A stretch of 64,000 bases of DNA from Deltaproteobacteria bacterium (GTDB lineage Bacteria > Myxococcota_A > UBA9042 > DTJE01). Where the stretch lies: positions 744,452 to 808,451 of the forward strand of contig JAKPOP010000010.1 of assembly GCA_029547805.1 (NCBI GenBank). Direction: 5' to 3'. Position 1 is the stretch's first letter; each line of letters opens with the position of its first letter. The notes below the pieces were generated by a model, which was not told the DNA's origin, made no database searches, and saw only the letters and a list, made by a program, of their open reading frames with translations. Positions 1 through 64,000 of the stretch are shown here, piece after piece. The position numbers and the translations under genes were made by a program.

Positions 1-1389
1 CTTCCCCATCTCCCCTTCCCCCAGCACCCGTTCCTGGCCCCGAACGGCACCAGCAACATGCACAATGACGCCTCGATGTCGGACACCTATGACTGGGAAG
101 GCCCCGAGGGACCCTCCGGCGAGGTGTCGCTGTCCCGGCTGGCCGACGGCATGCACACCTGCACGACCCTGACCTTCGACCGGCAGGGCCGGGTCCTGAC
201 GGTGCGGGCCTCGTTCCTGCAGTACGACCTGCTGGCCCTGGACCCGACGACCCTGGAGGTCCTGGCGGCCTACCCGCTGCCTCCCCGGGACCCCTCGGAC
301 CCCCTGTTCCCCTACGACGACACCTCCGGGGCCGCCTACTTCGTGCTGGACCACCGGGAGCGGGTCATCCTGGCCGATGCCGACAACGCGGTGCAGGTCC
401 TGGCCCTGGCCCCGGCGGGGGACGCCTTCCGGCAGGAGGCCCGATTCGACCTTGGGGAACACGTCGTGCCCATGGAGTGGCCGGCCCGGGACCACGTCCA
501 GATGGCCATCCCCGACTGGCAGGGGTTGCTGTGGTTCACGACCCGCTACGGACGGGTGGGCACGATCCGGGAGTCCGACGGTCGCACCCGGTCCATGGCC
601 CTCGCCGGGGAGGAGATTCAGAACTCCTTTGCCGTGGGGGAGGACGGCGTCTTCATTGTGACAAGCCATGCCCTGTACCGGTTCTCGGCAGGACCCGACG
701 GAACCCCCCGGGCCGACTGGCGAACCCCCTACGATCGGGGATCCGGCCAGAAGCCCGGCAACATCCACTGGGGGTCCGGCACCACGCCGCAGTTGTTCGG
801 GGAGATGGTCGCCATCGCCGACAATGCGGAGCCCCGGATGCAGGTCCTGTTCGTCCGGCGTTCCGACCGGTCCATCGCCTGCCGGGCCCCGGTCTTCCCC
901 GAGGGGCGCAGCACCACCGAGAACGCCCTCATCGGGTGGTACCGGCAGGGTCCCCGGGGCCTGGAGTACTCGGTGATCGTGGACAACAACTACGGCATCG
1001 ACCGCAACGGGATCCTGGGCGAGGGACGCTCCTGGAGCGACCACGAGGGCGGACAGGCCCGGGTGGACCTCCTCCCCGACGGCCAGGGCGGCTTCACCTG
1101 CCCGGTGGTCTGGACCGGCGGGGCCCCGTCCAGTCAGGTCCTGCCGAAACTCTCCCTCCGCAGCGGCCTGCTCTACCTGTACACCTACGAGCGGACGGAG
1201 GACGGGGACTACGACTTCCATGTCACCGCGGTGGACGCCCGGACCGGCACCCCGGTCCAGCGGTGGCCCGCCGGACACGGGCTGGACTTCGCGAACTTCG
1301 GCCAGCCGATGGCCATCTCCCCCGACGGGACGCTGTACCTGGGCACCATGAACGGCCTGCTCCGGCTCTTGAGCCGATCGGGGCCCTGA
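1..1389 (+). CDS. Beta-propeller-like protein, 5'-truncated by the window
   Basis: The reading frame is open from base 1. The codons before the first ATG (position 58) read as plausible protein (…HPFLAPNGTSNMHND…), and no ribosome-binding site precedes position 58, so the true start lies outside the window. The visible 462 codons contain repeated short blocks of the type 'DRQGRVLTVRA', 'DHRERVILAD', 'DWQGLLWFTT' and 'SPDGTLYLGT'. Such a pattern is typical of six- or seven-bladed propellers (SMP-30/PQQ-like). The end 'SPDGTLYLGTMNGLLRL' looks like a closing blade. No catalytic motif is recognised and the substrate is unknown. It ends 58 bases before uvrC. Confidence 0.6.
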   Translation, partial: LPHLPFPQHPFLAPNGTSNMHNDASMSDTYDWEGPEGPSGEVSLSRLADGMHTCTTLTFDRQGRVLTVRASFLQYDLLALDPTTLEVLAAYPLPPRDPSDPLFPYDDTSGAAYFVLDHRERVILADADNAVQVLALAPAGDAFRQEARFDLGEHVVPMEWPARDHVQMAIPDWQGLLWFTTRYGRVGTIRESDGRTRSMALAGEEIQNSFAVGEDGVFIVTSHALYRFSAGPDGTPRADWRTPYDRGSGQKPGNIHWGSGTTPQLFGEMVAIADNAEPRMQVLFVRRSDRSIACRAPVFPEGRSTTENALIGWYRQGPRGLEYSVIVDNNYGIDRNGILGEGRSWSDHEGGQARVDLLPDGQGGFTCPVVWTGGAPSSQVLPKLSLRSGLLYLYTYERTEDGDYDFHVTAVDARTGTPVQRWPAGHGLDFANFGQPMAISPDGTLYLGTMNGLLRLLSRSGP

Positions 1390-1412
1390 TTCCCCGCAGA
1401 CCCCCGACACGG

Positions 1413-1441
1413 TTGACGGGGGATCGGGATCGCCCCAGCAT
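1413..1441 (+). promoter_or_regulatory. Possible promoter of uvrC, leaderless geometry
   Basis: TTGACG (1413-1418) is followed after 17 bp by CAGCAT (1436-1441), a poor -10 that keeps the conserved second A and last T. Seven bases downstream of the -10 is exactly the A of the uvrC ATG (1448). No Shine-Dalgarno sequence lies between. This fits a leaderless transcript but is only an inference from spacing. Confidence 0.35.
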
Positions 1442-1447
1442 TCGGCC

Positions 1448-3370
1448 ATGGCCTGGGACCCCGCTGATATCCAGCGCCTGCTGGAACCCATCCCCTCGGC
1501 GCCGGGGGTGTACCTGATGCGGGACCGCCGGGGGGCCGTGCTCTACGTCGGCAAGGCCGTGAACCTGAAGGCCCGGGTCCGCCAGTACTTCCAGCCCACC
1601 GGGGACCCGCGGCCCTTCGTCAGCCGCCTCTCGGAGGTGCTGGACCGCATCGAGACGGTGGTGACCCGGAACGAGACCGAGGCCCTGATCCTGGAGAACG
1701 AGTGGATCAAGCGCCATCGGCCACCGTTCAACGTGCTGCTCCGGGACGACAAGACCTATCTCTACCTGCGCCTGGGCGGCGACGGCGAGGCGTTCCCGCG
1801 ACTGACCCTGGTGCGCCGGCGGAAGGACGACGGAGCCCGCTATTTCGGACCCTACGCCTCGGCGGCATCGGTCCGCCGGACCCACGCTCTCGTGAACCGC
1901 CATTTCGGCCTGCGGACCTGCGACGACGGGGAGTTCCGGAACCGGTCCCGGCCCTGCCTGGAGCACCAGATGGGACGGTGCCCGGCCCCCTGCGTGGGGG
2001 CCGTGAGCCCCGAGGCCTACCAGGAACGGGTGGACCAGGCGGCCCTCTTCCTCCGGGGCCACGTGGACGAGGTGCAGCAGCGTCTCCAGCAGGCGATGCA
2101 GCGGGCATCGGAGGCCGAGAACTTCGAGGAGGCGGCACGGCTGCGGGACCGGATCCGGGCGATCCAGAGCGCGATGGCCCGACAGGCCGTGGTGCTGCCG
2201 AGCCGGGTGGACGAGGACCTGGTGGGGGTCGCCCGGGAAGGCGAGGCGGTCTCCCTGACCGTCCTGCGGTTCGAGGCGGGGGTGCTGGTGGACCGGGTGC
2301 CGCTGGTGGTGGACCAGGTCCAGGCGCCACTGGAGGACCTGGCCGACAGCATCCTGCTGCAGTACTACGGCCGGGCCCCCGTGCCGGACCTGCTGCGGCT
2401 GCCGCCGGACCTGCGGGTCTCGGCAGAGGCCCTCGGGGAGGTGCTCCGGGCCCGGTCCGGACGGCGCCTGCAGGTCCGGATCGGAGGTCGGGGGCCCGAG
2501 GGAGAGGCCCTGGAGATGGCCCGACAGAACGCCCGGCAACTGCTCGAGGAGCACCTCGCCCGGGAGGAGGTCCGGAACCGGGCGGCCCGGAGGATCCAGG
2601 AACTGCTGGGGCTGCCCCACCCCCCCCGGCGGATCGAGGGGCTGGACCTGTCCACCTTCCAGGGCGGGGAGCCGGTGGGGTCGCTGGTGGCCTTCGTGGA
2701 TGGCCGCCCGGACCGGCGATCCCGGCGGACCTTCGCCGTGCGCGGCGAGGCGGGGCCCGGGGACGTGGGGTTCCTGCGGGAGGTGCTGGCCCGCCGGGTC
2801 CGGCGCAACCGGGAGGAGGGCGTCCCCTGGCCGGACCTGCTGCTGATCGACGGCGGAGAGGCCCAGGTCCGGGCCGCCCTGGAGGTCCTGGCCCGGGAGG
2901 ACGTCCAGGTCGCCGTCGTGGGGCTGGCGAAGGCCCGGGTCACGGACCGGGGCTTCGGCCCGGCGGCCCACTCGGCCGAACGTCTGGTCTTCCCGGAGGG
3001 AGGGGCCCGGCCCGCGGCGGTCCTGGCGGAGGCCCCGGCCCTGACGACCGTGGCCCCACCCCAGAACGACCCGGGACTGCACCTGCTGATGCGGGTCCGG
3101 GACGAGGCCCACCGGGTCGCGGTGTCCTTTCACCGCCAGCGCCGGGCCCGCCGGGAGCGGGCCTCGGTGCTGGACGACCTCCCGGGACTGGGGAAGGCCC
3201 GCCGCACGGCGGTGCTGCGGCACTTCGGGTCGGTCGCCCGCCTCCGGGCGGCTTCGCTGGAGGAGATCCGGAAGGTCCCGGGCCTGCCTGCCCCGGTGGC
3301 CGAGGCCCTGCACGATCGCCTCCACGGGGAGGACCTCCCGCCGGTGCCCGATCGTCACCGAGCCGGGTGA
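1448..3370 (+). CDS. uvrC: UvrABC excinuclease subunit C
   Basis: This is the endonuclease of nucleotide excision repair, which makes the two incisions around a lesion bound by UvrB. Its 640 residues have all family domains in order. The N-terminal GIY-YIG nuclease (APGVYLM…LYVGKA, about residues 18-40) includes the conserved E of TEALILEN. A UVR helical hairpin for UvrB contact lies near 210-240 (ENFEEAARLRDRI). The RNase H-like nuclease follows (RIEGLDLS, LLIDGGEAQV, DEAHRVAVSFHRQRR), and a tandem helix-hairpin-helix tail ends the protein (LPGLGKARRTAVLRHFGS). The ATG at 1448 gives the usual N-terminus. The gene stands alone on the plus strand and converges on the HD-GYP gene 22 bases beyond. 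Confidence 0.96.
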   Translation: MAWDPADIQRLLEPIPSAPGVYLMRDRRGAVLYVGKAVNLKARVRQYFQPTGDPRPFVSRLSEVLDRIETVVTRNETEALILENEWIKRHRPPFNVLLRDDKTYLYLRLGGDGEAFPRLTLVRRRKDDGARYFGPYASAASVRRTHALVNRHFGLRTCDDGEFRNRSRPCLEHQMGRCPAPCVGAVSPEAYQERVDQAALFLRGHVDEVQQRLQQAMQRASEAENFEEAARLRDRIRAIQSAMARQAVVLPSRVDEDLVGVAREGEAVSLTVLRFEAGVLVDRVPLVVDQVQAPLEDLADSILLQYYGRAPVPDLLRLPPDLRVSAEALGEVLRARSGRRLQVRIGGRGPEGEALEMARQNARQLLEEHLAREEVRNRAARRIQELLGLPHPPRRIEGLDLSTFQGGEPVGSLVAFVDGRPDRRSRRTFAVRGEAGPGDVGFLREVLARRVRRNREEGVPWPDLLLIDGGEAQVRAALEVLAREDVQVAVVGLAKARVTDRGFGPAAHSAERLVFPEGGARPAAVLAEAPALTTVAPPQNDPGLHLLMRVRDEAHRVAVSFHRQRRARRERASVLDDLPGLGKARRTAVLRHFGSVARLRAASLEEIRKVPGLPAPVAEALHDRLHGEDLPPVPDRHRAG

Positions 3371-3392
3371 CCCGGGGCACGGCCCGGGCGCC

Positions 3393-4631
3393 TCAGGCCA
3401 CCAGCCGCGACGCCGGCCGGGTGGCCGCCTCCAGGCAGTCCTCGGGGTCCCGGTGCACCAGGGCGACCACGTCCCCGTCCAGTTTGCCCGAGGCCACCAT
3501 CCGGTCCATCGTCTCGAGGATCCGGGACAGGGGCATGCGCTGGCGGTAGGGCCGATCCTGGGCCAGGGCCTGGAAGACGTCGGCGACCGCGACGATGCGA
3601 GCCTCCGGGGAGAAGTCCGCCCCGCCCACCCCGAAGGGATAGCCACCCCCCTTCACCCACTCGTGGTGATGGGCCGCCCAGCGGGCGATCTCCTCGAACC
3701 CTTCAATCCGACAGAGAATCTGGTAGGTGTCGAAGGCATGCCGGGTGATGCGGACCCGCTCGGGGCCGTCCAGGTCCGCCGGCTTGTCCAGCACCCGGTC
3801 GGGCACGCGCAATTTGCCGATGTCATGGAGCAGGCCCGCCACCTCGATGGAGCCCCGCCGTTCCGGGTCCGTTCCCGCCTGGGCCGCCAGCCTCCCGGCC
3901 AGGGCCGCCACCCCCAGGCTGTGCTCCGCAGTGAAGGGGCTCTTGGCGTCCACGATGGCCGCAAACATCGCCCCGAGGCTCCGGAGATCCTCCAGGGACA
4001 GGTCCCGGGCGTCGGGCTGACGGGCACGACGCCCCAGCCAGGGACCCAGGGCCCGGGGTTCCATCATGAGCCAGAACTCCTCCGGGGCCGAGATCTGCAG
4101 AAAGGCGTCCACCGCATCGCCCCGGAAGCGGGTGCCCCGGTTCTCGGCGACGACCGACCGGATGTCCTGGCGGGCCAGCAGGATGTCCCCGCCGGCGTGG
4201 GTCGCCGCCAGCACGTCCACCCGGTCCGCCAGGTAGATCAGGTTGGCCAGCAGGCGGACCTGGTCCGGGAGGTCCTGCTGATCGAGCCGGTCCGCGTGAG
4301 CATGATGCCAGCGGATCAAAGGGGCCAGGACGGCCAGCGGCTCGAAGGACGCCGCTCGCTGTGCCCCCCGGATGCAGTGGTCCTCCTCCCCGTCCCAGTC
4401 CAGCGACCCCGACAGGGAGCGATGCTCCCGGGTGGACGAGACGCCGCAGTCATGGAAGAGCCCCCCATGGAGGAGGGCCTCCAGGTCCGGTCGCGGGAGT
4501 CCAAGGGTCTCGGCGATGCGGACCGCCATGTAGGCCACCCGCTTGCCGTGGGCCACGTCGTCCACTCCCACCAGGTCCAGCGCATCGGAGAGGACATAGA
4601 CCACCTGCCTCAGATCGAGCCGCAGTCCCAT
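3393..4631 (-). CDS. Double-HD domain protein with C-terminal HD-GYP motif
   Basis: This is probably a cyclic-di-nucleotide phosphodiesterase or sensor. The N-terminal half carries an HD-like module (VAHGKRVAYM, LLHGGLFHDCG, IRWHHAHADRLD). The C-terminal half carries a full HD-GYP module: EHSLG, LLHDIGKLRVPDRVLDKP, ARWAAHHHEWVKGGGYPFG and ARIVAVADVFQALAQDRPYR. The GYP signature therefore reads GGGYP. HD-GYP enzymes degrade c-di-GMP or cGAMP-type molecules with a bi- or tri-metal centre. No membrane segment or receiver domain is seen, so it is likely cytoplasmic. I chose the ATG at 4631 because GGGGG-A precedes it. An in-frame ATG at 4709 lacks a ribosome-binding site, although a TATTCT -10-like box lies just upstream of it. 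Confidence 0.85.
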   Translation of the reverse strand: MGLRLDLRQVVYVLSDALDLVGVDDVAHGKRVAYMAVRIAETLGLPRPDLEALLHGGLFHDCGVSSTREHRSLSGSLDWDGEEDHCIRGAQRAASFEPLAVLAPLIRWHHAHADRLDQQDLPDQVRLLANLIYLADRVDVLAATHAGGDILLARQDIRSVVAENRGTRFRGDAVDAFLQISAPEEFWLMMEPRALGPWLGRRARQPDARDLSLEDLRSLGAMFAAIVDAKSPFTAEHSLGVAALAGRLAAQAGTDPERRGSIEVAGLLHDIGKLRVPDRVLDKPADLDGPERVRITRHAFDTYQILCRIEGFEEIARWAAHHHEWVKGGGYPFGVGGADFSPEARIVAVADVFQALAQDRPYRQRMPLSRILETMDRMVASGKLDGDVVALVHRDPEDCLEAATRPASRLVA

Positions 4632-4747
4632 GGGGTCCCCCTGCCAGAGGCCTGCACGAAGCCCTTCTCCAGTGCCGGCCGCACCAGAGAAGCCTCCGTT
4701 CTCGGTCATCGATGAGGACAGAATACCACGGCCGGCGGATGTCCGTC

Positions 4748-7063
4748 TCAGAAGAGCGCCGACGAGACGTCGCGCCGGCGAGCGCCCCCGCCGTCATCCC
4801 ACCACGAGGCCAGTCGGGCCAGCAGGTCCTCCAGGTAGAGGCGTTCCCCCTCGTAGCGCACCCCGGACAGGGCCTCGCCCAGGGCCCCCCGGGCCAGGGC
4901 CAGGTCCCCCGCACCAAGGGCCGCGACACCGAGGGTCTTCCAGTACTCGGCCTGGAAGGGGTCCGGGTCCCCGGGAACCAGGGGCCCCGGGAGACCCAGA
5001 ACTCGGGCACAGACCAGGTGATCGACCGCCTCGGAGAACCGCCCCTCTGCCAGGGCCCGGCGCCCGGCGAGCCACCGGACCAGGCCGTCGTCGGGCGCCT
5101 CGAGGAGGGCCTCGGCCAGGCCCGCCTCGGCCCCGGGAAGTCCCGCCAGCAGCCCCAGCACGCCCCGACGGGCCCCCGGTGGCAGGTCCAGGGCGTGGGC
5201 CCGGGCCGCCAGGGCCCGGGACTCGGCGGCCTGAGGGGGAATGCCCAGGGCCACGGCGACCCAGGTCTCCCGGGCCGCTCCCAGGGCCGCTGTCGTCTCA
5301 TCCGCCATCGCCTCGAGGTCCGCCAGGGCCATGCGATTCCCTGGGGAGAGGCTCTCGGAATCGGACTCCAGCAACGTCCGGGCCTCCTGGATCGCCCCCT
5401 GGGCCGCCCGGAACCGGGCCAGAGTCCGGATGAGGCCCCGGGACTCCGGGTCATACCGCAGGGCCTGCCGAAGACACGCCTCGGCCTGCCCCAGGTCCCC
5501 CGTCTCCAGGGCCTCCCCGGCCTGTTGCTGGAGTCGCGCGACGTCCACCGCGCAGCGATACCCCAGGACCCCGGGTCCCCCGAAGCGCCCCGAGGCCCGA
5601 TCGATCAGCAGGCGGTCCACGGCCGGAGCCACCTGATCCAGGGAATCCTGCCACTGCACCTGGAGGTCCTCCAGGGACGCGCCGGTGGCCTCCCGGAAGG
5701 AGGCCCCCCGGGCGATCTCCCGGATGGCAGAGGTCCCGAACTCTTCCGCCACGAAGCGGAGGAAGGACCCGGCCAGCGTGTAGGCCCGGGCCGGGGCTGC
5801 CGCCAGGAAGGACCAGGGCCCGAACAGGGCCTCGATGTCCACCGGGACCCCTGCCAGCCGCATCGCCCGGGCCCACTCGTGAGAGGAGGGCCCGTCGTCC
5901 TCGAAGGCCACCGCCTCCGCGAGCCCCTCCACCCGGGCCATGTCCGGGATGAGCCCCCACCGGAGGGGAACCCGGAGGGGGCCCGGGGCCAGGCGGCCCG
6001 CCACCACGTGGGCGATCTCGTGGCCGATCACCGGGTCCAGGGGCAGCGTCCCCCCCAGATGCACGGCGTCCTGCCAGGGCTTCGCGATCTCCACCCGGCG
6101 GGCCCCGAGCCACCGGGCCTTCTGGGCGTCGTCCCGGTACCGGAACAGGGTGATCGGCGGCCCCGGCGGCAGGTCGAAGAAGGCCTCGGCCTTGCGGAGA
6201 TGGAATTCGCAGTCCCGGAGGATCCCCCGGGCCAGGACCGGGTCCAGGGACCCGTCATGGCGCAGCCGACATCGCCCGGCGACCTCCTCGCGGAACAGCA
6301 CCCGCTCCAGGTCCTGTCGCGTCACCCGGAAGCCCCAGGAGCCCCCCCGGGTACCGAGGCCCAGGGCAGCCCCCAGCAGCACGGTGGCTGCCACCGCAAG
6401 CCTTCGCCGTCCCCCCCGATCGCCAAAGAGGGCTCCCCCGGCCAGCAGCAGGCCGGCGGCCCCGGCCAGGCAGACCAGCCGGTAGGCCAGGTCGGCGGCG
6501 GTCACCTCCAGGGACACGTCGTAGATGGCCCCGGGGTATCGTCCCAGGAACGGGGCATGGAAGAAGATGGCCGGCCCCCGGTAGAGGTCCACCGCGGCCG
6601 GCAGGAAGGACAGCACGAACACGACCACCCAGATCGCCGAGGCCCGTCGGGGCCCTCGACCGACCCGACCGCACCAGAGGCCCACCGGGAGGGCCGTGAG
6701 CGCCGAGGCCACCGGCCAGACCAGATAGAACCGGAGGCCCTGTCCCAGGTCGCAGGGACCGGCGAAGGCCCCCGAGACCAGACCACCGGCCAGCGGGATC
6801 AGGGCCAGCAGGCCCGCCTGGGTCGTGGCCCTCCGGGCAGCGGACCACCAGTCCCGGTCCGCCAGCGCCGCGGTGGCCGCCAGGGACCCGGTGGCCATCG
6901 CCAGCAGCGGAGACACCGCCAGGGACAGGTGGAAGGACAGGACGTCGAAGCCCGGGACCCGGGTCAGCAGTCCCGTGAAGACCGCCAGCACCAGACCCCA
7001 GAAGGCCGCGGGCCCCCGCCACCAGGGCCGGGTCCGACCATCTCCCCGCCCCGGGTCCCTCAT
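4748..7063 (-). CDS. Membrane-anchored gluzincin-type metallopeptidase with helical-repeat C-terminus
   Basis: The 771-residue protein has about five hydrophobic segments between residues 20 and 240, then a soluble domain. The HEIAH motif (348-352) is followed by VEGLAEAVA (about 378-386), the HEXXH…E arrangement of the Peptidase_MA group. The rest (about 500-770) is Ala/Leu-rich with repeated 'EALETGDLGQAEACLRQALRYDP'-type blocks, which look like TPRs. The start ATG (7063) overlaps the stop of the upstream glycosyltransferase gene as ATGA, so the two are probably translationally coupled. The substrate is unknown. Its operon position with a GT-C enzyme and a radical SAM enzyme suggests processing of a modified surface product (inference). 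Confidence 0.75.
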   Translation of the reverse strand: MRDPGRGDGRTRPWWRGPAAFWGLVLAVFTGLLTRVPGFDVLSFHLSLAVSPLLAMATGSLAATAALADRDWWSAARRATTQAGLLALIPLAGGLVSGAFAGPCDLGQGLRFYLVWPVASALTALPVGLWCGRVGRGPRRASAIWVVVFVLSFLPAAVDLYRGPAIFFHAPFLGRYPGAIYDVSLEVTAADLAYRLVCLAGAAGLLLAGGALFGDRGGRRRLAVAATVLLGAALGLGTRGGSWGFRVTRQDLERVLFREEVAGRCRLRHDGSLDPVLARGILRDCEFHLRKAEAFFDLPPGPPITLFRYRDDAQKARWLGARRVEIAKPWQDAVHLGGTLPLDPVIGHEIAHVVAGRLAPGPLRVPLRWGLIPDMARVEGLAEAVAFEDDGPSSHEWARAMRLAGVPVDIEALFGPWSFLAAAPARAYTLAGSFLRFVAEEFGTSAIREIARGASFREATGASLEDLQVQWQDSLDQVAPAVDRLLIDRASGRFGGPGVLGYRCAVDVARLQQQAGEALETGDLGQAEACLRQALRYDPESRGLIRTLARFRAAQGAIQEARTLLESDSESLSPGNRMALADLEAMADETTAALGAARETWVAVALGIPPQAAESRALAARAHALDLPPGARRGVLGLLAGLPGAEAGLAEALLEAPDDGLVRWLAGRRALAEGRFSEAVDHLVCARVLGLPGPLVPGDPDPFQAEYWKTLGVAALGAGDLALARGALGEALSGVRYEGERLYLEDLLARLASWWDDGGGARRRDVSSALF

Positions 7064-9186
7064 GGTCCGCCCTCCCGGGGCACCCACAGGCGGAACTCCA
7101 GCCCCCCCTGCTGGATCCAGTCGACCAGGAGCCATCCGTCCCCCGGCGGCGTCGGGACCGCCGTGACCTCCCCGATCGTGACCCAGGGGCGATCCCGGAC
7201 CGAGTCCAGCCCCCCCGCCCGGACATCCCGCCACTGGACGTGGAGGCCGGTGTCCCGGAACAGCATGGCCGCCGCCTCCCGGCCGACCTGCATGGCGGCC
7301 CCTCGTTGATCCAGCACCGGTCCCACGACGTCCATCGGAAGCCCCGACACAAAGAGGCGATCTCGGACCTCCGGCCGGGACCGGACCCACGCCACCGCCG
7401 CCCCGTAGGGGTCGCTCCGGACCACGCCCCGTCCCCAGCCCGCCATGGGCGGCTGACCCAGGGACGGGACCCAGGCCAGGAAGGCCGCCAGGGGCAGCGC
7501 CGCCAGGGCCTGGAACCGCGGGGCCATCCGGTCGGGCATCACGATGGGAAGCCAGGCGAATGCCAGCACTGCGGCCCCCGGGAGCAGGAACTGGAGGTAA
7601 TGCTCGTAGCGGGTCTGCACGACCGACAGCACGGCGACGGGAAGGGCACCCAGCAGCAGCGGGAAGAGAAGCCGGGGTTCCCGGCGACGAACGGCCGCCG
7701 CCAGAAAGGCCAGGCCCCCGGCCAGCATGGCCCCTCGCAGGTCCCGGCCCCGGAACAGGTCCCAGTAGAAGGCCGGAGAGAGGGCCCGGGAGTCCGCCGG
7801 GCGCATCCAGTCATTGTTGGGGTCGAAGACCCGCAACTCCTGGACCCGGTAGTGCCAGAAGTGGAGGTAGTTCGGCAGGTCCCAGGGCAGGCGCGGATTG
7901 GTGGCCAGGAACCCGGCGACGACCCAGAGCCCCCAGCGCAGCGAGAGGCGGACCTTGTCCGACAGGGGCCCCGGGACCAGCCAGAAGACCAGCAGCGCCA
8001 GTGGGGCGAAGAGGGCCGACAGGTAGTGGGTGCCGACGGCGGCACCCATGCAGATCCCCGAGAGGGCGACCCTCCGGGGACCGGCCTCCCGTGCCTCCCA
8101 CCAGGCAATCTCGATGGCCAGCACGGTCAGCAGGATGCCCAGGGGATAGGGCGACAGGGTGCTCGGATAGAGCTGCTCCCCCCGGACCACGACCAGGGCC
8201 GCCAGCAGACCCGTCCACCAGGCCCCTCCAAAGCGGGTCGCCAGGCGCCAGACGACCGCGACGACCCCCAGCCAGCAGACGATGGAGAGGCCCCGGGCCA
8301 TCAGAATGGCGTCGAAGGGCCGGCGGATCGCCAGGTCCAGCGAGGCGTCCAGCAGGCCCTGCCCCGTGATCACCACGTGGACCAGGGTCCGGAACCCGTT
8401 CAGGGCGGCCAGCACCTCGAAGTAGAGGGCCGGGTGGGGGTACTGGCCCTGGTTCAAGGCGCTCCAGGTCGCCGTCAGCACGTAGGACTGGTTGATCCAC
8501 TCGTCCCCCGACCGGAGCGTCGCCGTCAGGGCCTCCCCCAGCAGGACCAGCCCGGCGCCCCCCAGGAGCACCAGCAACACCCAGCCATGGTCCCATGCCC
8601 ACACGCGCCGGACCGCCCGAGGCAGGCCCCCGATCAGGATCGCCACCAGGGCCAGGCCCAGCAGCGCCACGAGGGCCAGGGAGGCCTCGGGGCCCAGGTT
8701 CCAGGGTTCGCCGGTGGGCCGTCCTGCCCCGACACGGCCCACCTGGGGGCCTTCCCCTGTCGAGGGAGGAGGGCCGGCCTTCACGAACCGGAGAGCCCCC
8801 CCCACCGACCGGATCCCCTCCTGCACCTGTTCGATGCAGGGGACCGGGCACGTCGGGGAATGGGTCATGTCCACCGTCGCCCCGGGCCGCCGGGCCATCC
8901 CGTCTTCCACCGGCTCCCCGGGAGCCACCAGCACCACCCGGCAGTCCCCATCCCCTCCCGGGTCCAGCAGGGCCTCGACCACGCCGCCCCGGATCGCGAT
9001 GCCCTGGACCCGGCAGTCCCGGACCGCCCGGAAGATGTCCCGGATCACCGGCTCCATCTGCGGTTCCAGCACGGCGGCACCGGACTCCCCGACGGGGGGC
9101 CGCGCCCCGGCCGGGCCTGGCACCAGCAGCACCAGGACCAGGGTCAGCCACAGGGTCCGGCGCGGGGAACGACCCGGCGGAGTCAT
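7060..9186 (-). CDS. GT-C superfamily membrane glycosyltransferase (PMT/ArnT-like)
   Basis: The 708-residue integral membrane protein begins with a signal-like hydrophobic stretch (LWLTLVLVLLVPG). It then has a soluble segment with Cys residues (HSPTCPVPC, about 130). A long multi-span region follows that includes LRSGDEWINQSY and GTHYLSALFAPLALLVFW. The order of an extracytoplasmic acidic loop after the first spans followed by about ten membrane helices is that of the dolichyl-phosphate-mannosyltransferase/ArnT group, which move sugars from polyprenyl carriers. The ATG at 9186 is used because it lies just after the stop of the radical SAM gene (9194); no strong ribosome-binding site is visible. 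The stop overlaps the start of the metallopeptidase gene. The donor and acceptor are unknown. Confidence 0.72.
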   Translation of the reverse strand: MTPPGRSPRRTLWLTLVLVLLVPGPAGARPPVGESGAAVLEPQMEPVIRDIFRAVRDCRVQGIAIRGGVVEALLDPGGDGDCRVVLVAPGEPVEDGMARRPGATVDMTHSPTCPVPCIEQVQEGIRSVGGALRFVKAGPPPSTGEGPQVGRVGAGRPTGEPWNLGPEASLALVALLGLALVAILIGGLPRAVRRVWAWDHGWVLLVLLGGAGLVLLGEALTATLRSGDEWINQSYVLTATWSALNQGQYPHPALYFEVLAALNGFRTLVHVVITGQGLLDASLDLAIRRPFDAILMARGLSIVCWLGVVAVVWRLATRFGGAWWTGLLAALVVVRGEQLYPSTLSPYPLGILLTVLAIEIAWWEAREAGPRRVALSGICMGAAVGTHYLSALFAPLALLVFWLVPGPLSDKVRLSLRWGLWVVAGFLATNPRLPWDLPNYLHFWHYRVQELRVFDPNNDWMRPADSRALSPAFYWDLFRGRDLRGAMLAGGLAFLAAAVRRREPRLLFPLLLGALPVAVLSVVQTRYEHYLQFLLPGAAVLAFAWLPIVMPDRMAPRFQALAALPLAAFLAWVPSLGQPPMAGWGRGVVRSDPYGAAVAWVRSRPEVRDRLFVSGLPMDVVGPVLDQRGAAMQVGREAAAMLFRDTGLHVQWRDVRAGGLDSVRDRPWVTIGEVTAVPTPPGDGWLLVDWIQQGGLEFRLWVPREGGP

Positions 9187-9193
9187 GGGATGC

Positions 9194-10321
9194 CTATATC
9201 TTGCAGCAACGGGTGCAGGCCGGGAGGTCGCCATGGCGAACCACCCGGCGCATCTCCCGGTACTCCGGACGGTTCCAGATCTCCAGCAGCGACTGCTCCC
9301 GGACGTTGCCCATCACCATCTGGCCGTAGTGCTGGCAGGGGATCACCGACCCGTCGGGCTCCACGAAGAGGGCCCGCCACACGAACAGGCACGGCCGTCC
9401 CGCCCCGAGGCCCTCGCCGCCATACCAGCGCCGAAAGTCGCTGGGCCCCAGGTAGGGCTTCAGGATCACGAAGTCCCCGTGATCCCGCTTGACCCGATCC
9501 AGCACCGCCGGGAGACGCTCGGCCATGCCGTTCACGATGTCGGCCTGGCACAGGAACGACGAGGCATGGAAGCGGTCCTTCAGGTGAGACGGGAGATGGG
9601 TCTCGCACCAGGCGTCGTGCCGACGGATGTCCTCCTCGGTCAGGTAGAGCAGGTGCTCCACCCGGACCCGGTCCACCCCGAGGGCCTTTCCCATCGTGAC
9701 GAAGCGAGGCAGGGACTCGATGTTGTCCCGGGACAGCACGAAGTTCAGCACCACGGTGGTCCGGCGGCCGGGGATGGCGCAGAAGTCCCGGACGTTCTCG
9801 GAGACCTTCCGGAAGGACCCGGGCACGCCGACGATGCGGTCATGGACCTCCTCGGGGCCATGGAGGGAGACCATCAGGTGGTCGAGACCCAGTCGGTGCA
9901 GTTCCCGACCTGCCTCCGGCTTCAGACCCAGGCCGTTGGTGACCATCCCCAGGGGGCGCCCGTAGGATTTCACCGCCGCCACCAGGTCCAGCAGGTCGGT
10001 CCGGACGAAGGGCTCGCCGCCACCCATGTAGAAGGTGGCCCCGATCTCCCGTCCCTGCCGGGCCAGGTCGCCAATCTCCTGGACGGTCAGTTCCTGGTAG
10101 CGCCGCTTCCGGAAGTCCTGCACCGAGCACATCGCGCAGTTCAGGTTGCACCGGGAGGTCAGCAGCAGGTTCACCACGAGGGGAGGGGAGGCCCATCCGT
10201 CGCCCCGCCACAGGTCCCGGACCAGCGTGGCCTGGTGGAAGGCCAGGCGGTGGAGCGGGAAGAGGCTGCGGAAGCAGCGGACGTTGTTCCACTGGGACCG
10301 CACCGAGGAGAAGATGCCCAT
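9194..10321 (-). CDS. Radical SAM enzyme with SPASM-type C-terminus
   Basis: The 375-residue protein contains the radical SAM iron-sulfur motif CNLNCAMC (Cys 58, 62, 65) and the SAM-binding GGGEP (100-104). The C-terminal third has the SPASM pattern: PCLFVWRALFVEPDGSVIPC, GNVREQSLLEIWN and LPACTRCC at the very end, which could bind one or two further clusters. SPASM enzymes modify peptides, sugars or other small substrates. The gene is first in a three-gene minus-strand operon with the glycosyltransferase and the metallopeptidase. No precursor-peptide gene is visible nearby, so the substrate remains open. Confidence 0.88.
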   Translation of the reverse strand: MGIFSSVRSQWNNVRCFRSLFPLHRLAFHQATLVRDLWRGDGWASPPLVVNLLLTSRCNLNCAMCSVQDFRKRRYQELTVQEIGDLARQGREIGATFYMGGGEPFVRTDLLDLVAAVKSYGRPLGMVTNGLGLKPEAGRELHRLGLDHLMVSLHGPEEVHDRIVGVPGSFRKVSENVRDFCAIPGRRTTVVLNFVLSRDNIESLPRFVTMGKALGVDRVRVEHLLYLTEEDIRRHDAWCETHLPSHLKDRFHASSFLCQADIVNGMAERLPAVLDRVKRDHGDFVILKPYLGPSDFRRWYGGEGLGAGRPCLFVWRALFVEPDGSVIPCQHYGQMVMGNVREQSLLEIWNRPEYREMRRVVRHGDLPACTRCCKI

Positions 10322-10430
10322 GGCCCACCGCCGCCGCCCTTCAGGCAGTGTATCGCCCGGGCGCTGCCGGTCAAGGGAAGGCCCGGCACCGGGGCGATCC
10401 AGCGCGCGGCGTCGCCCCGATGCCGGAAGG

Positions 10431-12935
10431 TCACTCCGGGACCAGCAGACCGAACAGGCGGGCCATCCAGTAGCAGAGGAGCACCTCGGCCCCGTCCATC
10501 TCCACCATCCCGCCCATCCCCCCGTCCAGGCGGTACTGGTCCGTGTTGAAGCGGTCGCAGCGCCGCTCGTCGTAGGGAACCGGGCGCCCGTCGCTCCGAA
10601 GCCCCCCTCCGACAGGGTCGAAGGGCCGCTCGATGGGGACCACGTCCCGCCGATGGCTGTTGTGCATGTCCCAGCGAATCAGGTCCACCGGCACCCGGCG
10701 CAGCCAGTCCCGGAGGTCCCGGACCAGGTCCGCGTCGTCGAAGCCCGTGGTGGCCCGGACCAGCGCCCAGAGGGCCGCCTGCTGTTGCCGCAGTTTCACG
10801 TCGTAGACGCCGCTGAAGCCGACCCGCCACCGGTCCCTGAGCCACGGGTCGGTCTCGTAGCGCAGCAGGGTCCACCAGGCCCAGGAGGACATCTCGTCGT
10901 TGTCCATCGAGTAGGGGCGAACCTCGTGGAGGATCTCCCGCTCGGCGGCGTCGGCGTAGCCGTGGTCCTCGATGAGGCCCCATCGGGCCTGCAGAAAGCG
11001 ATCCTCACCGGTGGCGAGCCAGGCCACCTGGAGGCCCGCCAGCAGGATGGCCGCCCGGAGCCCGCCGTCTCCGTAGACCCCGGCGATCCACTCGTTCACG
11101 TACTCCGGGTCCAACTGGCCGTAGGTCGTCACCTCCCCGGTGATCGGGTCGATCAACCGGTAGCCGTGGTCGATGAGCCCCCCGACGATGCCCCGGAGGT
11201 GATCCGCGATGCGCCGTCGCTGGTCCTCGTCGGCGCAGAACTCCCAGGCCATCGCCATCATGCTGAAGTGGGCGATCAGTTCATCGTTGCTGGTGTCCCG
11301 CTTCACCCACCACTTCCCGTCGGCGGAGGTGTACCAGTCGCCGTCGTCCGGGTGATCGCAGTCGTCGAGCCGGCACCCTTCCTTGCGGATCACCGACCGG
11401 GCCACGAACCAGTCGGTTCCCGTCACGTCCCGCAGAAACAGCATCGCGTCCAGGGACCGGTCGAAGTGGGCCCGGGCCTCCGGGTCTCCGGTGACCCGCC
11501 ACCGGGCGCACTCCCCCATGAGCCAGTAGGCCGTCCAGGACCCGTCGTTGTCGCTGTCCCAGGGAATGCTGGTGGACAGGTCGCCCTTCCGCATCAGGCG
11601 ACTGTCCGCCACGGCCCCGTCCCGGTCATGGCGCTGCACCACCCGGTCCACGAACGGCGCCAGTTTCTCTTCCAGGGTCAGTCGCTGGGAGGCCACGAAC
11701 CCGAGACCCCGGGAGGTCGCCAGGAAGATCGGCGCCAGGTCCTGGTCGGGATCCGTCGCGACACCCCGGACGTCTTCCGACGGGACCCAGCGCTCGGAGC
11801 CATAGACCCGCCACTCGGGCCCGGAGCCCCGATCCATGATGCGGTAGGCCCCGCCGCCGGTGGCCACCACGAATCCCCCGTCCCAGGTCGCCGCGACGGC
11901 CCGGGGACCGTCCAGGGGCACCCGGTCCGGGGCGAACCAGGGCACCTCGACCACCTCGGCGACCCGCCCTCCTCCCGACAGCAACCGAATCCCCCGGATG
12001 CCCCCGTCACTGATCACCACCAGGTCCAGTGGCACCGGGAGCCGAGCGTCCACGACGACCCCCCGGACGGCGCCCCCCGCCAGGCCGCTGTCCGGGGCCA
12101 GCGTCGCCACTTCGGGCCCCGGGAGTCCCTCGGCAGGCAGGTCATGGAAGGTCAGCGTCCCGTCCGGGTGCCCCGCCAGCAGCAGCCCCTCGAGGGACCA
12201 TCCCAGGGCCGTCACCGGGCTCCCTCCCGACGGCCACTGGACCGGACCCGTGGGCGGGACCGGCGCCGCCCCGACCGAAGTCCGCATCCAGGCGCCGCCG
12301 TCCAGCGTGTCCAGGCCCAGGATGGTCAGCCCATCGGGGGCCTCGTCCCGGACCACGGACCCGTCGGGCGCCACCCGGTAGAGCACCGCGGGGCTGGCCA
12401 GCGCCACGACGCCGAATCCCCCGGCGGCGGCCACCAGGTCCTCCTCTCCGGCGGCCGGTCCCAGGAGGGTCCATCCCGCCTCCCGGCGCTCCCAGGCGAG
12501 GCCCCGAGGCGTCACCGGCAGGGCCTCCGGCCCGGAAAATCCCCCGGGACGCAGCACCACCGAGACGAGCGGCGCCAGGTCCGGATCCGCCTCGTTCGAG
12601 GTGTGGTTGAACTCCTGCACGTAGGGTTCGTCCACCGCCGGCCGGGCCGGTGGCGGGGGCCACCAGGGGACCTCGATGGCCACCAGGTCCCGGGAGGGAC
12701 CGTCCTCCCGGGCCTCGGCGTCCTCCGGGGGACCATCGGCACCCTCGGGGCCCCAGTCCGGTTCCAACTCCGGCGGAAGGTCCACCGGTCCGAGGTCGGG
12801 CAGGGAGACCTCCGCCTCCCATCCATCGGCCTGGACCTCCAGGTCCTCGCCACCACCGGATCCGGAGACACATCCCCAGGCGATCCACAGAGCCACCACC
12901 GCCACCCACCGCAGCCGGATCGGGACCTCTCCCAT
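10431..12935 (-). CDS. Large lipoprotein: beta-propeller fused to a six-hairpin-like helical domain
   Basis: The 834-residue protein has a lipoprotein signal (RLRWVAVVALWIAWGC, Cys at about 22) and a Pro/Glu/Asp-rich linker. Residues about 130-410 contain propeller-type blades (APDGSVVRDEAPDG, SLEGLLLAGHPDGTL, ATSRGLGFV). Residues about 430-834 are helical and contain SDNDGSWTAYWLMGECARW, KRDTSNDELIAHF, SMDNDEMSSWAWWTL and FNTDQYRLDGGMGG. They resemble alpha/alpha-toroid glycosidases or lyases, but I cannot assign a family. GGGAGGG lies 7 bases before the ATG. It is likely exported and anchored. It is transcribed away from the aminotransferase/carbamoyltransferase pair and may act on the same glycan (inference). 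Confidence 0.75.
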   Translation of the reverse strand: MGEVPIRLRWVAVVALWIAWGCVSGSGGGEDLEVQADGWEAEVSLPDLGPVDLPPELEPDWGPEGADGPPEDAEAREDGPSRDLVAIEVPWWPPPPARPAVDEPYVQEFNHTSNEADPDLAPLVSVVLRPGGFSGPEALPVTPRGLAWERREAGWTLLGPAAGEEDLVAAAGGFGVVALASPAVLYRVAPDGSVVRDEAPDGLTILGLDTLDGGAWMRTSVGAAPVPPTGPVQWPSGGSPVTALGWSLEGLLLAGHPDGTLTFHDLPAEGLPGPEVATLAPDSGLAGGAVRGVVVDARLPVPLDLVVISDGGIRGIRLLSGGGRVAEVVEVPWFAPDRVPLDGPRAVAATWDGGFVVATGGGAYRIMDRGSGPEWRVYGSERWVPSEDVRGVATDPDQDLAPIFLATSRGLGFVASQRLTLEEKLAPFVDRVVQRHDRDGAVADSRLMRKGDLSTSIPWDSDNDGSWTAYWLMGECARWRVTGDPEARAHFDRSLDAMLFLRDVTGTDWFVARSVIRKEGCRLDDCDHPDDGDWYTSADGKWWVKRDTSNDELIAHFSMMAMAWEFCADEDQRRRIADHLRGIVGGLIDHGYRLIDPITGEVTTYGQLDPEYVNEWIAGVYGDGGLRAAILLAGLQVAWLATGEDRFLQARWGLIEDHGYADAAEREILHEVRPYSMDNDEMSSWAWWTLLRYETDPWLRDRWRVGFSGVYDVKLRQQQAALWALVRATTGFDDADLVRDLRDWLRRVPVDLIRWDMHNSHRRDVVPIERPFDPVGGGLRSDGRPVPYDERRCDRFNTDQYRLDGGMGGMVEMDGAEVLLCYWMARLFGLLVPE

Positions 12936-12990
12936 CGTGCGACCCTCCCTGTCCCGCGGGGCACTGTAGCAGAACCGGAGCCGCAGCGTT

Positions 12991-13020
12991 TTGACAGCCT
13001 CCCGGGCTGCCCCCTATCAT
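12991..13020 (+). promoter_or_regulatory. Promoter of the aminotransferase-carbamoyltransferase operon
   Basis: TTGACA (12991-12996) is a perfect -35. TATCAT (13015-13020) is the -10 after an 18-bp spacer. The predicted start is near 13027, giving a ~32-base leader that contains the GGAGG site at 13049-13053. Confidence 0.62.
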
Positions 13021-13058
13021 GCCGGAGCCGGCGACCGGCAGGACGGACGGAGGCCCGC

Positions 13059-14300
13059 ATGATCCGCAGTTCCGGGCTCCCGGTACCCCGGGGGTCCATC
13101 TCCTTCTCGGGGCGACAGGCCCTGGGGGCCATCGGCGCCCTGAAGGCCCATGGCCGGGAAACGGTCGCGCAGTTCGAGCAGGCCTTCGCCACCTGGCTGG
13201 GGGTCCGTCACGCCGTGGCCTTTGCGTCGGGCAAGGCGGCCCTGGCAGCCTGGGTCCGGGTGCTGGGCCTGGGGCCCGGGGATCGACTGCTGCTGCCGGC
13301 CCTCGATGCCCCGGAGGTCCCGGCCCTGATCCGAGGCCTGGGGATCGGGGTGCGCGTGGCTGACATCTCGCCGGTCACCTACGGCCTGGACCCGGACCGG
13401 GCGGCCGAGGTCCAGGACCCGCAGGTCCGTGGCGTGCTGGTCCCTCATCTCTACGGAAACCCTGCCGACCTGGATCGCCTGTCCCGACTGGCCTCGGACC
13501 GGGGATGGGTCCTGATCGAGGACTGCGCCCAGGCCCTGGGCGCCCGCTGGCACGGCCGCATGGTTGGCGCCCAGGGGCATCCGGCCTTCTTCTCTTTCGG
13601 TCTCATGAAGAACCTCAACTCCCTCCAGGGAGGCATGGCCGTCACGAACGACGACCGCCAGGCGGCGGCCCTCCGGGGGTTTGCCCAGGCCCTGCCCGAT
13701 CCGTCCCCCCTGGCGGTCCTCCGGGACCTGGGCCTCTCCCTGACCCTCTGGACCGGGACCCGGCGCCTCCCCTTCGCCGCCGCCTGGCCCGTCCTCCGGG
13801 TCGTCGAGGCCCTGGACCCCTCCCTGGTCCACCGGGCGGCCCGGCTGCGGCCCTCCCGGTGGGAACAGGCGTCGCTGGACCCAGTGCCCCTGATGCGACG
13901 AATGTCCCCGATCCAGGCCGGAGCGGGGATTCAGGGGCTGCCCCGGGTGCTTCCCGAGGCCCACCGCCGACGGGCCCACGCCGAGACCCTGATCCGGGCC
14001 CTCTCGTCGCTGCCGGGCCTGGACCTCCCCGGGGCCCTGGCCCCGGCCGACCCCGTCTGGACCCACCTGGTTGTCCGGGTCCAGGACCGGTACCGGTGGC
14101 GCCGGCGGCTGCTCCGGCGGGGCATCGACACCACCACCGGCTATCTGAAGACGCTGCACCGGGAGGACCCCGAGGCCGGCCCCTGCCCGGTGGCGGAGGA
14201 CCTGGAGGCCCGGTCCCTCTATCTGCCCATCTGGCCGGAACTGGACGCCCGGGACATCGACCGGATCATCGATGCGATGAGAGAGGGAACGAAGCGATGA
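13059..14300 (+). CDS. DegT/DnrJ/EryC1/StrS-type PLP aminotransferase
   Basis: The 413-residue protein is of the family that aminates keto-sugars, using PLP bound to a lysine. Visible landmarks are the early GRQALGAIGALKAHGRETVAQFE, the PLP-binding LVPHLYGNPADLDRL and IEDCAQALGARWHGR, and the lysine in FSFGLMKNLNSLQGG, matching the usual SF…K…GG block. GGAGG at 13049-13053 sits 5 bases before the ATG at 13059, ruling out the long upstream extension. The stop overlaps the carbamoyltransferase start as ATGA, so the products are probably made together. The pair suggests a cell-surface or secreted sugar carrying amino and carbamoyl groups. Confidence 0.9.
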   Translation: MIRSSGLPVPRGSISFSGRQALGAIGALKAHGRETVAQFEQAFATWLGVRHAVAFASGKAALAAWVRVLGLGPGDRLLLPALDAPEVPALIRGLGIGVRVADISPVTYGLDPDRAAEVQDPQVRGVLVPHLYGNPADLDRLSRLASDRGWVLIEDCAQALGARWHGRMVGAQGHPAFFSFGLMKNLNSLQGGMAVTNDDRQAAALRGFAQALPDPSPLAVLRDLGLSLTLWTGTRRLPFAAAWPVLRVVEALDPSLVHRAARLRPSRWEQASLDPVPLMRRMSPIQAGAGIQGLPRVLPEAHRRRAHAETLIRALSSLPGLDLPGALAPADPVWTHLVVRVQDRYRWRRRLLRRGIDTTTGYLKTLHREDPEAGPCPVAEDLEARSLYLPIWPELDARDIDRIIDAMREGTKR

Positions 14301-16015
14301 GACCGCCCCCACGTTGTCTGCTCTGCATCTGCGACAGCCAGGACTCCGGGGCCGCCCTGTTCCGGAACGGGCGGCTGGTGGCCGCCGTGAACGAGGAGCG
14401 GCTGAACCGGATTAAGCTCTGGGGGGGCTTTCCGGCCCTCTCGGTCCGGGAGGTCCTCCGGCTGGGACAGGCCCGTCCGGAGGAGGTGGACGAGGTGGTC
14501 TGCGGCACGCGGGTCACCCCGAACGTCCTGGCCCGGGTCTTCCGGGACCGGCACCAGCAGTGGCGCCGGGCCTCGGGACAGTTCGGGACCCTCCTGGACG
14601 CCTTCATCGGGTGGCAGGTCGCCGGCAGGACGCTGCGCTGGCCGCTCTGGATCGAGGAGCAGGTGGCCCGAAGGGTGCTGGAAGGGGAACTGCGGGCCCT
14701 GGGAGTCAAGGCCCCCCTCCGGATGGTGGACCACCACCTGGCCCATGCCGCCGGGGCCTGGGCCACATCTCCTTTCGATCGGGCCCTGGTGGTCACTGTG
14801 GACGGCCTCGGGGACGGCCTCTCGGTCACCGTCAGTGTCGGGGAGCGGGGACGCTTCCTCCGGCGGGTCCATCAGGAGAGCGGCTTCTCGGACCTGACTC
14901 TCTACTACTCGCGACTGACGGAGTTCCTGGGCTTCCGCCCCATTCGGGACGAGGGGAAGGTGAATGCCCTGGCGGCCTGCGCCTCTCCCGAGGCCACCCT
15001 TCCGATTGCCCGGACGCTGCTCCGGATGCGGGACGGCCGGTTCGGCATCCGCAATCCCCTGTTTTCCCAAGGTCCAGACCGTCCTCCCTGGTCGGCCCTC
15101 CGGACCTTCTCCCGGGAGGAGGTCGCCGCCGGGTTCCAGGACCACCTCGAGACCACGATGCGGGACTACCTGCGCCACTGGCTGGCCCGGACCGGCTGCC
15201 GCCATGTGGCCCTGGCCGGAGGCCTCTTCGCCAATGTGAAACTGAACCAGCGGATCGCCGCCATGCCCGAGGTGGAGGAGGTCTGGGTCTATCCCCACAT
15301 GGGCGACGGCGGTCTGGCGGTCGGGGGAGGGTTCGCCCGCCTCCGGTCGGACCCGACCCTGGTCCAGGACCTCTTCTTTGGACCTGGATGCGATCCCGAC
15401 CCGGTGGAGCAGGCCATCCGGGCCTCAGGACTCCCGGCCCGACGCCTCGCGGACCCGGGGCTGGAGATGGCCGCCCACCTGGCCCGAGGAAAGGTCATCG
15501 CCCGGTGCGCCGGCCGGATGGAGTTCGGGCCCCGGGCCCTGGGAAATCGTTCGATCCTGGTCCAGGCCACGGACCCCGACACGATCCGGTGGCTCAACAC
15601 CCGCCTCCGCCGAAGCCCCTTCATGCCCTTCGCGCCAGCGGTCCACGAGGACCTGGCGCCGGCCTGCTTCCACGGGCTCCCGAAGGCCCTCCACGCCGCG
15701 CGGTTCATGACCGTGAGCCTGGACGCGACCCCGGAGTTCCAGCGACTGTGTCCCGGGGCCGTGCACGTGGACGGCACGGCACGGCCCCAGGTGGTCCGGG
15801 ACTCCGAACACCCCGTCTATGGGCGGGCCCTCCGGGAGTACCACCGCCTGACGGGACTGCCAGCGGTGATCAACACCTCCTTCAACATGCACGAGGAGCC
15901 CATCGTCGCCACCCCGGAGGACGCCCTGGAGGCCTTCCGCCAGGCGCGCCTGGACGCCCTGTTCCTGGAGGACTGGCTGGTCGAGCCCCCCACAGGCGGG
16001 TGGCCCGGGGACTGA
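14297..16015 (+). CDS. NodU/CmcH-type carbamoyltransferase
   Basis: The 572-residue protein uses carbamoyl phosphate and ATP to carbamoylate a hydroxyl group on a sugar or natural product. The N-terminal Kae1-like ATPase half contains CICDSQDSGAALFRNGRLVA, the metal-binding HHLAHAAGA and VTVDGLGDG, and LAGGLFANVKLNQRI. The C-terminal family domain contains GRMEFGPRALGNRSIL, RSPFMPFAPAVHED and VINTSFNMHEEPIV. The length fits the family. The ATG lies inside the aminotransferase stop (4-base overlap). Enzymes of this family act in Nod factor, aminoglycoside, cephamycin and O-antigen pathways; here the substrate is unknown but is probably the product line of the aminotransferase. Confidence 0.94.
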   Translation: MRPPPRCLLCICDSQDSGAALFRNGRLVAAVNEERLNRIKLWGGFPALSVREVLRLGQARPEEVDEVVCGTRVTPNVLARVFRDRHQQWRRASGQFGTLLDAFIGWQVAGRTLRWPLWIEEQVARRVLEGELRALGVKAPLRMVDHHLAHAAGAWATSPFDRALVVTVDGLGDGLSVTVSVGERGRFLRRVHQESGFSDLTLYYSRLTEFLGFRPIRDEGKVNALAACASPEATLPIARTLLRMRDGRFGIRNPLFSQGPDRPPWSALRTFSREEVAAGFQDHLETTMRDYLRHWLARTGCRHVALAGGLFANVKLNQRIAAMPEVEEVWVYPHMGDGGLAVGGGFARLRSDPTLVQDLFFGPGCDPDPVEQAIRASGLPARRLADPGLEMAAHLARGKVIARCAGRMEFGPRALGNRSILVQATDPDTIRWLNTRLRRSPFMPFAPAVHEDLAPACFHGLPKALHAARFMTVSLDATPEFQRLCPGAVHVDGTARPQVVRDSEHPVYGRALREYHRLTGLPAVINTSFNMHEEPIVATPEDALEAFRQARLDALFLEDWLVEPPTGGWPGD

Positions 16016-16060
16016 CGACGGCGCCGACCTTCGCCTGCGGCGGCCCGGACGAACGCCGGG

Positions 16061-17278
16061 CTATCGCTCCCGGCCCCCCAGTTCCGCGATGACCTCCTCC
16101 AGCGTGACGTCATGACGGACCAGGTAGGCCAGCAGGAAGAACAGGACGTCGGCGGCCTCCCAGGTCAGGTCCTCCCGGCCCCGGGCCGTCAGCAGTTCGA
16201 ACATCTCCTCGGTGAGCTTCCTGGGAATCCGGTCCTCTTTCTCGAAGAGGAACGACGAGTAGGACCCGGGCCGAGGATCGGCCCGGCGGGAGGCGATGAT
16301 CTCGTAGAGCCGCTGCAGGCCGAACTCCCGGGTCCCGGACCCGAAGCAGGAATAGCGCCCCTTGCGGCAGCCGGGAACTGCCCCCTCCACGGCCAGCACC
16401 AGCGCGTTGCGCCGGCAGTCCGACAGCACCCGGACCACCGCCACCCCTCCACTGCAGGTCTCGGGACACTCCCGGCAGGGAGGGTGCCCCGGAAGGAAGA
16501 AGTCCATGCGGCCACTCTCCAGGGCCGCCTGCAGGGTCTCCCGGCCGATGGTGACCAGGCGCAGCACCTGGCCCGAACGGTCCACCAACACCGTGGGGAT
16601 CCCGCCCTCCGGAAAGTCCAGGCAGGCCACCAGCGCCTCGGCCGGGGAGAACCGACCCTCCGCCAGCGCATCGTCCGCCACCAGGTCGCAGCCCAGGCGA
16701 TCCAGGTCTCGGACCTCCTCCACGGACCGGACCTGCGCAACGACCGTGAAGTCCATGTTCAGGGCACCGGTCAGGATCGCCAGGGCCTCCCGATCCGGGG
16801 GCAAGGGCCGTCCCTCGGGGTCCTCGAAGGAGAGACGGAAGCCCGAGCAGTAGGGGGCCAGCACCTGCATCCACTCCAGGGCCGGGCGCATCCGATCCCC
16901 GGCCTCGTCCAGGTAGCACTGACGCCCGTCGGGAGTCCGCAGGGCCACCACCGTCCGACCTCGGGGCAGGCGCGAGAGGAGGTCCCGTGGAGACTGGGCG
17001 GGCAGGACCAGTTTTCGCACCCCGGATCGCAGAAACCTCCGGGCCTTGTCCTCGTCGGCGATCCCGGTCCACAACCGGCAGGGAACCTTCCGGGCCAGCC
17101 TGCGGATCAGGACGTCCTGGTCCTCTCCGGCCCCCGAGAGGTGCCGGACCTCGATCTCTCCCACCCTCGAGCGGTCCGTCGCAAGGCGAATCAGCGCCTC
17201 CCGCGGGTCCGTGTCTGGAGCCGGTGGCGGCACCCCCTCGGCCCACCCGTTCCGCAGTGCGAGTCCCGGAACCAGCAT
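16061..17278 (-). CDS. HisA-like domain fused to HisI-like and HisE-like domains
   Basis: The 405-residue protein combines three parts. Residues 1-230 read as a (beta-alpha)n barrel resembling HisA/HisF but without clear catalytic motifs (MDFTVVAQVRSVEEVRDLDRLGCDLVADDAL). Residues about 230-315 are HisI-like (phosphoribosyl-AMP cyclohydrolase): RETLQAALESGRMDFF, ETCSGG, DCRRNA and GCRKGRYSCFG. Residues about 335-405 are HisE-like (phosphoribosyl-ATP pyrophosphatase) with SYSSFLFEKEDRIPRKLTEE and EAADVLFFLLAYL. The three zinc-type Cys of HisI are kept (288, 304, 311). The metal motif D-C-D-x-D is D-C-R-R-N here, so two of three metal aspartates are missing. HisE residues EExxE and EAAD are intact. 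I prefer ATG 17278, preceded by AGAAGGGGG, over a TTG at 17353. Confidence 0.8.
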   Translation of the reverse strand: MLVPGLALRNGWAEGVPPPAPDTDPREALIRLATDRSRVGEIEVRHLSGAGEDQDVLIRRLARKVPCRLWTGIADEDKARRFLRSGVRKLVLPAQSPRDLLSRLPRGRTVVALRTPDGRQCYLDEAGDRMRPALEWMQVLAPYCSGFRLSFEDPEGRPLPPDREALAILTGALNMDFTVVAQVRSVEEVRDLDRLGCDLVADDALAEGRFSPAEALVACLDFPEGGIPTVLVDRSGQVLRLVTIGRETLQAALESGRMDFFLPGHPPCRECPETCSGGVAVVRVLSDCRRNALVLAVEGAVPGCRKGRYSCFGSGTREFGLQRLYEIIASRRADPRPGSYSSFLFEKEDRIPRKLTEEMFELLTARGREDLTWEAADVLFFLLAYLVRHDVTLEEVIAELGGRER

Positions 17279-17362
17279 CCCCCTTCTCCCCCGCGAACCC
17301 CATGGCCCCGACCGACGCTCCAGGTCCGGGCCACCGGGTCCATGGCGAACCAATCGCCGGGA

Positions 17363-17372
17363 ATGATATCAT
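17363..17372. promoter_or_regulatory. Shared palindromic -10-like box between divergent genes
   Basis: ATGATATCAT is a perfect 10-bp palindrome that reads TATCAT on both strands. It lies between the HisIE-type gene (minus, start 17278) and the Cys-rich lipoprotein gene (plus, start 17399). Neither direction has a good -35 at 17 bp, so this is a weak promoter call. Confidence 0.3.
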
Positions 17373-17398
17373 CCCGACGGATCTCCCAGGAGACGGAG

Positions 17399-18766
17399 AT
17401 GGGACGCAACCTCTTTCTGGCGGGTCTGGTGCTTCTTGCGGGAGCCTGCGGCGGCCAGGACCCGGGCAACCCGACGGACCTCTCGGGCGACTGGAACCGC
17501 CCGGCCTGCGTCTCGGCCACGGACTGCGACGACGGCGACGCCTGCACCGTGAACCGGTGCATCGCTGGCCGGTGCGACTTCGCCCCCATCGCCTGCGACG
17601 ACCAGGACCCCTGCACGACCGACTCCTGCGAGGCAGGACGGTGTGTCTTCGAGGCCGTCCTCGGGTGCTGCAATCGGGACGACCAGTGCGACGACCGGGA
17701 CTTCTGCACCCCAGACCACTGCGTGAATCACCGGTGTCAGTCGGACGCCCCGGTGGCCGGGTGCTGCAACCGGGACGACGAGTGCGACGACGACAACGAC
17801 TGCACCTCGGACTACTGCGTCCGTCACGCCTGCACCCACTACCCGAATGCCGGGGCCGGCTGTTGCGCGGTGGACAAGGACTGCGCCGACGGAAACCCCT
17901 GCACCGAGGATCGGTGCGTGGATGGACGGTGCACCCACCCGAACGCCGGCTGCTGCGTCCGGGACGACGACTGCACCAGCGAGGACCCCTGCGAGGAGGG
18001 GACCTGCCAGACCAACGGCAAGTGCCAGTTCACCCGGACGACCGGCTGCTGCGTGAAGGACCAGGACTGCCCCGCCGTGACCTGCACCACCTGGTCCTGC
18101 CGTGAGAACCAGTGCGACTACGTCCCCATCGCCGGATGCTGCGCCCGGGACGACGACTGCAAGGACCCCTGCCTCCGGTGCGAGATCCCCTTCCAGGCCG
18201 ACCGGGGCGAGTGCGTGGTGAAGGGCACCCCCGAGTGCTGCCGGACCGTGCTGCTCGATGTCTCCTTCGACGACCTGGCGGGGTTCACCATCGAGGGCAT
18301 GCCCGAAAGCGGCCATGCCGCCAGTCCCCGATGGGTCCTGGACGGCCAGCGGGCCCACAGCGCCCCCACCAGCCTCTACTTCGGCGACCCGACCACCCAC
18401 ACCTACGAATCGGCGGGAGGCACGAAGGTGGGCGGACGGGCCGTCTCCCCCACGCTGGAACTGGACCGGACCGTGCAGCCAGTGCTGACCTTCTGGCTCT
18501 GGAAGTCCACCGACTTCACGCCGGGCACCGACATCCTCTCGGTGCTGGTCCGGGACGGCAGCGGGACCGAGCGGGTCGCCTGGACCACCCTCAACGAGAT
18601 CCGCCCCATCACCGACAACGCCTGGAAGCAGATCACGGTGCCCCTGGCCGCCTTTCAGGGCGGACCGGCCCGCCTGATCTTCCAGTTCGACTCCGTGGAC
18701 GCCTTCCCGTCCAGTTACGAGGGCACCTACATCGATGACCTCCATCTGGAGGGCCAGTGTCCGTGA
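17399..18766 (+). CDS. Cys/Asp-rich repeat lipoprotein with C-terminal jelly-roll-like domain
   Basis: The 455-residue protein starts with a lipoprotein signal (FLAGLVLLAGACGG, Cys 17). Residues about 40-265 hold roughly eight repeats of the type CxxDxDCDDxDxCTxDxCxxxxC, often joined by a GCC doublet (for example CDDGDACTVNRC, CADGNPCTEDRC). Such repeats are common in secreted proteins of myxobacteria and probably form disulfide-stabilised, perhaps Ca-binding, modules. Residues about 275-455 look like a galactose-binding/jelly-roll domain (LDVSFDDLAGFTIEG, TSLYFGDP, VLTFWLWKSTDF, GGPARLIFQFDSVD, GTYIDDLHL). AGGAG at 17389-17393 sets the ATG at 17399. It likely acts on the outer surface in binding or adhesion; the ligand is unknown. 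Confidence 0.8.
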   Translation: MGRNLFLAGLVLLAGACGGQDPGNPTDLSGDWNRPACVSATDCDDGDACTVNRCIAGRCDFAPIACDDQDPCTTDSCEAGRCVFEAVLGCCNRDDQCDDRDFCTPDHCVNHRCQSDAPVAGCCNRDDECDDDNDCTSDYCVRHACTHYPNAGAGCCAVDKDCADGNPCTEDRCVDGRCTHPNAGCCVRDDDCTSEDPCEEGTCQTNGKCQFTRTTGCCVKDQDCPAVTCTTWSCRENQCDYVPIAGCCARDDDCKDPCLRCEIPFQADRGECVVKGTPECCRTVLLDVSFDDLAGFTIEGMPESGHAASPRWVLDGQRAHSAPTSLYFGDPTTHTYESAGGTKVGGRAVSPTLELDRTVQPVLTFWLWKSTDFTPGTDILSVLVRDGSGTERVAWTTLNEIRPITDNAWKQITVPLAAFQGGPARLIFQFDSVDAFPSSYEGTYIDDLHLEGQCP

Positions 18767-19278
18767 CCCCTCCCCTCGAGGACCCTCCCGGGACCCCCGA
18801 GAACCCGGGCGCCGGCGAGTCGGTGCTGATTCGACTCCAGCAGGACGCGGGGAGGGTCCGCCAGACCTTTCGGCTGGTGGCCAGCGGGGTCGCCGCAGGG
18901 GTCCTGGGCGTCCACCTGGCGGGCACCGGGGTCCTGACCTGGCTGGTCTTCACGCACCCGGTGCCCTACCCGGTGATGTATCCCCTGATGGGGCTCGTGC
19001 TGTGGCTCTCCCTGGCGACCCGCTTCTCGGCGCTGTTCCGCGGACGGAGGCGGTCGGCGGCCCTCTCCCTGTTCCTCAACGCCCTCCTCCACGGGTTCTG
19101 GATCGCGGTGCTGATCGACCAGGTGCCGCCGCGTCCCGTCTTCCTGCGGGAGGTCGTGGAGCGCCCCTCCTTCGCCGCGCTGGTGGTCCCGATGGCCCTC
19201 TATCTGGTGGCCTTCCTGGGGACCGTGGTCCACGGGGTCCTGTGGGGTCGCGCCCACCGACAGGGCCCCCCGGGATAG
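18757..19278 (+). CDS. Small integral membrane protein (about four spans)
   Basis: The 173-residue protein has hydrophobic segments near residues 42-66, 71-88, 101-121 and 140-163, with basic loops (FRGRRRSAA). No family is recognised. The GTG start at 18757 is supported by GGAGG at 18749-18753. It lies inside the last codons of the lipoprotein gene (10-base overlap), so the two are probably co-translated. This may be a membrane partner of the lipoprotein, but nothing in the sequence states a function. Confidence 0.7.
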   Translation: MSVTPPLEDPPGTPENPGAGESVLIRLQQDAGRVRQTFRLVASGVAAGVLGVHLAGTGVLTWLVFTHPVPYPVMYPLMGLVLWLSLATRFSALFRGRRRSAALSLFLNALLHGFWIAVLIDQVPPRPVFLREVVERPSFAALVVPMALYLVAFLGTVVHGVLWGRAHRQGPPG

Positions 19279-19335
19279 GCCCCTGGAACCAGGCGGAGTG
19301 GTCTCTGCGGAAGTCTCGACCCGGCCCGGGGGCCC

Positions 19336-20538
19336 TCAAGGTCCCCCGACCTCCGACAGCAGGGACGTCCCGTCCCCCGCCGCCGGGATCCCCAGGGCCT
19401 CGGCCACCGTCGCCCCCAGGTCCGCGAAGGTCTCCCGGGTTCCGAGGTCCCGTCCCCCTCCCGGCCCGATCCCCCGGTGCCAGAGGATGCCCGGGACCAT
19501 CTCCCGGGTGTGGTCCGTGGACCAGTCGGCGGTGGGGTCGCAGCCATGGTCCGCCGTGACGATCAGCAGGCCGTCGGGCCCCAGGGCCTCCATGATCCCC
19601 GGCATCGCCCGGTCCACCTCCTCCAGGGCCCGACCGTACCCCTCCGGGTCCCGGCGGTGCCCGTAGAGCATGTCGAAGTCCACCAGGTTCGTGAATACCA
19701 GGCCCTCGCCCCCCTCCTGGAGGACCTCCAGGCTCCGCCGGAGGCCGTCGGTGTTCCCCTCGGTGTGGACGCTCCGGGGGACCCCCTGGCCCGCGAAGAT
19801 GTCGGAGATCTTGCCGATGCCCACCACGGGCACGCCGTGGTCGCAGAGCCGGTCCAGGACCGTGGGCCGGGGCGGCCGCATGCTGAAGTCCCGGCGATTG
19901 TAGGTCCGCTTCCAGGCCCCGGGCGTCCCGACGAAGGGCCGGGCGATCACCCGGGCCACCCGATAGGGGTCCAGGATGCGCCGGGCGACCTCGCAGGCCC
20001 GGTAGAGGTCCTCCAGGGGCACCACGTCCTCGTGGGCTGCCACCTGGAAGACCGAGTCGGCCGAGGTGTAGACGATCAGCCGGCCGGTGCGGCAGTGCTC
20101 CTCGCCCAGCCGGTCCAGGATCTCGGTGCCGCTGGCGGCGACGTTGCCCAACCAGTCGAAGCCCGACTCCCGGCGGAAGGCCTCCATCACCTCCGGCGGA
20201 AAACCCGTCTCGGTGAAGGTGGCGAATGGCGCATCGAGGATCACGCCCGCCATCTCCCAGTGACCGGTGGTCGTGTCCTTGCCCGGCGAGGCCTCCCGCA
20301 ACCGGACCACGTGGCCGTCCCACCGGGGTTCGGGAGGCACGCCCGCAATGGTGTCCAGATGCCCGAGGCCCAGGCGGCCCAGGTGAGGCATCCGGAGCCC
20401 CCCCAGGGCCCTGGCGACGTGGCCCAGGGTGTCGGCCCCCGCATCGCCGTAGCGTCCGGCATCGGGCATCGCCCCGATTCCCACACTGTCCAGGACCAGC
20501 CAGAAGACCCGTCGAAACGGCTTGTTCGGTCTGTTCAT
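19336..20538 (-). CDS. deoB: Phosphopentomutase
   Basis: This enzyme interconverts ribose-1-phosphate and ribose-5-phosphate (and the deoxy forms) in nucleoside salvage. The 400 residues match the family length. Hallmarks of the alkaline-phosphatase fold are LDSVGIGAMPDA at the N-terminus (metal site), GKDTTTGHWE with the catalytic Thr, IGKISDIFAGQG, NLVDFDMLYGHRRDP, and the metal ligands TADHGCDP and HTREMVPG. The ATG at 20538 is favoured because the promoter -10 covers the alternative ATG at 20550. The two downstream plus-strand purine genes (purH, purD) make a nucleotide-metabolism neighbourhood, although deoB is divergent from them. Confidence 0.95.
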   Translation of the reverse strand: MNRPNKPFRRVFWLVLDSVGIGAMPDAGRYGDAGADTLGHVARALGGLRMPHLGRLGLGHLDTIAGVPPEPRWDGHVVRLREASPGKDTTTGHWEMAGVILDAPFATFTETGFPPEVMEAFRRESGFDWLGNVAASGTEILDRLGEEHCRTGRLIVYTSADSVFQVAAHEDVVPLEDLYRACEVARRILDPYRVARVIARPFVGTPGAWKRTYNRRDFSMRPPRPTVLDRLCDHGVPVVGIGKISDIFAGQGVPRSVHTEGNTDGLRRSLEVLQEGGEGLVFTNLVDFDMLYGHRRDPEGYGRALEEVDRAMPGIMEALGPDGLLIVTADHGCDPTADWSTDHTREMVPGILWHRGIGPGGGRDLGTRETFADLGATVAEALGIPAAGDGTSLLSEVGGP

Positions 20539-20545
20539 GGCGTTT

Positions 20546-20574
20546 ACCATAGGGCCGGCCTGGACAGGGGTCAA
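20546..20574 (-). promoter_or_regulatory. Promoter of deoB; predicts a leaderless mRNA
   Basis: Read on the minus strand, TTGACC (20574-20569), a 17-bp spacer and TATGGT (20551-20546) form a good promoter. Transcription would start about 7 bases on, at 20539, one base from the ATG at 20538. No Shine-Dalgarno sequence lies in between. Confidence 0.55.
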
Positions 20575-20619
20575 TGCGGATCGGGATCCAGGCCTTTCGG
20601 CCAGGGACGGGAGGTTCAG

Positions 20620-21345
20620 ATGGGGCGGGGCAAGTGGGTCCTCTGGGGGGTCGTCGCGGGGGTCCTCTGGTCCGGGTGCGGCCGCAAGGAGACGGCCCGG
20701 GCCCCGGAGCCCGCTCCTGCCCCTGCGGCCGCACCGGAACCGGCCCCGCCCCCCGAACCTCCGAAGTCCCCGCAGGAACCCCTCTGGCCCGATCCCCTTC
20801 CGGCAGGCTGGAAGGTCCTGAACGACTACGAGGCGCCCCTGGAGAAGCACCAGACGAACTGGGGCGGCTTCTACGACACCTGGTCCTTCCGGGGGGGCAA
20901 GTGCCTCCTCTCCCAGATGGAGGAGGGAGGGAATCGGCGGCTCCAGGTCCAGTTCTCCCTGCCCATGGCCAACAGCCAGTGCGGCACCTTCGAGTACCTG
21001 GCCGGGGAGAAGGGCAAGCCCAGGCCCGTGGACATCCGCCCCTACCAGGCCGTGACGTTCCTGCTGAAGTCCGGCGACGACGAGGATCACGCGGTGCGGC
21101 TGGAGGTGACGGAACTGGACCCCTACGACGCGGCCCTCCAGGGCTACGTCGGCGAGAGCCGCCCCCTGGTGGCCGGCAAGGAATGGAAGCGCTACGAGGT
21201 GGCCCTGGATGACATCCTGCACCCGATGTTCAACCGGAAGATGGGGCGGCAGGTGGGGATCCGGCTGGACCGGAAGGACCAGGACGGGGCCTCGGGGACG
21301 GTGCTCCTGGACAACGTGACCTTCGTGGAGAAGGCCGCCCCCTGA
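20620..21345 (+). CDS. Lipoprotein with CIA30/CBM11-like jelly-roll domain
   Basis: The 241-residue protein has a lipoprotein signal (VLWGVVAGVLWSGCG, Cys about 20). A Pro/Ala/Glu-rich spacer to residue about 55 follows, then one folded domain: GWKVLNDYEAPLEKHQTNWGG, YQAVTFLLKSGD, GKEWKRYEVALDDI and TVLLDNVTF. The pattern of a disordered or absent ligand strand followed by 'wkry.vpl.df' and 'lDnv.f' ends is seen in CIA30 and family-11 carbohydrate-binding modules. GGGAGG lies 6 bases before the ATG at 20620. It lies 32 bases upstream of purH on the same strand but is not clearly related in function. It is likely anchored in the envelope. Confidence 0.75.
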   Translation: MGRGKWVLWGVVAGVLWSGCGRKETARAPEPAPAPAAAPEPAPPPEPPKSPQEPLWPDPLPAGWKVLNDYEAPLEKHQTNWGGFYDTWSFRGGKCLLSQMEEGGNRRLQVQFSLPMANSQCGTFEYLAGEKGKPRPVDIRPYQAVTFLLKSGDDEDHAVRLEVTELDPYDAALQGYVGESRPLVAGKEWKRYEVALDDILHPMFNRKMGRQVGIRLDRKDQDGASGTVLLDNVTFVEKAAP

Positions 21346-21377
21346 GGACCACCGGGGGCTCGAAGGAGGAAACGGGA

Positions 21378-22913
21378 ATGCGGCGGGCGATCGTGAGCGT
21401 CAGCGACAAGACCGGCGTGGTGGAGTTCTGCGACGGCCTGGTCCAGGCGGGGTTCGAGGTGGTCTCGACGGGCGGGACGGCCCGAGCGCTCCGGGAGGCC
21501 GGCGTGCCGGTGCGGGAGGTCTCGGAGGTCACGGGCTTCCCCGAGTGCCTGGACGGCCGGGTGAAGACCCTCCACCCGGCGGTGATGGGGGGCATCCTGG
21601 CCCGGGGCACCCCCGAGGACCAGACCACGTTGCAGCAACTCGGCATCGGCCCGGTGGACCTGGTGGCGGTGAATCTCTACCCCTTCCAGGCAACCATCGC
21701 CCGGCCCGACGTGACCATCGAGGAGGCCATCGAGCAGATCGACATCGGCGGGCCCTCGATGATCCGCGCCGCGGCGAAGAACCATGCCCGGGTCACCGTG
21801 GTGGTGGACCCCGGGGACTATGGCGCGGTGCTCCAGGAGATCCGGGACCTGGGGGACACGACCCCCGAGACCCGCAGGCGCCTGATGGTCAAGGTCTTCA
21901 CCCACACGGCCCTCTACGACGCCGCGGTGGCGGGCTTCTTCGGCGGCGGCCAGGAGGGGCTCCCGGAGGTCTTCCTGGCCGGTGGACGCAAGGCCGTGGA
22001 CCTCCGGTATGGCGAGAACCCGCACCAGCGGGCGGCGGTCTATCTGCCGGACCGCCCCTCGGGGATCCTCGGGGCCATGCAGCGCCAGGGCAAGGTCCTC
22101 TCCTACAACAACCTCGTGGACATGGAGGCGGCCTGGCAACTGGTCCGGGAGTTCGACGGGCCCGCCGTGGCGATCATCAAGCACACGAACCCCAGCGGCG
22201 CCGGAGTGGACCGGGAGTCCCTGGCCCAGGCCTACGAGAAGGCCCTGGCGACGGACCCGGTCTCGGCCTTCGGAGGCATCGTGGCCCTGAACCGGGAGGT
22301 GGACGAGGCCCTGGCTCGGCGCCTGGCGGAACACTTCTACGAGGTGGTGCTGGCACCCCGGATGTCGGCAGGGGCCCTCGAGGTCCTGGCAGCCAGGAAG
22401 AACCTCCGGGTCATGGAGATGGGCGACGGCTTCTTCGACCCCCTGCCCCGGCTCGTGGCGAAGGACCTCTCGGGGGGCCTGCTGGTCCAGGAGACCGACC
22501 CCCGGGCCGACGAGGTCCGGGAAGGACGGGTGGTGACGCGGCGGGCCCCCGAGGAGGGCGAGTGGGCGGCCCTCGAGATGGCCTGGAAGGTCTGCAAGCA
22601 CGTCAAGAGCAATGCCATCGTCTTCGCCCGGGCGGACCGGACGGCGGCCATCGGCGCCGGCCAGATGAGCCGGGTGGACTCGGCCCGGCTGGCGGGGGTC
22701 AAGGCGGCCGACCGAGGGGTTCCCCTGGAGGGGACCGCCGTGGGCAGCGACGCCTTCTTCCCGTTCCCCGACGGCCTGGAGGAGGTCGCCCGACTGGGGG
22801 CCACGGCGGTGGCCCAGCCCGGGGGGTCGGTGAAGGACGCCGAGGTGATCGCAGCGGCGGACCGCCTCGGCATCGCCATGGTCTTCACCGGGCGTCGGCA
22901 TTTCCGGCACTGA
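21378..22913 (+). CDS. purH: AICAR transformylase / IMP cyclohydrolase
   Basis: The bifunctional enzyme catalyses the last two steps of IMP synthesis. The N-terminal MGS-like cyclohydrolase domain contains SVSDKTGVVEFCDGLVQAGF, STGGTARALREAGVP and GRVKTLHPAVMGGIL. The C-terminal transformylase domain contains DLRYGENPHQRAAVY, the catalytic IIKHTNPSGAGV, DPVSAFGGIVALNREV and KSNAIVFA. The 511 residues equal the usual length. AAGGAGG lies 8 bases before the ATG. purD follows 31 bases later, so purHD is probably one transcript. Confidence 0.97.
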   Translation: MRRAIVSVSDKTGVVEFCDGLVQAGFEVVSTGGTARALREAGVPVREVSEVTGFPECLDGRVKTLHPAVMGGILARGTPEDQTTLQQLGIGPVDLVAVNLYPFQATIARPDVTIEEAIEQIDIGGPSMIRAAAKNHARVTVVVDPGDYGAVLQEIRDLGDTTPETRRRLMVKVFTHTALYDAAVAGFFGGGQEGLPEVFLAGGRKAVDLRYGENPHQRAAVYLPDRPSGILGAMQRQGKVLSYNNLVDMEAAWQLVREFDGPAVAIIKHTNPSGAGVDRESLAQAYEKALATDPVSAFGGIVALNREVDEALARRLAEHFYEVVLAPRMSAGALEVLAARKNLRVMEMGDGFFDPLPRLVAKDLSGGLLVQETDPRADEVREGRVVTRRAPEEGEWAALEMAWKVCKHVKSNAIVFARADRTAAIGAGQMSRVDSARLAGVKAADRGVPLEGTAVGSDAFFPFPDGLEEVARLGATAVAQPGGSVKDAEVIAAADRLGIAMVFTGRRHFRH

Positions 22914-22944
22914 GCGGCGGCGGTCACGGTCCAGGAGGTGGACG

Positions 22945-24219
22945 ATGAAGGTGCTGGTGGTCGGTCATGGGGGTCGGGAGCACGCGCTGGCCTGGCGCCT
23001 CTCCCAGAGCCCCGGGGCGGAGGTGCTGATCACGAAGGGGAACGGGGGTACCGACGACTCGGCGAAGGCCCTGCCGGTCGGCCCCAACGAGATCGATGCC
23101 CTGGTCGAGACGGCGGTGGACCGGGAGGTGGGGCTGGTCGTGGTCGGGCCCGAGACGCCGCTGGCGATGGGCCTGGCAGACCGGCTCCAGGCCCGGGGCA
23201 TCCCGGTCTTCGGACCCGTCCAGGCGGCGGCCCGGATCGAGTCCAGCAAGTCCTTCGCCAAGACCCTGATGCTGGAGGCCGGGGTCCCGACGGCCCGCCA
23301 CGAGGTCTTCGACGACCCCAATGCCGCCCTGAGGCACCTGCTCCAGTGCCCCCTGCCCGTCGTGGTAAAGGCCGACGGGCTGGCGGCAGGCAAGGGGGTC
23401 GTGGTGGCCCAGACCCGGGACGAGGCCGTCGAGGCCGTCAAGTCGTTCATGGTGGACGGGGCCCTGGGTCACGCGGGCCGGAAGGTCGTGGTCGAGGAAT
23501 TCCTCCAGGGGGACGAGGCCTCCCTCATGGTGATCACCGACGGAGAGCGGATCCTGCCGCTCCCGGGCGCCCGGGACCACAAGCGGGTCTTCGACGGCGA
23601 CGAGGGGCCCAACACCGGGGGAATGGGGGCCTACTCCCCCACCGCCCTGCTGGAGGGCGACGCCCTGGAGGACATCCTGCGACGGGTGATCCGGCCGGTG
23701 CTCGAGGAGATGGGCCGCCGGGGCATCGTCTACCAGGGGGTCCTCTACGCGGGGCTGATCATCACCCCCGAGGGACCCAAGGTGCTGGAGTTCAACTGCC
23801 GTTTCGGAGACCCGGAGACGCAGCCGTTGATGATGCGCCTGAAGGGAAACCTCCTGGAGGCGCTCCATGCCTGTACCCAGGGTCGCCTGGGGGATGTCCG
23901 CCTGGACTTCCTGGCCCAGCCGGCCATCACCGTGGTGCTGGCCACCGCCGGATATCCCGATCGGCCCCGGTCCGGCGACGTGATCGAGGGGATCGACGAG
24001 GCGGCGGCGGTCCTGGGAGTGCGGCTCTTCCACGCGGGAACCCGGCGTCTGCCCGACGGGACCCTGGTGACGGCCGGAGGTCGGGTGCTGGGGGTCACCG
24101 CCCTGGGGGACTCCTTCCGGGAGGCCCGGGGACGGGCCTACGAGGCCGCCCAGAAGGTCCGCTTCGCCGGTCGGCACTTCCGCACCGACATCGGGGCACG
24201 GCACAAGGGCCCCTTCTGA
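22945..24219 (+). CDS. purD: Phosphoribosylamine-glycine ligase (GAR synthetase)
   Basis: This enzyme is the second step of purine synthesis, joining glycine to phosphoribosylamine with ATP. The 424 residues show the N-terminal MKVLVVGHGGREHALAWRL and VVVGPETPLAMGLAD, and the ATP-grasp core FAKTLMLEAGVPT, VVVKADGLAAGKGVVVA, EFLQGDEASLMVI and DEGPNTGGMGAYSP. The catalytic VLEFNCRFGDPETQ follows, then the C-terminal domain (GVTALGDSFREARGRAYEAA). GGAGG lies at 22934-22938 before the ATG. It follows purH closely. Confidence 0.97.
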   Translation: MKVLVVGHGGREHALAWRLSQSPGAEVLITKGNGGTDDSAKALPVGPNEIDALVETAVDREVGLVVVGPETPLAMGLADRLQARGIPVFGPVQAAARIESSKSFAKTLMLEAGVPTARHEVFDDPNAALRHLLQCPLPVVVKADGLAAGKGVVVAQTRDEAVEAVKSFMVDGALGHAGRKVVVEEFLQGDEASLMVITDGERILPLPGARDHKRVFDGDEGPNTGGMGAYSPTALLEGDALEDILRRVIRPVLEEMGRRGIVYQGVLYAGLIITPEGPKVLEFNCRFGDPETQPLMMRLKGNLLEALHACTQGRLGDVRLDFLAQPAITVVLATAGYPDRPRSGDVIEGIDEAAAVLGVRLFHAGTRRLPDGTLVTAGGRVLGVTALGDSFREARGRAYEAAQKVRFAGRHFRTDIGARHKGPF

Positions 24220-24297
24220 GGCCCATCGAGGCCGATCCCCACCCCTTCTTCCCGCGATCCCCGTGCTACCATGTCGAGACCTTCCCCGGAGGCGCCC

Positions 24298-24690
24298 ATG
24301 TCCCCGACGACCCGCCTCTGTCCGGTCTGCCAGGTCCCGATGCAGACCGTGGTGCAGCATCGCCAGGAGGTCGATCAGTGTCCCCGGTGCGGCGGGCGCT
24401 TCTACGATGCCGGGGAACTGGAGTCGATGCTGCAACTGGTGCGCTGCTTCGAGGAGGTCTCGCTGGACGAGCCGGACGTCGAGTCGATTCCCGACGAGGA
24501 GGTCCGTCGAGTCGAGACCTGCCCGGTGGACGGCGCCGTGATGGAACCCCAGGACATCGCGGGGATCGTCATCGACCGATGCCCCCGATGCCAGGGCCTC
24601 TGGCTGGACCGGGGGGAAGTGGTGGCCCTGAAGATCGCCGAGGATGGCATCCGACAGCACCTGAACCTCTACCTCCGCCTGGGGAGGTGA
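24298..24690 (+). CDS. Tandem TFIIB-type zinc-ribbon protein
   Basis: The 130-residue acidic protein has two copies of the zf-TFIIB pattern. The first is CPVCQVPM…CPRCGGRFYDAGEL (about residues 8-41). The second is CPVDGAVM…CPRCQGLWLDRGEV (about 76-115). The second copy lacks one Cys of the first pair (CPVD). I start it at 24298, where GGAGG (24289-24293) is well placed, rather than at 24271. Its last codons supply the ribosome-binding site for the Doc-like gene three bases downstream, so the two form a unit. Proteins of this type bind zinc; no specific role is known. It occupies the place where a Phd-type antitoxin would be expected. Confidence 0.78.
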   Translation: MSPTTRLCPVCQVPMQTVVQHRQEVDQCPRCGGRFYDAGELESMLQLVRCFEEVSLDEPDVESIPDEEVRRVETCPVDGAVMEPQDIAGIVIDRCPRCQGLWLDRGEVVALKIAEDGIRQHLNLYLRLGR

Positions 24691-24692
24691 CC

Positions 24693-25100
24693 ATGCGTCC
24701 CTTGACCAAGCGCATGATCCTGGCCATCAATCGGTTGTCGGCCCTCTACACCGGAGGCCTCTGCAAGGAGAACGGCAACCTGCGACCCGGGGCCTCCCTG
24801 GCCTTCGTGGACCGCATCGTCCACAACGAGGTCTTCGGGCAGCCCATCTATCCCGACCTCTACCACCAGGCCGCGGCATACCTGTTCCACGTCGTGAAGG
24901 ACCACCCCTTCCTGGACGGCAACAAGCGCACCGGTCTCGCCTGTGCGCTGACCTTCCTCCAGTGGAACGGGATCGGGGTGGCCCCCCTGGACGAGGATGC
25001 GGTCTTCGACTTCGTGATCTCGGTCGCCTCGGGACCCAACCGCCCCGAGACCGAGGTCCCTCGCATCGCCGTCTGGCTCCGGGAGATGAGCCTTTCCTGA
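24693..25100 (+). CDS. Doc-like Fic-fold protein
   Basis: The 135-residue protein is one Fic domain of the death-on-curing type. The active-site motif HPFLDGNKR (71-79) is complete, with the catalytic His, the acidic residue and the Arg. IYPDLYHQAAAYLFHVVKD before it and ALTFLQWNGIGVAPLDEDA after it match Doc proteins. Doc of phage P1 phosphorylates EF-Tu, whereas larger Fic proteins AMPylate. GGGGAGG (24681-24687) is the ribosome-binding site. No Phd-type antitoxin gene is present on either side; the upstream partner is the zinc-ribbon protein. It could be a toxin whose antidote is that protein, or a housekeeping Fic enzyme. Confidence 0.82.
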   Translation: MRPLTKRMILAINRLSALYTGGLCKENGNLRPGASLAFVDRIVHNEVFGQPIYPDLYHQAAAYLFHVVKDHPFLDGNKRTGLACALTFLQWNGIGVAPLDEDAVFDFVISVASGPNRPETEVPRIAVWLREMSLS

Positions 25101-25152
25101 CGGCCGATGCCCCCACCGAGGGCACCCATGACCGGCTCCTTCCGGATCCCCC

Positions 25153-25181
25153 TTGCAGCCCCCGGGGAGGTTCCCTATCAT
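25153..25181 (+). promoter_or_regulatory. Promoter of the structured RNA
   Basis: TTGCAG (25153-25158), a 17-bp spacer and TATCAT (25176-25181) predict a start at 25188. That is exactly where the outermost base pairs of the RNA begin. Confidence 0.6.
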
Positions 25182-25187
25182 GGGGTC

Positions 25188-25371
25188 GGGTGCCCTGCGA
25201 TCGAGCCGGCGGTCGTCCAGTGGTCGAACCGCTGGTGCGTTGACTTGGGAGTCGCCCCTGCCCGTGGTGTGCAGGCCCGGCCCGGCCGGGACGCCTGAAG
25301 CGGGTACCGCGACGCCCCCCTGGTTCTTCCGGGGTTCGGGTGGACGACCCTGGCCCGGATCGCAGGGCCCC
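25188..25371 (+). ncRNA. ssrS: Candidate 6S RNA (about 184 nt, rod-like with central bubble)
   Basis: The 297-base gap between the Doc-like gene and the EEP gene holds no plausible ORF. Its ends pair: 25192-25202 with 25358-25368 is an 11-bp perfect helix, and GGG 25188-25190 can pair with CCC 25369-25371 across a bulged T. Next come GCCGG 25205-25209 with CTGGC 25350-25354 (one G-U), then a perfect 9-bp helix, 25211-25219 with 25341-25349. A central open region follows. Its 3' strand (about 25319-25340) can form a small hairpin, CCCCTGG…TCCGGGG. Inside it 25234-25242 pairs with 25310-25318 (one mismatch, one G-U), closing an apical domain. A ~184-nt RNA with a long closing stem, central bubble with 3'-strand hairpin and internal stem is the architecture of 6S RNA, the sigma-70 holoenzyme decoy. 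A different structured RNA remains possible. Confidence 0.6.
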
Positions 25372-25397
25372 ATGTCCCGCTCCCACGACATCCCCCC

Positions 25398-26630
25398 TCA
25401 GGGCACCACGTCGATCACCAGGGGGTCGTGGTCGCTGATCCGGGTCCCCTGCCAGAGGGGCCGTTCCACCACCCGGGGAGCCAGGGACCGCCGTCCACCG
25501 GAGTCCGTCCGCTCCCCGTCGCCCAGGGGCCGAAGCCCCCGGACCGCCATCCAGTCCATCCGCAGCGGGGCGACGCCGTTCCAGGGCCGCAGGCGCCACC
25601 GGAGCACCCACACGGCAACGCCCGGAAGGTGCTCCCGAACCGCGCTCTCGCTCTCGAAGGTCCCCACCTCGTACCGGAGGGTCCCCCGGGAGAGGTCGTT
25701 GCACTCCCGCCATCGGAACCCGGCCTCCTCCAGGACCCGGAAGACCGGCGTCTCGTAGACCTCCCAGGGATGCATGTAGTGGTGGATCGCATGGGGAAAA
25801 CCGCCCCGGAGCAACTTCTGCCAGAGGTTGCGCAGGAGCCCGCCGGTCGAGGAGACGTCGTAGGTGTGGGTGTTCAGGTCACCCCCGATCACCACCGGCA
25901 GGCCCTCCGGCAACGAGGCGACCAGGTCCCCCAACTGCCGGGCCCGCTGGCTGGAGGAGGCGACGCTGTCCAGATGGGCCGAGGCCAGCACCACCGGTCC
26001 CAGGGGCGTCTCGACCTGGGCCCAGAGGGCCCGCTTGGCCCCCAGGCGCTTCTCGCTGCTGTGGAACTTGTCCTTCGTGACGAAGACCGGGACGTTGCAG
26101 GCCCGCCGAAGGGGCCAGCGGCTCAGGATGGCGTTGCCATGCATCGCGTGGGTGTTCTGCCCCGATCCCCCCCGGAGCCGGTCCACCGGGTCACCCGCGT
26201 CGAGGCAGAGATAGGAGTTGCCGAAGACATGGGCCATTCCCAGGGCCTCGCCCACCTCCGCGGCGACGTGACGGTTCCCGGACCGGGCCATGCCCAGGTC
26301 CACCTCGTTGAGCATGAGGGCGTCCAGGTCCTGGAGCGCCGGATGGGTGCGCAGGATGTCGATCAGGGATTCGAGGCGCAACCCCCGCTGGATGTTCCAG
26401 GTGGCGACCCGGAGAAAGGAGATCGGCGGACAGGGGACAGGGGCCTTCGGCAGCCCGTGGACCAGGGCCGAGGTCCGGGCCTCCACCGCCTGCCGCGAGC
26501 GGTCCCAGAGGGGCGACCGTTCCAGGTCCGAACGCCGCCGAATGGCCCCGAGGGCCTCCAGAACCTCCCTGGGCAGGGGATCCGGGGGCGGAATGGGTCC
26601 TTCCAGCGGCCGCACGCCGTCTGACGACAT
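25398..26630 (-). CDS. Endonuclease/exonuclease/phosphatase (EEP) fold hydrolase
   Basis: The 410-residue protein has a ~75-residue leader and then a full DNase I-like domain. The motifs are RVATWNIQRG, LMLNEVDLGMARSGN (catalytic Glu), HGNAILSRWPL, SAHLDSV, VVIGGDLNTHTY and the final SDHDPLVI. Substrates of this fold include nucleic acids, phosphoinositides and sphingomyelin; none can be chosen here. There is no signal peptide. The start overlaps the stop of the M48 peptidase gene by one base (TGATG), and GGAGG lies 7 bases upstream, so it is the last gene of the lemA-M48-EEP operon. It converges on the candidate 6S RNA. Confidence 0.85.
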   Translation of the reverse strand: MSSDGVRPLEGPIPPPDPLPREVLEALGAIRRRSDLERSPLWDRSRQAVEARTSALVHGLPKAPVPCPPISFLRVATWNIQRGLRLESLIDILRTHPALQDLDALMLNEVDLGMARSGNRHVAAEVGEALGMAHVFGNSYLCLDAGDPVDRLRGGSGQNTHAMHGNAILSRWPLRRACNVPVFVTKDKFHSSEKRLGAKRALWAQVETPLGPVVLASAHLDSVASSSQRARQLGDLVASLPEGLPVVIGGDLNTHTYDVSSTGGLLRNLWQKLLRGGFPHAIHHYMHPWEVYETPVFRVLEEAGFRWRECNDLSRGTLRYEVGTFESESAVREHLPGVAVWVLRWRLRPWNGVAPLRMDWMAVRGLRPLGDGERTDSGGRRSLAPRVVERPLWQGTRISDHDPLVIDVVP

Positions 26631-28516
26631 CACGCCGCCTCCAGGAACGGCGGCAGGGGACAGTCCAGCGAGACGGCCACAAGGCGGGTCAGTTCCGCCT
26701 CCCGGAGGGTCACCCGGCCATCGGCGAGGACCAGCCGGGTGAGGCGGTCCAGGGCCATCCGCCGGGTCTCGAAGGACGCGCGGGCCAGGCGATCCAGCAC
26801 CTGCCCGAGCAGGGGCAGGCCCTCCGTTCGCACCCGGGCCAGGGCCTCCCGGAGGCGTTCGACGGGCCTCCCGCTGGCGGCGGCCAGGGCCTCCAGGTCC
26901 TCTCCCGACTCCCCATAGAGGGACACGCCCGCCAGCAGGTGGTCCAGGTCGAAGGTCGTGGCCCGTCCCCGCCCGCCCGGAGGCAGGGGACCCGCGGCCA
27001 GGCGCCTCTGGACCAGCCGCAGCACGATGAACTCGAAGAGGCTCAAGGTCCGGTCCGCCGCCGCCAGGGCCTCCAGACGCCGGATCAGGTCGGCCCGCTG
27101 CCCGTCGTCCAGCAGCCGCAGGGCCGGGGTGGCCAGGTCCAGCAACGGCAATCGCCAGGCCGGTCCCAGGGTCTCCAGGTGGGACATCCAGCGGTGCACG
27201 GCCTCCCAGCCCTCGGACCCCAGTTCCCGTTGCAGGTACTCCCGCTGGGACCGCAGGACCTCGGGGTCCTGACGATCCATCAGCAGCGCCAGGACCAGGG
27301 CCGCCGCCCCCACGGGCCGGTGCAGGTCCTCTTCCATTTCCCCTTCCAGGCGCGACCGCATCGCGACGCCCTGCGCCACGTGGTCGGCGGAGGGGGCCCC
27401 GACCCGGGCCATCACCGCCTGAGGCTGCACGGCAATGCGGCCGTCGGAGAACCCGGCGGCCCCGGAGGGGTCGGAGGCCATGGACGGCGGGACCGATGCC
27501 GCGGCGGCCTCGGGGGCGAATCCCGGATCCAGGCGACGGATCCGCTCCTCCAGGGGCGGATGGGTGGCCAGGAGCCCCCCGAGCCAGGACCGCTGGCCCT
27601 CGCCGAACAGGAAGTGCCCCACCTCGATGGACCGGGGCGCCTGGAGGCGCGACCCGTGGACGAATCCCGCGATGCGCTTGAGGGCCCCGGCGATCCCGAA
27701 GGGATTCCGGGTGAACTGGACCGCCGAGGCGTCAGCCAGGTATTCCCGCTGCCGGGAGATGGCCGCCTGGATGATCCGCCCGACGAAGACACCGATGTAG
27801 CCGACGATCATCAGCACCAGGCCCATCAGCACGATGGCCGCCGCCGCATTGCCGTCCTTCTTGGAGGAACGGACCCGGGTCCGGCCGGCGAACTGGACCA
27901 TGAAACGGCCCACCACGGCCATGGCCAGGATGCCGAAGATCACCCCCATCAGGCGGATGTTGAGCCGCATGTCGCCGTTCAGGATGTGGCTGAACTCGTG
28001 GGCGATGACGCCCTGCAGCTCGTCGCGGCTCAGGGTCTGGAGCGCCCCTCGGGTGACGGCCACGGCGGCATCCTCCGGGCGGAAGCCGGCGGCGAAGGCG
28101 TTGATGCCCTCCTCCTCCTCCAGTACGTAGATGGCCGGCACCGGGACTCCCGAGGCGATGGCCATCTCCTCCACGACGTTCCGCAGCCGCTTCTCCAGCG
28201 GGTCCCGGGTCTCGGGCGAGACCGGGCGCCCCCCGAGCATCTCCGCCACGGCGCTCCCGCCGGACCGGAGCGTGAGGATGCGGAAGCCCGACGCCAGCCC
28301 GACGAAGACCGCCGTGGCCCCGACGATCCAGGCAAACCACTCCGGGTCCCACCAGGAGGCCCCGGGAGGCGCCGACTCGCCGCCGTTCAGGTAGATCAGG
28401 CGAGCGACCAGGTAGAGCGTGGCGCCAATGCCCAGCACGGCCAGCCCGAACAGCACCACCAGCCACCGGGTCCTCTTCCGGGCCTGCTCCTGGTGCTCGA
28501 AGAAACTGGTGGACAT
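26630..28516 (-). CDS. M48-family membrane metallopeptidase (HtpX-like) with long C-terminal extension
   Basis: The 628-residue protein has two N-terminal membrane segments (about 18-42 and 62-80). The peptidase domain contains INAFAAGF, the zinc motif AHEFSHILNGD (HEFSH at about 170) and, after two more spans, REYLADASAVQFTRNP, whose Glu is the third zinc ligand. THPPLEERIRRL ends the HtpX-like part at about 330. The remaining ~290 residues are helical, Leu/Arg-rich and unlike E. coli HtpX. HtpX-type peptidases degrade damaged membrane proteins. GGAGG lies 7 bases before the ATG. The gene follows lemA by 41 bases, a pairing seen in many bacteria. Confidence 0.9.
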   Translation of the reverse strand: MSTSFFEHQEQARKRTRWLVVLFGLAVLGIGATLYLVARLIYLNGGESAPPGASWWDPEWFAWIVGATAVFVGLASGFRILTLRSGGSAVAEMLGGRPVSPETRDPLEKRLRNVVEEMAIASGVPVPAIYVLEEEEGINAFAAGFRPEDAAVAVTRGALQTLSRDELQGVIAHEFSHILNGDMRLNIRLMGVIFGILAMAVVGRFMVQFAGRTRVRSSKKDGNAAAAIVLMGLVLMIVGYIGVFVGRIIQAAISRQREYLADASAVQFTRNPFGIAGALKRIAGFVHGSRLQAPRSIEVGHFLFGEGQRSWLGGLLATHPPLEERIRRLDPGFAPEAAAASVPPSMASDPSGAAGFSDGRIAVQPQAVMARVGAPSADHVAQGVAMRSRLEGEMEEDLHRPVGAAALVLALLMDRQDPEVLRSQREYLQRELGSEGWEAVHRWMSHLETLGPAWRLPLLDLATPALRLLDDGQRADLIRRLEALAAADRTLSLFEFIVLRLVQRRLAAGPLPPGGRGRATTFDLDHLLAGVSLYGESGEDLEALAAASGRPVERLREALARVRTEGLPLLGQVLDRLARASFETRRMALDRLTRLVLADGRVTLREAELTRLVAVSLDCPLPPFLEAA

Positions 28517-28557
28517 GGGGAGACCTCCGGAGGGGGATGGACCGGGGCCTCAGGGCC

Positions 28558-29148
28558 TCAGAACTGGACCTTCGGGGCCTTCCGCTCCTCGGGGGCCTCG
28601 GTGGCCGCCAGCAGCTCCGCCGGCCCGAAGCCGAACATCCCGGCGATCACGTTGTTCGGAAAGACCTCCCGCCGGTTGTTGTAGGCCGTCACGGCGTCAT
28701 TGAAGGCCTGCCGGGCGAAGGCGACCTTGTTTTCCGTCGAGGTGAGCTCCTCCTGGAGCATCATCATGTTCTGGTTGGCCTTCAGGTCCGGGTAGGCCTC
28801 GGCCACCGCGAAGAGGCGCCCCAGGGCCCCGGTCAGGCCTCCCTCGGCCTGGGACAGGCTGCGCATCGCGGTCGGGTCCCCCGGATTGGCCGCCGCGGCC
28901 TTGCTGGCGGCAATCGCGGTGTTCCGGGCGGCCACCACCGCCTCCAGGGTCTCCCGCTCGTGCTTGATGTAGCCCTTCACCGTCTCGACGAGGTTCGGAA
29001 TCAGGTCGTAGCGGCGCTTCAACTGCACGTCGATCTGGGCATAGGCGTTCTTGTACTGGTTCCGGGACCGGACCAGGCCGTTGTAGATCCCCACGATCAA
29101 GAAGATCAGCACCAGCAGCACGATCACGACGATCAGGATGCCCGGCAT
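28558..29148 (-). CDS. lemA: LemA family protein
   Basis: The 196-residue protein has one N-terminal membrane anchor (ILIVVIVLLVLIFLIVGIYN) and a helical-bundle domain. That domain carries the family landmarks NQYKNAYAQIDVQLKRRYDLIPNLVETVKGY, NQNMMMLQEELTSTENKVAFARQAFNDAV and FPNNVIAGMFGF. LemA proteins are of uncertain function but often sit beside HtpX-like peptidases, as here. The ATG at 29148 is chosen because AGGAGGA precedes it by 4-5 bases; the frame is open to 29166 but without a better site. The promoter overlaps that of the divergent Cys-rich peptide gene. Confidence 0.93.
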   Translation of the reverse strand: MPGILIVVIVLLVLIFLIVGIYNGLVRSRNQYKNAYAQIDVQLKRRYDLIPNLVETVKGYIKHERETLEAVVAARNTAIAASKAAAANPGDPTAMRSLSQAEGGLTGALGRLFAVAEAYPDLKANQNMMMLQEELTSTENKVAFARQAFNDAVTAYNNRREVFPNNVIAGMFGFGPAELLAATEAPEERKAPKVQF

Positions 29149-29174
29149 CGGTTCCTCCTGTGACAATCAGGCGC

Positions 29175-29203
29175 ATGATACCAGAGACCCCGGGATTTGA
29201 CAC
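29175..29203 (-). promoter_or_regulatory. Promoter of the lemA operon
   Basis: On the minus strand, GTGTCA (29203-29198) is a moderate -35 and TATCAT (29180-29175) the -10, with a 17-bp spacer. The -35 overlaps that of the divergent gene, so polymerase could occupy only one direction at a time. Confidence 0.4.
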
Positions 29204-29225
29204 CCCGACGGGGAGTCCGCACAAT
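29197..29225 (+). promoter_or_regulatory. Promoter of the small Cys-rich protein gene
   Basis: A perfect TTGACA (29197-29202), a 17-bp spacer and CACAAT (29220-29225) are visible. The predicted start near 29232 leaves a ~21-base leader containing GGGAGG. Confidence 0.52.
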
Positions 29226-29252
29226 CACTCCCGATCTCCTCGGGAGGACGCC

Positions 29253-29498
29253 ATGGGCCGCTGGCTCGCGATCGGGACGCTGGTACTGCTGCTGATGCCC
29301 GTCGCCGGATTCGCCCGGGGAGGCCGGTCCTCCCTGAAGCTGGAGCGCTGCCTGGAGCGCTGCGAGACGAACTGCGAGGCCCGCTGCGAGGTCCGCCACC
29401 TGAAGGGATCCGGCGCGGCCCGGGACTGCCAGAAGAAGTGCCAGGTCAAGGAGAAGCGCTGCAAGGACCGCTGCGAGTATCACTACAAGGCTCGCTGA
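29253..29498 (+). CDS. Small secreted protein with four CX3C motifs
   Basis: The 81-residue protein has a classic signal peptide (about 1-21, WLAIGTLVLLLMPVAGFARG). Its short, highly charged mature part has eight Cys at 33, 37, 41, 45, 59, 63, 70 and 74, that is, four CX3C units in two pairs. The spacing and the Lys/Arg/Glu content suggest two helices held together by disulfides (a helical hairpin), as in twin-CX3C proteins. No family is recognised; metal binding is an alternative. GGGAGG lies 5 bases before the ATG. Its last 53 bases overlap the 3' end of the xanthine dehydrogenase large-subunit gene on the other strand. Confidence 0.72.
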   Translation: MGRWLAIGTLVLLLMPVAGFARGGRSSLKLERCLERCETNCEARCEVRHLKGSGAARDCQKKCQVKEKRCKDRCEYHYKAR

Positions 29499-31839
29499 CC
29501 TCCCGGGGCGCCTCCGGCGGGGGGAGGGCCAGCAGCACCTGCTCGGCGGTGGCCGGGAGCCGCAAGGCCCCCGAGGCGAGGTCCTGGATCGCGTCCTCCA
29601 CCGCGAAGAAGGCCGACTCCCCGTAGAGGAACGGCGGTTCGCCGACGGCCTTGGACCGGAGCAGCACGCCCACCGGCCGGGGGTTCGGCCAGAGGACGAC
29701 CACCAGGTCCCGGGGCGCATCGCCGAAGGACGGGATCTTGTAGGTGGTGGCCGAGGCGCTCTGGAGACGTCCCTGGTCGTCCCAGACCACCTCTTCCAGC
29801 AGGGCCCACCCCAGGCCCTGGACGTAGGCCCCGATCACCTGCCCCCGATCCACCGCCGGGTTCAGGCTCTCGCCGGCCTCGTGGACCAGCACGGCCCGGT
29901 CCACGGTGGTCGCCCCGGTCAGCAGGTCCACCGTGACCTCGCTGATTCCCACCCCAAAGACGTAGTAGGCAAAGGGGGTCCCCCGACCCGCCTCCCGATC
30001 GAACGCCACCCCGGGCGTGGCGAAGAAGCCATGGGCCGACAGGTCCACCCGCTGCAGGAAGGCCTGCTGGACCACCTCCTCGAAGGTCAGGGTCCGGTCC
30101 GGGAACCGGACGTCGAAGACCCGCCCTCCCTGGAACCGGACGTCCTCGGGGGAGCAGGCCTGTGGGGATTCCCCCCGTCCCAGCATCGGGGCGGCCACCG
30201 CCCGGAGCCGCGCCTGGATGTCGAGGCAGGCCCGCCGCACCGCGGCCCCATTGAGGTCCGCCCCGGTGGAGGCCGCCGTGGGGGACATGTTGGCGACCCT
30301 CCGGGTGCTGGTCGTCTCGATGCGGATCCGGTCCAGCCGGACGCCCAGGGCCTCGGCGGCCACCTGGGCGATCTTGGTCTGGACCTGCTGCCCCATCTCG
30401 ATGGCCCCGTGGGATACCGACACGGACCCATCGCCATAGACGTGGACCAGGGCCCCGGCCTGGTTCAGGAAGGCCGCCGTGAAGGAGATCCCGAACTTGA
30501 CCGGCGTGACGGCGATGCCCTTCCGCCGGGTCCGGGACGAGGCGTTGAACCGGGCGATCTCCTGCCGCCGCCGGTCCCAGTCGGCCAGTTCCCGGGCCCG
30601 GTCCAGCATCTCGGTCAGCACCACGTGCGTGACCGGCTGGCCGTAGGGCGTCGTCTGGCCCTCGCGATAGAGATTGCGGCGGCGGACCTCCAGGGGGTCC
30701 AGGCCCAGGTGCCTCGCCATGGCCTGGATCGCCGACTCGATGGCGAAGACCCCCTGGGGGGCCCCGAAGCCCCGGAAGGCGGTCGCTGGCGGCAGATGGG
30801 TGCGACAGGGCCGGCCCACAATGCGGACATGAGGCAGGTCATAGGCGTTGTCGGCATGCAGCATGGACCGTTCCAGGATCGATGTGCTGCAGTCGGCCAC
30901 GGCCCCGGCGTTGCTCCGGAGGTCCACCTCGTAGGCCAGGATGCGCCCCTCCCCGTCGAAGGCGATGCGCCAGTGGGCCTCGTAGGGATGGCGCTTGCCG
31001 GTGAACCGCATGTCCTCGTCCCGGTGCAGCAGGACCTCCACCGGCCGCCCGGTGAGCCGGGCCGCCAGGGCCGCCAGGCAGGCCCAGGAGGTCGCCTGGG
31101 ACTCCTTCCCGCCGAACCCGCCCCCGAGGCGTCGGACCTCCACGCAGACCTGGTTCCGGGGAATGCCCAGGACCTGGGCCGCCATCCGCTGCACCTCGGT
31201 GGGATGCTGGGTGGAGGACTGGAGCAGCAAGGCCCCATCCTCCTCCAGGAAGGCCCGACAGCGCTGCGTCTCCAGGTAGAGGTGCTCCTGGGCCCCGCTC
31301 ACCGCGACGCCGGACAGGACGTGGGGGGCCGTGGCGAAGACCCCGTCGGGGTCGCCCCGTTCGATCCGCCGGATCGGGCCCACGTAGGATCCCCGCCGGA
31401 CGGCCTCCTCGATCGTCAGCACCGGATCCAGGGGGTCGATCTCCAGGCGCACGGCCGCCGCCGCCTGCCGGGCCGTGACGGGGTCCCGGGCCACCACCGC
31501 GGCGACCACCTCCCCGACATAGGACACCTCGCCCTCGGCCATCAGCGTCTCGTCGGCCACGATGCCGCCGATCTGGTTCTGCCCCGGGATGTCCGCCGCC
31601 GTGATCACCCGCACGACGCCCGGCATCGCCAGGGCCAGGGCCGGGTCGATGGACCGCAGGTGTCCGTGGGCGACCGGGCTGGTGACCGGGGCCAGGTGCA
31701 GCATGCCCTCGGGGGCCCGGTCGTCCCCGACGAAGCGGGCCCGGCCCGTGACCAGGTCCGGCCCGCACCAGTGGGGATGGGGGTCCCCGACCGGGGAACG
31801 GCCCCCGTCGTTCGGCATGGGGCTGCGTGGGTCGCTCAT
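29446..31839 (-). CDS. Molybdenum hydroxylase, Moco-binding large subunit (xanthine dehydrogenase family)
   Basis: The 797-residue catalytic subunit oxidises purines, aldehydes or N-heterocycles by hydroxylation at a molybdopterin centre. Motifs are RRLGGGFGGKE (Moco binding), TAFRGFGAPQG (conserved Arg), GAIEMGQQVQTKIAQVAAEALG, TSTRRVANMSPTAAS and the catalytic Glu in KAVGEPPFLYGES. The normal family ending is near 'LPATAEQVLLAL'. The frame runs on ~20 codons, because no stop occurs until inside the convergent gene. The ATG overlaps the small-subunit stop (ATGA). The neighbour fuses the 2Fe-2S and FAD parts, the usual two-gene layout. Substrate specificity cannot be read by eye. Confidence 0.9.
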   Translation of the reverse strand: MSDPRSPMPNDGGRSPVGDPHPHWCGPDLVTGRARFVGDDRAPEGMLHLAPVTSPVAHGHLRSIDPALALAMPGVVRVITAADIPGQNQIGGIVADETLMAEGEVSYVGEVVAAVVARDPVTARQAAAAVRLEIDPLDPVLTIEEAVRRGSYVGPIRRIERGDPDGVFATAPHVLSGVAVSGAQEHLYLETQRCRAFLEEDGALLLQSSTQHPTEVQRMAAQVLGIPRNQVCVEVRRLGGGFGGKESQATSWACLAALAARLTGRPVEVLLHRDEDMRFTGKRHPYEAHWRIAFDGEGRILAYEVDLRSNAGAVADCSTSILERSMLHADNAYDLPHVRIVGRPCRTHLPPATAFRGFGAPQGVFAIESAIQAMARHLGLDPLEVRRRNLYREGQTTPYGQPVTHVVLTEMLDRARELADWDRRRQEIARFNASSRTRRKGIAVTPVKFGISFTAAFLNQAGALVHVYGDGSVSVSHGAIEMGQQVQTKIAQVAAEALGVRLDRIRIETTSTRRVANMSPTAASTGADLNGAAVRRACLDIQARLRAVAAPMLGRGESPQACSPEDVRFQGGRVFDVRFPDRTLTFEEVVQQAFLQRVDLSAHGFFATPGVAFDREAGRGTPFAYYVFGVGISEVTVDLLTGATTVDRAVLVHEAGESLNPAVDRGQVIGAYVQGLGWALLEEVVWDDQGRLQSASATTYKIPSFGDAPRDLVVVLWPNPRPVGVLLRSKAVGEPPFLYGESAFFAVEDAIQDLASGALRLPATAEQVLLALPPPEAPREVSEPCSDTRSGPCSASP

Positions 31840-33263
31840 GGCGTGCCTCCGGAAGACTCCTGCCAGGCCCGGAAGTGACCCAGCACCAGGTGATGGACGA
31901 GCCGTCGCCGGAACTCGGCACTGCCCCGGACGTCGCCGATGGGGGTCACCTCCTCCATCGCCGTCCTGGCGGCCTCCTCGGCGGTCTCCCAGGTCCAGGG
32001 TCGGCCACGGAGGCGATCCGCCGCCCTGGGGCACAGGACCGTCGTGGGGGCCACGCCACCGAAGGCCAGTCGGGCCTCCCGGACCCGGCCTCCCTCCCAG
32101 CGGATCCGGAGGGCGGAGTTCACCGTCGCGATGTCCAGTTCCCGTCGCCGGGAGGCCTTCTCGAAGTGCACGAAGTCGCCATCGGCCCGGGGGATCTCGA
32201 TGGCCTCGACCCACTCGTCCGGGGCCCGGTCCACCTGCCGGTACCCCTGGAGAAACCGGGAGACCGGGACCTCCCGTCGGCCCCGGAGGCCCCGGATCCG
32301 GACCGTGGCATCCAGCACCAGCAGCATCGGGACCGTGTCGGCCACCGGAGAGGCGTTGATCAGGTTCCCGGCCAGCGTGGCCAGGTGACGGACCGGCCGG
32401 CTGCACATCGTCCGGATGGTCTCCGCCAGCGGGGGCAGGACCGGCTCCAGGGCCTTCCGGAGGTCCTCGAGGCGCACGGCGGCCCCCACCCGGACCCGAT
32501 CGGCCTCCACGGCCAGGTCGGCGAGGCCCGCGACCCGGGAGAGGTCCACCCAGACCCCGGGACTGGTCCCCCGGGTGCGACGGGCCACCTGGACGTCGGT
32601 GGCCCCGGCGACCAGCGTCGCTCGGGGCCCCAGGTCCGCCAGCAGCCGGTCCACCTCCTCGGGGGTCCCAGGGCTCTTCCACCGATCTCCGTCCAGTCCG
32701 GTCCCACCCCGATCCCCCGACAGGGCTGCCTCGACCTCCGACAGCCAGGGAGGGCGGATCTCCTCCGTCCGGACAGTGCCCGCCGCAAACCCGCTCCGGA
32801 TCGCCTCGGCCGCCTGCCGAATGGGCACGTACCCCGTGCAGCGGCAGAGATTCCCCTCCAGGGCCGCCCGGATCTCCTCGTCAGAGGGTGACGGCGTGTC
32901 CAGGAACAGGGCCAGCAGGGACATCACGACCCCGGGCGTGCAGTAGCCGCACTGGACCGCGTGGGCCTCCAGCAGCGCCTTCTGGACCGGGTGCAGGGCC
33001 CCGGGCGTCCCGATTCCCTCCACGGTGATCACGATCCGCCCCTGGACGGACCACGCGGGGACCAGGCAGGACGTCACGGCCCGGTAGCGAACCCGACCCG
33101 CCTCCGGCGTCCCGATCACGACGGTGCAGGCCCCGCAATCCCCCTCCCCGCAGCCCTCCTTGGTCCCCGACAGGCCCAGGGGACCCCGGATCACCTCCAG
33201 CAGGGTCCGGTCCGGATCGACCTCGACCGACGTCCACTGCCCGTTCAACCAGAATGACGGCAT
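31836..33263 (-). CDS. Molybdenum hydroxylase small subunit, 2Fe-2S and FAD domains (XdhA type)
   Basis: The 475-residue electron-transfer subunit has an N-terminal plant-type ferredoxin domain (KEGCGEGDCGACTV). An alpha-helical second cluster domain follows (VQCGYCTPGVVMS and EGNLCRCTGY). After a linker comes the FAD domain of the CO-dehydrogenase flavoprotein kind (TLVAGATDVQVARR, RHLATLAGNLINASPVADT). The fusion of cluster and flavin domains is the XdhA arrangement of bacterial xanthine dehydrogenases. Its ATG shares one base with the stop of the TetR gene (TGATG), and its stop overlaps the large-subunit ATG, so three genes are coupled. No XdhC-type maturation gene is visible in the window. 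Confidence 0.92.
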   Translation of the reverse strand: MPSFWLNGQWTSVEVDPDRTLLEVIRGPLGLSGTKEGCGEGDCGACTVVIGTPEAGRVRYRAVTSCLVPAWSVQGRIVITVEGIGTPGALHPVQKALLEAHAVQCGYCTPGVVMSLLALFLDTPSPSDEEIRAALEGNLCRCTGYVPIRQAAEAIRSGFAAGTVRTEEIRPPWLSEVEAALSGDRGGTGLDGDRWKSPGTPEEVDRLLADLGPRATLVAGATDVQVARRTRGTSPGVWVDLSRVAGLADLAVEADRVRVGAAVRLEDLRKALEPVLPPLAETIRTMCSRPVRHLATLAGNLINASPVADTVPMLLVLDATVRIRGLRGRREVPVSRFLQGYRQVDRAPDEWVEAIEIPRADGDFVHFEKASRRRELDIATVNSALRIRWEGGRVREARLAFGGVAPTTVLCPRAADRLRGRPWTWETAEEAARTAMEEVTPIGDVRGSAEFRRRLVHHLVLGHFRAWQESSGGTP

Positions 33264-33916
33264 CAGGCGGGTCCTCCCTCGCAAGGGGCCCCGGGCCCCC
33301 CGGTCCTCGATGCGGCCCCATGCAGAAACAGGTCGAGGATCCGGGCCGACAGGTCCTCCAGGTCCCGGGACTGCCGGAATCGCCGCAGCGTGAGACCCCG
33401 CGCCAGGCCCAACAGCGCCTGGGCCAGGTCCTCCGGGGACTGGGGCCGCAGGGTCCCTTCCCGGATGCCCTGCTCCATGAGGGTTGCCAGTTCCCCCATG
33501 ATGCGGTCCAGCACCTCGTGCATCCGGCGCACCTTGTCCCCATGGGCCGCCACCGATTCCTGGACGAACTGGGGTGACTCCCGGAGCGTCTCGAAGAAAC
33601 CGCGGCTCTCCGCGCCGAAGGCCACGAAGCGCTCCACGTAGGTCCGGACCTTGTCGCAGAAGGCCCCCTCCCGCCGCGCCAGGGCCTCGACCTCCTCGCA
33701 GACCGCCACGAGGCGCCGGTATTGCAGTTCCAGGATCAGGTCCGCCTTCCCCGGAAAGTATTTGTAGACCGTGCCGACGGCCACCCCGGCCCCCCGGGCG
33801 ATGTCCTCGATCCGGGCGCTCCGGTACCCCCGGGACTCGAAGACCCTCGCGGCGGCGTCCAGCAGCCGATCCCGGACCTTCTGGCGGGCCTCGGGGGACA
33901 GCGGCATCCTTCCCAT
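33263..33916 (-). CDS. TetR-family transcription repressor
   Basis: The 217-residue protein has the N-terminal TetR helix-turn-helix (LLDAAARVFESRGYRSARIEDIARGAGVAVGTVYKYFPGKADLI). A helical ligand-binding C-terminal domain follows. ATG 33916 is chosen because AGGAGG lies just upstream; a GTG at 33919 is too close to it. The gene heads the operon with the molybdenum hydroxylase and is divergent from an RND efflux pair. It could control either or both through the palindrome at 33979-33992. Confidence 0.92.
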   Translation of the reverse strand: MGRMPLSPEARQKVRDRLLDAAARVFESRGYRSARIEDIARGAGVAVGTVYKYFPGKADLILELQYRRLVAVCEEVEALARREGAFCDKVRTYVERFVAFGAESRGFFETLRESPQFVQESVAAHGDKVRRMHEVLDRIMGELATLMEQGIREGTLRPQSPEDLAQALLGLARGLTLRRFRQSRDLEDLSARILDLFLHGAASRTGGPGAPCEGGPA

Positions 33917-33978
33917 CACCCCTCCTCTGGGTCCTGGCAGGAGGCCCTGTCATTGTAACCCATTTTTCCGCCCAAAAA

Positions 33979-33992
33979 TGAACCATTATTCA
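33979..33992. promoter_or_regulatory. Putative TetR operator
   Basis: TGAACCATTATTCA has TGAA/TTCA arms. It lies in a short AT-rich island (about 33960-34003) between divergent genes, 7 bp upstream of the RND-operon -35 and about 22 bp upstream of a TACAAT box serving tetR. The position suits repression of both directions. Confidence 0.42.
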
Positions 33993-33999
33993 AAAAATA

Positions 34000-34028
34000 T
34001 TGACAGGAGCCGGCCCAGCCCCTATCGT
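34000..34028 (+). promoter_or_regulatory. Promoter of the RND efflux operon
   Basis: TTGACA (34000-34005), a 17-bp spacer and TATCGT (34023-34028) are visible. The predicted start near 34035 gives a ~46-base leader to the ATG at 34081. Confidence 0.65.
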
Positions 34029-34080
34029 TTGCCGACGTCGCCACCGGGCGGCGGGATTTCTTCTGCCGGGAGACGAGATC

Positions 34081-34961
34081 ATGAGACTTGGCAGGACGGG
34101 ATGGATCGGGCTGGCGGCGCTGGCGGTGGTGGGCTGCCAGGAGTCCTCCGGGAAGGTGGCGCTGCCGGAGCAGCCCACGGCGGGAGCCGTGGTGGTCGGG
34201 ACCGCCGCCGAGGTGCGGCCGACCGACTCGGGGACCTCCTGGATGAGCGGCACCCTGGAACCCTATCGCCGGAGCACCCTCATGGCCCAGGTGCCAGGGG
34301 TCGTCCAGAAGGTCCTGGCCGCCGAGGGACAGCGGGTCCGGGCCGGAGACCCCCTGGTCGTGATCCGGGACGAGGACTACCAGTTGCGCCTCCGACAGGC
34401 CCAGGCGGGGCTCGAGGCCGCCGAGGCCCAGGCCCGGAACGCGGAACTGCAGTACCGACGCCTGCAGGAACTCCGGAGCCAGGAGGCGGTGCCCCAGAGC
34501 CAACTGGACGTGCTGGAGGCCGGGTGGAAGGCCGCGAAGGCCCAGATCGAGGTGGCCTCGGCGAACCTGGCCCTGGCCCGGAAGGCCCTCCGGGACACGG
34601 TGATCACCGCGCCCTACGACGGCATCGTCGTGCGCCGGATGATCTCCGAGGGCGAGTCGGCCACCGCGATGCCCCCGACGCCGCTGGTGGTGGTCGAGAA
34701 GACGGACCCCCTGGAACTGAAACTGCAGGTCCCCTCCTCCCAGGCGGATCGGGTGGCCGTGGGGACGCCGCTCAAGATCCGGCTTCCGGCCTCGGGACAG
34801 GAGATGGACGCCCAGGTGACCCGACTGGTCCCCTCGGCGAACCCCGGCTCCCGGGCCTTCCTGGCCGTCGTGGAGATCCCCAATCCGGACGGGGCTCTCC
34901 GGGCGGGGGTCTATGGCGAGGCCCGCCTGGCCTCCCCGGACGGGACGGGAGGGACCTCCCG

Positions 34962-34965
<4 letters not shown>
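34081..34965 (+). CDS. RND efflux periplasmic adaptor (membrane-fusion protein)
   Basis: The 294-residue lipoprotein (lipobox LAALAVVGC, Cys about 20) links an inner-membrane RND pump to the outer-membrane channel. It shows the barrel-sandwich start STLMAQVPGVVQKVLAAEGQRVRAGDPLVVI and a short coiled-coil hairpin (QAGLEAAEAQARNAELQYRRLQEL…ASANLALARKALRDTVITAPYDGIVVR). The beta-barrel follows (LVVVEKTDPLELKLQVPSSQ). GGGAGA precedes the ATG. The stop overlaps the permease start (ATGA). No TolC-like gene follows, so the outer-membrane channel must be encoded elsewhere. Confidence 0.93.
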
Positions 34966-38012
<3,047 letters not shown>

Positions 38013-38131
38013 GCCGGATGCCTCCTGCTGGCCATCCCCCGGCCGGACGACGCCCCGGGCGCTGCCTCGGGCAGTTCCGGTTCCCGATCGGGGTCGTGCT
38101 ATCCTCGTCCCGGAACGGACGCGGGTGTCCG

Positions 38132-38857
38132 ATGGACCTCCGGGAATACCAGTTGATGGCCGCCGTCGAGGACCGCCACTTCTGGTTCCTGGGAATGCGG
38201 GCGATCTTCCGGGACGCCTACCGGGCCGCGGGCCTGGGACCCGACTCCGAGGTCCTGGACGTGGGCTGCGCCACCGGCGGCATGATGCGCTTCCTGTCCG
38301 GCGAGGGCCGTTTCACGGGGCTGGACCGCAGCGAGGTGGCCGCCGGGATCGCCCGGCAGCGCACCGGCTGTCCCGTCGTCGTGGGGGATGCCACGGCCAT
38401 GCCCTTCCCGGACGCCCGCTTCGACGGCGTGATGGCGATGGACGTCCTGGAGCACATCGAGGACGACCGGTCGGCCCTCCGGGAGATCCGCCGGGTGCTC
38501 CGGCCCGGGGGTCCGTTCCTGGCCTCGGTCCCCTGCCATCCCTGGCTGTTCTCGACCCATGACCGGGCCCTGCAGCACCTGCGCCGGTATCGCCGCCGAG
38601 AATTCCTGGAACGGCTGGCCGAGGCGGGCTTTTCGCCGGATCGGGTCTCCTGGACCAACTCCCTGCTCTTTCCGCTGGCCGCGGCGAGCCGTCTGGCCCG
38701 ACGGGTCCTCGGAGACCGCCGGGATGGCCGGAGCGACGTGGGACTGGCCGTGGGGCCCGCGAACGACCTGCTCCTCTCGGTGTTCCGACTGGAGCGGGCC
38801 CTGGGTCGCCGGGTCCCGATGCCCTGGGGCCTGAGCCTGCTGGTGGTCTCCCGGTGA
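38132..38857 (+). CDS. Class I SAM-dependent methyltransferase
   Basis: The 241-residue protein is a type-11 methyltransferase. Motif I is VLDVGCATGGMMRFL, the acidic residue of motif II is in GLDRSE, and DATAMPFPDARFDGVMAMDVLEHI and IRRVLRPGGPFLASVPCH follow. The N-terminus 'YQLMAAVEDRHFWFLGMRAIF' is often seen in enzymes acting on quinone- or glycan-type substrates, but the target is unknown. The upstream site is weak (GCGGGTG). A TATCCT box at 38100-38105 could be the -10. It stands between the efflux genes and the PilZ gene. Confidence 0.82.
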   Translation: MDLREYQLMAAVEDRHFWFLGMRAIFRDAYRAAGLGPDSEVLDVGCATGGMMRFLSGEGRFTGLDRSEVAAGIARQRTGCPVVVGDATAMPFPDARFDGVMAMDVLEHIEDDRSALREIRRVLRPGGPFLASVPCHPWLFSTHDRALQHLRRYRRREFLERLAEAGFSPDRVSWTNSLLFPLAAASRLARRVLGDRRDGRSDVGLAVGPANDLLLSVFRLERALGRRVPMPWGLSLLVVSR

Positions 38858-38988
38858 GGGATGGGGGCGTTCGGTCGCGGGCGCAAGCGCATGGGACGGG
38901 GGGTCAGGCACGGGGAAGACCGCCCCGGACTGGTCACCCAGGGCGTTCCGCGCCACAATAGGCCCCCGGTGACGGAGCGAGAGGACCC

Positions 38989-39354
38989 ATGGGCGACGGG
39001 AACTCGGACAAGCGGCAGCATCCCCGCTACCAGACCCGCATCTACGGCGTCTTTGGCCGCGACATCGACCTGGACGAGACCGAGATGCTGATGATGAACA
39101 TGAGCGCCGGCGGGGCGTTCGTGCGCACGGACCAGCCGTCTCCGCCGGGGCAGATCGTCGTCCTGCGGATCTACCTCGACGACACGGACCAGGAACCCCT
39201 CTCGGTGACCGGCGAGGTCGTCTGGTGGCGCGCGCCGGGGCAGGGCAAGGAGCCCGGAATGGGGGTCAAGTTCCAGCGGATCTCCCCTGGCGACGTGGCC
39301 CGCTTCAAGGCCTTCCTGGCCCGGCTCATCGAGCGGGAACTCTTCCAGTCCTGA
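38989..39354 (+). CDS. PilZ-domain protein (c-di-GMP effector)
   Basis: The 121-residue protein is a single PilZ domain. The RxxxR motif is in HPRYQTR (about 12-18) and the second ligand-binding motif NMSAGG is at about 37-42. VTGEVVWW and GMGVKFQRIS are typical of its barrel. Both c-di-GMP motifs are intact. PilZ proteins of this size often act in motility or polysaccharide output in myxobacteria. GAGAGG precedes the ATG by 4 bases. The 131-base gap upstream holds a CACAAT box at about 38953-38958 that might be its -10. Confidence 0.88.
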   Translation: MGDGNSDKRQHPRYQTRIYGVFGRDIDLDETEMLMMNMSAGGAFVRTDQPSPPGQIVVLRIYLDDTDQEPLSVTGEVVWWRAPGQGKEPGMGVKFQRISPGDVARFKAFLARLIERELFQS

Positions 39355-39376
39355 CGGCCCCCCCGAGGCCCTCGGA

Positions 39377-40720
39377 TCACTTGCCGACACAGAAGCGGGA
39401 AAAGACCCGGTCCAGGATCTCCTCGACCAGATGCGTCCCGTCGATCTCCCCCAGGTGCTCCAGAGACCGGCGCAGGGCTGCGGCCGTGACCTCCAGGGGA
39501 CTGGCCTGGGACCAGGCCTCCCAGGCCTCCGCCACGGCGGCCAGGGCATCCCGCAGGGCATCCTGCTGTCGGTCTCCCATCACCACGACCCGGGCCTGGG
39601 CGGCCCGATGAAGCGACTGCTGGGCCATCCGGGTGAGGTGTCCCCGGACCTGGTCCAGGCCGGTGCCCGATCGGGCGGAGGTGTCCACGACCGGCACCTC
39701 CACCGGGGGGATGCGCGCCTGGGGAGGCCCCAGGTCCCGCCGGGTCCGGACCACCAGGTCCAGCCGGTCCGGCATCGGTCCCGGGTCCACCTGCCCGGTC
39801 CCGTCCACCACCCAGACCACGATGTCGGCCTCCCGGGCAGCCTGGAGGGCTCGCCGGATGCCCTCGGCCTCGACCCGCCCCGCCCCCATCTGCCGCAGTC
39901 CCGCGGTGTCCCAGATCCACACCGGAGCCCCGGCCAGGACCATCAGTTCTCCGACCAGGTCCCGGGTCGTCCCGGGCTCGTCGTCCACCAGGGCCCGCGC
40001 CTGACCCAGCAATGCATTGAAGAGACTCGACTTTCCTGCGTTCGGGGCCCCCACCAGGGCCACCCGGACCCCAGCGATGGCCGGGCGCAGGCGCCGGGCC
40101 GAGGCCAGCCAGTCCTCCATGCGGCGCCGGACCTCGTCCAGGGCGTCCCGGGCCGCCTCCAGGTCCGCCACGACGCCGTCCTCCTCCGAGTGGTCCAGCG
40201 CCGCCTCGACCTCCGCCAGCACGTCCAGCAGGGTCTCCTTGACCTCGGCGATCTCCTGGGAGGGTCGGCCCTGGAGGGCCTCCAGGGCCGCATCGACGGC
40301 CGTCGTGGTCCCTGCCTGGGTCATCAGGGAGACGGCCTCGGCCTGCACCAGGTCCAGGCGTCCTGAGGCCAGCGCCCGCCGGGTGAACTCCCCGGGGCGG
40401 GCCGCCCGGGCCCCCGCCTCGAGGCAGGCCGAGAGCACCCCCTGGACCACCAGGGGCCCTCCGTGACAGTGCCACTCGACCGATTCCTCGCCGGTGTAGG
40501 AGGCCTCCGGGGCGAAGAAGACCCCCAGGGCCTCGTCCAGCAGGCGTCCCGTGGCGGGATGCCGGAGACGCACCCGGGTCATGCGGCGCACCGGGGGCGG
40601 ATCTGGCAGGTCCGGGCACAGGCGCCGGGCGACCTCCCAGGATCCCTCGCCCGAGAGGCGCACGATGCCGATGGCGGCGGGGCCGCTCCCGGTGGCGATG
40701 GCCGCGATGACGTCCCTCAT
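39377..40720 (-). CDS. mnmE: tRNA modification GTPase MnmE
   Basis: With MnmG it modifies the wobble uridine of tRNAs (5-carboxymethylaminomethyl group). The 447 residues have the N-terminal folate-binding domain (DVIAAIATGSGPAAIGIVRLSG; SYTGEESVEWHCHGG), the helical domain and a G domain. Its motifs are GAPNAGKSS (G1), GTTRDLV (G2) and DTAG (G3). The G4 position reads VRTRRDL instead of the usual NKxD, an odd feature. The C-terminus FCVGK carries the catalytic Cys of the C(I/V)GK motif. The ATG overlaps the stop of the upstream methyltransferase gene (ATGA). Confidence 0.95.
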   Translation of the reverse strand: MRDVIAAIATGSGPAAIGIVRLSGEGSWEVARRLCPDLPDPPPVRRMTRVRLRHPATGRLLDEALGVFFAPEASYTGEESVEWHCHGGPLVVQGVLSACLEAGARAARPGEFTRRALASGRLDLVQAEAVSLMTQAGTTTAVDAALEALQGRPSQEIAEVKETLLDVLAEVEAALDHSEEDGVVADLEAARDALDEVRRRMEDWLASARRLRPAIAGVRVALVGAPNAGKSSLFNALLGQARALVDDEPGTTRDLVGELMVLAGAPVWIWDTAGLRQMGAGRVEAEGIRRALQAAREADIVVWVVDGTGQVDPGPMPDRLDLVVRTRRDLGPPQARIPPVEVPVVDTSARSGTGLDQVRGHLTRMAQQSLHRAAQARVVVMGDRQQDALRDALAAVAEAWEAWSQASPLEVTAAALRRSLEHLGEIDGTHLVEEILDRVFSRFCVGK

Positions 40721-41790
40721 GGGCCCTCGGCCACGAAGTCGAACCCCTCCGACGGGGCGCCCCGGTAGAGGCGGCCGGTCCGCGGATTCCGAAGCCCCTG
40801 ATCCCCGATTTCGAGCACGCCCTGGTCCTCCGGACAGCGGAACAAGGAGGGAAACGGCTGCCAGGGGAATTCCACCGAGGCCGTCGACCCTTTCCGGGCC
40901 ACCACGCCGAAGGAACTGAAGCGATCCGGCGGCAACCAGGGACCGAAGACCACGGCGTCCAGCCGGTCCAGGACGTCCCGGACTCTCCCGTAGACCTCCG
41001 GAGGCGGCAGCCGTCCCAGCAGGCGCACCGAGAGGTGGTCCCAGAGGGAGAGGGGAGGCGTCGCCAGGAAGCCCCGGGCCTCGATCCGAACCTCGTCGAA
41101 CCCCGCCTGGACCAGGCACTGCCGGATCCCCGCCTGGTCGAAGACCCAGAGGTCCGTGAAGGCCGGGGGGGACCCGGAGGCCCGAAGGGATCGGGGGAGG
41201 CCCCGGAGGCGGCGGCGGATCGAGGCGATGGGCCGCCGGAGCAGCCCCTCGAGCCGCTCGGCCGAGACGGTCGGCTCGTGGGTCAAGAGCAGCACACCCC
41301 CGGGTCGAAGGACCCGGTGGACCTCCCCCAGGAAGGCCAGAACGTCCGGCAGGTGGTGGAGCATCGAGTTGCCCGCCACGCAGTCCACCGATTCCGAGGG
41401 CAGGGGCAGCCGGTGCACGTCGGCCCGGGCCGTCCAGACGCCCTCGATGGCCTCCTCGGCCAGGTGCCGCCGGAGGGCCGCCAGTTGGGCGGCGCTGAGG
41501 TCCACCGAGAGGCACTGGCGAAAGGTCCGGGTCGACATCAGGGCCCGGGTCAGCAGGCCCGATCCGCACCCCACGTCCACCAGCGTGTCCCGGTGGGCCG
41601 GCGGGAGCCATTCCAGGCGGGAATGGACCATCCGGGACCACCAGGCCGCGGGCCGGTGATCGTGACCCTGGCGGTAGGTGTCGTCCAGCGCGGCGTTGGC
41701 CCGGATCACCAGGTCGCGACCCGCATCGTCCAGGCGATAGGGCCCCGCCAGATGCCCCTGGAGCCAGGGCCGGACCGTGTCATTCAACAT
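40717..41790 (-). CDS. SAM-dependent methyltransferase with degenerate Trm112-like tail
   Basis: The 357-residue protein has a class I methyltransferase core (LVDVGCGSGLLTRAL, CLSVDLSAAQL, ADVHRLPLPSESVDCVAGNSMLHHL, EVHRVLRPGGVLLL). Its last ~45 residues (LFRCPEDQGVLEIGDQGLRNPRTGRLYRGAPSEGFDF) resemble a Trm112/YcaR zinc ribbon that has kept only one Cys. GGGAGGG precedes the ATG at 41790 by 8 bases, which rules out the longer frame from 41841. It is coupled to mnmE, but whether it acts on tRNA is unknown. Confidence 0.8.
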   Translation of the reverse strand: MLNDTVRPWLQGHLAGPYRLDDAGRDLVIRANAALDDTYRQGHDHRPAAWWSRMVHSRLEWLPPAHRDTLVDVGCGSGLLTRALMSTRTFRQCLSVDLSAAQLAALRRHLAEEAIEGVWTARADVHRLPLPSESVDCVAGNSMLHHLPDVLAFLGEVHRVLRPGGVLLLTHEPTVSAERLEGLLRRPIASIRRRLRGLPRSLRASGSPPAFTDLWVFDQAGIRQCLVQAGFDEVRIEARGFLATPPLSLWDHLSVRLLGRLPPPEVYGRVRDVLDRLDAVVFGPWLPPDRFSSFGVVARKGSTASVEFPWQPFPSLFRCPEDQGVLEIGDQGLRNPRTGRLYRGAPSEGFDFVAEGP

Positions 41791-41873
41791 CGCGGCGACC
41801 CTCCCGGCGGAGGTTTTCCCCCGTCCCGGACCTCCCGTCAAGGGCCTCCGCCGGTGGGTCCCGATCCCGGACG

Positions 41874-41879
41874 TATAAT
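41874..41879 (+). promoter_or_regulatory. Perfect -10 box upstream of radical SAM gene
   Basis: TATAAT sits 26 bases before the TTG start at 41906, with AGGAGAGG in between. No clear -35 is present at 16-18 bp. Confidence 0.4.
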
Positions 41880-41905
41880 GCCCTCCGAGGCCAGGAGAGG
41901 TCGCC

Positions 41906-43231
41906 TTGGAGACGCGGACCTGCCGGGAGGTGCTGGAGGAGGCCCTGGTCGCATCGGGCTTCTCGGTCCGCCTGCTGCCCCCGGGACCGGGCCTGTCGCT
42001 GGAGGCCGGGACCGGTCCCGAACCGCGGTTCCAGATCGAGGTGATCCCGCCGGGCGTCCTGCCCGGGGAGGCCTTCTACCGGGAGGCCGGCGGCTACCGG
42101 ATCCGCTACCGGCAGGCCCCGGGGGCCGTGCCGTCGGAGGAGGAGCGCGCGCGACTCCTGCGAACGCTGGACGCCCTGCCCGGAAGGATCCGGGCCGCCA
42201 TCCCCCTCGGCGTGGACCTTCCCGGGCATGGCCAGGACTCCCGGGAGACCGGGACGACCCGATGGCTCGAGGTCGGCGGAGGACGCTACCGGGAACTGCT
42301 CCTCCGAGTCGAGTTCCGGTGCAACCAGGCCTGTCCCTTCTGCTTTGTCCGCCTGGGTCCCAGGCGCCTGGAACCCGGGGACCTGCCGGCCCTGCTGGGA
42401 CCGGTCCTCCGGCCCGAGACCGACGAGGTGATGCTGAGCGGTGGAGAGCCCACGATCCATCCCCGGTTCAAGGACCTGCTGAAGGCCCTGAGGGACCTGG
42501 GGGCCAGCCGAATCGGCCTCCAGACCAACGGCGTCCGGTTCGCCGACCCGGATCGGGTCCGGGAGATCCGGGAACTGGGCGTGCAACGACTGCTGGTCAG
42601 TTTCCACTCCCATCGCCCCGAGGTCTACGACCGGATTACCGGGACCCGGGGGCAGTTCCACCGGGCCGTCCAGGGGCTGCGCAACCTGGCCGCCGAGGCC
42701 CCGCCGCTGGCGATCACCGTGAACGTGATGCTGAACCGCCTGAACCTCCCGGACCTGCCGGACCTGGTGGGCTTCGTCGCGGACATCCTGGGGCCGTCCG
42801 ACGACGCGGCCACCTTCTTCCTGACCATGATGAACGAGGTGGGGCACCGGAAGGCCCCGGACCTGGCCGTGTCGCTGGAGGAGATGGGGCCCGCCCTGGA
42901 CCGTGCCCTGGAGGCCTGCCGGGCCCGATCCCGCACCGTGGACCCCTTCCTGGGAGACTGCGCGCCGCCCCCGTGCATCCTCCGGGACCCCACCCCGGTG
43001 CTCCCGGCCCCGAGAGACACCGCCGGCATGACGCCCCGGACCGACATCGACTACCTGGACCCGGGCGCCCCGGTCTCCCCGGCCCCCGACCGGCGGGTCA
43101 AGGCCCGGGACTGCCGGGACTGCCTCCACGACCCGGCCTGCCACGGCATTCCGCCCTCCCTGGCCGCCCGGTTCGGCATTGAAGCGCTCCGTCCCCTGAG
43201 GCCCGGAGCCGGACCCGAGAGCCCCCCTTGA
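41906..43231 (+). CDS. Radical SAM protein with unusual N-terminal domain
   Basis: The 441-residue protein starts at a TTG supported by AGGAGAGG and a TATAAT box. The radical SAM motif CNQACPFC (139-146) and SGGEPTIHP follow an N-terminal ~120-residue region that matches nothing I recognise. After the barrel (TNGVRF, LLVSFHSHRPEVYDRITG, ITVNVMLNRLNLPDL), the C-terminal tail has Cys 403, 406 and 412 (ARDCRDCLHDPACHG) and earlier GDCAPPPC. An auxiliary cluster is therefore possible. The neighbours are the MrfB/MrfA-like genes (start within 45 bases), suggesting one transcript, but the substrate is unknown. Confidence 0.85.
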   Translation: METRTCREVLEEALVASGFSVRLLPPGPGLSLEAGTGPEPRFQIEVIPPGVLPGEAFYREAGGYRIRYRQAPGAVPSEEERARLLRTLDALPGRIRAAIPLGVDLPGHGQDSRETGTTRWLEVGGGRYRELLLRVEFRCNQACPFCFVRLGPRRLEPGDLPALLGPVLRPETDEVMLSGGEPTIHPRFKDLLKALRDLGASRIGLQTNGVRFADPDRVREIRELGVQRLLVSFHSHRPEVYDRITGTRGQFHRAVQGLRNLAAEAPPLAITVNVMLNRLNLPDLPDLVGFVADILGPSDDAATFFLTMMNEVGHRKAPDLAVSLEEMGPALDRALEACRARSRTVDPFLGDCAPPPCILRDPTPVLPAPRDTAGMTPRTDIDYLDPGAPVSPAPDRRVKARDCRDCLHDPACHGIPPSLAARFGIEALRPLRPGAGPESPP

Positions 43232-43275
43232 CCCGTTCCGGGAAGGGTCTGCATGATGCCCCGGGAGGTCCTCCG

Positions 43276-44364
43276 ATGCCGGTGGAACGGAAGGACGAGG
43301 TGGCCCGTCTGCTGCGGCAACGGCTCGAGGCCCTGCGGCAGCGGGACGGGGACCTGTGGAGCCGCAGGCCTCGTGGCCGGGACTCCTGGGGGGTCCCGCC
43401 GCCGCCATCCCCCTCCCCCGACGAGGAAGGGCTGCGGCGGGAATGGCTGCGCCGGGGCCGGGGTCGCCCCTTGGAGGACCTGCTGGGTCCCGGGACCACC
43501 CGGGCGGGACCGGACCTCTGGCGGGTGGAGGAGACCCGGGACTTCCCCAGTCCTCGGGGACGTCCCGAGGCCCTCCGGCGCCGCCTGGGAAGGCTCCTGG
43601 AGGCCGTCCCCGGCATCCGGGACCGCACCGCCGCCCGATTGCGCCAGGCCGGCGTGGAGGACCTGGAGGCACTCCGGGACCATCCCCGATTCGGCCATCA
43701 TGCCCGGACGTTGACCCGACACCAGGACCGTGGGGACGCGGCCTGGCTGACCCGGCGCCTGGCCCGCCGCCTGGGGCCTTCGGCGCCACTGCTCGCGGCG
43801 GTCCCGCTGCTGGGGGACCCGGGGGACCTGTGCGCGCTGGACCTGGAGACCGGAGGGCTGTTCGGGGGCAGCCCCATCGTGGTGGCCGGCACCGCTCGAC
43901 TGTGTGACAACGGGGTCCGGGTCGTGCAGTGGGTCGTCTCGGGTCCCGACGGGGAACCGGCGCTGGTGGAGGCCCTGGCCCGGGAGATGGACCGGACCGG
44001 GGTGATCCTGACCTTCAACGGCCGTTCCTTCGACTGGCCCTGCCTCTGCGGCCGGGCCGCCTACTGGGGAAGACCGTGGCCCTTCGACCCGGCCCACCTG
44101 GACCTGCTGCCGCCGGCCCGGCGGGCCTTCCGGGCGGCGGCCTCCGATGCCCGCCTGTCCACACTGGCCCGAGAGGTCCTGGGCCGGAATCGGGCCGAGG
44201 ACCTCCCGGGGTCCTGGGTGCCCCGGCTCTACCAGGAGTACCTCCGGGACCCGGCAGAGGCCGGGGGGCTCCTGGCGGCGATCGCCTGGCACAACCGGCT
44301 GGACGTGCTGGACACGATGGCCTTGTGGGTCGCCCTGGTCGAGAGGGCCGAGGAGGCCCCGTGA
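43276..44364 (+). CDS. mrfB: RNase H-fold exonuclease of the YprB/MrfB type
   Basis: The 362-residue protein has a C-terminal (about 190-355) DnaQ/RNase H-like domain. Its acidic residues are in CALDLETGGLFGG, TFNGRSFDWP, HLDLLPPAR and HNRLDVLDTM. A characteristic helix reads RLSTLAREVLGRNRAEDLPG. The middle part (about 95-150) includes an HhH-like segment (VPGIRDRTAARLRQAGVEDLEAL). B. subtilis YprB (MrfB) is a 3'-5' exonuclease that works with the helicase YprA in mitomycin C repair. Here the next gene is exactly such a helicase, with overlapping GTGA. The ATG at 43276 is set by GGGAGG 7 bases upstream. Confidence 0.82.
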   Translation: MPVERKDEVARLLRQRLEALRQRDGDLWSRRPRGRDSWGVPPPPSPSPDEEGLRREWLRRGRGRPLEDLLGPGTTRAGPDLWRVEETRDFPSPRGRPEALRRRLGRLLEAVPGIRDRTAARLRQAGVEDLEALRDHPRFGHHARTLTRHQDRGDAAWLTRRLARRLGPSAPLLAAVPLLGDPGDLCALDLETGGLFGGSPIVVAGTARLCDNGVRVVQWVVSGPDGEPALVEALAREMDRTGVILTFNGRSFDWPCLCGRAAYWGRPWPFDPAHLDLLPPARRAFRAAASDARLSTLAREVLGRNRAEDLPGSWVPRLYQEYLRDPAEAGGLLAAIAWHNRLDVLDTMALWVALVERAEEAP

Positions 44365-46580
44365 GGACCGCCCTCGACGACGTGCTGGATCGGGCCTGCC
44401 AGGACCCCCTGCTGGCCCCCTGCGACCGGCAGGTCTTCCGACTGGACGGGCGGCCCCCCTCCCTGGTCCCGATGCCCGATGACCTGCACCCGTCCGTGCG
44501 ACAGGCCCTGGACCGCTTCGGGTTCCAGGCCCTGTACCGACACCAGGCCGAGGCCCTGGCCCGGTTCCGGGACGGCGACGACCTCTTCCTGTCCACGCCG
44601 ACCGCCTCGGGGAAGACCTGGGCCTTCCTGCTGCCGATGCTGGAGATCCTGGCCCGGGACGAGGAGGCCACGGCCTTGCTCTTCTACCCCCTGAAGGCCC
44701 TGAGCCAGGACCAGTGGGCAGTGATCGATCGGGCGGACCGGGAGTCGGGCCTCGACCTGCTCCCGGCGGTCTATGACGGCGACACGCCCCGGACCCGCCG
44801 GGCCCGCATCCGCCAGGAGTCCCGGGTCGTATTGACCAATCCCTACGAGGTCCACGAGGCCCTGGCCTACCACCACCAGTGGCATCGCTTCTTCTCCCAT
44901 CTCCGGGTGGTGGTCGTGGACGAGGCCCATCGCTACACCGGCCTCTTCGGGTCCCACGTGGCCCAGGTCTTCCGGCGGCTGTCCCGGGTCGTCGAGGCCC
45001 ACGGCGGACACCCCTCCTGGGTCCTGGCATCGGCCTCCATCGCCAACCCCGGGGATCATGCCCGGGCCCTGACCGGCCGCCCGGCGACCGTGATCGACCA
45101 GGACGGGGCCGGGGCCGGGCCCCGGACCCTGGTGATCTGGGATGGCGGGGACCCCGGAGGACCCTCGCCCTTCGTGCTGGCCCGCACGCTGCTGGGCCGG
45201 CTGGTGGAGGGAGGCCTGAAGACCCTGTGCTTCACCCAGTCCCGCCGGGGGGCCGAGTGGATCGCGAGCCTGATCTCCCGGGACCCCCGGTGCCGGGAAC
45301 TGCCCATCGCGCCGTACCGGGCGGGCTATCTCCCGGAGGAACGCCGGGCCCTGGAACGGGACTTCCGGGAGGGGCGCCTCCGGGGACTGGTCTCCACCAC
45401 GGCCCTGGAACTGGGCATCGATGTCGGGGACCTCGATGCGGTGATCGTGGCGGGCTGGCCCGGCAGCCAGAGCGGGTTCTGGCAGCAGGTGGGCCGGGCC
45501 GGACGGCGGGGCGGGCCCTCCCTGGGGGTCTTCCTGGCCTTCCCGGACATCCTGGACCAGTACCTGCGGCACCACCCGGAGATGCTGCTGGACCGCTCCT
45601 GGGAGCGGGCGACCATCGACCTCCGGAACCCCCACGTGATCGCCGGGCACCTGCTGTGCGCCGCCACCGAGCTGCCGGTCCGCCCCGGCGAGGACGCCCT
45701 GGCCGACGAGATCGCCGAGGCGCTTGCGGGGCAGGGACTGTTGCGGCGCACCTCGGCGGGATACGTCCACGGGGGACTGACCCGACCCCAGGACGCCGTG
45801 CGCCTGGACCGCATCGGCGACCGCCAGATCGCCCTGGAGGACGCCCAGGACGGGACCCTGCTGGAGACCCTGGACCTGGACCGGGCCCTCCGGGAGACCT
45901 TCCCCGGGGCGATCTATCTCCACGGCGGCCGCACCTTCCGGGTGGAGCACCTGGACCTGGAAGGGGGACGGGCCGTGGCCCGGCGCCAGGACGTGGACTA
46001 CTGGACCGTGGCGATCACCGACAAGCGGGCCCGGGCCCGGCCTCCCCGGGAACGCCGGTCCCTGCCGCCCTTCGAGGCCTCCCTGGGGGACCTGGAGATG
46101 ACCTGGCGGGTCACGGGCTTTCTGCGAAAGCGCCATGACCACGTGATCGGCCGGGAGGACCTGGACCTGCCCGAACGGTCCTTCCAGACCGTCGGGGTCC
46201 GGCTGGACCTGGCCCCGGGGCCCCGGCCGGGGGTCGAGGACCTCCTGGGAGCCCTCCATGCCCTGGAGCACGTGCTGGTCGGGCTCGCACCGCTGGTGCT
46301 GCACTGCGACCCGGCGGACCTGGCGGGCTTCAGCACGATGGCCTCGGAGGACACCGGCGGCCCGGCCCTCTTTCTCTACGATGGCTGGGAGGGGGGCATC
46401 GGCCTGTCGGATCGAGCCTTCGAAGACCTCCCCCGGATGCTGGCGATGGCCCGGGAGGTGCTCCGGAACTGCCGCTGCGAGAGGGGATGCCCCGCCTGCT
46501 GCCTCTCGCCCCGCTGCGGCAACGACAACCAGCCGATGGACAAGGCCGGGGCCCTGCGCCTGATCCCGGATCGGCCCTGA
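44361..46580 (+). CDS. mrfA: DEAH helicase with C-terminal Cys cluster, YprA/MrfA type
   Basis: The 739-residue superfamily-2 helicase has a Q-like LYRHQAEAL, Walker A STPTASGKT (79-86) and DEAH box VVVDEAH (187-190). TSRRGAEW-like domain-2 motifs are TLCFTQSRRGAEW, STTALELGIDVGDLDAVIVAGWPG and QQVGRAGRRG. The C-terminus contains the metal-binding Cys group of the MrfA/DUF1998 type, NCRCERGCPACCLSPRCG (Cys 704, 706, 710, 713, 714, 719). The GTG start overlaps the stop of the nuclease gene (GTGA). In B. subtilis MrfA/MrfB remove mitomycin C adducts independently of UvrABC. The same pathway is inferred here. Confidence 0.88.
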   Translation: MRTALDDVLDRACQDPLLAPCDRQVFRLDGRPPSLVPMPDDLHPSVRQALDRFGFQALYRHQAEALARFRDGDDLFLSTPTASGKTWAFLLPMLEILARDEEATALLFYPLKALSQDQWAVIDRADRESGLDLLPAVYDGDTPRTRRARIRQESRVVLTNPYEVHEALAYHHQWHRFFSHLRVVVVDEAHRYTGLFGSHVAQVFRRLSRVVEAHGGHPSWVLASASIANPGDHARALTGRPATVIDQDGAGAGPRTLVIWDGGDPGGPSPFVLARTLLGRLVEGGLKTLCFTQSRRGAEWIASLISRDPRCRELPIAPYRAGYLPEERRALERDFREGRLRGLVSTTALELGIDVGDLDAVIVAGWPGSQSGFWQQVGRAGRRGGPSLGVFLAFPDILDQYLRHHPEMLLDRSWERATIDLRNPHVIAGHLLCAATELPVRPGEDALADEIAEALAGQGLLRRTSAGYVHGGLTRPQDAVRLDRIGDRQIALEDAQDGTLLETLDLDRALRETFPGAIYLHGGRTFRVEHLDLEGGRAVARRQDVDYWTVAITDKRARARPPRERRSLPPFEASLGDLEMTWRVTGFLRKRHDHVIGREDLDLPERSFQTVGVRLDLAPGPRPGVEDLLGALHALEHVLVGLAPLVLHCDPADLAGFSTMASEDTGGPALFLYDGWEGGIGLSDRAFEDLPRMLAMAREVLRNCRCERGCPACCLSPRCGNDNQPMDKAGALRLIPDRP

Positions 46581-46636
46581 ACGTCGGCCGTGCAGGCCCG
46601 GGGCCTCAGGTCACGGCCCCTGGACGCAACGGGCGT

Positions 46637-48703
46637 TCAGGTCCTTCGGACGGACCTGCCCCGAGGTCGCAGGCAGGCGCCGTGCAGGCGTGATTCCGGC
46701 CGTCCGGTCGCCCGGGCCATGGTCCTCTCCCTCCCGATGGTCTGCCACCGAAACCCCAGGCCAGCCACCAGCACCAGGATCAGGGCCGCCGCACCCGCTG
46801 GCCTCCCTGCCCCAGCCCCGCACCCGCCCCCCGACGCACGGTCATCCTCGACCGGGGCCGACTCCGGCACCTCACCCCGCCGGTCACCGCCTCCCGGCCC
46901 ATCGGCCAGGGCGTCCTCCCGGGCCAGGTCCGACAGGACCTCCCCACCCGGCAGGTCCCTCGCCTCGAGGTCATCGGCCGGCTGTCCAGCGTCCGGTCTT
47001 GCGGTGTCCGCCACCGGAACGTCCGGATCCGTCGCAGGATCGGTCATCCCCGGATCGGGCGGGTCCCCGCCCACACAGGTCCCCTCGGTGGCCCCGGGCG
47101 CCCTCAGGCAGGTGCCCGAGGCGCAGTTCACGTCCTCGACGCAGGCCGCACCGGAGGGACCGTCCACGCCGAACCTTGCGGCCCGAACCGCCCGACCGGC
47201 ATTCGCCCGCCCGTGTCCATACTCGTCGTTCCGTCCGTTGACGTAGGGAAGCGGTCCCACCTGGTCTGCGGTCCCCTCGATGATCCGCCGGACCTCCCGG
47301 GCCGACAGGGCAGGGTTCACCGACCATGCCAGTCCCGCGATGCCGGCCACGATCGGGGCCGCCGACGACGTACCGTTGAAGTAGGCCGTCACCTCGCCGG
47401 TCCTGTCCGCTTCCGGCCAGTCCTTCCTGGCCTCGACCAGGGCAGCGGACACGTAGTGGAATCCATCGCCCTTGTTCGCACCGTTTCCCTTCCCGCCGGT
47501 CGTCCCCGCGGTGTCCAGGGTCACCACTTGCGGGTCCCTCCACCACGACGCTCCGCCCGGTGCCACCACGTCCAGTTCCGGGCCGTACTGCGAATAGGCA
47601 TGGCGGACGTCAGACCGGTCCACTGCACCGACCGACAGCACCTCCGGGAGGGCCGCCAGGTCATCCGGCGCGATCGCCTTCGCCTGGTTCCCGGACGAGA
47701 AGATGACCAGGGCCCCCTTCCCGTCGGGGCCTCCGTGTGTGGCGGCATACCGCGCCGCATCCAGCAGCGGCGCCAGGTCGATCTTGGGCTTGTTGACGTC
47801 GTACACGCCCCACGAATTGCTGATGACCCAGGCACCGTCGTCCGCGGCGCGGTGCAGCGCCTCGACGGCGTTGGAGAGTTCCGGGACGTGATCGTCCCCC
47901 GGCAGGCCGCTCAGGAAGCGCAGGGCCATCAGGCGGCACCCCGGGCACACGCCCGCCACGCCCCGCTGGTTGTGGGCAGCGCCGATGATCCCCGCACAGT
48001 GCGTCCCATGGGCGTTCGCCGCCAGGGGCCCGGGCCACGGGTCCGCGTCCTGGTCCAGCGAATCCCATCCCAGCACGAATCGATCCCTGCCGAAGTCCGG
48101 GTGGCGATCATCGACGCCGGTGTCCACGATGGCGATCACGACCTGCGGGGCCCCCTGCGTCACCGCCCAGGCCCCTTCGACATCCACCGTCCCCGAGGCA
48201 CCCGGTCGCAGGTACCACTGGTCCTGGTAGTAGGGGTCCTCGGGCACGGCGTGGAGGGCAATGGGCACCCCGAAGTCCGGCAGCGCCCAGACCACCCCGG
48301 GGCGGCCCCACAGGGTGCGCGAGGCCCTCAAGGCCGCCTCGGGACCGGCAGCCCGGCAACGCCAGGTGGTCGCGGCCCGGTCGATCGGCCGATCGGGCTC
48401 CAGACTCGCCTCGGTGGCCAGATCCGACGGAAAGACCGCAGAGGGCACCGCGAGCCGGACCAGCACGCCGTCCCGAAGGCGCACGTACCGATCTGGGACA
48501 TCGGTCCGGAAGAGGGCGACGGCGGTGCCCGAGGAAGACGCAACGACGGGATCCAGCGTCACGACCCGTCCCCGGGAATCGATGTAGGACAGGTCCGGCG
48601 CCGACATCACCGACCCGGCATCCCGGGGACTGCCGGACACCAGAACGGGCAAGGCCGCCAGGAACACCGCCGCGGAAACCACCCGACCGCCGGCATTCAT
48701 CAT
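46637..48703 (-). CDS. Secreted S8 subtilisin-like protease with MYXO-CTERM-like tail
   Basis: The 688-residue protease has a signal peptide (VVSAAVFLAALPVLVSGS), a ~140-residue propeptide and an S8 domain. Its catalytic motifs are IVDTGVDD (Asp), NAHGTHCAGI (His) and NGTSSAAPIVAGIA (Ser). A Cys/Asp/Pro-rich linker follows (CVEDVNCASGTC, DPATDPDVP). The end has GGGCGAGAG, a hydrophobic stretch and basic residues, the MYXO-CTERM sorting pattern of myxobacterial surface proteins. About 30 residues follow the membrane stretch, longer than usual. Two adjacent ATGs (48703, 48700) follow GGGGGG. A TATAAC box lies about 80 bases upstream. Substrate proteins are unknown. Confidence 0.9.
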   Translation of the reverse strand: MMNAGGRVVSAAVFLAALPVLVSGSPRDAGSVMSAPDLSYIDSRGRVVTLDPVVASSSGTAVALFRTDVPDRYVRLRDGVLVRLAVPSAVFPSDLATEASLEPDRPIDRAATTWRCRAAGPEAALRASRTLWGRPGVVWALPDFGVPIALHAVPEDPYYQDQWYLRPGASGTVDVEGAWAVTQGAPQVVIAIVDTGVDDRHPDFGRDRFVLGWDSLDQDADPWPGPLAANAHGTHCAGIIGAAHNQRGVAGVCPGCRLMALRFLSGLPGDDHVPELSNAVEALHRAADDGAWVISNSWGVYDVNKPKIDLAPLLDAARYAATHGGPDGKGALVIFSSGNQAKAIAPDDLAALPEVLSVGAVDRSDVRHAYSQYGPELDVVAPGGASWWRDPQVVTLDTAGTTGGKGNGANKGDGFHYVSAALVEARKDWPEADRTGEVTAYFNGTSSAAPIVAGIAGLAWSVNPALSAREVRRIIEGTADQVGPLPYVNGRNDEYGHGRANAGRAVRAARFGVDGPSGAACVEDVNCASGTCLRAPGATEGTCVGGDPPDPGMTDPATDPDVPVADTARPDAGQPADDLEARDLPGGEVLSDLAREDALADGPGGGDRRGEVPESAPVEDDRASGGGCGAGAGRPAGAAALILVLVAGLGFRWQTIGRERTMARATGRPESRLHGACLRPRGRSVRRT

Positions 48704-48960
48704 GCACCCCCCGATATGCCCCCGATCCCCGATGCCCCCGTTCGCCCAGGGCGCCCCCGACAGGACTCGGAGAATGCCCGCGGTTATACCGGAAAACCAT
48801 CCCTGGATCCTCACCCCAGTTCCGCCGCGGACACCCCCCAGGTCCATCGGCAGCCAGCCCGCAAGGCATGGCCTCAGGGGACGCAGGGAACCTGGAGAGG
48901 CCCCGGAGGCCTGCAGCCCGGGGGCCCTGGGAGGGTCAGGCATGGCCCCTCCGGGATCAG

Positions 48961-49995
48961 TCAGGCGGCCCGGGCCGCCGGGGCGCCCCCCGGACGTCGG
49001 GCCTCGAGGGCGTTCCGGACCTCCGACTCCAGCGCCGCCCGGAGCGCCTCGTCGCCCCGGATCCGGCGGTCCGCCTGTTCCCGGCCCTGGCCGATCCGGT
49101 CCCCCCGGAAGGAGTACCAGGCCCCCGACTTCTCCACCACCCCCAGGCGCTCCCCGATCTCGATCATCTCCAGCACGTGGTTGATCCCCTCCCCGAAGAC
49201 CACCTCGAACTCCGCCTCGCCGAAGGGGGGCGCCACCTTGTTCTTGACCACCTTCACCCGGACGCGGTTCCCCGTCACCTCGCCGCCGTCGCCCTTCTGG
49301 GTCCCGCTCTTCCGGACCTCCAGACGGACGCTGGCATAGAACTTCAGCGCGTTGCCGCCGGTCGTGGTCTCGGGATTGCCGAACATCACCCCGATCTTCA
49401 TCCGCAACTGGTTGATGAACAGCACCGTGCAGCCCTGGCGATGACAGGTGGCCACCAGTTTCCGGAGGGCCTGGCTCATCAGCCGGGCCTGGAGCCCCAC
49501 GTGGCTGTCCCCCATCTCCCCCTCGATCTCGGCCCGGGGCGTCAGGGCCGCCACCGAGTCCACCACGACCAGGTCCAGGGCCCCGCTGCGCACCAGGGCC
49601 TCGACGATGTCCAGGGCCTGCTCCCCGCAATCCGGCTGGCTCAGCAGCAGGTCCTCCACCCGGACCCCCAGGCGCTGCGCATAGGAGAGGTCCAGGGCAT
49701 GCTCGGCGTCCACGAAGGCCGCCGCCCCCCCGGCCTGCTGCACCTGGGCGATCATCTCCAGGGCCAGGGTCGTCTTGCCCGACGACTCGGGCCCGAAGAC
49801 CTCCACCACCCGGCCCCGGGGCACGCCCCCGGTCCCCAGGGCCAGGTCCAGCGCCAGGGATCCGCTGGGGAACGTCGCCACCGGCTCCACCGGCCCCTCA
49901 CCGTAGCGCATCACGCTGCCCTTGCCGAACTGCCGGTCCATCGCCGCAATCAACGCCTCCAGGTCCTTCCCGCGTTCCTCGTTTCTGGCCATCAT
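48961..49995 (-). CDS. recA: Recombinase A
   Basis: RecA forms the ATP-dependent strand-exchange filament and triggers LexA cleavage. The 344 residues show the N-terminal FGKGSVMR, Walker [19 protein letters not shown], loop L1 ([20 protein letters not shown]) and [24 protein letters not shown] (Walker B region and L2). The C-terminal domain is [22 protein letters not shown]. The protein is of standard length with no intein. Two ATGs (49995, 49992) follow GGAGGAGG. It lies 74 bases downstream of comM on the same strand, so it may be partly transcribed with it; no LexA-type operator was recognised in front. Confidence 0.98.
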
Positions 49996-50069
49996 GCCTC
50001 CTCCTGGCCCCCAGGGCCTGCCTGCGATTCACCGCCGGTCCCCGGCCCCCTGGCCGGGACCCAATCCGC

Positions 50070-51602
50070 TCACGGAGAAGCCCGATCCAGCATCCGGTAC
50101 TGGATGGCCTCCGAGACATGCACCACCCGGATCTCCTCCGAGGCGTCCAGGTCCGCGATGGTCCGGGCGACCTTCAGGACCCGGTCCACGGCCCGGGCCG
50201 ACAGGCCCAGACGCTCCACCGCCGCCTCCATCAGCCGGCTCGCCTCGGGGGGAATCCGACAGTGCTGCCGCACCTGGGCCGGCTCCATGCGCCCGTTGAA
50301 GCCCGGTCCCTCGGGTCCCAGGCGCTGTCGCTGGATCCCGACGGCCCGCTCGACCCGCTGCCGGACCACCTGGGAGGGCTCCCCCGGGGGACCTCCGGCC
50401 AGGTCCCGGTAGGGCACCGCCGGCACCTCGACGTGGATGTCGAAGCGGTCCAGCAGCGGCCCCGACAGCCGGGCCCGGTAGCGGGCCACCTCGGGCACCG
50501 AGCAGCGGCATGCGTGGCGTGGGTCCCCGAGCCATCCGCACGGACAGGGGTTCATCGCCGCCACCAGCAGGATGTCCGCTGGCCAGGTGACCACGGCCTG
50601 GGCGCGGCTGATGGTGACCCGGCCCTCCTCCAGGGGCTGCCGGAGGACCTCCAGCACCTCCCGGCGCCACTCGGGCAGTTCGTCCAGGAACAGCACGCCC
50701 TGGTGGGCGAGGCTGATCTCCCCGGGCCTGGGACGACTGCCGCCCCCGGCAATGGCCGCCGCCGAGGCGGTGTGATGGGGCGCCCGGAAGGGGCGATCCC
50801 GCAGCAGGGAGGCCCGCCCCCGGAGCAGGCCCGCCACCGAGTGGACCTTGGTCGCCTCCAGGCACTCCGCCTCGGTCATCTCCGGCAGGAGCCCCGGAAG
50901 ACGCCGGGCCAGCATGGTCTTGCCGGACCCCGGAGGCCCCACCATCAGCAGGTTGTGTCGTCCCGCCGCGGCGACCTCCAGGGCCCGCTTCACGTGGCCC
51001 TGCCCCCGGACCTCCGCGAGGTCCGCCGCGCGGCCGCCGAAGTGCCTCCCGGAGGCGTCCCGGGCCACCGGCTCCGCCACCCCCAGGGGCCGACGACCAG
51101 CCAGCGCATCGATCAGGTCCTGGAGGTCCCGGGCGGTCCGGACCTGGACCCCCTGTACGAGGGCCGCCTCGGCCCCGTTGGCCTCGGGGACCAGCACCTC
51201 CCGGGTCCCCTGCTCCCGGGCCGCGGCGACCATCGGGAGCACTCCCTGGACCGGGCGGATCTCCCCGTCCAGCGAGAGTTCCCCCAGGATCAACATCCCC
51301 TGGATGGCCTCGGGGGGAAAGGCCTCCAGGCAGGCCAGCACGCCCAGGGCCACCGGCAGGTCGTAGAGGGATCCGTGCTTCCGGACGTCCGCCGGGGCGA
51401 GGTTCACGGTGACCCAGCGGGTGTGGGCCCGGTAACCCAGGTTCCGCAGGGCCGACAGCACCCGCACCTTCGACTCCCGGACCGCCGTCTCGGGAAGCCC
51501 CACGATGTCGAAGTGCCCGATCCCCGGGTAGACGTCCACCTCGACGTCCACCGGAATGCCCTCGATGCCCACCAGCACTGCCGATCGCACCCGGACGTTC
51601 AT
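50070..51602 (-). CDS. comM: YifB/ComM family AAA ATPase
   Basis: The 510-residue protein matches the Mg-chelatase-like ATPase ComM, a branch-migration helicase used in natural transformation. The N-terminal Lon-protease-like domain carries VDVEVDVYPGIGHFDIVGLPE and LGELSLDGEIRPVQG. The AAA domain has GPPGSGKTMLARRLPGLLP (Walker A), PFRAPHHTASAAA and LFLDELPEW (Walker B). AAMNPCPCGWLGDP with a later CRCS forms a Cys site. SGPLLDRFDIHVEVP and the C-terminal VERLGLSARAVDRVLKVARTIADL complete it. Its position immediately upstream of recA matches its role in recombination. Confidence 0.94.
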   Translation of the reverse strand: MNVRVRSAVLVGIEGIPVDVEVDVYPGIGHFDIVGLPETAVRESKVRVLSALRNLGYRAHTRWVTVNLAPADVRKHGSLYDLPVALGVLACLEAFPPEAIQGMLILGELSLDGEIRPVQGVLPMVAAAREQGTREVLVPEANGAEAALVQGVQVRTARDLQDLIDALAGRRPLGVAEPVARDASGRHFGGRAADLAEVRGQGHVKRALEVAAAGRHNLLMVGPPGSGKTMLARRLPGLLPEMTEAECLEATKVHSVAGLLRGRASLLRDRPFRAPHHTASAAAIAGGGSRPRPGEISLAHQGVLFLDELPEWRREVLEVLRQPLEEGRVTISRAQAVVTWPADILLVAAMNPCPCGWLGDPRHACRCSVPEVARYRARLSGPLLDRFDIHVEVPAVPYRDLAGGPPGEPSQVVRQRVERAVGIQRQRLGPEGPGFNGRMEPAQVRQHCRIPPEASRLMEAAVERLGLSARAVDRVLKVARTIADLDASEEIRVVHVSEAIQYRMLDRASP

Positions 51603-51755
51603 GGCTGCCGCTCCGTCGGTCCGCAGGTCCGGTCCGTTTCAGGAACGGTGCCAACCAACGACGTCCGGTATTTCCGCGGGTTGCGGCGACGGAAGGGGCC
51701 TCCTGGCCTGAACTGTCCAAGGACGGTCCAGGCCGACCAGCCGTCGGACCGGGGG

Positions 51756-53321
51756 TCAGTCGAAGGGGCCCCAGAGGGCCCAGGTGCGCCCCGAGGCCAG
51801 GGGCCCCTCGGGAGGCAGGCCCGGATCCTCCCCGATCCCCGGAGGAGGCCGCCGGGGGTCCGTGACGAGCCAGCGGGCCCCCACCTGGCGCAGGAAGGCC
51901 AGGCGATGGGACCAGGGGGCCGGGGCCTCCAGGAAGGCCTTCAGGGATTCCACCTTCTGGGGCAGGCTCGGGGTCAACTGGTCATGGCCCGCATAGACCG
52001 TGGCCCCCGCGAAGCCCGCCAGGAACATCCCGGTCCGGGCATCGGCCATCACGGTCCGGGGTTCCGGCAGGGCCCGCACCTGCCCGAAGAGGTCTGGCCA
52101 GTCGTCGTGGACCCGGCCGGGCACCCGGGAGGTCGCCTCCCGCCAGGCGACGCCGACGTTGGTCGGGATCACCGCCAGGACCAGGGCCACGCAGATCGCC
52201 GCGGCCACGACCCCGGACCGCCGTTCCAGCCAGTCCCCGACCGCCGAGACCCCCAGCAGGCAGACCGCCACGTGGACCCCCTCGACGCATCGCCGCTCCA
52301 CCGGGACGAGCGGGGCGGCATAGGCCAGTCCGAAGGCCGCCACGACCCAGGAGATCAGGAAGAGGCCCCGGGAGTCCCAGGTGCGCCTCCGGGTCCGCTC
52401 CAGGACCCCGACCAGGGCCATCAGGCCCGGCAGGCCCAGACCCAGCAGGTAGTGCAGCGGTGGCGGCGAGGGCATCACGTTCTCGGCGGCCCAGGATCGC
52501 ATCGCCGGCGACCACCACCACTGGCTGCCCAGGAGGGCCAGGCCCCCGGCCAGGGCGACCATCACCCACCCGGCCCCCCGGGAACCCTCGCGGGACCCGA
52601 GTCGTCCGAGGACCTGGTGCACCCCGACCGCCACCAGCAACGCCAGCGCGGTGTAGGGATGCACGAGTCCCAGCAGGGCCAGACAGACCCCGGCCGTCCC
52701 GAGGTCCCGGCGCCGTCCCTCCTGCTGGAACCGCCACCAGCCCAGGACCCCTCCCCCGGCCAGGGCCAGCGAGAGGGCGAAGTGGGGGTAGAGCAGGATC
52801 GACGGCCAGGTCCAGAGTTCGGGAATCCAGTCCGCCGTCTCCACCTCGAGACCGAGGGCCCGGACCCAGAGGAGGCCGCTCCCGGAGGCCGCCATCAGGA
52901 ACGCCGCCAGGGCGGTCCTGGGACGCCCCGGCAGCGCCTGCCGGCACAGCCCCCAGAGCACGGCCAGCCAGGCCAGGGCGAAGACCGCCCGACCGCCGTG
53001 ATAGACCGTGATGGATGGAAGACCCGTCAGGGCCCCGACGGCCCCCAGCAGCAGCCAGGCAGGGTTCGGCAATAGGGTCCCCGGGGCGTCCAGGGCCATC
53101 CGGTTGCGGACCAGCAGGGCCCCCTCCCGGTGCTGTTCCATCCAGGACAAATAACTGCACCCGTCGGGCACCCGGACCAGCAGGCCCGTGAAGACCCGCC
53201 CGTCATCGCGGCGGGACCACTGGGCGCCATAGGGCCAGAACGTCGCCGCCACCAGCGCCAGCGACACGGCGATTACCGCGATCCGGACGGGGCGGGGCGT
53301 CGGCGGGATCGGACCGGACAC
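51756..53321 (-). CDS. Multi-spanning membrane protein, possibly a GT-C type glycosyltransferase
   Basis: The 521-residue protein has about 10-12 membrane helices, starting with IAVIAVSLALVAATFWPYG. It ends in a soluble C-terminal part (about 420-521: RTVMADARTGMFLAGFAGATVYAGHDQ; VGARWLVTDPRRPPP). The layout of early loop, many helices and a small C-terminal domain that mentions residence or position is like GT39/GT83 enzymes, but no catalytic Asp motif is clear. I choose the GTG at 53321 with GGGGGAG upstream; the frame is open much further upstream, but that part looks non-coding and would overlap the divergent gene. Confidence 0.65.
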   Translation of the reverse strand: MSGPIPPTPRPVRIAVIAVSLALVAATFWPYGAQWSRRDDGRVFTGLLVRVPDGCSYLSWMEQHREGALLVRNRMALDAPGTLLPNPAWLLLGAVGALTGLPSITVYHGGRAVFALAWLAVLWGLCRQALPGRPRTALAAFLMAASGSGLLWVRALGLEVETADWIPELWTWPSILLYPHFALSLALAGGGVLGWWRFQQEGRRRDLGTAGVCLALLGLVHPYTALALLVAVGVHQVLGRLGSREGSRGAGWVMVALAGGLALLGSQWWWSPAMRSWAAENVMPSPPPLHYLLGLGLPGLMALVGVLERTRRRTWDSRGLFLISWVVAAFGLAYAAPLVPVERRCVEGVHVAVCLLGVSAVGDWLERRSGVVAAAICVALVLAVIPTNVGVAWREATSRVPGRVHDDWPDLFGQVRALPEPRTVMADARTGMFLAGFAGATVYAGHDQLTPSLPQKVESLKAFLEAPAPWSHRLAFLRQVGARWLVTDPRRPPPGIGEDPGLPPEGPLASGRTWALWGPFD

Positions 53322-53391
53322 GGGCTCCCCCGCAGCAAGGGCGGCACGACATCCTATGCTACTCTTGCGGGCCGGGCCGAGGGAGGTCCCG

Positions 53392-54975
53392 ATGGCATGG
53401 CTGCCGCTGGTCCTGGGGGTCCTGGACGTCTGCGGTGGCGCCGCCTGCGTGCTCCGGGTCGATTCGCCGGAGCGGGTGCTGGCGGCCCTCCGGGACCCGC
53501 CCGTGGGCACCGTGGAATCGATCACTGCCGGGGCCGATCGCCTGACGGTCCGGATCTGTCCAGAATCCTCCGGGTGCAAGGACATCGAACTGCTCCGTCC
53601 AGAGAACTGTCCGGGACGCCCGGCCGGGGCCCTCTGCGCCGTGGCCCCCGAGGGGACTCCCGAGGCGCTGGTCACGGCCCTGGTGGATCGCCTCTCGCCG
53701 ATCCCCGCCTCGGCCCTGTGGACTCCCCTGCCCGGGGACACCCCCTCCCCAGGCCCCGACACCCCTCCGACGGCCCCGGACCGGACGGCATCCCCGGCGA
53801 CGGAGGTTCCCATCGCCCCGGGAGTCATCCTGTGGATCCTGCTCCTGCCCTGGATTCTGGGCGCCGGCATGGGGGCACGTCTCGGGGGTCGCTGGCCCTG
53901 GATCGCCTCGTCGGCCTGGCGGTCGATCCTGCTGCTGCTGCCTCCCCTGGGCCTCCTGGGAATCGCCTGGGTGGCGGGCCTCCCGGTCCGCCCCTGGGAC
54001 CTGGGGGTGCCGGCGGCGATCTTCGGCCTCGGGATCCACTGGGGGACCGGCCGGGGATGGAAGCGGGCCGCCTGGTGGTCCGCCGCCCGGGGACTGGGAG
54101 CCGCGGTGGGACTCCTGCTGCTGGCCGAGGTCGCCTGCCGACTGACGTTGCCGAATCCCGCAACCCCTCCCCCCGAAGTTGCCACTTCCCCCGGAGTCCC
54201 GGCCTCCCCGACTCCGGTGCGACCACCGAGGGCCCTGGGAGGCCCCTTCCCGCTGGCGGTGCTGCACCTGCGGTTCCAGGACCCCACGGACCTCGGCCCC
54301 GGGACCCTCCGGGGCCTGAACCGGCGAGACCCGGACCTCTGGCACGTGGACGTGGCGGTGTCGCCGGGAACCGAGGCCCAGGCCTGGGACCTGGCCCGGC
54401 GATGGCTGGAGGCCGAGCGCGTGCTGGGCTTCGTGTTTCACGTGGGTCCGGACCTCGCCCTGTCGCCAGGGGCTTCGGCAGGCGACCCGAATCCCCGGCC
54501 CGTCGCCGGTCCCGCTCCCTCCTCGGAACAGGCCCCCTCCCCGGCCCCCTTGGCAAGTCCAGAGGCCCCGGTCCGATCCGTGCTGCTGCGGTCGGCCGCC
54601 CGGGCATCCCGGCTGGCAGCCTGCCTGGACAAGGTCCTCTCCACCCGGGAGGCGGATCCCGGCCGGCCGTCCACGTCGCCCCCCCACACTCCGGAGGACC
54701 TGGTCCGGGACGTGACGCAACGGGCACTGGCAGATCGGATTCCCGTGGCGGTGGTCCGGCGTGTCGGGACCGCAGGGGCCTCCGGGGAGGGGAACGTCCG
54801 CCCGGGAGACCTGGGGCCGTTCCTGAATCGCCTCGGGGTCCCGATCCTTGAGGCCCCGGCGACGGCGGGCCCCGACGAGGCGGCCGCCTGGCTGCTGGAG
54901 GCCCTGGGGCCCCTGCGGTCCCGTTCCCGGGCGATCGCCGACGAGCGCATCCGGGCCTTCCGATCCCCCCGGTGA
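53392..54975 (+). CDS. Unrecognised membrane protein with Pro-rich linker and C-terminal domain
   Basis: The 527-residue protein begins with a short hydrophobic stretch and a Cys-containing soluble part (about 12-95). A Pro/Thr/Asp-rich linker follows, then about four membrane helices (about 140-240). The C-terminal soluble domain (about 280-527) is split by another Pro/Ala-rich spacer. That domain (LAVLHLRFQDPTDLGPGTLRG, LLRSAARASRLAAC, ADRIPVAVVRRV) vaguely follows the order of SGNH-type hydrolases, but the GDS serine motif is absent. GGGAGG lies 5 bases before the ATG. The first three residues before Trp make an unusual export signal. Function unknown. Confidence 0.62.
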   Translation: MAWLPLVLGVLDVCGGAACVLRVDSPERVLAALRDPPVGTVESITAGADRLTVRICPESSGCKDIELLRPENCPGRPAGALCAVAPEGTPEALVTALVDRLSPIPASALWTPLPGDTPSPGPDTPPTAPDRTASPATEVPIAPGVILWILLLPWILGAGMGARLGGRWPWIASSAWRSILLLLPPLGLLGIAWVAGLPVRPWDLGVPAAIFGLGIHWGTGRGWKRAAWWSAARGLGAAVGLLLLAEVACRLTLPNPATPPPEVATSPGVPASPTPVRPPRALGGPFPLAVLHLRFQDPTDLGPGTLRGLNRRDPDLWHVDVAVSPGTEAQAWDLARRWLEAERVLGFVFHVGPDLALSPGASAGDPNPRPVAGPAPSSEQAPSPAPLASPEAPVRSVLLRSAARASRLAACLDKVLSTREADPGRPSTSPPHTPEDLVRDVTQRALADRIPVAVVRRVGTAGASGEGNVRPGDLGPFLNRLGVPILEAPATAGPDEAAAWLLEALGPLRSRSRAIADERIRAFRSPR

Positions 54976-55078
54976 CCCCCCGATCGGTCCACGCCCGGTC
55001 CTGCCCTCGGGGCATTCCTTCGGCAGAGGTTCTGATCTACCTTGCAGACACGGGGTGCCGACGATCGGAGAGATCCGC

Positions 55079-56731
55079 ATGGCAGACTCGGGCGTTCACA
55101 GCATCCTCCGGGGGCTTCAGCGGTTGCTGGCCCCGCCGCGCCTCGCCCTCCGGCTGATCCTCTACCTGGTCCTGGTGGTCGCGGTGGTGGCCGGCGGGTC
55201 TGCCTGGATCGACGTGCGCAACCAGGAACTCCTGCTGCGAAACCAGATGACGATGGCCTCGGAACAACTGTCCAACGCCATCGTGAACGCCACCTGGCAC
55301 GCGATGCTCGAGGACCGGAGGGACGCGGCCTACGAGATCATGCGATCGGTGGCCCGCCAGAACGGGATCGAGAAGGTCCGGATCTTCAACAAGGAGGGGA
55401 GGATCGTCTTCTCCACCGGCGAGGACCAGGGAGCCCTGGTGGACAAGCGGGCCGAGGCCTGCGACCTCTGCCATGCCCGGGAGGAACCCCTGGTGACCGT
55501 GGACGTGCCCACCCGGACCCGAATCTTCCACCGGGATGACGGCCGTCGGGTCCTGGGGATGATCACCCCCATCTACAACGAGCCGGCCTGCGCCAACGCC
55601 GCCTGCCATGCCCATCCGCCCGAGATCCGGGTGCTGGGAGTGCTGGACGTCGGCATGTCGATGGGGCTCGTGGACCAGGAGCGCGATCGCCTGCGTCGCC
55701 AGGCCTTCCAGCGGGCCCTGGTCGAGGTGGCGTTGCTCGGGGCCCTGATCTTCCTGGTCACCCGGAAGTTCGTGGGGGTCCCCATCCGCCGCCTCGTCCA
55801 GGCCATCCGGTCCCTGACGGCCCGGGGACTGGACCGCCCGATCGAGGTCCATGCCCCGCTGGAACTGGGAGAACTGGAGCAGTCCTTCGAGGACCTCCGA
55901 CAGCGCCTGGCCCAGGCCATGGCGGAACTGAACGCCCTGACCCAGGCCCTGGAACAGAAGGTGGAGGAGCGGACAGCCCAGCTCCACTCTGCCCGGGAGC
56001 GACTGGCCCAGGCGGAGCGCATGGCCTCCCTGGGTCGCCTGGCGGCAACCGTGGCCCACGAGATCAACAACCCGGTGGCCGGGGTCCTGAACCTCGCCAG
56101 GCTGGTCCAGCGCATCCTCACCGACCAGGGCATCCCCCCCGATCGCCTCCCGGAGGTCCGGAAGTTCCTGGCCCAGATTGCCGGGGAGACGTCCCGGATC
56201 GGGCGCATCGTGTCGGACCTCCTGACCTTTTCCCGCCAGGCCCGGCCCGTGCAGGCCCAGACGGACCTGGAAGAGGTGATCGACAGCACCCTGGCGCTGC
56301 TGTCGGACCGGTTCTCCACCCGGGAGATCCAGGTGGTGCACCGGCGAGGTGGGCTGCCCCCGGTGTGGTGCGACGCCGAGCAGATGCAGCAGGTCCTCAC
56401 GAACCTGCTGGTCAACGCGGTCCAGGCCTCCCCGGACCGGGCCACCATCGTGATCTCCACCGCCTTCGACCCGGCCACCGACCGGGTGATCCTGGAGGTG
56501 ATCGACGCCGGGGTCGGCATCGCCCCGGAACACCTGGACCGGATCTTCGACCCCTTCTTCACCACCAAGGAGAAGGGAAAGGCTCTGGGGCTGGGCCTCG
56601 CGGTGGTCTATGGCATCGTTCAGGCCCATGGAGGCCTGATCGAGGTGGAGTCGGCCCCGGGATGCGGCGCCACCTTCCGGGTGGTGCTGCCGGTCCGGGG
56701 CGCTGCTCCCCAGGAGGACGGGAATCCATGA
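55079..56731 (+). CDS. Sensor histidine kinase with periplasmic c-type haem motifs
   Basis: The 550-residue kinase has one N-terminal membrane helix (about 24-43), a ~165-residue periplasmic domain, a second helix (about 212-229), a HAMP-like linker and a kinase core. The H-box is VAHEINNPVAG (His 327), the N-box QQVLTNLLVNAVQA, and the G-boxes DAGVGI, FDPFFTTKEKGKALGLGLAVVYG. The sensor domain contains CDLCH (128-132), a regular CxxCH haem site, and CANAACH (171-177), a CX4CH site. It therefore probably binds one or two covalent haems and senses redox state, oxygen or NO. It is translationally coupled (ATGA) to the sigma-54 activator that follows. CGGAGAG precedes the ATG. Confidence 0.92.
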   Translation: MADSGVHSILRGLQRLLAPPRLALRLILYLVLVVAVVAGGSAWIDVRNQELLLRNQMTMASEQLSNAIVNATWHAMLEDRRDAAYEIMRSVARQNGIEKVRIFNKEGRIVFSTGEDQGALVDKRAEACDLCHAREEPLVTVDVPTRTRIFHRDDGRRVLGMITPIYNEPACANAACHAHPPEIRVLGVLDVGMSMGLVDQERDRLRRQAFQRALVEVALLGALIFLVTRKFVGVPIRRLVQAIRSLTARGLDRPIEVHAPLELGELEQSFEDLRQRLAQAMAELNALTQALEQKVEERTAQLHSARERLAQAERMASLGRLAATVAHEINNPVAGVLNLARLVQRILTDQGIPPDRLPEVRKFLAQIAGETSRIGRIVSDLLTFSRQARPVQAQTDLEEVIDSTLALLSDRFSTREIQVVHRRGGLPPVWCDAEQMQQVLTNLLVNAVQASPDRATIVISTAFDPATDRVILEVIDAGVGIAPEHLDRIFDPFFTTKEKGKALGLGLAVVYGIVQAHGGLIEVESAPGCGATFRVVLPVRGAAPQEDGNP

Positions 56732-58101
56732 CCGAACGCCCGGTGGTGTTGATCGTCGATGACGAGCCCGTGATCCGGGAGTCGCTGGCCGCCTGGCTCC
56801 AGGAGGACGGATACCGGACCCTCACCGCCGCCTCGGGGGAGGAGGCGGCCGCCCTGGTCCCAGGTCCTGACTGGCTGGCCTGCCTGGTGGACCTGAAGAT
56901 GCCCGGGGGCATCGACGGGATCGAAACGATGCGTCGCCTCCGTGCCAGGCGGCCCGACCTCCCGGTCGTGATCATCACGGCCTACGGCACCATCGACACC
57001 GCCGTGGCCGCCATGAAGGAAGGTGCGTCGGACTATGTCCTGAAGCCCTTCGACCCCGAGGACGTCTCCCTGATCCTCGAGCGGATCGCGGCCTTGCGAC
57101 GCGCCGGGGAGCGACCGCCGGACGCCGTGCCGGCAGCGGTTGCCCGGGGGGAGGCCTTCCACGGCATCTGGAGCGCCAGCCCCCGCATGCACGCCCTCTT
57201 CGCCCTGGTGGAGGAGGTGGCGAGCCTCCGGAGCACCGTGCTGATCGAGGGCGAGAGCGGTACCGGCAAGGAGATGTTCGCGCGGGCCATCCACGAGGCG
57301 GGCAACCGGGCCCGCCGCCCCTTCGTGAAGATGTCCTGCGCCGCCCTGACCGAGACCCTGCTGGAATCGGAGCTCTTCGGACACGAGGCCGGGGCCTTCA
57401 CGGGAGCCGGGTCACGGAAGCGGGGGAAGTTCGAGATCGCCGACGGAGGCACCCTGCTGCTGGACGAGATCGGGGACATCTCGCCGAAGGTCCAGGTGGA
57501 CCTGCTGCGGGTGCTCCAGGAACGGCGCTTCTTCCGGGTGGGCGGCAACGAGGAGATCGCGGTGGACGTCCGCTTCATCGCCGCCACGAACCGCCCCTTG
57601 CGGATCGCGGTCCGGGAGGGGCGGTTCCGGGAGGACCTCTTCTATCGCCTCAACGTGATCCACCTGCAGGTGCCGCCGCTCCGGGAGCGCCCCGAGGACA
57701 TCCCCCTGCTGGCCAACCACTTCGGGGCCCGCTTCGCCGCGGAACAGGGCCGGCCACCTCCCCGCTGGACGCCGGGGGCCCTCTCGGCCCTTCAGGCCCA
57801 CCGGTGGCCCGGGAACGTCCGGGAACTCGAAAACGCCGTCGAGCGGGCAATGGTGACCAGTCGAGGCGACGAACTCACGGCCGACGACTTCCGGTTCCTG
57901 CGGGAGGAGGCGGTCCCGGAGGACTGGAATCCCCCGGCAAACCTGCCGCTCCGAGAGGTCGAGGCCCAGGTCATCCGGGCGGTGCTCCAGCGCACCCGTT
58001 GGAACATCACCGAGGCCGCGTCGATCCTCGGCATCGACCGATCCACCCTTTACGAGAAGATGCGCCGCTACGACATCGATCGACGGCCGTCCCGGGAGTG
58101 A
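56728..58101 (+). CDS. NtrC-family sigma-54-dependent response regulator
   Basis: The 457-residue regulator has a receiver domain (IVDDEP; phospho-acceptor Asp 55 in LVDLKMPGG; Lys 106 in LKPFD). The AAA domain has GESGTGKE (Walker A), ELFGHEAGAFTGA (the GAFTGA loop that touches sigma-54) and GGTLLLDEIGDI. A Fis-type helix-turn-helix closes it (NITEAASILGIDRSTLYEKMRRY). All functional motifs are intact. It is coupled to the haem-type kinase, so the pair forms a complete redox or gas-responsive circuit. No sigma-54 promoter was recognised in the window, so the targets lie elsewhere. Confidence 0.96.
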   Translation: MTERPVVLIVDDEPVIRESLAAWLQEDGYRTLTAASGEEAAALVPGPDWLACLVDLKMPGGIDGIETMRRLRARRPDLPVVIITAYGTIDTAVAAMKEGASDYVLKPFDPEDVSLILERIAALRRAGERPPDAVPAAVARGEAFHGIWSASPRMHALFALVEEVASLRSTVLIEGESGTGKEMFARAIHEAGNRARRPFVKMSCAALTETLLESELFGHEAGAFTGAGSRKRGKFEIADGGTLLLDEIGDISPKVQVDLLRVLQERRFFRVGGNEEIAVDVRFIAATNRPLRIAVREGRFREDLFYRLNVIHLQVPPLRERPEDIPLLANHFGARFAAEQGRPPPRWTPGALSALQAHRWPGNVRELENAVERAMVTSRGDELTADDFRFLREEAVPEDWNPPANLPLREVEAQVIRAVLQRTRWNITEAASILGIDRSTLYEKMRRYDIDRRPSRE

Positions 58102-58222
58102 GGCCCCCGGCGATCGAGGCCACCCCGGCCTGGCGCTGCCCGGCCCGGGACGCCGGTACGTCCACGAACGGAACCTCCCGTGGATCGATGGGGCGCCCGT
58201 CCGGGTTTCGGACGAGGCGGAG

Positions 58223-58336
58223 TCACCGGGACCGGGGGTCGGGCTCCCGCAGGGCCGCGACCAGCAGCACCAGAGGCACCAGCGCCGCGGCCAGCAGGTT
58301 CGTCACCACGATCGTCATCGTCTGCCACTCGCTCAT
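58223..58336 (-). CDS. 37-residue single-span membrane peptide
   Basis: The short frame encodes MSEWQTMTIVVTNLLAAALV and 17 further residues that end in a charged tail (EPDPRSR). Residues about 9-29 form one membrane helix. GGGAGG lies 7 bases before the ATG, far better than the longer in-frame extension to 58492, which has an unnatural Pro/Gly-rich sequence. It is flanked by the sigma-54 regulator and the glycosidase gene. Small peptides of this type often modulate membrane complexes, but there is no direct evidence here. The reading could be chance. Confidence 0.5.
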   Translation of the reverse strand: MSEWQTMTIVVTNLLAAALVPLVLLVAALREPDPRSR

Positions 58337-58485
58337 GGCCCACCTCCCGTCGGAACTCCCTGCAGACTCTCCTCGCAAGAACCGATCCGGGCCGGCACCA
58401 GGGGCCCCATGAAGCCCAACCCATGGATGGCATGGCAGAAATTCCGGCAGGCGGGACTCAGGATGGCCAGGGCGGGTGCCGGGAC

Positions 58486-58512
58486 TTCCCACGGTCCGTG
58501 GGAAAATCCCAC
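58486..58512. repeat. Two overlapping palindromes
   Basis: TTCCCACGG-T-CCGTGGGAA (58486-58504) is a perfect 19-bp inverted repeat. GTGGGA-AAA-TCCCAC (58498-58512) shares its right arm, so the RNA could form only one hairpin at a time. It lies 14 bases beyond the stop of the GH2 gene. It could be a terminator or processing element, or a dimeric-regulator site. Confidence 0.6.
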
Positions 58513-58525
58513 ACCGAGGACCGGG

Positions 58526-61306
58526 TCAGGGGACCAGATTCCAGCCGGTGACCCGGACCTCCAGGGATCGGCCCTCCACCCGGTCCGCCTGGACCCGCCC
58601 CCGCCAGGTGGCGACCTCCCCGGGAAACAGCGTCCGGTCGTTGTCGTCCCACCGGATCGGGAGGACCGGCAGCCCGGTCCCGGTGTCCCACAAGGTCACC
58701 TCGATGAAGAAGGCGATGGCCGCGGTGGCATTGCGCAGGGTCTGGACCACCTCCACCTCCTCTCCCTGTCGGGTCACCGTGAAGGGGTCCCGCTGGATCG
58801 CGACGGGAGGCAGGGAGGCCAGGGCCGACTGGTCCGCCACCTGCACCTTCGGCAGGTTGTCGGGGGTGGACTCCCAGGTGTAGGCGTCCTCGGCGATCGG
58901 GATCCAGTAGGTGTTGCGATCAACCTCGGCCCCGGCGGCATCCCGCAACCACAGGTCCACGAAGAAGACCGGGGCCAGCGCCGGGGCCTGGTCGTCGATG
59001 TCCGGTCCCAGGGGCAGGGCCAGGGCCTTGCCATCGGCCTGGAGGGTCTCGATCACGGTGGTCCGCTGGACCACCCGGGTGCCGTCGAGGGCATACAGCC
59101 GGGCCTCCACCTGGAGGTCCCGGACATCCCGGATCGTGGAGTTGACGACCCAGACCCCCCGGTCGTCGTAGGCGTACTGGACATGGAGGGGCCGGAGGGC
59201 CTTGCGGGCCCCGTAGTAGGTCCCCCCGGGCCGGAGGAACCAGTCGTAGAGCTGCCAGATGAGCCCGGGCCAGGCGTTGTTCAGCATCCACTGGATGTGG
59301 CCCGTGGCGAGGTACTTGTTGCGCCCCTGGGCCTCGAACATGGCCCGGTGGGCCTCGTACTGGAACACCTGGGCCTTCCGGGCCAGGTCCGCCGCGCCGT
59401 CGGGGGGCCCGAGGCGGGCGTTCATCCCGGACAGGTAGACCCGCAGCCTCTCGGGGGCCGATCCGAGGCCGCCGGAGTGGAACAGGAAGGTCTCCTGCGG
59501 GGGCCAGAGGTCCCCCTCGGGCATCATCCGCAACAGGCTGTCCAGCGGGGGGATCGAGAACCCTGGACTGGACTCGCTGTTGAAGCCGAAGGCCCCCCCA
59601 TACATCCACTCCCAGTCCACCCGTCCGGCCAGGTCCATGGGGTCCCGGGGCACCGCCAGATACCAGTAGTTCGGCGGGACCCAGTGGTAGGGACCGGTCA
59701 TCTTCATCCCCGAGGGACCGGTGACGGTGGAGGGGGTCTCGGTGGCGCTGGAGACCACCGGCAGGTCCCACCGGGCCTCCCGGGCGACCTCCAGGTACAT
59801 CTGCTCCACGTCGGGGGGAGGATGGAAGTCGGACCCGTTGAGCCAGGTGAAGACGCTCGGATGGCGCCGCAGACGCCGCAACTGGGTCTCCAGGGAGGCC
59901 CGGGCGACGGTCCGCTGGACGTCCCCCCAGTGGTCCCAGTCCTCCCAGGCGTCGCAGCAGCACCACCCAGGCATGACCAGGATGCCCTCCCGGTCGCAGA
60001 GGTCGTAGAAGGCATGATCCTTCAGTTTCCCCTCCAGCCGGATGGCGTTGAGGCCCAGGTCCTTCACATAGGCGATCTCATCCCGGTCTCGGCGGGGGTC
60101 GTGGCGATGGAACAGGTCCGGCACCCACCCGGCGCCCCGGATCAGGATCGGGCGGCCGTTGATCCGGTAGATCCTCTGGTTCGGCGGCAGCACCTCGGAG
60201 GTGACCTCCCGGATGCCGAAGTCGAAGGAGACGGCGTCCGACACGACCCCATCCACCCGGGCCTCCAGGTCCATCCGGTAGAGGTGGGGTTCCCCCCAGG
60301 CGTAGGGCCACCAGAGCACCGGGTCCGGGACCCGCAGGGCCGGGACCTGGTCCGAGGTCCAGGCGAACTCCCGGGACTCCCCGGGACCCAGCGAGACCGT
60401 GTCTTCAAAGGCCTTGCCCCCGAATCGGCCGGCGACCCGGACCTCCTGGGGCACCTCCCGGGCGTTGGACAGACCCGCCACCAGCGTCAGTTCGGCGGTG
60501 CCGTCGGGGAGGAGTCGCGTCGTCACCGCCGGGTCCCGGAGGGCCACCGATCCCCGGACCTCGACCCGAGCGGGCATCCAGAGGCCCATGCTGTAGTCCG
60601 GCGGCTCGGGATTCCAGTCCACGAAGTAGATCGCCAGGTCGGTGAAGATGTCCGGCGCGAAGACCTCGACCGCCACGGCGCAGGGACCCGAGGAGGGGAG
60701 GAAGTCCGTGACGTCCAGGCGGTGCTCCCGGAAGGTGCCGATCACCTCGTCCCGGGAGGCCGCCAGTCGACCGTTCACCCAGACGTCGGCTCGATGATTG
60801 ATCCCCTCGAAGACCAGCCAGAGGCGCTGGTCCGGCTCCCGTGGAGGGGCATCGAACTCAGTGCGCCACCACCACCCGACGCCGTAGGGGCTGTCGGGGG
60901 GCATCGGCAGGAAGCTCCAGGTCCACCCCGGCACGTCCTGGAGGTTGCGTCCGAAGCGAGGGTTCCCCAGCAGGCCCGCTTCCTCCTGGGCCCCGGCCAC
61001 GGTGCCGGGAACCCGGGCGGGAAGCCACGATGCGTCGTCGAATCCTGGTTGGGAGATCGCCGCCCCGTCCTGGCCGACCACCTCGCTGCTGGCGATCCGC
61101 CACGAATCCAGAGAGAGGGACCGGGGCATCGGCCCCGGGGTCTCCGCCTCTTCCCCCGAGAGGTCCTCCGGTGTCAACACGTCGACCCCGTCCCCCGGGA
61201 CCTCCCCGGCGGGCCCCTCCCGGGCCGGTTCGCACCCCCACAGGACCAGACCCAGGACCCAGCCGGCGATGCCCCTCGCCGGCCATCGGAAACCGCGTCG
61301 CCTCAT
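58526..61306 (-). CDS. GH2 lipoprotein, exo-beta-glucosaminidase (CsxA) subgroup
   Basis: The 926-residue lipoprotein (LGLVLWGC, Cys 25) has the GH2 layout of sugar-binding domain, Ig-like domains, TIM barrel and C-terminal Ig-like domains. It resembles Amycolatopsis exo-beta-D-glucosaminidase throughout: RINGRPILIRGAGWVPDLF, LGLNAIRLEG, PGWCCCDAWEDW, LNGSDFHPP, SGMKMTGPYHWVPPNYWY and FGFNSESSPGFSIPPLDSL. The acid/base of this subgroup is Asp, kept in GSD (Asp 493). The nucleophile is Glu, kept in FNSES (Glu 578). Such enzymes trim glucosamine from chitosan-like chains or glycans. GGGAGAGG precedes the ATG at 61306. The gene is divergent from the GH31 gene, so they are likely co-regulated. 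Confidence 0.88.
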   Translation of the reverse strand: MRRRGFRWPARGIAGWVLGLVLWGCEPAREGPAGEVPGDGVDVLTPEDLSGEEAETPGPMPRSLSLDSWRIASSEVVGQDGAAISQPGFDDASWLPARVPGTVAGAQEEAGLLGNPRFGRNLQDVPGWTWSFLPMPPDSPYGVGWWWRTEFDAPPREPDQRLWLVFEGINHRADVWVNGRLAASRDEVIGTFREHRLDVTDFLPSSGPCAVAVEVFAPDIFTDLAIYFVDWNPEPPDYSMGLWMPARVEVRGSVALRDPAVTTRLLPDGTAELTLVAGLSNAREVPQEVRVAGRFGGKAFEDTVSLGPGESREFAWTSDQVPALRVPDPVLWWPYAWGEPHLYRMDLEARVDGVVSDAVSFDFGIREVTSEVLPPNQRIYRINGRPILIRGAGWVPDLFHRHDPRRDRDEIAYVKDLGLNAIRLEGKLKDHAFYDLCDREGILVMPGWCCCDAWEDWDHWGDVQRTVARASLETQLRRLRRHPSVFTWLNGSDFHPPPDVEQMYLEVAREARWDLPVVSSATETPSTVTGPSGMKMTGPYHWVPPNYWYLAVPRDPMDLAGRVDWEWMYGGAFGFNSESSPGFSIPPLDSLLRMMPEGDLWPPQETFLFHSGGLGSAPERLRVYLSGMNARLGPPDGAADLARKAQVFQYEAHRAMFEAQGRNKYLATGHIQWMLNNAWPGLIWQLYDWFLRPGGTYYGARKALRPLHVQYAYDDRGVWVVNSTIRDVRDLQVEARLYALDGTRVVQRTTVIETLQADGKALALPLGPDIDDQAPALAPVFFVDLWLRDAAGAEVDRNTYWIPIAEDAYTWESTPDNLPKVQVADQSALASLPPVAIQRDPFTVTRQGEEVEVVQTLRNATAAIAFFIEVTLWDTGTGLPVLPIRWDDNDRTLFPGEVATWRGRVQADRVEGRSLEVRVTGWNLVP

Positions 61307-61430
61307 GCCCCTCTCCCGCCGGGCGTGGGGGCACCTTCGCAAAACTCCCGGACCGGGTCAATCGGGCCTGCCCCCCCGAGAACCCGGTAACGGCGACGGG
61401 TCGGCCTGGCAAGGCCCCGATCCGCCGTGG

Positions 61431-61436
61431 TATATC
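61431..61436 (+). promoter_or_regulatory. -10-like box upstream of the GH31 gene
   Basis: TATATC lies 20 bases before the ATG at 61457, with GAGGAGG in between. No -35 is convincing. Confidence 0.28.
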
Positions 61437-61456
61437 TCGCCGGTGAGGAGGACGGG

Positions 61457-63778
61457 ATGACCTGGCGATCCCGATCGGGGATGCTCGTTGGCCTCCTCTG
61501 GTGCCTGCCGGGATGCGGCGGCACGACGACACCCGGTCCTGGAGACCTCCCGGAGGCGCCAGAAGGGCCTTCGGAGGCCGTGCCCTGCGACTTCGACCGC
61601 ATGTCGGCGCCCTGGCAGCCGGCCGAGTCCGGGAGCCTGCCCCTGGCGGACTTCCGGGTGGTCCTCGGACCCCAGGGGGACCTGGAGGTCTTCCATGTCC
61701 AGGACCCGGGACGATCCGTCTTCGCCTGGGCGGGTCCCGAGGCCCTGAGGGCCCTCCGGGGCCGTCTGGAGGTGGAGGAGATCCAGGGGTCCTTCGCCCC
61801 CCGGGAGGGCATCACTGAGACCTGCCGGATCGCCCCGCCGGCCCGGGTCCGCCTGGAGGGTCCGAACCTGGTGCTGGAGGGCGGCGCCGGGGAGGCCGGT
61901 GCCCCCTGCGAGGGGCTCCGATACGAGGTCCGGTTGTGCCAGCCCCGCCCCCACCATCTGGTGCTGGAGGTCCGGTCCTCCGGGACGCCCTTCGATGCCT
62001 GGGAGGTCCGGGCGATGACGGACCCGGAGGCCCCGGTCTTCGGCCTGGGAGAGCAGTTCGTCCACGACACGCTGGACCTCCGGGGCCGGGTGATCCCGAT
62101 CCTGGTCCGGGAGCAGGGCATCGGGCGGGGGGAACCGGCCATCAGCGAGACGATGGAGGCCCTCTCTCCGGGGTCCTCCGGCGACGAGTCGACGACCTAT
62201 CACCCGATGCCCCACGTCGTGACCGCCGACGGGCGCTCCTGGCTGCTCGAGAACGAGGAGACCTCCTTCTTCGACCTCTCCTCGTCGGGCCGCATCGCGG
62301 TGCGGACCTGGGCCCCCGAGGTCCGGATCCGGGTGTTCCACGGCGTCACGCCGCTGGAACTGGTGGAGCGCCTGACCGAGTTCACCGGCCGGATGCGGGA
62401 GCCCCCGGACTGGGTGGACCAGGGGGCGGTGGTGGCCCTGGCCCGGGACCTCCCGGAAGGCCTGGACCGCCTGGCCTTCCTCCAGGACCAGGGAGTCCCG
62501 ATCGCTGCCGTCTGGAACCAGACCTGGTGCGGCACGGCCCGGACCGTGATCGGGGAGCAGGTGCTCTGGAACTGGGCCCTGCCCCCTTCCCGCCAGGCCG
62601 CCTGGGACGCCTGGGTGGACGTCCTCCAACAGGCGGCGATCCGCCCCCTCTGCTATGTGAACCCGATGTTCCGGGACCTGCCCCCCGAGGCGGACCCGGC
62701 CACTCGGAACCTCTACCGGGAGGCCGTGGAGGCAGGCCACGTGGTCCGGACGGCCGCCGGGGAGCCCTACCGACTGCGCCAGGGCGTCTTCGAGGTGGTG
62801 CTGCTGGACCTCTCCTCGGAGGCGGCCCGGGCCTGGATGAAGGCGGTGCTGAAGGACGAGCTGCTGGGCCGGGCCCGCTGCCGCGGCTGGATGGCCGACT
62901 TCGGCGAGGCCCTGCCCCTCGACGCGGTGCTGGCCTCCGGGGAACCGGCCGCCCGGTGGCACAACCGCTACCCCGTCGAGTGGGCCCGGCTGAACCGGGA
63001 GGCCCTGGAGGAGGCCGGCGTGGCCTCGGAGGTGCTGGTCTTCCACCGGTCGGGCTTCATGACCACGGCGTCCTTCAGCGGCATGCAATGGGAGGGGGAC
63101 CAGACGGTCACCTGGGACCGCTTCGACGGGCTGCGAAGCGCCCTCCACGGCCTGTTGAACGGGGGCTTCAGCGGCATCGCCCTGAACCACTCCGATGCCG
63201 GTGGCTACACCGGCGTCCCCCTGGTGGACCCGCCAGTGCGGCGCAGCCCCGAACTGCTGATGCGCTGGGTGGAGATGAACGCCTTCACGGCCCTGCTGCG
63301 CACCCACGAGGGCAACCAGCCGGCCCAGAACGCCCAGGTGTACCAGGACGGGGACCTGGCCCGGCACTTCGGGCGCTTCGCCCGCATCTACCGGGCCCTG
63401 GCTCCCTACCGCCGGTCCCTCTACCGGGAGGCCGCGGACCGGGGCTGGCCGGTGGTGCGACACCTGGCGATGCATCACCCCACGGTGTCCCGGGCCTGGA
63501 CCGTGACCGACGAGTTCCTGCTGGGGGCCGACCTGCTGGTGGCGCCGGTCCTGGAACCGGGCGACGAGACGGGCACGGCATGGCGACGCGTGTGGTGGCC
63601 CCCGGGCACCTGGAGGCACCTGTGGACCGGCGAGGTCCGGGAGGGGGCCGAGGGATTTGGCAGCGAGGGCCTGGTTGAGGCCCCCCTGGGACGACCCCCG
63701 GTGTTCTTGCGGGTCGGCTCCGCCCTGGAGGCGTCTCTCCCGGCGGCGTTGGCCGCGGAAGGCGTGACGGACGACTGA
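61457..63778 (+). CDS. GH31 family lipoprotein (YihQ-like clade)
   Basis: The 773-residue lipoprotein (CLPGC, Cys 20) hydrolyses alpha-glycosidic bonds by the GH31 retaining mechanism. The nucleophile is Asp 481 in GWMADFGEALP and the acid/base Asp 548 in WEGDQTVTW. HNRYPVEWARLNREALEE and NHSDAGGYTG match E. coli YihQ (sulfoquinovosidase). At the site of the YihQ sulfonate-binding Arg (KRVMW) the sequence reads EQVLW (Gln 368). It is thus unlikely to be a sulfoquinovosidase; a different alpha-glycosidase is expected. GAGGAGG sets the start at 61457. It is in the cluster with the GH2 lipoprotein and a ROK kinase. Confidence 0.85.
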   Translation: MTWRSRSGMLVGLLWCLPGCGGTTTPGPGDLPEAPEGPSEAVPCDFDRMSAPWQPAESGSLPLADFRVVLGPQGDLEVFHVQDPGRSVFAWAGPEALRALRGRLEVEEIQGSFAPREGITETCRIAPPARVRLEGPNLVLEGGAGEAGAPCEGLRYEVRLCQPRPHHLVLEVRSSGTPFDAWEVRAMTDPEAPVFGLGEQFVHDTLDLRGRVIPILVREQGIGRGEPAISETMEALSPGSSGDESTTYHPMPHVVTADGRSWLLENEETSFFDLSSSGRIAVRTWAPEVRIRVFHGVTPLELVERLTEFTGRMREPPDWVDQGAVVALARDLPEGLDRLAFLQDQGVPIAAVWNQTWCGTARTVIGEQVLWNWALPPSRQAAWDAWVDVLQQAAIRPLCYVNPMFRDLPPEADPATRNLYREAVEAGHVVRTAAGEPYRLRQGVFEVVLLDLSSEAARAWMKAVLKDELLGRARCRGWMADFGEALPLDAVLASGEPAARWHNRYPVEWARLNREALEEAGVASEVLVFHRSGFMTTASFSGMQWEGDQTVTWDRFDGLRSALHGLLNGGFSGIALNHSDAGGYTGVPLVDPPVRRSPELLMRWVEMNAFTALLRTHEGNQPAQNAQVYQDGDLARHFGRFARIYRALAPYRRSLYREAADRGWPVVRHLAMHHPTVSRAWTVTDEFLLGADLLVAPVLEPGDETGTAWRRVWWPPGTWRHLWTGEVREGAEGFGSEGLVEAPLGRPPVFLRVGSALEASLPAALAAEGVTDD

Positions 63779-63802
63779 CCTGACCAGTCCGGGGGAGGCG
63801 AG

Positions 63803-64000
63803 ATGGGCCGCTGGCAGGGACCGGTGCTGGCCGCGGTGGAGCTGGGCGGCACCCAGGTCGCCTGCCTGGTGGGGACCGGTCCCGGGGACATCCGGGCAGA
63901 GGTCCGGATCCCGACCACCACGCCGGCCGAGACCCTGGGCCAGGTAGGGGACTGGCTGGCCGGGGCCGCCCGTCGGTGGGGGCCCCTGGGAGCCGTCGGC
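63803..64000 (+). CDS. ROK-family sugar kinase, N-terminal fragment (window end)
   Basis: The first 66 codons are visible. VLAAVELGGTQVACLVGTG is the phosphate-binding start of ROK kinases (fructokinase/glucokinase type). RIPTTTPAETLGQVGDWL resembles the 'IPT..P.ETL' block of the fructokinase branch. GGGGGAGG lies 4-5 bases before the ATG. It follows the GH31 gene by 24 bases, so it probably phosphorylates a sugar released by the two hydrolases. The rest lies outside the window. Confidence 0.75.
   Translation, partial: MGRWQGPVLAAVELGGTQVACLVGTGPGDIRAEVRIPTTTPAETLGQVGDWLAGAARRWGPLGAVG

Follow-up and report, generated by a model that had tools for sequence, protein, structure and literature searches.

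Many bacteria restrain their main RNA polymerase with a small RNA, 6S RNA. In Escherichia coli the pRNA start on this template is U44, and in Bacillus subtilis 6S-1 the pRNA starts opposite C40 (PMC8876501). For B. subtilis 6S-1 and for the 6S RNAs of lactic acid bacteria, the 3' side of the central bubble has been described as carrying a hairpin (PMC8876501, PMC8414754). Ms1 of Actinobacteria, a 6S-like rod, binds the core enzyme of RNA polymerase (PMC9130861, PMC4191392). Here we compare these systems with a locus in an uncultured Myxococcota host, located in a stretch of 64,000 nucleotides that was analysed as a whole (hereafter the window); its features are collected in Table 1.

Homology to 6S RNA

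An earlier note on this DNA had proposed a probable 6S RNA from size and architecture, and had suggested a covariance search with the Rfam 6S family. Indeed, when we scanned the whole window against all 4227 Rfam families using cmscan, RF00013 (6S/SsrS RNA) matched positions 25226-25337 of the plus strand with 56.0 bits, above its gathering score of 46.4 (E 2e-8). Besides RF00013, no Rfam family scored above threshold in the window, and in a local repeat of cmscan the rivals remained at chance level. A search of the whole 4.08-Mb genome with RF00013 found a single 6S copy. The alignment is local and covers model positions 38-149 only, because the closing stem, which is very GC-rich in comparison with RF00013 and lies beyond the matched part of the general model, differs greatly from the general consensus. 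A second covariance model, R1, built from 13 family members, aligns over its full length with 25189-25372, scoring 146.8 bits, the window sequence being one of these 13 training sequences. In same-class genomes of other families, none of which was used for building R1, it scores 47-100 bits. Because the rod is near-symmetric, R1 also gives 25-32 bits on the antisense strands of some 6S genes (L002, L016, L017, L022 and L023).

The RNA resembles the described members of the family in general layout. The annotated length of E. coli ssrS, 184 nt, equals that of the window 6S RNA, and the rod of about 180-200 nt with closing stem, central bubble and apical stem is common to RF00013, E. coli ssrS and the window, as are the motifs GGTGNGCA, GCCTNAA and a CACCT-like sequence. 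The hairpin in the 3' bubble strand is a likeness to B. subtilis 6S-1 and the 6S RNAs of lactic acid bacteria. The G+C content of the segment is 74%.

Table 1. Features of the 6S RNA locus and adjoining genes (window coordinates).
Feature	Position	Strand	Basis or remark
Zn-ribbon protein gene	24271-24690	+	directly before Fic/DOC gene
Fic/DOC gene, 135 aa	24693-25100	+	motif HPFLDGNKRTG; stop at 25100
-35 element TTGCAG	25153-25158	+	TTGCA-like hexamer, same place in most relatives
-10 element TATCAT, 17-bp spacer	25176-25181	+	recurs in relatives
6S RNA (ssrS), ~184 nt	25188-25371	+	RF00013 core match; R1 25189-25372; ends approximate
5' arm, 11-bp outer closing helix	25192-25202	+	conserved helix 1, 96.2% of cells paired
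5' arms, 5-bp and 9-bp inner closing helices	25205-25219	+	own arms beat cross-species arms
Central bubble, 5' strand (promoter mimic)	25220-25246	+	RF00013 match, fold
Predicted pRNA-start template base	25233	+	aligns with E. coli U44; predicted pRNA 5'-AGCGGUUCGACCACUGGACG
Apical stem (internal loops, terminal loop)	25247-25317	+	RF00013 match, fold, covariation
Hairpin in central bubble 3' strand (CCCUGG...CCGGGG)	25318-25334	+	fold
3' arms, 9-bp and 5-bp inner closing helices	25341-25354	+	arm-swap test
3' arm, 11-bp outer closing helix	25358-25368	+	same conserved helix 1
Endonuclease/phosphatase gene	25398-26633	-	convergent with Fic/DOC gene

Structure and its conservation in relatives

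The end helices of 11, 5 and 9 bp read in the earlier note are all exact on direct reading of the segment. The outer helix pairs GCCCTGCGATC with GATCGCAGGGC perfectly over 11 bp, the middle helix pairs GCCGG (25205-25209) with CTGGC (25350-25354) over 5 bp including one G-U, and the inner helix pairs GGTCGTCCA (25211-25219) with TGGACGACC (25341-25349) perfectly over 9 bp. The 184-nt segment has a minimum free energy (MFE) of -115.8 kcal/mol, compared with -93.3 +/- 4.2 for dinucleotide shuffles (z -5.36), and none of 200 shuffles was as good. Besides the local extent of the RF00013 match, three observations count against a canonical 6S reading: the 5' bubble strand forms a weak hairpin in the MFE fold, the core folded without the closing stem is not unusually stable (z -1.2), and an intrinsic terminator, looked for downstream of the gene, was not found.

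The earlier note had also named helix conservation in relatives as a check. We assessed a structure of 36 pairs by covariation on an alignment of the 13 family sequences, in which 94.9% of pair cells hold. Double-sided changes were found in 11 pairs and 27 cells, versus 5.7 and 7.5 in shuffles, and 0 of 500 shuffles reached either number. When the partner was slid by 1-3 columns, pairing fell to 40-47%. A further helix proposed by RNAalifold, columns 20-28 with 49-57 (the 5' closing arm with the 5' bubble strand), was left out because single folds pair those arms with the 3' end. Since column-wise alignment of the closing stem across genera is impossible, this stem was tested by swapping arms among 30 species; own arms had a mean of -44.3 kcal/mol compared with -31.8 for arms of other species. 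The closing arms of the window reach -59.6 kcal/mol with their own partner, better than with all 29 foreign partners; the lowest value among shuffled arms is about -48. Compensatory change that conserves the structure, in the alignment and in the arm test, thus supports membership of RF00013.

Promoter-like site, predicted pRNA start and proposed mechanism

The elements TTGCAG and TATCAT, spaced by 17 bp, had been read in the earlier note as a promoter with a start at 25188. Both are present, 6 bases separate TATCAT from G25188, and the position recurs in the family. The pair agrees with the sigma-70 consensus at 8/12 positions; a simple sigma-70 scanner with a threshold of 9/12 called no promoter. 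A like -35/-10 pair lies just upstream in most relatives, and in nearly all family members, ending about 6-10 bases before the RNA start. Over 30 loci the promoter score, which also takes TTGCA as a form of the -35 element, averages 8.5/12 versus 3.6 for shuffled upstream regions; in the diverged family f6 the pair is weaker or missing. The 6S RNA is probably transcribed from TTGCAG-17-TATCAT by the housekeeping holoenzyme. The gene, its homology, its structure with the conservation of that structure, and the position of the promoter are demonstrated here.

The base predicted as the template for the pRNA start, U25233, is invariant in the 13 family sequences. Nearly all relatives in the class retain it, and the same holds for the bubble edges C25230 and GGG 25247-25249. 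The context of U44 in E. coli is GAGCCG-A-U, and that in the window is GAACCG-C-U, with U25233 in the same place; the start template of B. subtilis 6S-1 is C40, whereas the window has a predicted U. This conserved start position in the 5' bubble strand, which concerns position and not synthesis, also speaks for membership of RF00013.

Given the conserved U25233, the bubble edges and the 3'-strand hairpin, we expect the mechanism here to be holoenzyme sequestration with pRNA-driven release. By analogy, the rod with its large central bubble would imitate an open promoter and would fill the active site of the holoenzyme that carries primary sigma, and growth-gene transcription would drop as nutrients run out. 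When NTPs return, the polymerase would copy the bubble, starting opposite U25233, and would make a short pRNA predicted as 5'-AGCGGUUCGACCACUGG..., that is, a product beginning 5'-AGCGGUUCGA. This pRNA would then refold the 6S RNA, releasing the enzyme. We infer transcription, polymerase binding, pRNA synthesis and physiology from other 6S RNAs.

The binding partner here is only predicted, and Ms1 provides a precedent for such a fold taking another partner (PMC4191392, PMC9130861); a 6S-like RNA might have core polymerase, or the holoenzyme of an alternative sigma factor, as its partner in place of the primary-sigma holoenzyme. We give this a very slight chance, as the matched family is RF00013 with no other RNA family near, and the conservation of both the pRNA-start U and the bubble edges fits a holoenzyme template that is transcribed. 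Ms1 itself has the rod shape in common with the window 6S RNA, its partner being the core enzyme; an Ms1-type RNA was rejected, since RF00013 is the sole family matched and the Ms1-type Rfam model found no match in the window, where nothing but 6S rose above chance level. That the gene is a decayed or unexpressed 6S copy is extremely unlikely and was likewise rejected: it is the sole copy in the genome, its 11-, 5- and 9-bp helices and its promoter are intact, and compensatory changes run across the family. We are close to certain that 25188-25371 on the plus strand is a free-standing canonical 6S RNA gene, probably with the proposed promoter, whose RNA is expected to trap the holoenzyme and to release it through pRNA.

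Genomic neighbourhood and distribution in the phylum

The gene order in the window is purH-purD-Zn-ribbon gene-Fic/DOC-6S, followed by the endonuclease gene on the opposite strand. Thus, in contrast to the order zapA-ssrS-fau in E. coli, the window 6S gene lies beside purD, Fic and endonuclease genes. The interval that separates the Fic/DOC gene from the endonuclease gene, 25101-25397, was described in the earlier note as the only large gene-free gap. The gap is indeed there (297 bp), but its being the only large one is not confirmed: an ORF chooser, crude and too coarse to decide the point, leaves other stretches unassigned, some of them longer. The convergent neighbours (Fic/DOC on the plus strand, endonuclease on the minus strand) and the high G+C content would suit a chance GC-rich inverted repeat, for example a bidirectional terminator, a reading whose probability is practically nil and which is refuted by homology, given the covariance match, the covariation and the family-wide presence beside other neighbours. 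Neither the Fic/DOC nor the Zn-ribbon gene was found adjoining 6S in relatives, and in several family genomes purD, the endonuclease gene or both flank it. This position beside one or both of them is retained in several genera, but relative to these two neighbours the direction of 6S in genus g5 is opposite to that in the window's genus (L010, L014 and L017 compared with L001 and L021; window 22945-26633), apparently through in-place inversion of the 6S gene with its promoter.

All 13 genomes of the family, the window's own included, carry one RF00013 match, as do 33 of 53 relatives overall; E. coli, B. subtilis, Caulobacter and Synechococcus, used as controls, all register as 6S-positive. Across a sample of the phylum Myxococcota, 122 of 237 genomes match RF00013, and the presence of 6S here is therefore ordinary. 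A DNA pattern specific to the clade matched four named records, one of them a Myxococcota MAG (JAGOKF010000060.1) and the other three MAGs labelled uncultured Myxococcales, which places the window in an uncultured member of the Myxococcota. The view that this is a sparsely described group holds for the literature searched, where no open-access paper dealt with 6S RNA of myxobacteria, but since RF00013 detects 6S in about half of the 237 genomes, its presence is to be expected.

In sister family f6 of the same class (L027-L030 and L037-L043), RF00013 scores 24.6-49 bits or misses the RNA. A further model, R2, built from three f6 sequences, detects convincing homologues of 6S in 12 genomes of f6, five of which were missed by RF00013 (G022, G029, G036, G039 and G043). 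Of three R2 loci that were re-read, one scores 24.6 bits with RF00013, and the other two give no match to it even at E 1. Therefore, the absence of 6S in Myxococcota as judged by RF00013 is partly false. One f6 genome (G025, L040:1306-1473, minus strand) carries, directly downstream of the intact gene, a second, decayed and incomplete copy of the 6S 3' half in tandem, which scores 40.9 bits with R2. There is a slim chance that Myxococcota 6S RNAs, given the unusually strong GC-rich closing stem of the window 6S RNA and the strongly diverged forms of the sister family, have changed binding partner or release mechanism, for example towards a developmental or alternative sigma factor.

To conclude, the window 6S RNA is an additional member of a well-known family in an uncultured Myxococcota host, and nothing in 6S RNA biology as such is altered by it. 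Through it, a family of uncultured Myxococcota on which we found no study gains a well-supported 6S RNA whose promoter is conserved and whose pRNA is predicted. Half of the sampled phylum has a recognisable 6S RNA, and part of the remainder represents diverged 6S RNAs rather than absence.
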